Origin: Eubacteriales bacterium
GTDB taxonomy: Bacteria; Bacillota_A; Clostridia; Lachnospirales; Lachnospiraceae
Assembly (NCBI GenBank): GCA_030533315.1
Contig: JAUNJL010000021.1
Coordinates: 1 to 35,639 of the forward strand
Direction: 5' to 3'
Length of the DNA: 35,639 nucleotides
The notes beneath the pieces are model-generated. The model had not been told where the DNA came from. It searched no databases and saw only the letters and a program-made list of their open reading frames with translations. Positions 1 to 35,639 of the stretch are shown piece after piece; positions within the stretch are counted from its first letter, which is position 1, and every line of letters begins with the position of its first letter. The position numbers were made by a program, and so were the translations under genes.

Positions 1-39
1 GGATCATGGGCAGAAAATGTACATAAATCCTTCGGAAGA

Positions 40-68
40 TTGAAGGGAAGGGAAAGCTGTGGTATATT
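40..68 (+). promoter_or_regulatory. Promoter of the dihydropyrimidinase gene
   Basis: TTGAAG (40-45) and TATATT (63-68) are separated by exactly 17 bp, a good sigma-A arrangement. The start codon lies about 110 bases further on. Nothing else recognisable lies in 1-187; no reading frame entering from the left edge was recognised. Confidence 0.5.
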
Positions 69-187
69 TATGACAGCGGACGAGAAATACAAAAGGGAAA
101 GCCGCTTTTTGACCGAAGCAAGAGGATCCCCCCTTTCATTTCCATGGGCGGGGCAGGGGATTTTCCAAAGAAAAGGAGGATAAAGGT

Positions 188-1567
188 ATGCGATATTTAT
201 TGAAAAACGGAACCATTGTATCTGGAGAAAAAACGGAGAAGGCGGATCTTCTTCTGGCGGATGGCAAGATCGCCCGGATCGGCCAGGACATTACGGATTC
301 TCAGGCGCAGGTGGTGGATGTGACAGGGAAGCTTTTGTTTCCCGGATTCATCGACGGCCATACTCATTTTGATTTAGAGGTGGCTGGGACGGTGACCGCC
401 GACGATTTCGCCACGGGGACAAAGGCGGCCATCCTTGGGGGCACCACCATGGTCGTTGATTTTGCTTCCCAGGACAAAGGGGGCCACACCTTGAAGGAGG
501 GCCTGGAAAAATGGCACAAGAAGGCTCAGGACAAATGCTCCTGCGACTATTCCTTCCATATGTCCATCGTGGAGTGGAACCAGCGGACCAAGGAGGAGAT
601 CAAGGATATGATCCGGGAAGGGATCACCAGCTTCAAGCTGTATATGACCTATCCGGCCATGCTGGTGGAGGACGGGGATCTGTACGAGATCCTGAAGGCT
701 CTGAAGGAGGAGGGTTGCTTTGCCGGCGTTCACTGTGAAAATGCGGGAGTCATTGACGCAAAGATCCGGGAGGCGAAGGAGGCCGGAAGGCTGGGGCCGG
801 AGAATCATCCCCTGGTACGCCCGGACACCATGGAGGCGGAGGCGGTGAACCGTCTTTTGACCATCGCGGGGGAGGCGGACGCTCCGGTGATGGTGGTTCA
901 CCTTACCTGCAGGAAGGCTTACGAAAAGATCGTGGAGGCCAGAAAACGGGGACAGACGGTTTATGGGGAGACCTGCCCCCAGTACCTCCTTTTGGATGAC
1001 AGCGTGTACAGCCTGCCGGATTTTGAGGGGGCAAAATACGTGTGCGCTCCCCCCATCCGGAAAAAGGAGGACCAGGAGTGCCTGTGGGAGGCCTTGAAGA
1101 AGGACGAGATCCAGACCATCGCCACGGACCAGTGCAGCTTTACCTGGGAGCAGAAGCGGATGGGAGAAGGAGATTTCACGAAGATTCCCGGCGGGCTGCC
1201 TGGAGTACAGACCAGGGGAAGCCTTGTGTACACCTACGGGGTGGGAGAGGGCAGGATCACCCTGGAGCAGATGTGCCGCCTTCTTTCCGAAAATCCTGCC
1301 CGCCTTTACGGCCTCTATCCCAGAAAGGGCGTTCTGATGGAGGGAAGCGACGGGGACGTGGTGGTCTTCGATCCTCAGAAAGAGAGCGTGATCTCAGCCA
1401 GCACCCACGCCTACAATACAGACAACAACCCCTTTGAAGGCTTTGCTCTGAAGGGAGGCGTGGAGCAGGTGTTCCTGAGAGGAGAGCTGGTGGTAAAGGA
1501 TGACCAGCTGCTGAAGGAAAAGCAGGGGATCTTCATCCCCAGAGGAAAAAACAGCCTTGGACAGTAA
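188..1567 (+). CDS. hydA: Dihydropyrimidinase / D-hydantoinase
   Basis: Metal-dependent cyclic amidohydrolase of 459 residues, the normal family length, expected in the cytosol. The family opens dihydropyrimidine, hydantoin or related cyclic ureide rings. The metal-site residues are visible: DGHTH (H58, H60), the lysine in SFKLYMTY (K150, normally carboxylated), H182 in GVHCEN, H238 in VVHLT, and D314 in ATDQCSF. The residue after that aspartate is Gln, whereas hydantoinases often have His and dihydropyrimidinases Asn, so the substrate cannot be called. An AAAGGAGGAT ribosome site precedes ATG 188. The XdhC-like gene and symporter next door suggest purine or ureide catabolism (inference). The last codons lie within the terminator of the convergent symporter gene. 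Confidence 0.9.
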   Translation: MRYLLKNGTIVSGEKTEKADLLLADGKIARIGQDITDSQAQVVDVTGKLLFPGFIDGHTHFDLEVAGTVTADDFATGTKAAILGGTTMVVDFASQDKGGHTLKEGLEKWHKKAQDKCSCDYSFHMSIVEWNQRTKEEIKDMIREGITSFKLYMTYPAMLVEDGDLYEILKALKEEGCFAGVHCENAGVIDAKIREAKEAGRLGPENHPLVRPDTMEAEAVNRLLTIAGEADAPVMVVHLTCRKAYEKIVEARKRGQTVYGETCPQYLLLDDSVYSLPDFEGAKYVCAPPIRKKEDQECLWEALKKDEIQTIATDQCSFTWEQKRMGEGDFTKIPGGLPGVQTRGSLVYTYGVGEGRITLEQMCRLLSENPARLYGLYPRKGVLMEGSDGDVVVFDPQKESVISASTHAYNTDNNPFEGFALKGGVEQVFLRGELVVKDDQLLKEKQGIFIPRGKNSLGQ

Positions 1568-1579
1568 GTCCAGGGCTGT
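1545..1579 (-). terminator. Rho-independent terminator of the symporter gene
   Basis: A 12-bp stem (1551-1562 with 1568-1579, one G-U pair) has a 5-base loop that contains the stop codon of the dihydropyrimidinase gene. Read on the minus strand it is followed by six T. On the plus strand there is no T tract, so it terminates mainly the minus-strand transcript and sits partly inside the opposing coding region. Confidence 0.8.
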
Positions 1580-1605
1580 GTCGGGAGCTTTTGGATGAGA
1601 CGGGG

Positions 1606-2820
1606 TTAGGAGCCCTTGTCCTGGGACGGAAGGCTGTGGCGGTTGGCATAGCCGGTGAGGATCAGGGCAAGGGCTCCGTTCCCGGTGACGCTGCAGGCGG
1701 TTCCGAAGCTGTCCTGCAGGGCAAAAATGGTCAGCATAAGGGCGGTGCCGGAGTCCCCGAATTTCAGGATCCCGGTGATCAGCCCCAGGGAGGCCAGCAC
1801 CGTCCCTCCTGGGACGCCGGGGGCGCCGATGGAAAAGAAGCCAAGGAGCAGGCAGAAAAGGAGCATGGCTCCCACCGAGGGGATGGATCCGTAGGTCACT
1901 CGGGAAATGGCCATGACGAAGAAGACCTCGGTGAGCACGGAGCCGCAGAGATGGATGTTGGCAAACAGGGGGATGGCCAGGTTGGCCACATCCTCCCGAA
2001 GAGTGGGACTTTTTTTGGCGCACTGGAGGGACAGGGCCAGGGTGGCGGCCGAGGACATGGTGCCGATGGCAGCCAGGTAGGCCGGCCCATAATTTTTCAG
2101 CACCAAAAAGGGATTCGTCCGGGAGTACAGGCCTGCCGCCAGGTAAAGGATCGCCAGCCACAGGTAATGGCCCAGGATCACCAGAAGGATCGCCTGGAAA
2201 AAGAGGGGGAGCTGTCCCGTGATGGTGCCCTCGTAGGCCAGGGTACAGAAGGTGGCGGCGATGAAGGGGGGAAGCAGGGGCACGATGACCCGGGAGACCA
2301 GGGTCAGGACCATCTCCTGAAATTCCCTCAGCAGGGAGGAGAACAGGATGGCTTTCGTCCAGGCTGCGGAGAGGCCCAGAAGGACGGAAAGCACCAGTGC
2401 GCTCATGACGGGCATGATCTGGGGGATGGACAGCTGGAACACAACGTCGGGAATGGACTTAAGGCTTTCTGCCGCCGGGGATATGGAGAGCCTGGGGATG
2501 ATCAGGTATCCGGCGGTCATGGAAAACAGGGCCGCTCCCACGGAGGAGAGATAAGCCAGACGAAAGGCGGCGGCCAGGATGCGGGATGCATTCTGGCCCA
2601 TGCCGGCGATGGCGGGGGCGATGAAGCCCAGGATGATGAGGGGAACGCAGAAGGTGATCGGCTGGCTCAAAAGAGATCGGATGGTCACGGCCCCGTGAAG
2701 TATCAGCGAGGAAAGGGCGGAGCCGTCCCTTTCGTGCAGGAAGAGTCCCACAAGGAGCCCCAGGGCCACGGAGGCCAGGAGGCGGAGGGGAAGGCTCTTT
2801 AAGAGGGATGTTTTTTTCAT
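1606..2820 (-). CDS. Dicarboxylate/amino acid:cation symporter (SLC1/DAACS family)
   Basis: Polytopic membrane protein of 404 residues, typical for the GltP/SstT/DctA family, which takes up dicarboxylates or amino acids with sodium or protons. Long hydrophobic segments run through the protein. The hairpin-loop signature reads GTMSSAATL (usually GTSSSAATLP), followed by GVPGGTV and, in the last helix, DSFGTACSVTGNGALAL in place of the usual D-R/T-N-V-x-G-D pattern. These departures mean the substrate should not be assumed; a cyclic ureide or its product is possible from context only. An AGGAG ribosome site lies just upstream of the start. The gene converges on the dihydropyrimidinase gene and diverges from the XdhC-like gene. 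Confidence 0.82.
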   Translation of the reverse strand: MKKTSLLKSLPLRLLASVALGLLVGLFLHERDGSALSSLILHGAVTIRSLLSQPITFCVPLIILGFIAPAIAGMGQNASRILAAAFRLAYLSSVGAALFSMTAGYLIIPRLSISPAAESLKSIPDVVFQLSIPQIMPVMSALVLSVLLGLSAAWTKAILFSSLLREFQEMVLTLVSRVIVPLLPPFIAATFCTLAYEGTITGQLPLFFQAILLVILGHYLWLAILYLAAGLYSRTNPFLVLKNYGPAYLAAIGTMSSAATLALSLQCAKKSPTLREDVANLAIPLFANIHLCGSVLTEVFFVMAISRVTYGSIPSVGAMLLFCLLLGFFSIGAPGVPGGTVLASLGLITGILKFGDSGTALMLTIFALQDSFGTACSVTGNGALALILTGYANRHSLPSQDKGS

Positions 2821-2841
2821 AATGCTTCTCCTAGGGTCATC

Positions 2842-2865
2842 CGGCCGCAGAAGACGGCCGTTTTT
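2842..2865 (+). other. Short GC hairpin with T tract
   Basis: CGGCCG at 2842-2847 pairs with CGGCCG at 2855-2860 and TTTTT follows on the plus strand. It lies in the symporter leader in antisense orientation. It could stop antisense transcription, but the stem is only 6 bp and the role is uncertain. Confidence 0.3.
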
Positions 2866-2928
2866 CTATGGTCTGACCGGTCTCCCCGCAGGGTGCCGGG
2901 ATCTGGGACGCTGCGCCCCGTTTGATCC

Positions 2929-2956
2929 TTACATCATATTACATTTTGGGTAAAAT
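2929..2956 (+). promoter_or_regulatory. Candidate promoter of the XdhC-like gene
   Basis: TTACAT (2929-2934), 16 bp spacer, TAAAAT (2951-2956). It overlaps a divergent minus-strand promoter almost completely. The region 2821-3055 otherwise holds only leaders. Confidence 0.4.
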
Positions 2957-2961
2957 CACAA
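2933..2961 (-). promoter_or_regulatory. Promoter of the symporter gene
   Basis: On the minus strand TTGTGA (2961-2956), 17 bp spacer, TATGAT (2938-2933). It shares the same bases as the plus-strand promoter for the XdhC-like gene, so the two polymerases would compete or be co-regulated. Confidence 0.5.
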
Positions 2962-3055
2962 TACACAGATGAGATCCTTCGCTTTTTTTCAGAGAGGCGT
3001 CAGGGGCCGGAGGAGAAGGATCGGATCGTTATTATAGACAAAAGGGAGGTCAAAT

Positions 3056-4051
3056 ATGTACAGAGAATTATATGAATTACAGAGAAAGCAGGGGCGGGCC
3101 CTGCGGGCTGTGGGGATTTCCGGTCCCTGTGCCGGAAAGTCCTGTATTTTTCAGGAGGGGAAGGCCAGAGCCTTTGTGGGAGAGGAAAAGGATTTCCCCT
3201 CTTTCCAGGAGCTTTTTGGGGGAGCCATGAAAACGGGCCTGGTGAAAAACGGGGAGGACGTATGGTTTACAGAGGCTCTTTTCTCCCAGCCACATCTTGT
3301 GATCCTGGGCGCCGGCCACGTGTCCGTGCCGACGGCAAAGCTGGGGAAGCTTCTGGGTTATCATGTGACGGTGATGGACGATCGGGAGGAATTTGCGAAC
3401 CGGGAGCGTTTTCCGGAGGTGGACGAGGTGATCCTGGGAGACTTTGAGGAGATCCCCGACAGGATCCCTCCCTATGAGAATACCTATTACGTGATCGTGA
3501 CCCGGGGACATATGGGGGATTCCCTTTGTGCCAGAAAGCTGCTCAACAGGCCCTACGCCTACATGGGGATGATCGGGAGCCGGTCCAAGGCGGCTCTTGC
3601 GAAGAAGGCCCTGCTGGAGGAGGGATTTTCCCAGGAGCAGGTGGATTCCATCCATTCTCCCATTGGGCTTCCCATCGGAGGACAGCTTCCGGAGGAGATC
3701 GGGGTGAGTATCCTGGCGGAGATCGTACAGGAAAAGAACCGCCATTATGCGGATTACTGCGATCAGGCGGTGGCAGACCGTATCCTGGAGGGGGCAAAAG
3801 GGGTGATGGTGACCATCGTCGGCAAGGAGGGCTCCTCCCCGAGAGGCGTGGGCAGCAAGATGCTGGTGGAAGAGGACGGACGCACCACGGGCAGCGTGGG
3901 AGGCGGACGGGTGGAGTATGAGGCCATCTGCCGCTGCGCCCAGGTACGGGAGTGGGCTTTGGAGAAATATAAGCTGTACACCGGCAAGGAGGCCGCCAAT
4001 CTGGGAATGGTCTGCGGCGGTACGGTGGAGCTTTTGTTCGAGCGGATCTGA
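3056..4051 (+). CDS. XdhC/CoxI-family molybdenum hydroxylase maturation protein, domains in reversed order
   Basis: 331 residues. XdhC proteins bind molybdenum cofactor, help sulfurate it and insert it into xanthine dehydrogenase-type enzymes. Here a Rossmann domain comes first (about residues 80-225: HLVILGAGHVSVP, VTVMDDREEFAN, GMIGSRSK) and the CoxI-type domain comes last (about 245-331: MVTIVGKEGSSPRG, TTGSVGGGRVEYEA, CGGTVELLFE). In canonical XdhC the CoxI-type domain is N-terminal and the Rossmann domain C-terminal, so this protein looks circularly permuted. The first 75 residues contain C25 and C30 in PCAGKSC and were not assigned. A GGGAGG ribosome site precedes ATG 3056. No molybdenum hydroxylase subunit lies in the window, so its client is unknown. 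Confidence 0.8.
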   Translation: MYRELYELQRKQGRALRAVGISGPCAGKSCIFQEGKARAFVGEEKDFPSFQELFGGAMKTGLVKNGEDVWFTEALFSQPHLVILGAGHVSVPTAKLGKLLGYHVTVMDDREEFANRERFPEVDEVILGDFEEIPDRIPPYENTYYVIVTRGHMGDSLCARKLLNRPYAYMGMIGSRSKAALAKKALLEEGFSQEQVDSIHSPIGLPIGGQLPEEIGVSILAEIVQEKNRHYADYCDQAVADRILEGAKGVMVTIVGKEGSSPRGVGSKMLVEEDGRTTGSVGGGRVEYEAICRCAQVREWALEKYKLYTGKEAANLGMVCGGTVELLFERI

Positions 4052-4175
4052 CAGGGGAAGGAAGGAAACAGTTTTGCGGCTTCCATACATGGGTCTGCCG
4101 TTTTGAGAGAGGAAAAGGGACGGGAGCGGGTCATGACATGGCTGTGTTTGGCTGTCACACTTATTCAACATTTGC

Positions 4176-4204
4176 TTGCATATTTTGTGGGAATCATGTA
4201 TATT
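4176..4204 (+). promoter_or_regulatory. Promoter of the SH3 lipoprotein gene
   Basis: TTGCAT (4176-4181), 17 bp, TATATT (4199-4204). The start codon is about 50 bases downstream. The -35 element is the same as that of coaBC. Confidence 0.65.
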
Positions 4205-4255
4205 AGGTGTAGAATTTTGGGAGTTCTCATGTATTGAGTTAGGAGGAAGTTATTT

Positions 4256-4771
4256 ATGAAAAAAGCTGGACTACTTGTTCTTTTGCTGGGAGCGGTTTTG
4301 TGCTTTCCCGGCTGCGGATTTGAGGATGGGGCGGGAGCTACCGTGACGGTGATCGAAGCGACGCCCACGCCGGAGCCTACGCCTACGCCTGAGGTAACGC
4401 CCACACCGGAGCCCACACCGATCCCGGAGCCAGTGATCGTTCAGACTGCCAGCGGCGTCAACGTGGAAAAGAAGGACGGCGTTTATGTGGCCAATACCGA
4501 CATTAATCTTCGCGCGGACTGCAGCACGGAGGCTGCCCTTGTGGCCAGCGTTGCCAGCGGCACCCAGCTGACCAGTACCGGCGTCTGTGAGAATGGATGG
4601 GTGGAGGTGAGCTACGAGGGCCAGACCCTGTATTGCTCCGGCGATTATGTGACGCGCCAGGAGACGGCTCCGGCAGATCCGGCAGCGGCAGCCCCGGCAG
4701 ACCCGGCGGCCATAACGGACGGCACCCAGGCAGATCCTGCGGCGGCCGTATCGGACGGCACGGGAGCCTGA
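4256..4771 (+). CDS. Secreted SH3-domain lipoprotein
   Basis: 171 residues. MKKAGLLVLLLGAVLCFPGC is a lipoprotein signal peptide with the modified cysteine at residue 20. A Pro/Thr-rich linker follows (about 35-60, repeated TPTPEP), which would span the wall. A bacterial SH3-like domain comes next (about 80-135: DINLRADCSTEAALVASVAS ... GWVEVSYEGQTLYCSGDYV), a fold that commonly binds peptidoglycan or peptides. The tail is a low-complexity Ala/Pro/Asp repeat (PADPAAAAPADPAA). It has its own promoter and terminator and is therefore a single-gene unit. A function beyond envelope attachment cannot be read from the sequence. Confidence 0.8.
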   Translation: MKKAGLLVLLLGAVLCFPGCGFEDGAGATVTVIEATPTPEPTPTPEVTPTPEPTPIPEPVIVQTASGVNVEKKDGVYVANTDINLRADCSTEAALVASVASGTQLTSTGVCENGWVEVSYEGQTLYCSGDYVTRQETAPADPAAAAPADPAAITDGTQADPAAAVSDGTGA

Positions 4772-4804
4772 TGCGCAGGATAAAAAGAGAAAAAGAAAGG
4801 CAGG

Positions 4805-4838
4805 TCCTTCCGGCAGATGCCAAGGGCTGCCGGAAGGA
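4805..4838 (+). other. Strong hairpin ahead of the terminator
   Basis: A perfect 12-bp stem (4805-4816 with 4827-4838) and a 10-base loop, with no T tract. It stands directly before a normal terminator and would form a 3'-end double hairpin on the lipoprotein mRNA. Confidence 0.6.
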
Positions 4839-4843
4839 TCACC

Positions 4844-4872
4844 AAGGCACTCCTATTGCGGGTGCCTTTTTT
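4844..4872 (+). terminator. Rho-independent terminator of the lipoprotein gene
   Basis: AAGGCAC (4844-4850) pairs with GTGCCTT (4862-4868), followed by a run of T to 4872. Confidence 0.8.
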
Positions 4873-4884
4873 CCGCCTTGTACA

Positions 4885-4913
4885 TTGACTTTATCGCCAT
4901 ACAATGCTAAACT
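4885..4913 (+). promoter_or_regulatory. Promoter of trpS
   Basis: TTGACT (4885-4890), 17 bp, TAAACT (4908-4913). The ATG at 4904 lies between these two boxes, which argues against translation from that codon. Confidence 0.5.
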
Positions 4914-5041
4914 TTAAAGAGCCGCTGTTGTCCCCGGCGCAGAAGACATCCTGGAGGATGGCTGCTTTTGACGGATGGGGCAGGCATGGGGGGACAGGTG
5001 CGGGTTTTACATCCGTTTTCGGAAGACAGGGAGGACAAATT

Positions 5042-6046
5042 ATGATCGATGGAAAAAAGGTGTTATTCAGTGGTATGCAGGCGACGGGAAACCTGACTTT
5101 GGGGAATTATCTTGGAGCTCTGAAAAACTGGGTGACCTTAAGTGACGAATATGAATGCTTTTACAGTGTGGTAGATATGCACTCCATTACCATCCGCCAG
5201 GATCCGGCGGAGCTTCGCAGGAGAGCCAGGAGCCTTTTGACCCTTTACATTGCAGCCGGCCTGGATCCCAGGAAGAACTGTATCTATTATCAGTCTCATG
5301 TTTCCGGCCATGCGGAGCTGGCCTGGATCTTGAACTGCTTCACCTACATGGGAGAGCTGAACCGTATGACTCAGTTTAAGGACAAGGCCGCCAAGCATTC
5401 AGACAACATCAATGCGGGGCTTTTCACCTATCCGGTGTTGATGGCGGCGGACATCCTGCTGTATCAGGCGGACGTGGTTCCGGTGGGTATTGATCAGATG
5501 CAGCATCTGGAGCTGACCAGGAACCTGGCCGAGCGGTTCAACAATCTTTACGGAGAGGTGTTTACCATGCCGGAGGCTTACATCGGCAAGGTGGGGGCGA
5601 AGATCATGAGCCTTCAGGATCCCTCGAAGAAGATGTCCAAGTCGGACGAAAATCCCAACGGCAGCATCTATCTGATGGACGATCCCGATACCATCATGAG
5701 AAAATGCAAGCGGGCGGTGACGGATTCTGAGGGCTGCATCCGGTACAGCGACCAGCAGCCGGGGCTGAAGAACCTGATCGACATTTACAGCGCCTGCACG
5801 GGCAAGACGCCCCAGGAGACGGTGCGGGAGTTTGAGGGCAAGGGCTACGGAGAGCTGAAGCCGGCCGTGGGAGAGGCCGTGGTCAGCGTCCTGAAGCCTC
5901 TTCAGGAGGAGTTTGCCAGACTTTCCAAGGACAAGGCTTACATTGATTCGGTGATCAAGGAAAATGGGGAGAAGGCCTCCTATTATGCGGGGAAGACCCT
6001 GCGCAAGGTGCAGAGGAAGGTGGGCTTCCCGGACCGGATCCGATAG
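5042..6046 (+). CDS. trpS: Tryptophanyl-tRNA synthetase
   Basis: 334 residues, the normal length for a class Ic tryptophanyl-tRNA synthetase, which charges tRNA-Trp in the cytosol. The HIGH-like motif is TGNLTLGNYLGA near the N terminus (residues 15-26) and the KMSKS loop is complete (KKMSKSDEN, residues 197-201). The start at 5042 is chosen because AGGGAGGAC precedes it at the right distance and MIDGKKVLFSGMQATGNL matches the usual N terminus. An in-frame ATG at 4904 would add 46 non-conserved residues and falls inside the promoter. No T-box motif was seen in the short leader. A 7-bp pairing, ACGGATG with CATCCGT (about 4970-5020), may fold in the leader. Confidence 0.95.
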   Translation: MIDGKKVLFSGMQATGNLTLGNYLGALKNWVTLSDEYECFYSVVDMHSITIRQDPAELRRRARSLLTLYIAAGLDPRKNCIYYQSHVSGHAELAWILNCFTYMGELNRMTQFKDKAAKHSDNINAGLFTYPVLMAADILLYQADVVPVGIDQMQHLELTRNLAERFNNLYGEVFTMPEAYIGKVGAKIMSLQDPSKKMSKSDENPNGSIYLMDDPDTIMRKCKRAVTDSEGCIRYSDQQPGLKNLIDIYSACTGKTPQETVREFEGKGYGELKPAVGEAVVSVLKPLQEEFARLSKDKAYIDSVIKENGEKASYYAGKTLRKVQRKVGFPDRIR

Positions 6047-6085
6047 AAAGAAAAAGGGAAGATCCTGAACTTTTTGTGAAAAGAA

Positions 6086-6113
6086 TTGTTTTTTGTGAGA
6101 GCTTTTGTATAAT
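6086..6113 (+). promoter_or_regulatory. Promoter of the cyclophilin gene
   Basis: TTGTTT (6086-6091), 16 bp, TATAAT (6108-6113). Transcription would start near 6120 and give a leader of about 145 bases that carries two similar micro-ORFs. Confidence 0.65.
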
Positions 6114-6162
6114 AGGGAAGGCCGAATTGCAAAAACGAAATATGGCGGCATTTGATTCCGCT

Positions 6163-6189
6163 ATGACCGGCACGAAAGGGGTGCCATGA
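6163..6189 (+). other. Micro-ORF 1 in the cyclophilin leader
   Basis: ATG ACC GGC ACG AAA GGG GTG CCA TGA would encode MTGTKGVP. GGCAC (6169-6173) can pair with GTGCC (6181-6185) inside it. A closely similar micro-ORF follows at 6226. No strong ribosome site was seen in front, so translation is unproven. Confidence 0.35.
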
Positions 6190-6225
6190 GGGGAGCAGGC
6201 CTGGGGGCCGGCTTCCAGATTTATC

Positions 6226-6252
6226 ATGACCGGCACTCCGGGCGTGCCTTGA
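6226..6252 (+). other. Micro-ORF 2 in the cyclophilin leader
   Basis: ATG ACC GGC ACT CCG GGC GTG CCT TGA would encode MTGTPGVP. GGCAC (6232-6236) pairs with GTGCC (6244-6248). Its stop codon directly abuts the AAAGGAG ribosome site of the cyclophilin gene. It differs from micro-ORF 1 in four codons, three of them synonymous. Confidence 0.4.
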
Positions 6253-6263
6253 AAGGAGTAAGG

Positions 6264-6980
6264 ATGAAACGTAAGATTTTCACGGTTCTTTTGGCCGCAG
6301 CCCTTTCTGTGGGCATGATGACGGGCTGCGGTGGCAAGAAGGAGGCCTCGGATCAGACGGAGCAAAAGGAGGCGGCCGTCTCCCAGGAGGAGGCGGAGGC
6401 AGCAGGCTTCTCCGATGGCCAGGAGAAAACCGGGGATGCACAGGAGGGCGGCGGCGCAGTCCTGGATACCAGGGAGGAGCTGACGGGGCTGCATCATGCG
6501 GAGATCACCGTTGCGGACTATGGGACCATCCAGGTGGAGCTGGATGCGGACACGGCTCCCATCACGGTGACCAATTTCGTCAAGCTGGCCCAGGGAAGCT
6601 TCTATGACGGGCTGACCTTCCACCGCATCATTGACGGCTTTATGATCCAGGGCGGCGACCCTCTGGGAAACGGGACCGGCGGCTCTGATGAAAACATCAA
6701 GGGTGAGTTCGGCAGCAACGGGGTGGAGAACAAGATCTCCCACACAAGGGGGACCATCTCCATGGCCAGATCTTCGGATCCGGACAGCGCCAGCTCCCAG
6801 TTTTTCATCATGCATGAGGACGGCACCTACCTGGACGGCGAGTATGCGGCCTTTGGCCACGTGACCGAGGGGATGGAGGTGGTGGACGCCATCTGTAAGG
6901 CGGCGGAGCCCACCGATGACAACGGCACCATCCCCAGCGAGGAGCAGCCGGTGATCCAGTCGATTCGGATACTGGACTGA
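6264..6980 (+). CDS. Cyclophilin-type peptidyl-prolyl cis-trans isomerase, lipoprotein
   Basis: 238 residues. The enzyme catalyses proline cis-trans isomerisation, here outside the membrane. The signal peptide ends in the lipobox MTGC with the lipid-carrying cysteine at residue 22. An acidic Glu/Ala-rich linker follows (about 25-75). The cyclophilin domain covers about 78-238, with FHRIIDGFMIQGGDP (119-133, including the catalytic Arg), ARSSDPDSASSQFFI and AAFGHVTEGMEVVD. The start at 6264 has AAAGGAG upstream and yields a proper signal peptide. An in-frame ATG at 6186 would hide the signal behind 26 extra residues and is not preferred. Confidence 0.9.
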   Translation: MKRKIFTVLLAAALSVGMMTGCGGKKEASDQTEQKEAAVSQEEAEAAGFSDGQEKTGDAQEGGGAVLDTREELTGLHHAEITVADYGTIQVELDADTAPITVTNFVKLAQGSFYDGLTFHRIIDGFMIQGGDPLGNGTGGSDENIKGEFGSNGVENKISHTRGTISMARSSDPDSASSQFFIMHEDGTYLDGEYAAFGHVTEGMEVVDAICKAAEPTDDNGTIPSEEQPVIQSIRILD

Positions 6981-7001
6981 TACGAATCAAAAGAAGAAAA
7001 G

Positions 7002-7040
7002 AGCGCCTGATCCCAGGGAAGATATCCGGGATCAGGCGCT
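7002..7040. terminator. Bidirectional terminator between the cyclophilin gene and mnmM
   Basis: A perfect 13-bp stem (7002-7014 with 7028-7040). On the minus strand it is followed by TCTTTTCTTCTTTTG, on the plus strand by TTCGTTG. It serves the two convergent genes. Confidence 0.75.
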
Positions 7041-7085
7041 TTCGTTGTGTGGATACGGACGGCCCTGCCGAAATATGGGCCAGGG

Positions 7086-7655
7086 TTATATGGTCAGCTT
7101 GACCACCAGGACAGGGTTGGGAGGGTTTCCGGGCCGGTTGTAGTAGTCGGTCTTGATCACCAGATATTTCCGGAAATCCAGGGTCTTCAGCCAGGAGAGG
7201 ATGGATTCTCTTTCCTGGAAGCCGGTGTCCCCGCCGCTGTAAAGGCAGAGGGAAAGAAGGCCGCCGGGCCGCAGCAGCTCCAGGGAGAGGGAGAGGGCCT
7301 GGATGCTGGTGACGGGGTTGGTGGAAACCGAGTGATCGCCTCCCGGCAGGTAACCAAAATTAAACATGATGCAGCTGACCGTGCCCTGCTCCTCATAGAA
7401 GTCCATGTTCCGGTGGGAATCCAGCACGACCCGCCAGTTTCTCCAGGGGGCCTGCTCCATCAATCTTTCTTTTGTGCGAGCCACCGCCATGGGCTGGATG
7501 TCGAAGGAGGTGACACGGCCTGTTTTTCCGCAGCAGCGGGACAGGAGGAGGGAATCCCAGCCGTTTCCGGCCGTGGCGTCTATGCAGATGTCCCCTTCCT
7601 TCACGTGGTCCTTGACAAAATGCCGGCACCAGGTGGTGATCTGATAATTATCCAT
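7086..7655 (-). CDS. mnmM: tRNA (mnm5s2U34) methyltransferase, YtqB/MnmM family
   Basis: 189-residue class I SAM-dependent methyltransferase. The family (formerly 'putative rRNA methylase' YtqB) methylates 5-aminomethyl-2-thiouridine at the tRNA wobble position in Gram-positive bacteria that lack the MnmC methylase. The SAM loop reads DATAGNGWD (residues 26-34), the acidic end of strand 2 is SFDIQ, and the family hallmark FNFGYLPGGDH is present (99-109). ATG 7655 is chosen because AAAAGGAAC lies before it and the homologous region begins here. An in-frame ATG at 7742 would add 29 residues over a GC-rich hairpin and looks like leader. Confidence 0.85.
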   Translation of the reverse strand: MDNYQITTWCRHFVKDHVKEGDICIDATAGNGWDSLLLSRCCGKTGRVTSFDIQPMAVARTKERLMEQAPWRNWRVVLDSHRNMDFYEEQGTVSCIMFNFGYLPGGDHSVSTNPVTSIQALSLSLELLRPGGLLSLCLYSGGDTGFQERESILSWLKTLDFRKYLVIKTDYYNRPGNPPNPVLVVKLTI

Positions 7656-7679
7656 GTAAATGTTCCTTTTCTGTGGCGG

Positions 7680-7719
7680 TCCCACGGGCCTGCGGGCTGC
7701 CGCACCGGCCGTGGGAAGA
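7680..7719 (-). other. Large hairpin in the mnmM leader
   Basis: On the minus strand TCCCACGG pairs with CCGTGGGA, with an inner TGCGG/CCGCA stem. It has no T tract and lies about 25 bases before the start of mnmM. The 347 bases between mnmM and coaBC (7656-8002) otherwise hold only promoters and leaders. Confidence 0.5.
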
Positions 7720-7920
7720 TAATGGGAATGGCTGCCGTTCACTGGCGCCCTCCAGTCTGCGGCGGATCTGGCTCCCTGGAAAGCCGCATGGGGCGGGGAG
7801 CCGGAGCTTCGCAGCTCAAGGGTACCGGTCCGCCCGTTTTCAGGAAATAAAAGCCTTCAGTGAAAACGGCAGGTGTGAACAGTAACCGGGAATGAGCAAA
7901 AGATCCAGGTGAAAAATCTG

Positions 7921-7949
7921 TTGCATTTTTATATTAGTATATTTATAAT
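7921..7949 (+). promoter_or_regulatory. Promoter of the coaBC operon
   Basis: TTGCAT (7921-7926), 17 bp, TATAAT (7944-7949): one of the best promoters in the window. A weaker divergent minus-strand pair, TTACAT and TATACT with 16 bp (7963-7936), overlaps it and could serve mnmM. Confidence 0.75.
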
Positions 7950-8002
7950 AGAGCCGTATGTAAAGAGAAAGTTTTTATTTTATGGAAAAGGGAGACAGAA
8001 GG

Positions 8003-9208
8003 ATGCTAAAGGGTAAAACTGTTCTGCTTGGGGTTTCCGGGAGCATTGCCGCATACAAGACGGCGTCCCTGGCCAGCGCCTTAAAAAAGCTGGAGGCGGA
8101 CGTCCATGTGATCATGACGAAAAACGGGACGAATTTCATCAACCCCATCACCTTTGAGACCCTTACGGGAAACAAGTGTCTGGTGGATACCTTTGACCGG
8201 AACTTCCAGTTTCAGGTGGAGCACGTTTCTCTGGGAAAACGGGCAGATGTGGCCATGGTCGCCCCTGCCAGCGCCAACGTGATCGGGAAGCTGGCCCATG
8301 GAATCGGGGACGACATGCTGACCACCACCATGCTGGCCTGCCGGTGCAAAAGGCTGATCTCCCCCGCCATGAACACGGCCATGTACGAAAATCCGGTGGT
8401 GCAGGACAATCTGAGGACGCTGGCGCGTTATGGATACGAGGTGGTCGCCCCCGCCGTGGGTTATCTGGCCTGCGGGGATCAGGGGGCGGGAAAGATGCCG
8501 GAGCCGGAGGTTCTCCTTTCCTACATCCTCAGGGAGATCGCACGTGAGAAGGATCTTTTGGGAAAACGGATCCTGGTCACCGCCGGTCCCACCCAGGAGG
8601 CCATCGATCCTGTGCGGTATATCACCAATCATTCCTCGGGAAAGATGGGCTTTGCCATCGCCAGGATGGCCATGCTACGGGGAGGGGACGTGACGCTGGT
8701 GTGCGGGCCGTCGCCGGTGGAGCCGCCGCCCTTCGTGAAGGTGGTGCCCGTGGTCACCGCCAGGGAGATGTTCCAGGCCGTGACGGAGGTGAGCGGGAGC
8801 CAGGACATCATCATCAAGGCTGCCGCCGTGGCGGATTACCGTCCGGTGAGGGTGAGCAGCGAAAAGGTCAAGAAGCAGGAGGGGGAGATGGGCATTCCCC
8901 TGGAGCGGACGGACGACATTTTGAAATATCTGGGTGAGCATAAAAGGCCGGGTCAGTTTCTGTGCGGCTTTTCCATGGAGACCCAGAATGTGATCGGTAA
9001 TTCCAGGGAAAAGCTGGTGAAAAAGAATCTGGATCTGGTGGCGGCAAACAATGTCAAGGTTGCGGGAGCCGGTTTCCAGGGAGACACCAACGTGCTGACC
9101 CTGATTACACAGGACGAGGAAGTATCACTCCCCTTAATGAGCAAGGAGGATGCAGCCGATCAGCTCCTGGATAAGATCCTTTCTCTTTTACAGAGAGAAG
9201 GAAGGTAA
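8003..9208 (+). CDS. coaBC: Bifunctional phosphopantothenoylcysteine decarboxylase / phosphopantothenate-cysteine ligase
   Basis: 401 residues. It joins 4'-phosphopantothenate to cysteine and decarboxylates the product to 4'-phosphopantetheine in CoA synthesis. The flavin-dependent CoaC half (about 1-185) shows GVSGSIAAYK, the catalytic His in VEHVSL, APASANV, PAMNTAMYE and the active-site Cys in YLACGDQGAGKM (C157). The CoaB half (about 188-401) starts at RILVTAGPTQEAIDPVRYIT and contains NHSSGKMG and KAAAVADYRP. ATG 8003 is preferred because GGGAGACAGAAGG lies before it; the in-frame ATG at 7982 lacks a ribosome site. First gene of a CoA operon. Confidence 0.95.
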   Translation: MLKGKTVLLGVSGSIAAYKTASLASALKKLEADVHVIMTKNGTNFINPITFETLTGNKCLVDTFDRNFQFQVEHVSLGKRADVAMVAPASANVIGKLAHGIGDDMLTTTMLACRCKRLISPAMNTAMYENPVVQDNLRTLARYGYEVVAPAVGYLACGDQGAGKMPEPEVLLSYILREIAREKDLLGKRILVTAGPTQEAIDPVRYITNHSSGKMGFAIARMAMLRGGDVTLVCGPSPVEPPPFVKVVPVVTAREMFQAVTEVSGSQDIIIKAAAVADYRPVRVSSEKVKKQEGEMGIPLERTDDILKYLGEHKRPGQFLCGFSMETQNVIGNSREKLVKKNLDLVAANNVKVAGAGFQGDTNVLTLITQDEEVSLPLMSKEDAADQLLDKILSLLQREGR

Positions 9209-9383
9209 CTCATTCACCAGAGAAGCGGGTAAATCCATGACAAATGCCCGCCAATCCAGCACCGTATTGTATCCGGGCAGCGGCCCGGCCCTCCTTGGTC
9301 AGGACGCCTGGACGGCGGCTTCCTGGCGGCGAAGGCTGGTCTGCCGTGTGCGAAAACGGAACGATAACAAGGAGGATCAGAAC

Positions 9384-10025
9384 ATGAAAAATCAGAAACT
9401 GAAAACGTCACAGATCACCATGCTTGGCCTGATGGCCGCCATCTTGCTCCTGATGGCCTACACGCCTTTGGGCTACCTGAACATCGGGCCCCTTGCCATC
9501 ACCTTCAACGTGATCCCCGTGGCCATCAGCGCCATCGTGCTGGGGCCGGTGGGAGGCGCCGCGGCAGGGGCGGTCTTTGGGCTGACCAGCTTTCTCCAGT
9601 GCATCGGCATCGGGGGCACCAGCGCCATGGGGGCCACGCTCTTTAACATCAACCCTGTCCTGGCCTTTATCCAGAGATTCCTTCCCAGGCTGCTGGATGG
9701 GTTCCTCCTGGGCTTTTTGTTCCAGGGAGTCCGCAGGAAGACAAAGAACGTGTATGTTTCCTGTGTGGTGACAGGCTTTTTCTCCGCTTTTTTGAACACC
9801 GTGTTCTTTATGGGGGCGCTGGTGCTCCTCTTTGGGAATACAGAATATGTGCAGGGCCTGATGGGCGGCAGGAACGTGATCCTGTTTATCTGCACCTTCG
9901 TGGGGATCAACGCCGTGTGTGAGATGGTCGCCTCCAGCGTGATCACGGGGGCCGTGGGAGCCGCCCTCTCCAAGGCGAGGCTGATCGACGGCCAGGCAGC
10001 GGGAAAGAAGACTGCCCAGGCATAA
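9384..10025 (+). CDS. ECF transporter S component, probable pantothenate carrier
   Basis: 213-residue membrane protein with about six hydrophobic segments, the size and look of the substrate-binding S component of an energy-coupling-factor vitamin importer. Recognisable stretches are ITMLGLMAAILLLMAYTPLG and GPVGGAAAGAVFGLTSFLQC. It must pair with EcfA/EcfA'/EcfT, which are not in the window. Its place between coaBC and coaX makes pantothenate (PanT-like) the best substrate guess; this rests on context. AAGGAGGATCAGAAC precedes ATG 9384. A possible GCGGG/CCCGC leader hairpin lies at about 9227-9252. Confidence 0.8.
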   Translation: MKNQKLKTSQITMLGLMAAILLLMAYTPLGYLNIGPLAITFNVIPVAISAIVLGPVGGAAAGAVFGLTSFLQCIGIGGTSAMGATLFNINPVLAFIQRFLPRLLDGFLLGFLFQGVRRKTKNVYVSCVVTGFFSAFLNTVFFMGALVLLFGNTEYVQGLMGGRNVILFICTFVGINAVCEMVASSVITGAVGAALSKARLIDGQAAGKKTAQA

Positions 10026-10079
10026 ACACAGGGAATAGAAGGGAGGGCCTTCCCCTTTTTCAGGGGGAGGTGCATTGGT

Positions 10080-10874
10080 ATGGTTTTGGCAATCGATATT
10101 GGAAACACAAACATCGTGATGGGGTGCATCAGCCGGGAAAGGATCTCTTTCATTGAGCGTCTGTCCACGGTTCGGACGAAAACGGAGCTGGAATATGCGG
10201 TGGACATCAAAACGGTGCTGGATATCTATCATATGAAGAAGACGGAGCTGGAGGGATGCATCATCTCCTCCGTGGTGCCTCAGATCACCAACGTGGTCAG
10301 GCTGGCTGCGGAAAAGATCCTGGACCGGGAGGTGGTGGTCCTGGGGCCCGGGGTGAAGACGGGGCTGAATATCCAGATGGACAATCCGGCCTCCCTGGGG
10401 GCGGATCTGGTGGCAAACGCCGTGGCCGGCATCGCCCTGTATCCGCTTCCCCTTGCCATCATTGACATGGGGACGGCCAGCACCGTCAGCGTGGTGGACG
10501 CTCAAAGGCATTACGTGGGAGGCATGATCTTTCCCGGTATTGGGGTTTCTCTGGACGCCCTTACCGCCCGGGCCTCTCAGCTGAGCGGTATCAGCATCGA
10601 GTCCCCGAAGAGGGTCATTGGCAAGAACACCATCGAATGCATGAGAAGCGGGCTGATCTACAGCAATGCTGCCGCACTGGATGGGATCGTGGAGCGTATG
10701 GAGGAGGAGCTGGGGCAGAAGCTTACGGTGGTGGCCACCGGCGGGCTGGCCAAGAAGATCGTGCCCTACTGCAGGCGGGAGATCATCCTGGATGAGGAGC
10801 TGCTGCTGAAGGGACTTCTTGTGATCTATGAGAAGAACAGCGGTTCGGGCAGCTGGGCCGGCGCAAAGAAATAA
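10080..10874 (+). CDS. coaX: Type III pantothenate kinase
   Basis: 264 residues, normal length. It phosphorylates pantothenate in the first step of CoA synthesis and belongs to the ASKHA fold. Visible motifs are the phosphate-1 loop AIDIGNTN (residues 4-11), the catalytic-Asp segment SLGADLVAN (D109), and IIDMGTASTVSVVD (D129). Type III kinases use a monovalent cation and are not feedback inhibited by CoA. GGGGGAGG precedes ATG 10080. With coaBC and the ECF S component it forms an import, phosphorylation and conversion route from vitamin B5 to 4'-phosphopantetheine. Confidence 0.95.
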   Translation: MVLAIDIGNTNIVMGCISRERISFIERLSTVRTKTELEYAVDIKTVLDIYHMKKTELEGCIISSVVPQITNVVRLAAEKILDREVVVLGPGVKTGLNIQMDNPASLGADLVANAVAGIALYPLPLAIIDMGTASTVSVVDAQRHYVGGMIFPGIGVSLDALTARASQLSGISIESPKRVIGKNTIECMRSGLIYSNAAALDGIVERMEEELGQKLTVVATGGLAKKIVPYCRREIILDEELLLKGLLVIYEKNSGSGSWAGAKK

Positions 10875-10944
10875 GCCTCTGCAGGCTTTCTCTTCTCCCT
10901 GCGGTCAGCAGAGCTGGCGGCGGGGGTGGATGGCCATGGAAAGG

Positions 10945-10968
10945 ACCGCCGTCTTCCGGCGGTTTTTT
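10945..10968 (+). terminator. Terminator of the CoA operon
   Basis: ACCGCCG (10945-10951) pairs with CGGCGGT (10957-10963) around a TCTTC loop and is followed by TTTTTT. Confidence 0.85.
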
Positions 10969-10996
10969 CCGTTCGCCCTTTTCAGGAACGGGGCCG

Positions 10997-11893
10997 TCAC
11001 AGGAGGGCCGCCCTGCGAAACGCCTCCGCAAAATCCTGGGGAAGGGGAGCCATGATGCAAAGGGGCTTCCTGGTGACCGGGTGGAGGAAGTCCAGCTGGA
11101 GGGAGTGGAGAGGCTGGCGGTCTATGATGGAGTAGTCTGGGTGGTAAAGATAGTCGCCTGGAAGGGGGAAGCCCAGGTGCTTCATGTGGACCCGGATCTG
11201 ATGGGTGCGCCCTGTCTCCAGGTGCAGCTCCACCAGGGAGCAGCCGTTTTTGGCGGCCAGCCGCTGAAAGTGGGTGACGGCCCTCTCTCCATGCTCCAGG
11301 TTCACCCGGCGCAGGAGGGCGGAGCCCTCTTTTCGGGAGATGGGTGCGTCTATGGTGCCGGAAAGGGGAGGAGTCCCCTGCACCAGGGCGAGGTAGGTGC
11401 GGCGTACCCTCTGCCTCTTCATGTCTGCGGACAGAACGGAGGCGCTGAATGGATTTTTTGCCAGGATCAGGGCCCCGGTGGTGTCCCGGTCCAGCCTGTT
11501 GACGCACCGGAAGACAAACCCGGGTTCGTCCTGGAAGTAGGCGGCGGCAGCGTTGGCCAGGGTGTTTTCGTGGTTTCCCATGGCGGGGTGGACCGGCATG
11601 TGAGCCGGCTTGTCCACCACCAGCAGATCCTGGTCCTCGTAAAGGACGGACAGGGGAATGGGGGATGGGACGAGCCTGTGAGGCTTTTCCGTTTCCGGGA
11701 CGAAGACCTGGAGAAGGTCGCCGGCCTGGAGGGCATCCCGTCCATGGATGGGGCGCTGGTTTCGCAGCAGGGCGTTTTCGTATGGCTTCATGGAGGTGAG
11801 GATCCTTCGGGAAAAGCCTTTTTTCCTGAGAAAGGCCAGAAGCTCCATGCCTGCATATTCTTCTGTGACGGTATAGGTAAGGGTACGATCCAT
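10997..11893 (-). CDS. RluA-family 23S rRNA/tRNA pseudouridine synthase
   Basis: 298 residues. An S4-like RNA-binding region covers about 1-65 and the pseudouridine synthase domain about 80-295. The catalytic motif is VNRLDRDTTG (131-140; catalytic Asp D135), matching HRLDxxTSG except that Asn replaces His. GRTHQIRVHMKHLGFPLPGD is the second family signature. The exact RNA target cannot be read from the sequence. AGGAGG lies 6 bases before ATG 11893. In-frame ATGs further upstream would run through the promoter and into the MATE gene on the other strand and are rejected. Confidence 0.9.
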   Translation of the reverse strand: MDRTLTYTVTEEYAGMELLAFLRKKGFSRRILTSMKPYENALLRNQRPIHGRDALQAGDLLQVFVPETEKPHRLVPSPIPLSVLYEDQDLLVVDKPAHMPVHPAMGNHENTLANAAAAYFQDEPGFVFRCVNRLDRDTTGALILAKNPFSASVLSADMKRQRVRRTYLALVQGTPPLSGTIDAPISRKEGSALLRRVNLEHGERAVTHFQRLAAKNGCSLVELHLETGRTHQIRVHMKHLGFPLPGDYLYHPDYSIIDRQPLHSLQLDFLHPVTRKPLCIMAPLPQDFAEAFRRAALL

Positions 11894-11921
11894 GGAAAGC
11901 CTCCTGGAGATATGATTGTTT

Positions 11922-11950
11922 ATCATACCAGAGATGGGGGGATTCCACAA
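11922..11950 (-). promoter_or_regulatory. Promoter of the pseudouridine synthase gene
   Basis: On the minus strand TTGTGG (11950-11945), 17 bp, TATGAT (11927-11922). Confidence 0.55.
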
Positions 11951-12035
11951 GTGCCGGCTTTTGGGGGCCCTTTGCCCATGAGCGGGGGGGATCGTTTTTG
12001 AACATTTAAACACAAGATATGAAATGGTGGTTGCA

Positions 12036-13373
12036 ATGGAACAGCATCTTTTTTCAAACAAGGCGCTGAGGCGCATTTTGATACCGGTAATTTTGGAGCA
12101 GCTTTTAAATTCCCTGATGGGGACGGCGGATACCATGATGGTGAGCAACGTGGGCTCGGCGGCTATCTCTGCAGTGTCTTTGGTGGACTCCATCAACGTC
12201 CTGGTGATTCAGGCCTTCTCGGCCCTGGCGGCGGGAGGGGCCATCGTCTGCTCGCAGTATATGGGGCAGAAAAATCACGGGAAGGCGACGGAATCGGCAA
12301 GACAGCTGCTGTACGTCATCACGGTGATATCGCTGTCCATCACGGTGCTGTTTCTGCTGTTTCGGGTTCCGCTTTTGTCCCTGATCTTCGGCAAGGTGGA
12401 GGCGAGCGTGATGAAGGCCTCCCAGACCTATTTTGTGATCACCGTGCTTTCTTATCCTTTTATCGCCCTCTATGATTCTGGGGCGGCCATTTTCCGGGCT
12501 CAGGAGAACACCAGGGGACCCATGACCATCTCCGTGATCTCCAACTTCTTGAACATTGGGGGAAATGCCGTAATGATCTGGGTCTTCCACATGGGAGTGG
12601 CGGGAGCAGCCCTGTCTACCTTGATATCCAGAGTGTTTTGCGCGGTGGTGGTGCTGTGGCAGCTGCGAAGGGACCGGCAGCCCGTCGTGGTGCGGGATTA
12701 CAGGACCATACGGCCGGACAGAGGGATGATTCGGCGGATCCTCAGCCTTGGGATCCCCTCCGGCATCGAAAACAGCATGTTTCAGCTGGGAAAGCTGGCC
12801 ATCCAGTCCACGGTGTCCACCCTTGGAACCGTGGCCATCGCCGCCCAGGCCATGACCAACATGCTGGAGTTTTTAAATGGAGCCCTGACCATGGGGATCG
12901 GCATCGGGCTGATGACCGTGGTGGGAGAGTGCATGGGGGCGGGGAGGAAGGACGAGGCCGTCTATTATGTGAAGAAGCTGTGCATTGTAGGAGAGATCGT
13001 TATGATCCTCAACTGCCTGTCCGTCTTTGCCCTGACGAAGCCTGTGATCGCCATTGCGGGAATGGAGCCGGAAAGCGGACGGATGTGCTTTTCCATGATG
13101 GCCTGGATCACTTTGGTGAAGCCGTTGGCGTGGGTGCCCTCCTTTTTGCCGGCCTACGGTATGCGGGCCGCAGGGGATGTGAGGTTTTCCATGATCACCT
13201 CCTGCATCACCATGTGGCTGTGCCGCTATCTCCTCTGCGTCTGCTTCATCCGTTTCGGCGGCATGGGGCCCATGGCCGTCTGGATCGGCATGTTTACGGA
13301 CTGGACCGTGAGGGGCATCGTTTTTCTCTGGCGTTTTCACAGCCGAAGGTGGCTGGACTTCAAGGTGGTGTAG
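12036..13373 (+). CDS. MATE-family multidrug/metabolite exporter
   Basis: 445 residues with about twelve hydrophobic segments. The N-terminal stretch IPVILEQLLNSLMGTADTMM is typical of MATE transporters, which export drugs or metabolites in exchange for sodium or protons. The two-lobed repeat is visible: a similar segment LGIPSGIENSMFQLGKLAIQ opens the second half. ATG 12036 is chosen because GGTGG lies five bases before it; ATG 12024, in frame, would add four residues without a ribosome site. No clear promoter was found between it and the divergent pseudouridine synthase gene. The substrate is not predictable. Confidence 0.88.
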   Translation: MEQHLFSNKALRRILIPVILEQLLNSLMGTADTMMVSNVGSAAISAVSLVDSINVLVIQAFSALAAGGAIVCSQYMGQKNHGKATESARQLLYVITVISLSITVLFLLFRVPLLSLIFGKVEASVMKASQTYFVITVLSYPFIALYDSGAAIFRAQENTRGPMTISVISNFLNIGGNAVMIWVFHMGVAGAALSTLISRVFCAVVVLWQLRRDRQPVVVRDYRTIRPDRGMIRRILSLGIPSGIENSMFQLGKLAIQSTVSTLGTVAIAAQAMTNMLEFLNGALTMGIGIGLMTVVGECMGAGRKDEAVYYVKKLCIVGEIVMILNCLSVFALTKPVIAIAGMEPESGRMCFSMMAWITLVKPLAWVPSFLPAYGMRAAGDVRFSMITSCITMWLCRYLLCVCFIRFGGMGPMAVWIGMFTDWTVRGIVFLWRFHSRRWLDFKVV

Positions 13374-13417
13374 GCGGTTTTCGCCGCCGCCTGCCGGGGC
13401 GGGGGAGTGCGAAAGGA

Positions 13418-13446
13418 TTGACTTTTTGGGGGTAAAATTATATAAT
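13418..13446 (+). promoter_or_regulatory. Promoter of the cobalamin operon
   Basis: TTGACT (13418-13423), 17 bp, TATAAT (13441-13446), close to consensus. Transcription would begin near 13453, at the start of the riboswitch. Confidence 0.8.
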
Positions 13447-13450
13447 GAGT

Positions 13451-13603
13451 AGCGGCAAGAGCACTTTCAGGAATCAGGTGAGAGTCCTGAGCAAGTCCGT
13501 TACTGTAAAGCCAGATACTGGGTGCTTTCTGGGGAAGGATCATTCCTGCGGCAACCGGGAAGTCCGGGGAGAGAGTTTTGTTGTCATGACAAGGCTCTTT
13601 TTT
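13451..13603 (+). promoter_or_regulatory. Cobalamin riboswitch
   Basis: The core holds the B12-box elements in order: AGGAATCAGGTGAGAGTCC (13469-13487), GAGCAAGTCCGTTACTGTAA (13489-13508) and AGCCAGATACTG (13509-13520). The outer arms AGCAC (13459-13463) and GTGCT (13522-13526) pair. A small CCGG/CCGG hairpin (13555-13567) could make the loop-loop contact. The stretch between ACTGTAA and AGCCAGA is very short, so this resembles a compact variant class; the class is not certain. It is followed by a terminator and then cbiD, fitting feedback repression of B12 synthesis by cobalamin. Confidence 0.85.
13571..13603 (+). terminator. Riboswitch expression-platform terminator
   Basis: An 11-bp stem with three G-U pairs (13571-13581 with 13589-13599) runs into a T tract ending at 13603. 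It lies about 90 bases before the cbiD start and is probably the regulated attenuator. Confidence 0.6.
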
Positions 13604-13692
13604 CATGTGGGGGATCCTTGTGAACATATTGATACAGAGAAAGCTGCGGCCCATTTCCTTTGGAGGGCCTCATCGAGAAAAAAGGGGTGGCT

Positions 13693-14883
13693 ATGGAACA
13701 GGGAACCGGTCTGGAGGAGGCCTTTGTCATACGGGGAAACAAAAAAATGCGGATGGGCTACACCACCGGCTCCTGTGCGGCGGCGGCCTGCAAGGGGGCG
13801 GCTGAGATGCTCCTGGGAGGGAAGGAGATCTCCCAGGTGCCTTTGATGACGCCGAAGGGGATCCTGCTCCGCCTGAGGCTTTTGGATATCCGAAGGGAGG
13901 GGGAGGAGGTCTCCTGCGCCGTAAAAAAGGACGGCGGGGACGATCCAGACAATACCCACGGCCTCCTTGTTTATGCCAGGGTAAAAAAGAGAACCAAGCC
14001 GGGGATCCGGCTGGACGGAGGTCCGGGGGTGGGGCGGGTGACGAAGGCCGGCCTTTCCCAGAAGATCGGGGAGGCCGCCATCAATCCGGTGCCCAAGGCC
14101 ATGATCCTGAGGGCGGCGGAGGAGACGGCCGCAAAGTATGATTATGAGGGCGGCCTGGACATCCTCATTTTTGTTCCGGGAGGGGAGGAGAGGGCAAAAA
14201 AAACCTTTAACCCCCGGCTGGGCATTGTGGGGGGCATCTCCATCCTGGGAACGACGGGGATCGTGGAGCCCATGAGTGAAAAATCCCTGGTGGCCAGCAT
14301 CCAGCTGGAAATGAGGCAGCACTTCGTGCAGGGGGAGAGCTACATCCTTATGACGCCGGGAAACTACGGGGAGGCCTACCTTCGGGAGCATATGGAGCTT
14401 CCCTTTGAGAGAAACGTACAGTGCAGCAATTACGTGGGCGAGAGCATCGATATGGCGGTGGAAATGGGAGTGAAGGGGCTCCTTTTTGTGTCTCATATCG
14501 GCAAGTTTGTGAAGGTGGCGGCGGGGATCATGAACACCCATTCCCACTGTGCCGACGGCCGGATGGAGATCCTGGCGGCAAATGCCATACGGGCGGGAGG
14601 AGACCTTGCCTGTGCCAGGGACATTTTGGGCTGTTCCACCACGGATGAGGCTCTGGCGGTCCTTGAGCGGGGCGGGATCTTAAGGGAAACCATGGGGGAA
14701 GTGTTGGAGCGCATTCAGTTTTACCTGGATCATCGCTCCTATGAGCGGATCCTTTTGGGGGCCGTGATTTTTTCCAACGTGTATGGATTCCTGGGGCAGA
14801 CCGCCCGCGCAGGAGAGCTGATGGAAAAGATCAGCCGTCAGAGTATTGAAAAGAATTTATGTATACGGGACAGGAAAGGATAA
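13693..14883 (+). CDS. cbiD: Cobalt-precorrin-5B (C1)-methyltransferase
   Basis: 396 residues. CbiD transfers a methyl group to C1 of the corrin ring in the oxygen-independent pathway. The N-terminal GYTTGSCAAAACKGAAEMLL is the family hallmark. AKKTFNPRLGIVGGISILGT and THSHCADGRMEILAANAIRA are also typical. ATG 13693 has AAAGGGG upstream at a suitable distance; an in-frame TTG at 13660 is less likely. First gene of the operon behind the riboswitch. The next gene begins eight bases after its stop. Confidence 0.95.
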   Translation: MEQGTGLEEAFVIRGNKKMRMGYTTGSCAAAACKGAAEMLLGGKEISQVPLMTPKGILLRLRLLDIRREGEEVSCAVKKDGGDDPDNTHGLLVYARVKKRTKPGIRLDGGPGVGRVTKAGLSQKIGEAAINPVPKAMILRAAEETAAKYDYEGGLDILIFVPGGEERAKKTFNPRLGIVGGISILGTTGIVEPMSEKSLVASIQLEMRQHFVQGESYILMTPGNYGEAYLREHMELPFERNVQCSNYVGESIDMAVEMGVKGLLFVSHIGKFVKVAAGIMNTHSHCADGRMEILAANAIRAGGDLACARDILGCSTTDEALAVLERGGILRETMGEVLERIQFYLDHRSYERILLGAVIFSNVYGFLGQTARAGELMEKISRQSIEKNLCIRDRKG

Positions 14884-14891
14884 ACAGCAGA

Positions 14892-15578
14892 ATGAAGGGA
14901 AAGTTGTATGGAGTGGGTGCGGGACCGGGGGATCCGGAGCTGCTTACCCTGAAGGCTTTGAGATTGGTGAAGGAGGCGGATGTGGTGGCCGTGCCCGGAA
15001 AGGATCCGAAGGAGAGCGTGGCATACCAGATCGTAAAGGGGGCCTACGAAGAGCTGGACGAAAAAGAGCTGATGGCGGTTTACATGCCGATGACCAAGGA
15101 TCCCCAGGAGCTGCAGCGCTCCCACCAGGAGGGGGCAGCCCTTTTGAAGGAGAGGCTGGACCAGGGGAAGACGGTGGTGTTCCTCACCCTGGGGGATCCC
15201 ACGGTGTATTCCACCTACATTTATCTTCACAAGAGGATCCAGGCCATGGGCTACGAAACGGAGATCGTTGCCGGAATCACTTCCTTTTGTGCGGTTTCCG
15301 CAAAGCTGAACATGGGGCTGGTGGAAAAGGCGGAGCCTCTTCACGTGATCCCGGCATCCTATCAGATCCAGGAGGCCCTGAGACTTCCGGGGACGAAGGT
15401 GCTGATGAAGGCGGGAAAAAAGATGAAGGATGTGAAGGAGCAGATCATGGCCATGGGAGAGGAAGGTGTCATGATCGAAAACTGCGGCATGGCCAATGAA
15501 AGGATATACCGTTCCGTGGAGGAGATCCCGGAGGATGCGGGCTATTACTCTCTGATCATTGTGAAGGACGGAAAATAA
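14892..15578 (+). CDS. cbiL: Cobalt-factor II / precorrin-2 C20-methyltransferase
   Basis: 228 residues, a tetrapyrrole methylase-fold enzyme that methylates C20 using SAM. The N-terminal KLYGVGAGPGDPELLTLKAL is the SAM-site signature, followed by TLGDPTVYSTYIYL and GITSFCAVSAKLNMGL. Start 14892 matches the conserved N terminus; AAAGGA lies 12 bases before it, and an upstream in-frame ATG at 14859 overlaps cbiD without a better ribosome site. It is the first methylation step after cobalt insertion in the anaerobic route. Confidence 0.93.
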   Translation: MKGKLYGVGAGPGDPELLTLKALRLVKEADVVAVPGKDPKESVAYQIVKGAYEELDEKELMAVYMPMTKDPQELQRSHQEGAALLKERLDQGKTVVFLTLGDPTVYSTYIYLHKRIQAMGYETEIVAGITSFCAVSAKLNMGLVEKAEPLHVIPASYQIQEALRLPGTKVLMKAGKKMKDVKEQIMAMGEEGVMIENCGMANERIYRSVEEIPEDAGYYSLIIVKDGK

Positions 15579-15653
15579 GGCAAGAGAAGGGCCCCAGAAA
15601 GCAGCCGGCAAAAGAGGCGGGGCGCCAGGCCTTTGGTGATAAAGGAGAAGGAT

Positions 15654-16412
15654 ATGGTACATTTTGTAGGAGCTGGTCCGGGGGCGCCGGATCTGATCAC
15701 CGTAAGGGGAAAGGAATACCTGTCGCAGGCGGATGTGGTGATCTACGCCGGTTCACTGGTGAACCCGGCGCTTTTGGAGTACACGAAGGACGTGTGCACC
15801 ATTTACAACAGTGCGAAAATGACTTTGGAGGAGGTGGTATCCGTCATGGAAAAGGCGGAGGCCGCCGGGAAGACCACCGTGAGGCTTCACACAGGGGATC
15901 CCTGCCTTTATGGGGCCATTCGGGAGCAGATGGACGTTCTGGAGGAGAAGGGGATCGCCTATGATTCCTGCCCCGGGGTAAGCTCCTTTTGCGGTGCGGC
16001 CAGCGCATTGGATCTGGAGTATACCCTTCCAGACATTTCCCAGAGCGTGATCATCACCCGGATGGAGGGGAGGACGCCGGTGCCCGAAAAAGAGAGCATC
16101 CAGTCCTTTGCCGCCCATCAGGCCACCATGGTGGTGTTTTTGAGCACCGGTATGCTGGAGGAGCTGAGCAGGAGGCTGGTGGAAGGGGGCTACAGGGAGG
16201 ATACCCCGGCGGCCATCGTCTACAAGGCCACCTGGGAGGACGAAAAAACGTTCCGCTGCACCGTGGGGACATTGGCTGAGACGGCCAAAAGAAACGGGGT
16301 GACCAAGACGGCGCTGATGATCATCGGGGACGTGGTGGCAGGGACAGGCTATGACCGGTCAAAGCTGTACGATCCCGGCTTTTCCACCGAGTTTCGTCCC
16401 GCCTCCAAATAA
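15654..16412 (+). CDS. cbiF: Cobalt-precorrin-4 C11-methyltransferase
   Basis: 252 residues of the tetrapyrrole methylase fold. The N-terminal VHFVGAGPGAPDLITVRGKE and YAGSLVNPALLEYTKD are characteristic of CbiF/CobM, and LHTGDPCLYGAIREQMDVL follows. It methylates C11 with SAM. AAAGGAGAAGGAT precedes ATG 15654. A 75-base gap separates it from cbiL and a 116-base gap with two micro-ORFs separates it from cbiG, the two largest gaps in this operon. Confidence 0.93.
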   Translation: MVHFVGAGPGAPDLITVRGKEYLSQADVVIYAGSLVNPALLEYTKDVCTIYNSAKMTLEEVVSVMEKAEAAGKTTVRLHTGDPCLYGAIREQMDVLEEKGIAYDSCPGVSSFCGAASALDLEYTLPDISQSVIITRMEGRTPVPEKESIQSFAAHQATMVVFLSTGMLEELSRRLVEGGYREDTPAAIVYKATWEDEKTFRCTVGTLAETAKRNGVTKTALMIIGDVVAGTGYDRSKLYDPGFSTEFRPASK

Positions 16413-16430
16413 AATATGTGGGGGAGCATC

Positions 16431-16469
16431 ATGGACGCGCCAGGCGGGCAAAAAAAGAGGGAGGTCTGA
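16431..16469 (+). other. Micro-ORF in the cbiF-cbiG gap
   Basis: Twelve codons encoding MDAPGGQKKREV and a TGA stop. It has a plausible ribosome site (GGGGGAG four bases before ATG). The end contains a purine-rich AAGAGGGAGG. The peptide recalls MIDAASAPGKR of the tgt leader, but the similarity is short. Confidence 0.35.
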
Positions 16470-16497
16470 AAGCAGGCCTTCAGAGCTGCCATCCTTG

Positions 16498-16524
16498 ATG
16501 GGGAACCCATCAGAAAAGAGGTAA
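16498..16524 (+). other. Micro-ORF and hairpin in the cbiG leader
   Basis: Eight codons encoding MGNPSEKR. The TAA stop lies inside the cbiG ribosome site (GAA AAG AGG TAA), four bases before cbiG. A perfect 7-bp hairpin with a GAA loop (16496-16512) covers the micro-ORF start. The 12 bases GAAAAGAGGTAA are identical to the end of the tgt leader repeats. Confidence 0.4.
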
Positions 16525-16528
16525 CATC

Positions 16529-17596
16529 ATGAAAATATCCATGATCTGCTTTAGTCTTACGGGACGGGAGACGGGGGAGCGGCTCCTTCAGGCGTTTCTG
16601 GAGGAGGGAGAGGAAGCCCACCTGGCGAAAAAGAGCCGGTATCTGCCTGATGGGATTTCGGTCTCCCTGGGAGAGTGGACCAGGGAGGCCTTTGGCCGGT
16701 CGGAGGCTGTGATCTTTATCGGCGCCTGCGGCATTGCCGTGCGGGCCATTGCCCCCCTGGTGGCCTCCAAAAAGACGGATCCGGCGGTGCTGGTGATCGA
16801 CGAGTGCGGAGGCTTCGTGATCTCCCTGCTCTCCGGCCATCTGGGCGGGGCCAACGAGCTGGCCATCCGGGCAGCCGCCATTCTGGGCGCCCGCCCGGTG
16901 GTGACGACGGCCACGGATCTTCACCGGCGGTTTGCGGTGGACGTGTTTGCCAAGAATCTGGACTGCTCCCTCTTCCACATGGATGGGGCGAAGGAGGTGT
17001 CGGCGGCTCTCCTGGCGGGAAAAGACGTGGGTTTTTACAGCGAATTTCCCTGGGAGGGAGAGCTTCCGGCGGGACTGGTTCCCTGTGATGAAAGGGGGAG
17101 GCCCCTTGATGGCGCAGCGGCCAAAGAGCCTTTGGAAACGGGGGTTGCGGTCACCGTCCGCAGGGACTGCCTGCCCTTTTTTTATACCGCCCAGGTTGTG
17201 CCCAGGACGGTGGTTCTGGGAATGGGCTGCCGGAAGGGCAAGGAGGCGGAGGCGGTTTTTGCCATGGCGGACGCCTGCCTGGAAAAACAGGGGCTTCGCC
17301 GGGAGTCCCTGATGGCTCTTGCGAGCATCGTCCTGAAGAAGGAGGAGCCGGGGCTTTTGGCCCTTTCTGAAAGGCTTGGGATCCCTTTTTTTACCTATAC
17401 CCGGGAAGATCTGCTGGAGGCGGAGGGAAGCTTTACCCCGTCAGAATTTGTGCGGGGGGTCACCGGTGTGGACAACGTATGCGAGAGAAGCGCCATCCTT
17501 GGGAGCGGCCAGGGAAGGCTGATACAAAGGAAAATGGCACAAGGGGGCGTGACGGCCGCCCTGGCCCAGAAAAACTGGAGGATTGATTTTGAGTAA
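16529..17596 (+). CDS. cbiG: Cobalt-precorrin-5A hydrolase
   Basis: 355 residues, the full-length clostridial form. CbiG opens the ring lactone and removes the C20 carbon as acetaldehyde. The conserved core reads IFIGACGIAVRAIAPLVASK, DECGGFVISLLSGHLGGANE and TTATDLHRRFAVDVFA. The C-terminal domain begins near VVLGMGCRKGKEAE and includes LASIVLKKEEPGL and FVRGVTGVDNVCERSAIL. AGAGGTAACATC precedes ATG 16529. Its end overlaps the start of cbiH by eight bases. CbiG is a marker of the anaerobic pathway. Confidence 0.95.
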   Translation: MKISMICFSLTGRETGERLLQAFLEEGEEAHLAKKSRYLPDGISVSLGEWTREAFGRSEAVIFIGACGIAVRAIAPLVASKKTDPAVLVIDECGGFVISLLSGHLGGANELAIRAAAILGARPVVTTATDLHRRFAVDVFAKNLDCSLFHMDGAKEVSAALLAGKDVGFYSEFPWEGELPAGLVPCDERGRPLDGAAAKEPLETGVAVTVRRDCLPFFYTAQVVPRTVVLGMGCRKGKEAEAVFAMADACLEKQGLRRESLMALASIVLKKEEPGLLALSERLGIPFFTYTREDLLEAEGSFTPSEFVRGVTGVDNVCERSAILGSGQGRLIQRKMAQGGVTAALAQKNWRIDFE

Positions 17597-18329
17597 GGAA
17601 AAGAAGATCTATGTGGTAGGCATTGGCCCCGGATCCTATGAGGAGATGACGGGGGCTGCGGTACAGGCCTTAAGGAACAGCGACATCATTGTGGGCTACA
17701 CGGTTTATGTGGATCTGGTCAGAGAGCATTTTCCGGAAAAGGAATTTCTCACCACCCCCATGAAGCGGGAGGTGGAGCGGTGCGTCATGGCCTTTGACCA
17801 GGCAGAAACGGGGAAGACCGTGTCCATGATCTGCAGCGGTGACGCAGGGGTGTATGGCATGGCGGGCTTGATGTACGAGGTGGGAGAGCGGTATCCGGAG
17901 GTGGCCCTGGAGATCGTTCCGGGAGTGACGGCAGCCCTGGGAGGGGCGGCCGTTTTGGGAGCTCCCCTGGTTCATGACTTCTGTCTCATCAGCCTCAGCG
18001 ACCTGCTGACGCCCTGGGAGAAGATTGAGGCCAGGCTTTTGGGAGCGTCCCAGGCGGATTTTGTCATCTGCCTTTACAATCCCTCCAGCCGGAAACGCCG
18101 CGATTACCTGAAGAAGGCCTGTGACCTGATCATGACCTACAGATCGGCGGATACCCTGTGCGGGATCGTCTCCAATATTGCCAGGGAAGGGGAGAGCGCC
18201 TCCCTGATGACCCTGGGGGAGCTTCGGGACGCCCAGGTGGATATGTTTACCACGGTGTTTGTGGGAAATTCCCAGACAAAGAACATAGGCGGAAAGATGG
18301 TTACGCCGAGAGGATACCGAAATGTATAA
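17589..18329 (+). CDS. cbiH: Cobalt-factor III / precorrin-3B C17-methyltransferase
   Basis: 246 residues of the tetrapyrrole methylase fold. It methylates C17 and drives ring contraction. The signature is IYVVGIGPGSYEEMTGAA, with CSGDAGVYGMAGLMYE and CLYNPSSRKRRDYLKKACDL further on. The start is a TTG at 17589, seven bases after GGAGG. A second in-frame TTG at 17583 sits too close to that site. The coding region overlaps both cbiG and the following fusion gene, consistent with translational coupling. Confidence 0.92.
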   Translation: MSKEKKIYVVGIGPGSYEEMTGAAVQALRNSDIIVGYTVYVDLVREHFPEKEFLTTPMKREVERCVMAFDQAETGKTVSMICSGDAGVYGMAGLMYEVGERYPEVALEIVPGVTAALGGAAVLGAPLVHDFCLISLSDLLTPWEKIEARLLGASQADFVICLYNPSSRKRRDYLKKACDLIMTYRSADTLCGIVSNIAREGESASLMTLGELRDAQVDMFTTVFVGNSQTKNIGGKMVTPRGYRNV

Positions 18330-20322
18330 GATCCTTGTATTTGCAGGCACCACGGAGGGGTACCAGCTGTGCCGGTTTTTGTCCTCCCGGGGAGTGTACG
18401 TCCACTGCTGCGTCGCCACGGATTACGGCAGCAGGGCGCTGACGGAGAGCCAGCTTCTGAAGGTACAGGCCGCCCGTCTGTGCCAGGAGGAGATGGAGGC
18501 TCTGATGAGGGAGCTTGCCCCCAGGATGGTTTTGGACGCCACCCATCCCTATGCGGCGGAGGTGACGGAGAACATCGGGAAGGCCTGTGAACGTACAGGC
18601 TTTTCCTGCGTGCGCATTCTCAGGGATTCCCAGGTGGAGAACGGGGAGGCCGTCTACGTGGACAGCCCTGAGGCTGCGGTGGATTACCTAAACGAGAGGG
18701 AGGGAAACATCCTCCTTACCACGGGAAGTAAGGAATTGTCCAGGTTTGCCGCCCTGAAAGGCTTTTCCGAGAGGGTTTATGCCAGGGTCTTGTCCCTTCC
18801 CTGGGTGATGGAGGCCTGTAAAGGCCTGGGGCTGGAGGGCCGCCATCTCATTGGGATGCAGGGGCCCTTTACCCAGGAGCTGAACGCCGCCATGCTGCGC
18901 CAGTACCAGTGCCGTTATCTGGTGACGAAGGACACGGGAAAGGCCGGCGGTTTTCAGGAGAAGCTGGATGGGGCCCTGCAGGCCGGTGCGGTGCCGGTGG
19001 TGATCGGAAGGCCGGTGAAGGAGGAGGGCCTTTCCGTGATGGAGTGCAAAAGGATGCTGGTGAAGGCTCTGGGCCTTACCGCAAGGCCCCAGGTGACCCT
19101 TCTTGGCATCGGCATGGGAAGCAGGGACACCATGACGCAGGAGGGAAAAAGGGCCTGCGAGGAGGCGGAGCTGATCATCGGCGCCAGGCGGATGGCGGAG
19201 GCCGTCCGAAGGGAGGGGCAGGAGATCTTCTGCGAATACAGAAGCGAGCAGATCGCCTCCTATATCCGGGAACATCCAGAGTACGACAAGGTGGTGGTGG
19301 CCTTGTCCGGGGACGTGGGCTTTTACAGCGGCGCCAAAAGGCTGCTGGAATGCCTGGGAGAGGACACCAGGGTTATCTGCGGGATCTCCTCCGTAGCGTA
19401 CTTTATGTCCAAGCTCCGGCTTTCCTGGGAGGACGCAAAGATCGTCAGCGCCCATGGGCGGAGCTGCAATCTGGTGTCCCACATCCGCCACCACGAAAAG
19501 GTGTTCGCCATTTTGGGGACAAAGGACGGGGCAGCTCTCCTTGCAAAAAGCCTGACGGAGTACGGCATGGGGGAGGTGGAGCTTTACGTGGGGGAGGATC
19601 TTTCCTATGAGACGGAGAGGATCTTTTGCAAAAAGGCCCGGGAACTGACGGACTATGAGGGGAATCCTCTCAGTGTGGTCTGTGCCGTCAACCCAGCCTG
19701 CAGAAAAAGGCGGTCCACCCATGGTCTTTTGGATCAGGATTTTTTCCGGGGGAAGGCGCCCATGACGAAGGAGGAGATCCGATGGGTCTCTCTGGCAAAG
19801 CTGGGACTTTATCAGGACTCCGTCTGCTATGACGTAGGTGCGGGGACCGGCTCCGTGGCCGTGGAGATGGCGCTTCGGGCCTGGGAGGGCACGGTGTACG
19901 CCGTGGAGAAAAAGGAGGAGGCCCTGCAGCTGATCCTGGAAAACAAAAAGCGCTTTGCCGCAGGAAACCTGGAGGTGATCCGGGGAGAAGCACCGGAGGC
20001 TCTCTGGGGGCTTCCCGCTCCCACCCACGTCTTTATCGGGGGCTCCTCGGGAAAGCTGGGAGAGATCGTAAGGGTGCTTCTGGAGAAGAATCCCAAGGTT
20101 CGGATGGTGATCAACTGCATCACCTTGGAGACCGTGAGCGAGGCGCTGGAGGTCATGAGAAAATACGATTTTCAGGAGACGGACGTGGTTCAGCTGACGG
20201 CGGCCAGATCGAAAAGCGTGGGCCGGTATCACATGATGATGGGGGAGAATCCCATCTACATCCTGACCTGCCAGCATCCTGCCGCCTATGGCCAGAAAGA
20301 GGCAGAGGAGGTGCGCCCATGA
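18322..20322 (+). CDS. cbiJET: Triple fusion: precorrin-6A reductase, precorrin-6B C5-methyltransferase and C15-methyltransferase/decarboxylase
   Basis: 666 residues with three enzymes in one chain. Residues 1-250 are CbiJ/CobK (ILVFAGTTEGYQL, LDATHPYAAEVTENI, LLTTGSKEL, LIGMQGPF, VTKDTGKAGG), reducing the ring with NADPH. Residues about 256-465 are CbiE, a tetrapyrrole methylase (VTLLGIGMGSRDTMT, ALSGDVGFYSGAKRL, AHGRS). Residues about 466-655 are CbiT, a Rossmann SAM enzyme (TKEEIRWVSLAKLGL, YDVGAGTGSVAVEMA at 503-517, HVFIGGSSGKL). CbiE-CbiT fusions (CobL) are common; CbiJ joined in front is less so. The frame is continuous throughout. It overlaps cbiH and cbiA by a few bases at its ends. 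Confidence 0.95.
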   Translation: MYKILVFAGTTEGYQLCRFLSSRGVYVHCCVATDYGSRALTESQLLKVQAARLCQEEMEALMRELAPRMVLDATHPYAAEVTENIGKACERTGFSCVRILRDSQVENGEAVYVDSPEAAVDYLNEREGNILLTTGSKELSRFAALKGFSERVYARVLSLPWVMEACKGLGLEGRHLIGMQGPFTQELNAAMLRQYQCRYLVTKDTGKAGGFQEKLDGALQAGAVPVVIGRPVKEEGLSVMECKRMLVKALGLTARPQVTLLGIGMGSRDTMTQEGKRACEEAELIIGARRMAEAVRREGQEIFCEYRSEQIASYIREHPEYDKVVVALSGDVGFYSGAKRLLECLGEDTRVICGISSVAYFMSKLRLSWEDAKIVSAHGRSCNLVSHIRHHEKVFAILGTKDGAALLAKSLTEYGMGEVELYVGEDLSYETERIFCKKARELTDYEGNPLSVVCAVNPACRKRRSTHGLLDQDFFRGKAPMTKEEIRWVSLAKLGLYQDSVCYDVGAGTGSVAVEMALRAWEGTVYAVEKKEEALQLILENKKRFAAGNLEVIRGEAPEALWGLPAPTHVFIGGSSGKLGEIVRVLLEKNPKVRMVINCITLETVSEALEVMRKYDFQETDVVQLTAARSKSVGRYHMMMGENPIYILTCQHPAAYGQKEAEEVRP

Positions 20323-21728
20323 AGCTGAACCGAATCCTTTTGGCCGCAGGATCCAGCGGAAGCGGCAAAACCCTGCTTACCTGCGGGCTTCTCCAGGCCT
20401 TGGTCAGCCGGGGGATGTCTGTCGCTTCCTTTAAGTGCGGGCCGGATTACATCGATCCCATGTTCCACAGCCGTGTCATCGGCACGAAGTCCAGGAATCT
20501 GGACACCTTTTTCACCGGTGAGGAGGCCGTCAGGTATCTGCTGGCCCAGGGTGCAAAGGGGTGCGAGCTGGCGGTGATGGAGGGAGTCATGGGATATTAC
20601 GACGGGGTGGGAGGCACCACTCCCAGGGCCAGCGCCTACCATCTTGCCAGGGCCACGGATACCCCGGTGATCCTGGTGGTGAACAGCAGGGGAATGAGCC
20701 TTTCCCTGGCTGCCTACATCAAGGGATTCCTGGAATACAAGAGGGACAGCCGCATCCGGGGCGTGATCCTGAATCAAATGTCCCCCATGCTTTATCCCAG
20801 GATGAAGGCCCTTCTGGAGGAGGAGCTGCCGGTAAAGGTGCTGGGATATGTGCCGCAGGTGGAGGACTGCGTCATTGAGAGCCGCCATTTGGGACTTGTC
20901 CTTCCCCAGGAGATCCTGGATCTGAAGGAAAAGCTGAGGCGCTTGGGAGAGATTCTGGAGAAAACCCTGGACATCCCGGGGATCCTGGAGCTTGCGGGGG
21001 AAGCGGGGGAGCTTTCGGCACCTGCTGACCTTTCCCATTTGGATCCCGCTTTTTCCTACCGCATTCCCAGGGGGGAGAAGCCCCTCCGCCTTGGTCTTGC
21101 CAGCGATGAGGCCTTCTGCTTCTTTTATGAGGACAATTTTCGCCTTCTGAGGGAAATGGGGGCGGAGCTGATCCCCTTTTCCCCTCTGCGGGACGGGCAT
21201 CTTCCCAGGGAGCTGGACGGCCTTTTGCTCTATGGAGGGTATCCGGAGCTTTATGGCAGGGAGCTGGAAGAAAACCATTCCATGAGGGAGGAGATCCGCA
21301 CTGCCATAGGGGAGGGCCTTCCCTGTCTGGCGGAGTGCGGAGGGTTTATGTACCTCCATCAGCGGATGGAGGGCATGGACGGAAGGATCTACCAGATGGC
21401 GGGGGTCATACCGGGGGAGGTAAGGCGGACTCCCAGGCTGACCCGCTTTGGGTACGTGACCCTTTCTCAGAAGTGCCCGGTTTTCGGGGAAGCCTCCCTG
21501 GGGGAGCTTTCCGCCCATGAATTTCACTATTTCGATTCGGACAACTGCGGGGACGCCTTTGTGGCCAGGAAGCCTGCTGGAAACCGGAGCTGGGAATGTC
21601 TTTTGGCAGATGGAAATCTTCTGGCGGGCTTCCCCCATTTTTACTACTATGGAAATCCCTCTCTTCCCAAGGCCTTTCTGAAAAGCTGCCTTGGGCAAAG
21701 GAGCCGGAGAAAAAGGAGAGACTTATGA
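20319..21728 (+). CDS. cbiA: Cobyrinate a,c-diamide synthase
   Basis: 469 residues. It amidates the a and c carboxylates using ATP and glutamine. The N-terminal dethiobiotin-synthase-like domain has the P-loop GSSGSGKT (11-18) and FKCGPDYIDPMFH. The C-terminal class I glutamine amidotransferase domain has LLYGGYPELY, the nucleophile C340 in LAECGGFMYLHQ, and the catalytic His region near AHEFHYF. ATG 20319 overlaps the TGA of the fusion gene (ATGA), with GAGGAGG upstream; its own end overlaps cbiB in the same way. Confidence 0.96.
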   Translation: MKLNRILLAAGSSGSGKTLLTCGLLQALVSRGMSVASFKCGPDYIDPMFHSRVIGTKSRNLDTFFTGEEAVRYLLAQGAKGCELAVMEGVMGYYDGVGGTTPRASAYHLARATDTPVILVVNSRGMSLSLAAYIKGFLEYKRDSRIRGVILNQMSPMLYPRMKALLEEELPVKVLGYVPQVEDCVIESRHLGLVLPQEILDLKEKLRRLGEILEKTLDIPGILELAGEAGELSAPADLSHLDPAFSYRIPRGEKPLRLGLASDEAFCFFYEDNFRLLREMGAELIPFSPLRDGHLPRELDGLLLYGGYPELYGRELEENHSMREEIRTAIGEGLPCLAECGGFMYLHQRMEGMDGRIYQMAGVIPGEVRRTPRLTRFGYVTLSQKCPVFGEASLGELSAHEFHYFDSDNCGDAFVARKPAGNRSWECLLADGNLLAGFPHFYYYGNPSLPKAFLKSCLGQRSRRKRRDL

Positions 21729-22693
21729 TCACCGGAACCATTGCGCTGGCCTGCGGATTTATCCTTGACCTGATCCTGGGAGATCCTGCCTGGCTGTATC
21801 ATCCTGTATGTCTCATAGGGAGCCTGATCGCCTTTCTGGAAAAGGGCCTGCGGGCGCAGCTTCCAAAAACGGAGCGGGGAGAGCTGGCGGGCGGGGTCAT
21901 CCTGACGGTCCTCACCTGCCTCCTCTCTTACCTGGTTCCCTTTGGCATTTTGCTGGTGCTGTACCGTCTCTCCCCGGTGGCGGGGGTTCTTCTGGAGACC
22001 TTCTGGTGCTGGCAGCTTCTTGCGGGAAGATCCCTGGAACGGGCGGGGATGGAGGTGTACCATAAGGTAAAGGAGGGTACGGTGCAGGAGGCCCGGGAGG
22101 CGGTTTCCATGATCGTGGGCCGGGACACGGGATCTCTGACGAAGGAGGGGATCATCAAGGCCACGGTGGAGACGGTGGCGGAGAACACCTCGGACGGGGT
22201 GATCGCTCCCATGTTCTATATGGCGGTGGGAGGCGTTCCCCTTATGTTTTTGTACAAGGCCATCAATACCATGGATTCCATGGTGGGCTATAAAAACGAA
22301 AGGTACCTGTATTTTGGACGGTGCGCCGCAAGGACGGACGATGTGGCCAACTACATCCCCGCAAGGCTTTCCGGCCTTTTGATGTGCCTGGGGGCGGCCT
22401 TTTGCAGACTGGACATGAAGAACGCCTGGAGGATCTACCGCAGGGACAGGCGGCGCCACGCAAGCCCAAATTCTGCTCAGACGGAGGCGGCCATGGCGGG
22501 GGCCCTGGGGATACAGCTGGCAGGGAACGCTTATTACTTCGGAAAGCTGTATGAAAAGCCAACCATCGGGGACGCCGCCCGTCCCGTAGAGGCGGAGGAC
22601 ATTCCCCGCTCTGCCAGGCTGCTGTTTGCCGCCAGCGGCCTGGGAGCCATACTTTTTTTAGGGCTCCGTCTTCTGGCGGGAAGCCTGGTGTGA
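21725..22693 (+). CDS. cbiB: Adenosylcobinamide-phosphate synthase
   Basis: 322-residue membrane protein. CbiB attaches aminopropanol phosphate to adenosylcobyric acid. Hydrophobic segments span the N-terminal part, and the family signature is SDGVIAPMFYMAVGGVPL followed by KAINTMDSMVGYKNERYLYF and DVANYIPARLSGLL. ATG 21725 overlaps the cbiA stop and has AAAAGGAGAG upstream; longer in-frame starts lie inside cbiA. Its partner product comes from cobD, the next gene. Confidence 0.95.
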   Translation: MITGTIALACGFILDLILGDPAWLYHPVCLIGSLIAFLEKGLRAQLPKTERGELAGGVILTVLTCLLSYLVPFGILLVLYRLSPVAGVLLETFWCWQLLAGRSLERAGMEVYHKVKEGTVQEAREAVSMIVGRDTGSLTKEGIIKATVETVAENTSDGVIAPMFYMAVGGVPLMFLYKAINTMDSMVGYKNERYLYFGRCAARTDDVANYIPARLSGLLMCLGAAFCRLDMKNAWRIYRRDRRRHASPNSAQTEAAMAGALGIQLAGNAYYFGKLYEKPTIGDAARPVEAEDIPRSARLLFAASGLGAILFLGLRLLAGSLV

Positions 22694-22723
22694 AACAAAG
22701 GCGGCATAGGAGGACGAGATGAC

Positions 22724-23767
22724 ATGAAGAAGCACGTACATGGGGGAGATGTCTACCGGTATGAGGGATGCCTGGACTTTTCCGCAAACTGCAACCCCCT
22801 GGGTACGCCGGACTCTGTGAAGGAGGCGGTGATCCAAAGCCTGGAGGGGATGAGTCATTATCCTTTGGTGGGCTGCGGCCCTCTCAGGGAGGCCATCGGG
22901 GCCTACGAGGGGGTGAAGGGCTCCCAGGTGATCTGCGGCAATGGGGCGGCGGAGCTGATCTTTTCCCTTTGCAGGGCCATGGGGCCCAAGAGGGCTCTTG
23001 TTGCGGCGCCCACCTTTGCGGAATACGAGCTTGCCCTGGACAGCGTGGGTTGTCAGACGGAGCATTTTTATCTGAGGGAGGAGGAAGGCTTTGTCCTGGG
23101 GGAGGCCTTCCTGGAGGCGCTGTCCCCTGGACTGGACGTGGTCTTTTTGTGCAATCCCAACAACCCCACGGGCATCCTGATCCCCCGGGAGCTGCTGAGG
23201 GACATTCTGGAAGCATGTGCCCGGAGGGGCATTTTTCTGGTAGTGGATGAATGCTTTCTGGATTTTGTGGAGGACAGGGAGAGGCATACGCTGTCTGGGG
23301 AGCTGGAGAGCAGACGGAACCTGTTTTTGCTGAAGGCCTTCACGAAGCGGTATGCCATGGCGGGGATCCGCCTGGGCTACGGCCTTTGCGGGGATCCGGC
23401 CCTGTTGGAGCGGATGGAGGCGGTGAATCAGCCGTGGAATGTCTCTTCCATGGCTCAGGCGGCGGGGCTGGCGGCTCTGAAGGAGGAGGCCTACGTGGAA
23501 AGGGGCCGGGAGCTGGTGGCCGCGGAGAGGGCTTATTTGAGGGAGAATCTGCGGGCCCTGGGTCTTCGCATCTATCCCTCCGCCGCCAATTACGTGTTTT
23601 TCCAGGGGCCGGAGAATCTGTTTGAAAGGTGTGTCGAGAGGGGAATCCTTCTTCGGGACTGCAGCAATTATTCAGGCCTGCGCAAGGGCTTCTGCCGGGC
23701 GGCGGTGAAGAGGCGGGAGGAGAACCGCCGGCTGATCCAGGTGCTGGAACGTATTTTGAAAGGGTAG
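22724..23767 (+). CDS. cobD: L-threonine-O-3-phosphate decarboxylase
   Basis: 347-residue PLP enzyme of the aminotransferase fold. It makes (R)-1-aminopropan-2-ol phosphate, the linker that CbiB uses. Motifs are DFSANCNPLG at the N terminus, NPNNPTG (144-150), VVDECFLDF, and the PLP lysine K208 in KAFTKRYAMAGIRLGYG. The N-terminal DFSANCNPLG and the operon position separate it from histidinol-phosphate aminotransferase. AGGAGG lies ten bases before ATG 22724. Downstream PLP-salvage genes (pyridoxal kinase and a PdxR-like regulator) may be more than chance neighbours, but that is conjecture. Confidence 0.93.
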   Translation: MKKHVHGGDVYRYEGCLDFSANCNPLGTPDSVKEAVIQSLEGMSHYPLVGCGPLREAIGAYEGVKGSQVICGNGAAELIFSLCRAMGPKRALVAAPTFAEYELALDSVGCQTEHFYLREEEGFVLGEAFLEALSPGLDVVFLCNPNNPTGILIPRELLRDILEACARRGIFLVVDECFLDFVEDRERHTLSGELESRRNLFLLKAFTKRYAMAGIRLGYGLCGDPALLERMEAVNQPWNVSSMAQAAGLAALKEEAYVERGRELVAAERAYLRENLRALGLRIYPSAANYVFFQGPENLFERCVERGILLRDCSNYSGLRKGFCRAAVKRREENRRLIQVLERILKG

Positions 23768-23773
23768 GGATTT

Positions 23774-25282
23774 ATGGCAAAAGCGATCATGATACAGGGA
23801 ACCATGTCCAATGCGGGAAAAAGCCTTCTGGCAGCCGGGCTCTGCCGGATCTTTCACCAGGACGGCTACAGGGTGGCTCCCTTCAAATCTCAGAATATGG
23901 CGTTAAACTCCTTTATCACCCAGGAAGGGCTGGAGATGGGAAGGGCTCAGGTGATGCAGGCGGAGGCGGCGGGGATCGCCCCCTCGGTGCGGATGAACCC
24001 TATTTTGCTGAAGCCCACCAACGACGTGGGCTCACAGGTGATCGTAAACGGGGAGGTTCTGGGCACCATGAGCGCCAGGGAATATTTCCGTTACAAAAAG
24101 GAGCTAATCCCCCAGATTATGGAGGCTTATCGCTCCCTTGACCAGGAATATGACATCCTGGTGCTGGAGGGGGCCGGAAGCCCGGCGGAGATCAATCTGA
24201 AGGAAGGGGACATTGTGAATATGGGGATGGCCAAGCTGGCGGGGGCTCCGGTCCTGCTGGTGGGAGACATTGACCGGGGCGGGGTTTTTGCCCAGCTCAT
24301 CGGCACGGTGGAGCTTCTGGAGGAGGACGAGCGGCAGATGGTAAAGGGGCTGATCGTCAACAAATTTCGGGGAGACAAGACCATCCTGGATCCCGGGATC
24401 GCCATGCTGGAGGAAAAAAGCGGCATTCCCGTGGTGGGAGTGGCGCCTTACCTGAATATCCAGGTGGAGGATGAGGACAGCCTGACGGAGCGCTTTGAGA
24501 GAAGGAGGGAGGCGGATCTGATCGACATTGCGGTGATCCGGCTTCCCAGAATCTCCAATTTCACGGATTTCAATCCCCTGGAGAGCATTCCCGGGGTCTC
24601 CCTTCGCTACGTGGCCCGGGCAGGGGAGCTGCGGGAGCCGGACATGATCATCCTGCCGGGGACGAAGAACACCATGGAGGATCTTTTGTGGATGCGCCAG
24701 AGCGGGCTGGAGGCGGCGGTGAAGCAGCGCGCCGCCAGAGGGACGGTGATTTTTGGCATCTGCGGCGGCTACCAGATGCTGGGGGAGACCCTAAGAGATC
24801 CCGACTGTGTGGAGTCTGGCGGAACCATTCAGGGAATGGGTCTTCTGCCTATGGACACGGTTTTTGCAAGATCCAAGACCAGAACCAGGGTCACCGGAAG
24901 CTTCGGGGATCTGAAGGGAATCTTCTCGCCCTTGAGCGGCGTGCCCATTCAGGGCTATGAGATCCACATGGGGGAGAGCACCAAAAGGGAGGGAACGGCC
25001 TGGGCCACCTTCCTGGAGGACGAGGTGAGCGGTGAGAGGAAGGCTGAGGGCGCCGTCCATGAGAACGTGTGCGGCACCTACGTCCATGGCGTCTTTGACA
25101 AAGAGGAGCCCGCCAGGGCCATCATACGGGTTCTGGGAGAAAAGAAGGGGATCGACGTGGAGGAAATGGCAGGTGTGGATTTCAGGGCCTTTAAGGAAAC
25201 ACAGTATGACATCCTGGCGTCGGAGCTGCGGAAGCACCTGGACATGGAACGAATTTACCAGATATTGGAGGAAGGGATATGA
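23774..25282 (+). CDS. cbiP: Cobyric acid synthase (glutamine-hydrolysing)
   Basis: 502 residues. It performs four amidations on adenosylcobyrinate a,c-diamide. The N-terminal domain shows [20 protein letters not shown] (P-loop) and [14 protein letters not shown]. The C-terminal glutamine amidotransferase domain has [13 protein letters not shown], the nucleophile C330 in [12 protein letters not shown], and GYEIHMGES. The final His segment is TYVHGVFD. It starts six bases after cobD and overlaps cbiC by ATGA. Confidence 0.97.
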
Positions 25283-25914
25283 AGATCGAGTTAGAGAAAG
25301 TGAAGCCCATGGAGATTGAAAAGAGGAGCTTCGAGATCATCACCCAGGAGCTGGGGGATACCCCCCTGGTGCCGGGGACGGAGCTGATCGTCAAGCGCTG
25401 CATTCACACCAGTGCGGATTTTGATTATGCGAAAAATCTGTGCTTTTCTTCCAACGTGGTGGAAAAGGCCATGGCCGCCATCCGGGGAGGAGCCTGCATC
25501 GTGACGGACACGCAGATGGCAAAGGCGGGGATCAACAAGAGGGCTCTTGCCAGATACGGAGGAGAGGTGTACTGCTTCATGTCGGATGAGGACGTGGCGG
25601 CCATGGCCAGGGAAAGGGGAACCACCCGGGCTACGGTCTGCATGGACAAGGCGGCCGGTTTGAACAAGAAGCTGATCTTCGCCATCGGGAACGCCCCCAC
25701 GGCCCTTGTGCGGCTTTATGAGCTGGTGAAGGAGGGAAGGCTTTCCCCGGAGCTGATCATCGGCGTTCCCGTAGGGTTTGTGAACGTGGTTTCCTCCAAG
25801 GAGCTGATCATGGAAGCAGAGGTACCCTACATCGTGGCCAGGGGCCGCAAGGGCGGCTCCAACATCGCCGCCTGTATCTGCAACGCTCTTTTGTACATGA
25901 TGGATGAAGCGTGA
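25279..25914 (+). CDS. cbiC: Cobalt-precorrin-8 methylmutase
   Basis: 211 residues. It moves the methyl group from C11 to C12 to give cobyrinic acid. The catalytic His is H43 in [47 protein letters not shown] and [10 protein letters not shown] are family motifs. It overlaps cbiP by four bases and is the last gene of the operon. No convincing terminator follows; only a 6-bp GAGACT/AGTCTC hairpin (25990-26006) lies at the junction with the convergent regulator gene. Confidence 0.96.
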
Positions 25915-25994
25915 CGGCCCAGGAAGGGCTGGCCCGGCTGAAAAACAGGAGGAAAGGCGACGGAAGGGAGGGGGAACCTCTTCTCAGGTGAGAC

Positions 25995-27413
25995 TTAGGG
26001 AGTCTCGTCCCCGGAGCCAGGGCGGACGTCCCTTCTGGCCTGCTCCAGGATCTCCTTTAGGAGGAGGCAGGCGGGAAGAAGATCCTGGGAGGGGATGCTG
26101 GAGCAGGAGAGCAGGAGGGTGACAGAATGGCTGTCTGTCTTTTTTCCGTGGATCCTCAGTCCCTTTTCCCTGGCAAGTTCCGTCAGAGCTTCCAGGGAGC
26201 CTTCATAGGGCAGGGTCAGGGCAAGCCGGGTGCCCGCATCTCCCGCAAGTAGCTCTCCCTCCTGGCCGAAGACCGAGAGGATGGTCTGGCGAAGCTCCTT
26301 TTGCTTGCTGCCGTAGAGACGGCGCAGCTTGCGGAGCTGGGCCGCCAGGTGGCCGTCCCTGATAAATTGGCAAAGGGCGATCTGCTCTGCCTTCGAGGCT
26401 GTCTGGTTGTAGCTGGCAGCCTTTTTTTTGTAGAATCTGGCCAGGGTGGGAGGGAGCACCATGAAGCTGATCCGGATGGAGGGAAGGAGAAGACGGGAAA
26501 AGGAGCCGATGTAGACCACGCTTTCTCCCCCGGCCAGCCCGTACAGGGAAGGGGTTGGCTTTTGGAGATAGACCAGCTCGTTTTCAAAATCATCCTCTAT
26601 GACCAGGCTGCTGTGCTCCTTTGCGTAGCCAAGGAGCTCCAGACGGCGGGAGACGGGCATGATCTCCCCCCATTTCGTCATGTGGGCCGGCGACACGTAG
26701 ATCACGTCGCTGTCCTTGCTGCGATAGTTGATCTGGAAGCCATAATCCTGAAATACGGTGATGCCCTGGAGAAAGGAGGGGTCGGGGAAGGAGACGCAAA
26801 GATCCCTGGTCCGAATGGCACCCTCGTGGGAGACGTAGTATTTCAGGGGCCGGTAGAAGGGGCCTGATTCCACGATGAGGGGGCAGAGGATCTGCAGGAG
26901 GCTCTGGACGCTGGCTCCCACCACGATGTCCTGGGGAGAGCACAGAATGTTCCGCCGGATGCGTACATAGTCGGAGAGAGCCTCCCGAAAATCCGCCTCC
27001 CCCTGGGCCTCCCCGTAGGTGAGGAGCCGTTCCTCCTGGCGGAGGGCGCTTTTCATGTACCGGCTCCACAGGTCAAAGCGGAAGCTTTCCCGATCCACCC
27101 CGGAGGAGGCGAAGTCGTAGCGGACGGGAGGGCGGAGGGGATGCTCCTCTGGCTTTGGCGCAGGAGCCCTGTGGGCGGTGTCGGTGACGTAGTAACCGCT
27201 TTGGGCCTTGGCTATGATGTAGCCGTCCGCCGCAAGCTGAAGATAGGCGGTCTCGATGGTGGTACGGCTCAGCCGCAGCTCCTGGGAGGATTTTCTCAGG
27301 GAGGGCATCTTGCTTCCCGGCAAAAGCTTTTTCTCCAGGATCAGATCCTTATAGTATTGGTAAACTTCCATATAAAGATGCGTTTTTTTATGATCGGAAT
27401 CCATGTTCAGCAT
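25995..27413 (-). CDS. MocR/PdxR-type GntR-family regulator with degenerate PLP site
   Basis: 472 residues. An N-terminal GntR winged helix covers about 10-78 (LPGSKMPSLRKSSQELRLSR, TIETAYLQLAADGYI) and an aminotransferase-like domain about 100-460. In MocR regulators the second domain binds PLP through a lysine in a G-T-F-S-K motif. Here the motif is GSFSRLLLPSIRISFMVLP, with Arg307 where Lys is expected. EDDFENELVY has Phe for the usual Tyr, and SPAHMTKWGEIMP lacks the usual HQ pair. It may therefore bind PLP differently or not at all. ATG 27413 has AAGGGGACA upstream. It is divergent from a pyridoxal kinase gene, its probable target. Confidence 0.88.
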   Translation of the reverse strand: MLNMDSDHKKTHLYMEVYQYYKDLILEKKLLPGSKMPSLRKSSQELRLSRTTIETAYLQLAADGYIIAKAQSGYYVTDTAHRAPAPKPEEHPLRPPVRYDFASSGVDRESFRFDLWSRYMKSALRQEERLLTYGEAQGEADFREALSDYVRIRRNILCSPQDIVVGASVQSLLQILCPLIVESGPFYRPLKYYVSHEGAIRTRDLCVSFPDPSFLQGITVFQDYGFQINYRSKDSDVIYVSPAHMTKWGEIMPVSRRLELLGYAKEHSSLVIEDDFENELVYLQKPTPSLYGLAGGESVVYIGSFSRLLLPSIRISFMVLPPTLARFYKKKAASYNQTASKAEQIALCQFIRDGHLAAQLRKLRRLYGSKQKELRQTILSVFGQEGELLAGDAGTRLALTLPYEGSLEALTELAREKGLRIHGKKTDSHSVTLLLSCSSIPSQDLLPACLLLKEILEQARRDVRPGSGDETP

Positions 27414-27434
27414 AAACTGTCCCCTTAAAAAAAG

Positions 27435-27483
27435 TACGATTTGGATATTTATCAAGATACACTTTAATGCTATTCTATACGAT
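27435..27483. promoter_or_regulatory. Candidate operator and kinase promoter
   Basis: TACGAT occurs as a direct repeat at 27435-27440 and 27478-27483 with a 37-bp spacer; the extended units TACGATTTGGA and TACGATATTGA match at 9 of 11. MocR regulators such as GabR bind direct repeats separated by a similar distance. Between them lies a weak plus-strand promoter, TTGGAT (27441-27446), 16 bp, TTTAAT (27463-27468). The assignment is inference. Confidence 0.4.
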
Positions 27484-27516
27484 ATTGAACAAGATTACAA
27501 GACTGGAGTGACTGGA

Positions 27517-28434
27517 TTGAAAAAACTTGCTGTGATCAATGATCTTTCCGGATTGGGAAAATGCTCCCTCACCGCCGCCATTCCTGTGATCTCCGTTCTG
27601 GGGGTGCAGGCGGTTCCCCTCCCCACGGCGGTGTTGAGCAACCAGACGGGGTATGACAGCTATTACGTGGATGACTACACGGACCGGATGGAAGCCATCA
27701 TGGAGGAATGGGAAAAAAGAGGCTTTTCCCCTGACGGGATCTATACGGGATTTCTGGCGGGGGAGGAGCAGGGAGACAGGATCCTCTCCTTCTTCCGAAG
27801 GTTCCGAAAAAGAGAGACCCTTGTACTGGTGGATCCGGTGATGGGGGACGGGGGAGCCGTTTTTAAGATCTATTCCCAGGGGCTCCTTTCCAGGATGCAG
27901 GAGCTGGCGGGGCAGGCGGACGTGATCACCCCCAACCTGACGGAGGCCCTTTTGCTCCTGTACGGATACGAGGGGATGAGGAAGGCCTGGGAGGAGCTGA
28001 TGGACCTGAGCTGGGAGGAGGCGCAGGGGGAGGTTTCCCTTGTGGGGGAGAGGCTTGTAAAACGGTTTTCCTGCGGCCATGCGGTGATCACCGGCGTGGA
28101 CGTGAAGGGAGAGCGGCCGGGGATCGGAAATCTTGTGTGCCAGGAGGGAAGGAGCACATGGATCCTCTCCGAAAAAAAAGGCGGCAGCTACTCTGGGACG
28201 GGGGATCTTTTTGCCTCTGTGCTGGGGGCCGGACTGGTGCGGGGGATCCCCATGGAGTTTTGTGTCCGGGAGGCGGCGGAATTTTTAGGAAAAGCCATTG
28301 AAGGGGCAGTAAAGGAGGGGACGGACCGGAATGACGGCGTGTGCTTCGAGCCCCTGCTTTGCAGGCTGGGAGAGCGGTTTTCCCGGTATGAGGACGTGTC
28401 CGGGAAATCCCAGGGAAAGGTTGTGAGTGTATGA
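27517..28434 (+). CDS. Pyridoxal/pyridoxamine kinase
   Basis: 305 residues of the ribokinase-like PdxK/PdxY family, which phosphorylates B6 vitamers to PLP or PMP in the cytosol. The N terminus reads KLAVINDLSGLGKCSLTAAI, with VDPVMGDGGAVF in the middle and the ATP/catalytic loop SYSGTGDLFASVLGAGL near the C terminus. The preferred start is TTG 27517, preceded by GGAG at 8 bases; a GTG at 27508 is possible. It is slightly longer than the usual 280-290 residues, mainly at the C terminus. The last codons overlap the next gene by ATGA. Confidence 0.88.
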   Translation: MKKLAVINDLSGLGKCSLTAAIPVISVLGVQAVPLPTAVLSNQTGYDSYYVDDYTDRMEAIMEEWEKRGFSPDGIYTGFLAGEEQGDRILSFFRRFRKRETLVLVDPVMGDGGAVFKIYSQGLLSRMQELAGQADVITPNLTEALLLLYGYEGMRKAWEELMDLSWEEAQGEVSLVGERLVKRFSCGHAVITGVDVKGERPGIGNLVCQEGRSTWILSEKKGGSYSGTGDLFASVLGAGLVRGIPMEFCVREAAEFLGKAIEGAVKEGTDRNDGVCFEPLLCRLGERFSRYEDVSGKSQGKVVSV

Positions 28435-29045
28435 CAGATATTGTATATCGTTACCAGGGAAAGGTGTATTTTAATCTGACGAATCGGTGTCCGTGCAGGT
28501 GTACCTTCTGCATCCGTTCCAACGGTCCTGCCGTGGGGGAGGCGGAGAATCTGTGGTTCCAGAAGGAGCCGTCCATGGAGGAGATCCGGCAGGCCATCGA
28601 CGACTTTGATTTTCAGGACTGTAAGGAGGCGGTGTTCTGCGGTTACGGGGAGCCGGTGGCGGCATTGAACAAGCTGCTTTTTACCAGCAGATACGTGCGG
28701 AAAAAATATGATCTCTCTCTGCGCCTGAACACCAACGGGCTGGGGGACCTGATCTGGGGCCGCTCCGTTGCGAAGGAGGTTTGCCGGGCCGTGGACAGCG
28801 TCTCCGTCAGCCTGAACATGCCGGACGCCGCCTCCTACGACCAGGTGGTGCGTTCCATCTACGGGGAGCAGGCCTTTCCCGCCATGCTGAGGTTCGCCTG
28901 CAGCTGCAAGAAATATCTGGATGACGTCCGCTTCACGGTGGTGGACTGCATCGGGGAGGAGAAGGTGGAACGGTCCCGGATCCTTGCAGAATCCCTGGGG
29001 ATTCCCCTGCGGGTGAGAGCCTACGAGGGAAAAAAGGAGGATTGA
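28431..29045 (+). CDS. TatD-linked-type radical SAM protein
   Basis: 204 residues, a short radical SAM enzyme. The iron-sulfur motif is NRCPCRCTFC (C20, C24, C27 in CX3CX2C spacing, with an extra C22). The SAM-binding GYGEPVA and RLNTNGLGDL segments follow. Size and sequence fit the family usually encoded with TatD nucleases and often called TatD family-associated radical SAM proteins; its reaction is unknown. No tatD gene is in the window. Translation is probably coupled to the pyridoxal kinase gene through the ATGA overlap. Confidence 0.75.
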   Translation: MTDIVYRYQGKVYFNLTNRCPCRCTFCIRSNGPAVGEAENLWFQKEPSMEEIRQAIDDFDFQDCKEAVFCGYGEPVAALNKLLFTSRYVRKKYDLSLRLNTNGLGDLIWGRSVAKEVCRAVDSVSVSLNMPDAASYDQVVRSIYGEQAFPAMLRFACSCKKYLDDVRFTVVDCIGEEKVERSRILAESLGIPLRVRAYEGKKED

Positions 29046-29097
29046 TGGCCGGCGTCCGTCAATACCTCAAAAAATAAAAGACAAGGGAATCAAAAAA

Positions 29098-29142
29098 GGC
29101 CCCGCTGCCGAAAAAGAGGATCGGCAGTGCGGGACCTTTTTT
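29098..29142. terminator. Bidirectional terminator
   Basis: GGCCCCGC plus TGCCGA (29098-29111) pairs with TCGGCA and GCGGGACC (29121-29136) with a two-base bulge. T runs flank it on both strands (TTTTTT at 29137-29142; TTTTTTG on the minus strand). It ends both convergent transcripts. Confidence 0.85.
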
Positions 29143-29143
29143 G

Positions 29144-32100
29144 TTATTGTTCCAGGTTTTTCATGGCGGTGGAGAGCATCAGCTTAATACGGTTCAGCTG
29201 GTTGACCTCGCTGGCTCCAGGGTCGTAGTCGATGGCCACGATGTTCGCTTGGGGGTGTGAGCGCCGGATTTCCTTGATGACGCCCTTTCCCACGATGTGA
29301 TTGGGCAGACAGCCAAAGGGCTGTATGCAGACAATGTTTGGGGCGCCGCTCTCAATGAGCTCCAGCATCTCTGCGGTAAGGAACCATCCCTCGCCGGTTT
29401 GGTTTCCGGGGGAAACGATGGGAGACGCCATGTCCGCAAGTTTCTGGATGGGAATGGTGGGCTGGAAATGACGGCTTTCCGAGAGGGCTTGGTTGGCCGT
29501 GCTGCGCACCCAATCAATGGCCTTGATCCCGGCGTTGCCCATCCAGGCCTTGGACCTCTTGAAGCCCAGGTAATCCGACTTGAAATTCTGGTTAAAAAAG
29601 CAGTAGCAGATAAAGTCGATGAGATCCGGGATCACCGGCTCCGCACCCTCGGCCTCCAGAAGGTCCGCCAGATGGTTGTTGGCAGCAGGGAGGAATTTTA
29701 CAAGGATCTCTCCCACGATGCCCACCCGAGGCTTCTTCTGGTCGCTGATGGGAATGGTGTCAAAATCATGGATCATTTCCCGGCACAGCCTTTTAAACTG
29801 GCTGTGGTTCAGGGAACGGCCCGTGACGAAGGAAATGACCCTCTGCTCCCAGATTTTGTGCTTCCGGTTCACGATCCCCTTTTCCAGTTCGTAGGGACGC
29901 ATCCGGTAGATACATTTCATAAGGATGTCCCCGAAGACGGCCGCATAGACGATCCCCTTTACCAGAGGGAAGGTCAGCTTGAAGCCAGGGTTGGATTCCA
30001 GTCCGCTCAGGTTCAGGGAGATGACGGGGACCTGCTCCATATCCGCCTTTTTCAGGGCCCGGCGGATGAAGGCGATGTAGTTGGAGGCCCGGCATCCGCC
30101 TCCCGTCTGGCTCATGATCACCGCCGTCTTATCCAGGTCGTATTTGCCGGAAAGAAGGGCGTCCATGATCTGTCCCACCACGATGAGGGAGGGGTAGCAG
30201 GCGTCGTTGTTCACATACTTCAGGCCCACGTCCACCGCATGCTTGTTGTCGTTGGGAAGCACCTCCAGATGGTAGCCGTTTGCGTTAAAGGCCGCCTGAA
30301 GGAGGGAAAAATGCACCGGCGACATCTGCGGGCACAAAATGGTGTATTCCTTGCGCATCTCCTTGGTGAAGGGGACCTTCTGAATGGCGGAGGGATGGAG
30401 CTCCCGCTTTTTCCCACGGTCCTTCTTGGCCCGGATGGCCGCCAGAAGGGAGCGGACCCGGATACGGGCAGCTCCCAGGTTATTGACCTCGTCGATCTTC
30501 AGGCAGGTGTAGATCTTGTTGCTGCCGTCCAATATTTCATAGACCTGGTCGGTGGTCACGGCGTCCAGCCCGCAGCCGAAGGAATTGAGCTGGATCAGGT
30601 CCAGGTCGTCCCTCGTCTTGACGAAATTGGCCGCCCCGTAGAGACGGGAGTGGTACATCCACTGGTCGTTGACCCGAAGGGGTCTTTCCACGGGAACAAG
30701 GTGGGACACGGAGTCCTCCGTGAGCACCGCAACGCCGTAGCTGGTGATCAGATCCGGGATCCCGTGGTGGATCTCCGGGTCGATGTGGTAGGGGCGTCCG
30801 GCCAGGACGATCCCATGGCGGCCGGTCTCCTTCAGGTATTGGAGAGTCTCCTCCCCCTTCGCCTCGATATCCCTCCGGGCGGCGTCCAGCTCCGCCCAGG
30901 CCAGATGGGCCGCCTCCTTCACCTGGGCCGGAGGCAGCTGGGAAAAGATCTCCACAAGCCTTTTTGTCACAACGGCCTCTGAGGTGAGGGACAAAAACGG
31001 GTTCATAAAGGTGATGGAGGGGTCATGAAGCTCATCCACGTTGTTTTTGATATTTTCCGCATAGGAGGTGACGATGGGGCAGTTGTAATGATTGACCGCA
31101 TCGGGAAACTCATTTCTCTCATAGGGGATGCAGGGATAAAAAATAAACTTTATCCCGTTTTTCAAAAGCCAGCTGACGTGGCCATGGGCCAGCTTGGCGG
31201 GGTAGCACTCCGATTCGCTGGGAATGGACTCGATGCCAAGCTCATACAGCTTCCTGGTGGAGGTGGGAGAGAGGACCACCTCGTATTTCAGATGGGTAAA
31301 GAAGGTAAACCAGAAGGGGTAATTCTCAAACATGTTGAGTACCCGGGGAATCCCCACCTTTCCCCTTTCGGCCTTGTTGGGAGGAAGGGGCTGGTAGGAA
31401 AAGATCCTCTGATATTTGTACTCGTAGAGGTTGGGGATGTGATCCTTGTTCTTTTCCTTTCCGATGCCTCTCTCGCAGCGGTTTCCACTGACAAACTGGC
31501 GCCCGCCTCCGAATTTGTTGATGGTGAGGCGGCAGTTGTTGGTGCAGCCCCGGCAGTTTGCCATGGAGGTGGTGTATTTCAGGTCGTTGATTTTCTGGAT
31601 GGAGAGCATGGTGCTCTGTGCTCCCTCCTCATAGCGCTCCCTGGCGATGAGAGCGGCTCCGAAGGCTCCCATGATGCCGGCGATGTCCGGGCGGATGGCC
31701 TGACAGCCGGCGATCCGCTCGAAGCTTCGCAGCACGCCGTCATTGTAAAAGGTTCCTCCCTGTACCACGATGTGCTTTCCAAGCTCCGAGGCGTCGGAGA
31801 CCTTGATTACCTTGTACAGTGCATTTTTGATGACGGAGTAGGCGAGGCCGGCGGAAATATCCGGAACCTCGGCTCCCTCCTTCTGGGCCTGCTTCACCTT
31901 GGAATTCATGAACACGGTGCAGCGGGTTCCCAGGTCAATGGGATTTTTTGCAAAAAGAGCCTCCCTTGCGAAATCCTGTACAGAATAGTTCAGGGATTTT
32001 GCAAAGGTCTCGATGAAGGAGCCGCAGCCGGAGGAGCAGGCCTCGTTTAGCTGCACACTGTCCACCGTGTGATTTTTGATCTTGATGCACTTCATGTCCT

Positions 32101-33367
32101 GGCCGCCGATGTCCAGGATGCAGTCCACCTGGGGATCGAAAAAGGCGGCGGCGTAATAGTGGGAAACCGTCTCCACCTCCCCTTCGTCCAAAAGGAGGGC
32201 CGCCTTTATAAGGGCCTCTCCGTAGCCGGTGGAGCAGGACCAGGCGATCCGAGCCTCCTTTGGAAGGGTCTGGTAAATCTCCTGGATGGAGCGGATGGCG
32301 GTCTTTAGGGGACTGCCGTTGTTGCTGCTGTAGAAGGAATAGAGGAGGGTGCCGTCCTCACCTACAAGGGCCGTCTTGGTGGTGGTGGAGCCGGCGTCGA
32401 TGCCCAGGAAACAGTTCCCCTTGTAAGAGGCCAGGTCCCCCTTCTTTACCTGGTAGGTGCCCTGACGCTGGAGAAAGGACTGGTAGTCCTCCTGACTTGC
32501 GAACAAAGGCTCCATGCGCGCCACCTCAAAGTCCATATGTATGGAGCCCTTCAGCCGTTCTGTCAGGGCGGTGAGGGAGAAGGAGACCTCCTCCTTTGCG
32601 TTCATGGCAGAGCCCATGGCGGCGAAAAGGTGGGAGTTGTCCGGGGCAATGGTGTGCTCCTGGTCCAGACTCAGGGTGCGGACGAAGGCCGCCCTGAGCT
32701 GGGACAAAAAGTGGAGGGGGCCGCCCAGGAAGGCGACGTGGCCCCGGATGGGCTTTCCGCAGGCAAGGCCGGAGATGGTCTGGTTGACCACGGCCTGAAA
32801 GATGGATGCGGAGAGATCCTCCTTTGTGGCGCCCTCGTTGATGAGGGGCTGGATGTCGGTTTTGGCAAACACGCCGCAGCGGGCGGCAATGGAGTAGAGA
32901 GCCTTGTAATTCTTGGCGTACTCATTCAGTCCGGCGGCGTCTGTCTGGAGAAGGGAGGCCATCTGGTCGATGAAGGAGCCGGTGCCCCCGGCACAGATGC
33001 CGTTCATACGCTGTTCGATGGTGCCATTCTCAAAATAGATGATCTTGGCGTCCTCACCGCCAAGCTCAATGGCCACGTCCGTCTTGGGAGCGATCTTCTG
33101 GAGCGCCGTGGATACGGCGATCACCTCCTGTTCAAAGGGGATCCCCAGGTGGTCGGCGAGAGACAGTCCGCCGGACCCGGTGATCACCGGGTGGACGGTC
33201 ATCTCTCCGAAGCGGTCGTGGGCCTTTTGTAAAAGATGAGCCAGTGTTTCCTGAATATTGGCATAATGTCGTTCGTAATCTGCAAAAAGTAGGGTTTCGC
33301 TTTCATCAAGGATTGCGATCTTGACCGTGGTAGAACCAATGTCAATTCCCAGAGTATAGTCGTTCAT
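29144..33367 (-). CDS. Tandem 2-hydroxyacyl-CoA dehydratase activase fused to dehydratase-like domains
   Basis: 1407 residues, the largest protein here. Two ASKHA ATPase (HgdC/BadF-type activase) domains lie in tandem: about 4-260 (LGIDIGSTTVKIA; cluster cysteines C125 in GICAGGTGSF and C164 in ARCGVFAKTD) and about 319-580 (LGIDAGSTTTKTA; C444 in EACSSGCGSF and C483 in TRCTVFMNSK). A cysteine motif follows (CRGCTNNC, 605-612, and C631). The rest resembles dehydratase-subunit (HgdB-like/DUF2229) folds, with ESECYPAKLAHGH, NNDACYPSLIVVGQ and GGGCRASNY. Such activases use ATP to fire an electron from an iron-sulfur cluster into an acceptor; the substrate of this fused form is unknown. ATG 33367 matches the conserved start; AGGAGG is 13 bases before it, while ATG 33379 is almost on top of it. 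Confidence 0.85.
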   Translation of the reverse strand: MNDYTLGIDIGSTTVKIAILDESETLLFADYERHYANIQETLAHLLQKAHDRFGEMTVHPVITGSGGLSLADHLGIPFEQEVIAVSTALQKIAPKTDVAIELGGEDAKIIYFENGTIEQRMNGICAGGTGSFIDQMASLLQTDAAGLNEYAKNYKALYSIAARCGVFAKTDIQPLINEGATKEDLSASIFQAVVNQTISGLACGKPIRGHVAFLGGPLHFLSQLRAAFVRTLSLDQEHTIAPDNSHLFAAMGSAMNAKEEVSFSLTALTERLKGSIHMDFEVARMEPLFASQEDYQSFLQRQGTYQVKKGDLASYKGNCFLGIDAGSTTTKTALVGEDGTLLYSFYSSNNGSPLKTAIRSIQEIYQTLPKEARIAWSCSTGYGEALIKAALLLDEGEVETVSHYYAAAFFDPQVDCILDIGGQDMKCIKIKNHTVDSVQLNEACSSGCGSFIETFAKSLNYSVQDFAREALFAKNPIDLGTRCTVFMNSKVKQAQKEGAEVPDISAGLAYSVIKNALYKVIKVSDASELGKHIVVQGGTFYNDGVLRSFERIAGCQAIRPDIAGIMGAFGAALIARERYEEGAQSTMLSIQKINDLKYTTSMANCRGCTNNCRLTINKFGGGRQFVSGNRCERGIGKEKNKDHIPNLYEYKYQRIFSYQPLPPNKAERGKVGIPRVLNMFENYPFWFTFFTHLKYEVVLSPTSTRKLYELGIESIPSESECYPAKLAHGHVSWLLKNGIKFIFYPCIPYERNEFPDAVNHYNCPIVTSYAENIKNNVDELHDPSITFMNPFLSLTSEAVVTKRLVEIFSQLPPAQVKEAAHLAWAELDAARRDIEAKGEETLQYLKETGRHGIVLAGRPYHIDPEIHHGIPDLITSYGVAVLTEDSVSHLVPVERPLRVNDQWMYHSRLYGAANFVKTRDDLDLIQLNSFGCGLDAVTTDQVYEILDGSNKIYTCLKIDEVNNLGAARIRVRSLLAAIRAKKDRGKKRELHPSAIQKVPFTKEMRKEYTILCPQMSPVHFSLLQAAFNANGYHLEVLPNDNKHAVDVGLKYVNNDACYPSLIVVGQIMDALLSGKYDLDKTAVIMSQTGGGCRASNYIAFIRRALKKADMEQVPVISLNLSGLESNPGFKLTFPLVKGIVYAAVFGDILMKCIYRMRPYELEKGIVNRKHKIWEQRVISFVTGRSLNHSQFKRLCREMIHDFDTIPISDQKKPRVGIVGEILVKFLPAANNHLADLLEAEGAEPVIPDLIDFICYCFFNQNFKSDYLGFKRSKAWMGNAGIKAIDWVRSTANQALSESRHFQPTIPIQKLADMASPIVSPGNQTGEGWFLTAEMLELIESGAPNIVCIQPFGCLPNHIVGKGVIKEIRRSHPQANIVAIDYDPGASEVNQLNRIKLMLSTAMKNLEQ

Positions 33368-33479
33368 AAAATCAATCATGCCTCCTTGTTTTGCGTTACA
33401 GATCACTTTATGAATCCATAAATCACAAATATATGAGATGTTCTTTCTTATTAATAATGTAAAAAGGACATACCGTAAC

Positions 33480-33508
33480 ATTATACGATATGTCGTAATA
33501 ATTGGCAA
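33480..33508 (-). promoter_or_regulatory. Promoter of the activase gene with overlapping inverted repeat
   Basis: On the minus strand TTGCCA (33508-33503), 17 bp, TATAAT (33485-33480). TACGA and TCGTA face each other across four bases in the spacer and -10 region, so a repressor could block the promoter. The leader is about 105 bases. Apart from these signals and the tgt promoter, 33368-33764 shows only weak hairpins. Confidence 0.6.
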
Positions 33509-33729
33509 TGTAAAAGTTTAACAAGGATTCCAGCGATTGGTGTCGAAATTCTAACAGTTCAGATAGGTCTCCCGATCGATTCCAGGTGCGCCTTTTTGTG
33601 ATGGCGGAATGTTTTTCCCTTTTCTGCAAAGGAAAAAATCGTGAATGCTGCGGCTGAATGGCAGCAGGAATGCAGGCTTTCATAAGAAGGGTACCGCGGC
33701 GAAAAGCGGATGAGAAGCCGAAAGGGTGG

Positions 33730-33758
33730 TTGAAAAAAATGGAATTTCGGGATATAAT
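33730..33758 (+). promoter_or_regulatory. Promoter of tgt
   Basis: TTGAAA (33730-33735), 17 bp, TATAAT (33753-33758). Transcription would begin near 33765, so the whole repeat array lies in the tgt leader RNA. Confidence 0.7.
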
Positions 33759-33796
33759 AAGCAAAGTTTTGCAGCGCCCTGGCTGCTTGGTTTTGG

Positions 33797-33838
33797 ATGA
33801 TTATTGTTGACGCGGCGGGCGCGTCGGAAAAGAGGTAA
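33797..33838 (+). other. Leader micro-ORF 1 of tgt
   Basis: Thirteen codons encoding MIIVDAAGASEKR, TAA stop inside GAAAAGAGGTAA. No good ribosome site was seen. It belongs to the repeat array. Confidence 0.3.
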
Positions 33839-33865
33839 GTTTGGAAGAGTGCTTCCAAAACTACC

Positions 33866-33901
33866 ATGATTGACGCAGCTAGTGCGCCAGGAAAGAGGTA
33901 A
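33866..33901 (+). other. Leader micro-ORF 2 of tgt
   Basis: Eleven codons encoding MIDAASAPGKR, TAA stop. It sits between hairpin II copies 1 and 2. Confidence 0.3.
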
Positions 33902-33928
33902 GTTTGGAAGAGTGCTTCCAAAACTACC

Positions 33929-33964
33929 ATGATTGACGCGGCGGGCGCGTCGGAAAAGAGGTAA
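33929..33964 (+). other. Leader micro-ORF 3 of tgt
   Basis: Eleven codons encoding MIDAAGASEKR, TAA stop. Between hairpin II copies 2 and 3. Confidence 0.3.
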
Positions 33965-33991
33965 GTTTGGAAGAGTGCTTCCAAAACTACC

Positions 33992-34027
33992 ATGATTGAC
34001 GCGGCGAGCGCGTCGGAAAAGAGGTAA
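33992..34027 (+). other. Leader micro-ORF 4 of tgt
   Basis: Eleven codons encoding MIDAASASEKR. Its TAA stop (34025-34027) lies directly after AGAGG, the ribosome site of tgt, and only six bases before the tgt ATG, so ribosomes finishing here could restart on tgt. Confidence 0.35.
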
Positions 34028-34033
34028 TGTGGT

Positions 34034-35176
34034 ATGGCAGAGTATAAGCTTTTGAGAACGGAAGGAAGGGCGAAAAGAGGGGAGTTCCATACGGTTCATG
34101 GGACGATTCAGACGCCGGTATTTATGAATGTGGGAACGGTGGGAGCGATCAAGGGAGCGGTCTCGACGATGGATCTAAAGGAGATCGGCACTCAGGTCCA
34201 GCTGTCCAACACCTACCACCTGCACGTGAGGACGGGGGACCGCCTGATCAAAGAGTATGGAGGCCTCCATAAATTTATGGTATGGGATCGCCCCATTTTG
34301 ACAGACTCCGGCGGGTTCCAGGTATTCTCCCTGGCAGGTCTTCGGAAGATCAAGGAGGAAGGCGTTTACTTTCAGTCGCACATAGACGGACACAGGATCT
34401 TCATGGGGCCGGAGGAGAGTATGCAGATCCAGTCAAACCTGGGTTCCACCATTGCCATGGCCTTTGACGAGTGCCCCAGCAGCGTGGCGGACAGAGATTA
34501 CGTGCAGAAATCCGTGGATCGGACCACCCGGTGGCTGTATCGATGTAAGGAGGAGATGGACCGGCTGAACAGCCTGCCGGACACCTTAAACAGGGAACAG
34601 CTTCTCTTTGGCATCAACCAGGGGGCCATCTATGAGGACATCCGTATTTCCCACGCAAAAACCATCAGCCAGCTGGAGCTGGACGGCTATGCCGTAGGAG
34701 GGCTTGCGGTGGGAGAGAGCCATGAGGAAATGTACCGGATCCTGGATGAGGTCGTTCCCTTCCTGCCCCAGGACAAGCCCACCTATCTCATGGGGGTTGG
34801 CACCCCGGCCAACATCTTGGAGGCCGTGGAGAGGGGAGTGGACTTTTTTGACTGCGTGTATCCCAGCCGCAACGGGCGGCACGGCCACGTGTACACCAAC
34901 GAGGGAAAGCGGAACATGTTCAACGCCAAATACGAGCTGGATCACAGGCCCATCCAGGAGGGCTGCCAGTGTCCGGCCTGCCGCCACTACAGCAGGGCGT
35001 ACATCCGCCACCTGCTGAAGGCCAAGGAAATGCTGGGGATGCGCCTTTGCGTGCTTCACAATCTGTACTTCTACAACCATCTCATGGAGGAGATCCGGGA
35101 CGCCCTGGACGCCGGAAAATTCCAGGAATACAAGGCAATGCGGCTGGAGGGCTTTGAGAAGGGACAGATGCAGTAG
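34034..35176 (+). CDS. tgt: Queuine/preQ1 tRNA-ribosyltransferase
   Basis: 380 residues, normal length. It replaces guanine-34 of tRNAs for Asp, Asn, His and Tyr with preQ1 (bacterial type) or queuine. The general acid D91 is in LTDSGGFQVFSL, the nucleophile D273 in DFFDCVYPSRN, and the zinc ligands are C311, C313, C316 and H342. LAVGE (224-228) is the bacterial form of the base-recognition loop, which favours preQ1. ATG 34034 has AGAGG nine bases upstream. Other queuosine genes are absent from the window. The leader carries a remarkable tandem repeat. yajC follows, a common bacterial order. Confidence 0.96.
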   Translation: MAEYKLLRTEGRAKRGEFHTVHGTIQTPVFMNVGTVGAIKGAVSTMDLKEIGTQVQLSNTYHLHVRTGDRLIKEYGGLHKFMVWDRPILTDSGGFQVFSLAGLRKIKEEGVYFQSHIDGHRIFMGPEESMQIQSNLGSTIAMAFDECPSSVADRDYVQKSVDRTTRWLYRCKEEMDRLNSLPDTLNREQLLFGINQGAIYEDIRISHAKTISQLELDGYAVGGLAVGESHEEMYRILDEVVPFLPQDKPTYLMGVGTPANILEAVERGVDFFDCVYPSRNGRHGHVYTNEGKRNMFNAKYELDHRPIQEGCQCPACRHYSRAYIRHLLKAKEMLGMRLCVLHNLYFYNHLMEEIRDALDAGKFQEYKAMRLEGFEKGQMQ

Positions 35177-35177
35177 A

Positions 35178-35225
35178 AATGATAAAAAAACACTTGATGA
35201 AATCAAGGTTTTTGTGTATCATTAG
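35178..35225 (+). terminator. Terminator after tgt
   Basis: CTTGAT (35193-35198), GAA loop, ATCAAG (35202-35207), then a T-rich run from 35209. Outer bases AATGAT and ATCATT can extend the stem imperfectly. It may be only partial, since yajC follows with no strong promoter. Confidence 0.55.
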
Positions 35226-35318
35226 GTTTATATGCTCCAGAGAGGAAAAATTTGGCGCAGGAATGCCTGGAAAGCGGAGCTATTCGGGCTGTAAGTAAAA
35301 ATACAGGAGGAATTTGAA

Positions 35319-35612
35319 ATGGACGCACAGAGCGGAATGAGTATGGGATTTACCCTGGTATGGCTGGTTGTTCTTTTTGGAATCATGTATTTCCTCATGA
35401 TCCGTCCCCAGAAAAAAGAGCAGAAAAGGATCCAGGCCATGCTGAGCAGCATGGAGGTAGGCGACAGCATCGTGACCACCAGCGGCTTCTACGGCGTTAT
35501 CATTGACATGACAGAGGAAGACGTGATCGTGGAATTTGGCAATAACAAAAACTGCCGCATCCCCATGAGAAAACAAGCCATCGCAGAAGTGGAAAAAGCC
35601 GATCAGGCATAA
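35319..35612 (+). CDS. yajC: Preprotein translocase subunit YajC
   Basis: 97 residues. One N-terminal transmembrane helix (about 8-28, TLVWLVVLFGIMYFLMI) is followed by the family signature RPQKKEQKRIQAMLSSMEVGD and GDSIVTTSGFYGVI. YajC joins SecD and SecF in the membrane as an accessory of the Sec translocon. AGGAGG precedes ATG 35319. The window ends 27 bases after the stop, without further features; secD or secDF would be expected next. Confidence 0.93.
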   Translation: MDAQSGMSMGFTLVWLVVLFGIMYFLMIRPQKKEQKRIQAMLSSMEVGDSIVTTSGFYGVIIDMTEEDVIVEFGNNKNCRIPMRKQAIAEVEKADQA

Positions 35613-35639
35613 CCCCCTTCCCCAACAACCAAACACCAC

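Follow-up and report, generated by a model that had tools for sequence, protein, structure and literature searches.

The 63-bp tandem array before tgt consists of copies of a dispersed, mobile-like element that lies beside start codons

The window (the whole 35,639-nucleotide stretch of DNA that was analysed) carries tgt at 34034..35176 on the forward strand, encoding a queuine tRNA-ribosyltransferase (Pfam TGT, E 8e-157) that is 87–88% identical to named Blautia proteins and 89% identical to its best match among the remaining database proteins. The identical protein was itself outscored by two tgt-like entries of 575 and 512 amino acids (P0001 and P0002), possibly owing to duplication of part of the tgt domain. 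Upstream of the gene, Tandem Repeats Finder detected a 63-bp tandem array at 33807–34027 (score 386; 3.5 copies that match at 90% without indels), and a second repeat search spaced the copies exactly 63 bases apart, confirming the original observation of exact 63-bp units before tgt. A consensus scan revealed a promoter-like site, TTGAAA-17-TATAAT (33730..33758, forward strand, 11 of 12 bases), so transcription would be expected to start close to the first unit. The predicted fold of the leader had an energy of −110.1 kcal/mol (z = −4.8), and none of 200 shuffled sequences was equally low. On the opposite strand, a 144-residue ORF (33559–33993) contains a 21-residue repeat, MVVLEALFQTYLFSDAPAASI, which is a mere reverse reading of the array, because 63 is divisible by 3.

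The units, all on the forward strand, were scored using R1, a covariance model of the unit built from 35 copies. Unit 1 (33763..33838, its end coordinate taken from the 63-base register) has a left hairpin GCAGC/GCTGC, a hairpin R and the ribosome site (SD) GAAAAGAGG. Its R1 match at 33763–33835 was weak (18.6 bits, E 0.008) and, rather than being partial as had been proposed, it is probably a full-length yet diverged copy with a left hairpin of different sequence. Unit 2 (33839..33901; R1 33836–33901, 80.7 bits) comprises hairpin L, CTACC, hairpin R and an SD, and contains the A-U inner pair plus one broken outer pair that had been described for it. Unit 3 lies at 33902..33964 (R1 33902–33961, 51.8 bits) and unit 4 at 33965..34027 (R1 33962–34027, 79 bits). 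The SD of unit 4, again GAAAAGAGG, is the one that would serve tgt at a gap of 9 nt to the ATG, and its predicted accessibility was the highest in the array (0.69 compared with 0.39–0.46 for the others). The expectation of structured units each ending in a ribosome site was thus borne out. Hairpin II is not missing from the last unit, as had been thought, because it opens every unit: the natural unit begins with it and ends with the SD. Four micro-ORFs are present in the leader as described, and the stop codon of the final one lies six bases 5′ of the tgt ATG. No Rfam family reached the gathering score on the units, in agreement with the earlier failure to recognise a preQ1 riboswitch there, or on any other copy of the element searched.

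We analysed the tgt loci of relatives. No 14-mer was common to the array and the best 80 relatives' tgt loci, and R1 at E 0.1 gave no match at tgt in these 80, the sole match among them being weak and elsewhere within its locus (L030). A check against related genomes, as originally suggested, thus shows the tgt array to be local to the source lineage. The unit itself is not. With the array DNA as the query, matches were found in seven of 64 genomes from the genus to which the Blautia wexlerae record (L002) belongs, many of them single copies at scattered places. R1 matched 17 of these 64 genomes, the other 47 giving no match, with at least 81 copies in genome G013, 41 in G050, 26 in G046, 17 in G014, 12 in G042 and nine in G054. 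A family-wide search, in which 13 candidates were scored per genome, gave matches in 22 of 397 genomes, and a class-wide search in three of 391, two of which had already been found in the family search and one of which was borderline (E 9.5e-4). A single copy from genome G191 used as the query led to 35 further places, two of them partial. The nearest neighbour of a copy came from its own genome in 85 of 98 cases compared with 19.3 expected, indicating genome-specific amplification. With one copy or one exact pattern as the query, searches of phages, plasmids and viral contigs gave no match. The array before tgt is four copies of an element dispersed in some gut-bacterial genomes, and no device of tgt.

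Two more copies lie in the window itself. The first (16461..16524, forward strand; R1 41.5 bits, E 1.9e-8) is located 4 nt before the start of cbiG, the product of which has CbiG domains, with an SD–ATG gap of 7 nt; its hairpin R has been rewritten to TTGATGGG/CCCATCAG with the pairing kept. The second (6196..6261, forward strand; R1 28.0 bits, E 3.9e-5), with hairpins partly broken, ends 2 nt short of position 6264, the likely start of a gene for a cyclophilin-type peptidyl-prolyl isomerase (Pro_isomerase). The longest ORF of this gene begins at 6186, immediately upstream of the element, and runs through it (6186–6263); the 6186 start is likely to add a false N-terminal stretch, 6264 being the more probable start. 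In annotation, an in-frame ATG upstream of or within a copy can produce such a false extension. A separate 18-bp tandem repeat at 4361–4432, within an ORF at 4256–4771, encodes a Pro-Thr-Glu-rich stretch.

The element is approximately 63 bp long and consists of hairpin L (GTTTGGAAG-loop-CTTCCAAA), a CUACC (CTACC) linker that is exact in 75 of 108 copies, hairpin R (TGACGC-loop-GCGTCA) and a closing SD, either GAAAGAGG or GAAAGGAG, with AAA after it. Its termini are GTTTGG and GAGGAAA, and its inverted repeats are separate internal hairpins. Across 108 aligned copies, 96.3% of the cells pair and ten of the 17 pairs have changed on both sides, with 120 double-changed cells compared with 26.8 in shuffles and covariation in both hairpins; this alignment was fitted to the structure, a bias that favours covariation. 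The first alignment of 35 copies, made using MAFFT, contained 16 double-changed cells compared with 4.8 (0 of 500 shuffles), and the number of pairs with a double change was not above that in shuffles (4 compared with 2.9; 149 of 500). RNAalifold alone predicted hairpin R and not hairpin L. The conserved hairpins may serve a moving DNA strand as much as an RNA. Some copies in G013 (L163, L165, L172 and L174) have an extra hairpin of ~18 nt (TACTC CGT GAGTA) in the loop of hairpin R.

The position of the element was analysed at 110 of 131 R1 matches, after those of low score, many of which read the palindrome in antisense, had been dropped; these loci are part of the genus matches, among those listed. 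The start codon of an ORF follows closely in 97 copies (94 ATG, two TTG and one GTG), and the distance is 2 nt in 59 and 1 nt in 31, so that 90 of the 97 lie at 1–2 nt. Among the other 13, three precede another unit (at 33836 of the window, L206 and L092), one is at a contig end (L202) and nine have no start codon nearby. The figure of 97 was taken from a separate start-codon rule, because the tandem filter of the micro-ORF and left-hairpin analyses over-counts (it also matches GAATGAA). Since R1 includes the SD, loci were also fetched using the left hairpin alone, a query with neither SD nor ATG, from G014, G046, G054 and G191: all 18 had an ATG 64–68 nt past the hairpin start, opening ORFs of at least 64 amino acids. 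The same pattern read backwards gave no match across eight genomes.

The SD core lies exactly 5 nt from the ATG in 82 of the 97 copies, compared with a broad range of 3–12 nt for native SDs, of which 13% are at 5 nt. This native set held 381 of 930 ORFs, from the tgt loci (L001–L080) and the genus loci from L140 onward, minus those with a spacing of 5 and a hairpin-R-like motif, and GGGG was counted as an SD core for the element only. An A occupies position −3 from the ATG in 91 of the 97 copies. Positions −1 and −2 vary even between near-identical copies in one genome, yet their composition is not that of native genes (A frequency of 0.60 compared with 0.32–0.37), leaving the 3′ boundary uncertain by about 2 nt; judged from this composition, these two bases may be partly the element's own. 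Among 75 left ends examined, 67 have an A at −1 and 68 an A at −2, and 47 have an SD core within 16 nt upstream of GTTTGG, mostly 3–6 nt off. An upstream SD match of at least 5 was present for 52% of 97 units compared with 9% of control positions, a comparison made using the over-counting tandem filter. Readable downstream proteins numbered 82, of which 20 were scanned with NCBIfam; 19 matched, some under the curated cut-off, and no pathway was shared. The best matches were ClpP, TsaB, IolD, WhiA, a histidine kinase, HisB, TrpF, SSB, RecD2, threonylcarbamoyl-AMP synthase, PurD, Maf, PyrH, Dxr, Ddl, AtpD, FolC and others.

Empty sites gave a complementary picture: there the native SD adjoins the ATG, and at filled orthologous sites the element stands between the two. 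Where G042 reads GAGGTGAT-GCACAG-ATG, G014 reads GAGGTGAT-element-ATG, a 6-nt spacer against an element. The same pattern was seen at tsaB with and without the element, which have TTTGGAGG in common (a match read by eye, as the alignment had misplaced it). The loci giving these two empty sites (L087 and L135) carry the element elsewhere. Starts of 14 element-bearing G013 genes were then compared with G012, and ten found best matches of 71–84% identity, the orthology of which is unproven. R1 at E 1 detected the element at none of these ten G012 loci, and GAGG or GGAG preceded the start in eight of the nine whose upstream region was read, the tenth (L298) matching from about residue 19. These empty-site comparisons were made at 70–92% identity, between relatives rather than strains. 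At ssb, two units are present in G013 and one in G012 at the same place, with a flank 92% identical. The element also precedes the threonylcarbamoyl-AMP synthase gene (L154 and L198), a gene that we take to be xdhA-like (L182 and L200) and the L216/L127 gene in two genomes; these cases, with ssb, could represent old insertions, repeated hits or function.

Taken together, the tgt leader is in our judgement probably built of four units of a dispersed, non-autonomous and mobile-like element, which would enter next to start codons and use its own SD to restore translation. We propose that a copy would insert downstream of the native SD and upstream of the start codon, with its SD reading in the direction of the gene and its conserved end landing ~2 nt short of the ATG. 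This would displace the native SD ~65 nt upstream, and the element's own SD would take over at a set distance from the ATG, so that translation of the host gene would survive. Further copies could be added at the same place, because each copy recreates the SD-AAA-NN-ATG context; exact tandem arrays, as at tgt, would arise by such same-site additions, and could grow through repeated insertion or slippage. We infer that copies move, as opposed to being laid down by recombination alone, and that the new SD would be the one in use; the start-codon neighbourhood would be a target and not a product of selection. Campbell-type integration at the SD was rejected, because the left spacer varies while the right spacer is set.

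Folding predictions were made for 46 single-copy leaders. The accessibility of the element's SD was 0.45, and that of the native SD was 0.48 in the presence of the element and 0.52 after its removal; the element's SD was predicted to be more open than the native SD would be at only 16 of the 46 loci. These predictions would fit an insertion that leaves translation almost unaffected. Occlusion of the native SD by hairpin L was considered and had a small predicted effect (0.48 compared with 0.52; lower in 27 of 46).

The same arrangement is found in a second family. Genomes G216, G328 and G172 contain the same left hairpin joined to a different right hairpin, GCAGTATCGCAAGC/GCTTGCGATATGC, with the SD end GGAGGTATAA, before start codons (L304, L311, L325, L333, L344 and L345). 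An SD and a start codon follow 17 of 23 unique sites (the script gave 18, and L342 was discarded as having no real SD); of the remaining six, one precedes a further unit (L320) and two continue, as judged by eye, into sequence resembling a terminator. The SD–ATG distance is mostly about 7 nt compared with 5 nt in the first family, yet the conserved end still lies ~2 nt from the ATG (by eye, range 1–3), which favours a junction rule over selection for SD spacing. In L270 (~1450–1570), a tandem of a CCCCGCAAGGGG hairpin, ATACCT and a second hairpin precedes an SD and an ATG, and is perhaps a third family with the same architecture. A broader reading, which we put forward tentatively and regard as slightly more doubtful than probable, is that these elements form a novel mobile class able to recognise sites of translation initiation, inserting ~2 nt 5′ of start codons, in sense and with their own SD, with at least two families obeying the same rule within one bacterial family. 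If so, carrying its own SD would let the element settle at the most sensitive point of a gene and yet leave that gene expressed. The element sits in the few bases between the ribosome site and the start codon, dozens of times per copy-rich genome; if mobility were confirmed, this would amount to a natural swapping of translation-initiation regions genome-wide, expression in common gut bacteria would gain a source of strain-to-strain variation, and whether the start codon is the target or selection produces the pattern would be directly testable. A search that covered mainly openly accessible literature, including the available text of PMC6429828, found no published description of the repeat.

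We then considered what might move the element. An REP-like or IS200/IS605-derived palindrome moved as single-stranded DNA by a Y1 transposase (TnpA or RAYT) would be a subset of our preferred explanation, concerning the mover. Hairpins at both ends, a single orientation relative to the gene and the absence of a visible target duplication all point that way. So do the bottom-strand flanks of hairpin L, GTAG before it (CTAC after it on the top strand, 79 of 108 copies) and CTT after it (AAG before it on the top strand, 80 of 108), since a GTAG tag and a CT cleavage dinucleotide are described for REP substrates in the available part of PMC8266576. The second family, however, is missing the GTAG tag. 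Y1 transposases were detected in 40 of the 64 genus genomes, but the 30 Y1 loci examined contained no R1 match, and the Y1 proteins compared among copy-bearing genomes (G013, G012, G260, G305, G064 and G050, and not G054 or G046) shared no more than 40% identity. No Y1 match was obtained in copy-bearing G009 or in six of ten further genomes, including the likewise copy-bearing G321, G456, G345 and G402, many assemblies being in many contigs, where a Y1 gene could be missed. No link to a Y1 transposase as the partner was thus found. All nine listed left hairpins in G054 and all 12 in G014 belonged to short elements, with no longer parent, and we recognised neither a target-site duplication nor terminal inverted repeats; the A-rich left ends and the A at −3 are inseparable from the element sequence at the empty sites compared. 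Known REPs, moreover, lie mainly downstream of coding regions according to the accessible text of PMC3733652. On balance, a Y1-type mover seems unlikely, and is still the best placed of the alternatives.

A cis-regulatory RNA regulon, in which one structured leader binds a protein or a small molecule and controls the translation of many genes, would explain the two covarying hairpins directly before the SD, the conserved linker (75 of 108 exact), the fixed distance to the start codon and the four genes that carry the element in two genomes. Against this, the 20 of 82 readable downstream proteins that were scanned have no common theme, 47 of the 64 genus genomes are without a match, all ten G012 loci matched by G013 genes are without the element, and copies mostly resemble others of their own genome. 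Judged from these sequence patterns, a regulon would be rather improbable.

Ordinary slippage, duplicating a plain leader without any mobility, would account for the exact 63-bp register, the high identity of units 2–4 and the different number of ssb units in G013 and G012; it explains arrays alone and not the same unit before dozens of genes in one genome, so that dispersal refutes it as a full account, which we regard as highly improbable, and it is plausible for the growth of arrays. The original reading of the leader as a tgt-specific micro-ORF array (a re-initiation chain, a tRNA-modification sensor or a copy-number switch) had in its favour the four micro-ORFs ending at ribosome sites, but can hardly be maintained: the element precedes many unrelated genes and is found at tgt in none of the 80 relatives' loci, which speaks against both a tgt- or queuosine-specific sensor and the switch, and, with a linker ATG in just 14 of 110 copies and a micro-ORF closed inside the element in nine, the micro-ORF is rejected as a conserved feature, leaving re-initiation as something that could still operate in the tgt array and not as a property of the family.

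Having named a non-autonomous, mobile-like element as the preferred explanation, we compared it with known systems. PATEs and other IS200/IS605-derived miniature elements have hairpins near both ends and insert in an oriented manner next to a short target. Our element resembles them in both respects, and differs in having no linked parent or transposase and in that its apparent target is the start-codon neighbourhood. It differs from a MITE of a DDE insertion sequence in lacking terminal inverted repeats (its ends are GTTTGG and GAGGAAA) and a longer autonomous parent (left hairpins of G054 and G014). With preQ1 riboswitches and other Rfam leaders it shares a structured leader upstream of an SD, but it gave no gathering-score match and its host genes are unrelated; unlike translational regulon leaders, it serves genes with no common pathway among the 20 of 82 scanned. 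The BOX, RUP and SPRITE repeats of Streptococcus pneumoniae are likewise small, interspersed and of predicted structure, and are read as mobile, but in the available text of PMC3049150 they are over-represented between convergent genes, are not fixed at start codons and have no described SD role. REPs and REPINs with their RAYT (TnpA-REP) are similar in being short, palindromic and of high copy number with genome-specific variants, and the GTAG and CT on the bottom strand by hairpin L recall RAYT substrates in the first family only (PMC8266576, available part), a likeness that we take as a lead and not as membership. No cognate RAYT or Y1 gene flanked by our element was found (0 matches in 30 Y1 loci). 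Known bacterial repeats favour gene ends, REPs being placed mainly 3′ of genes in what is accessible of PMC3733652 and BOX-like repeats similarly in PMC3049150, whereas the present element lies beside start codons (97 of 110), in sense and with an SD of its own.
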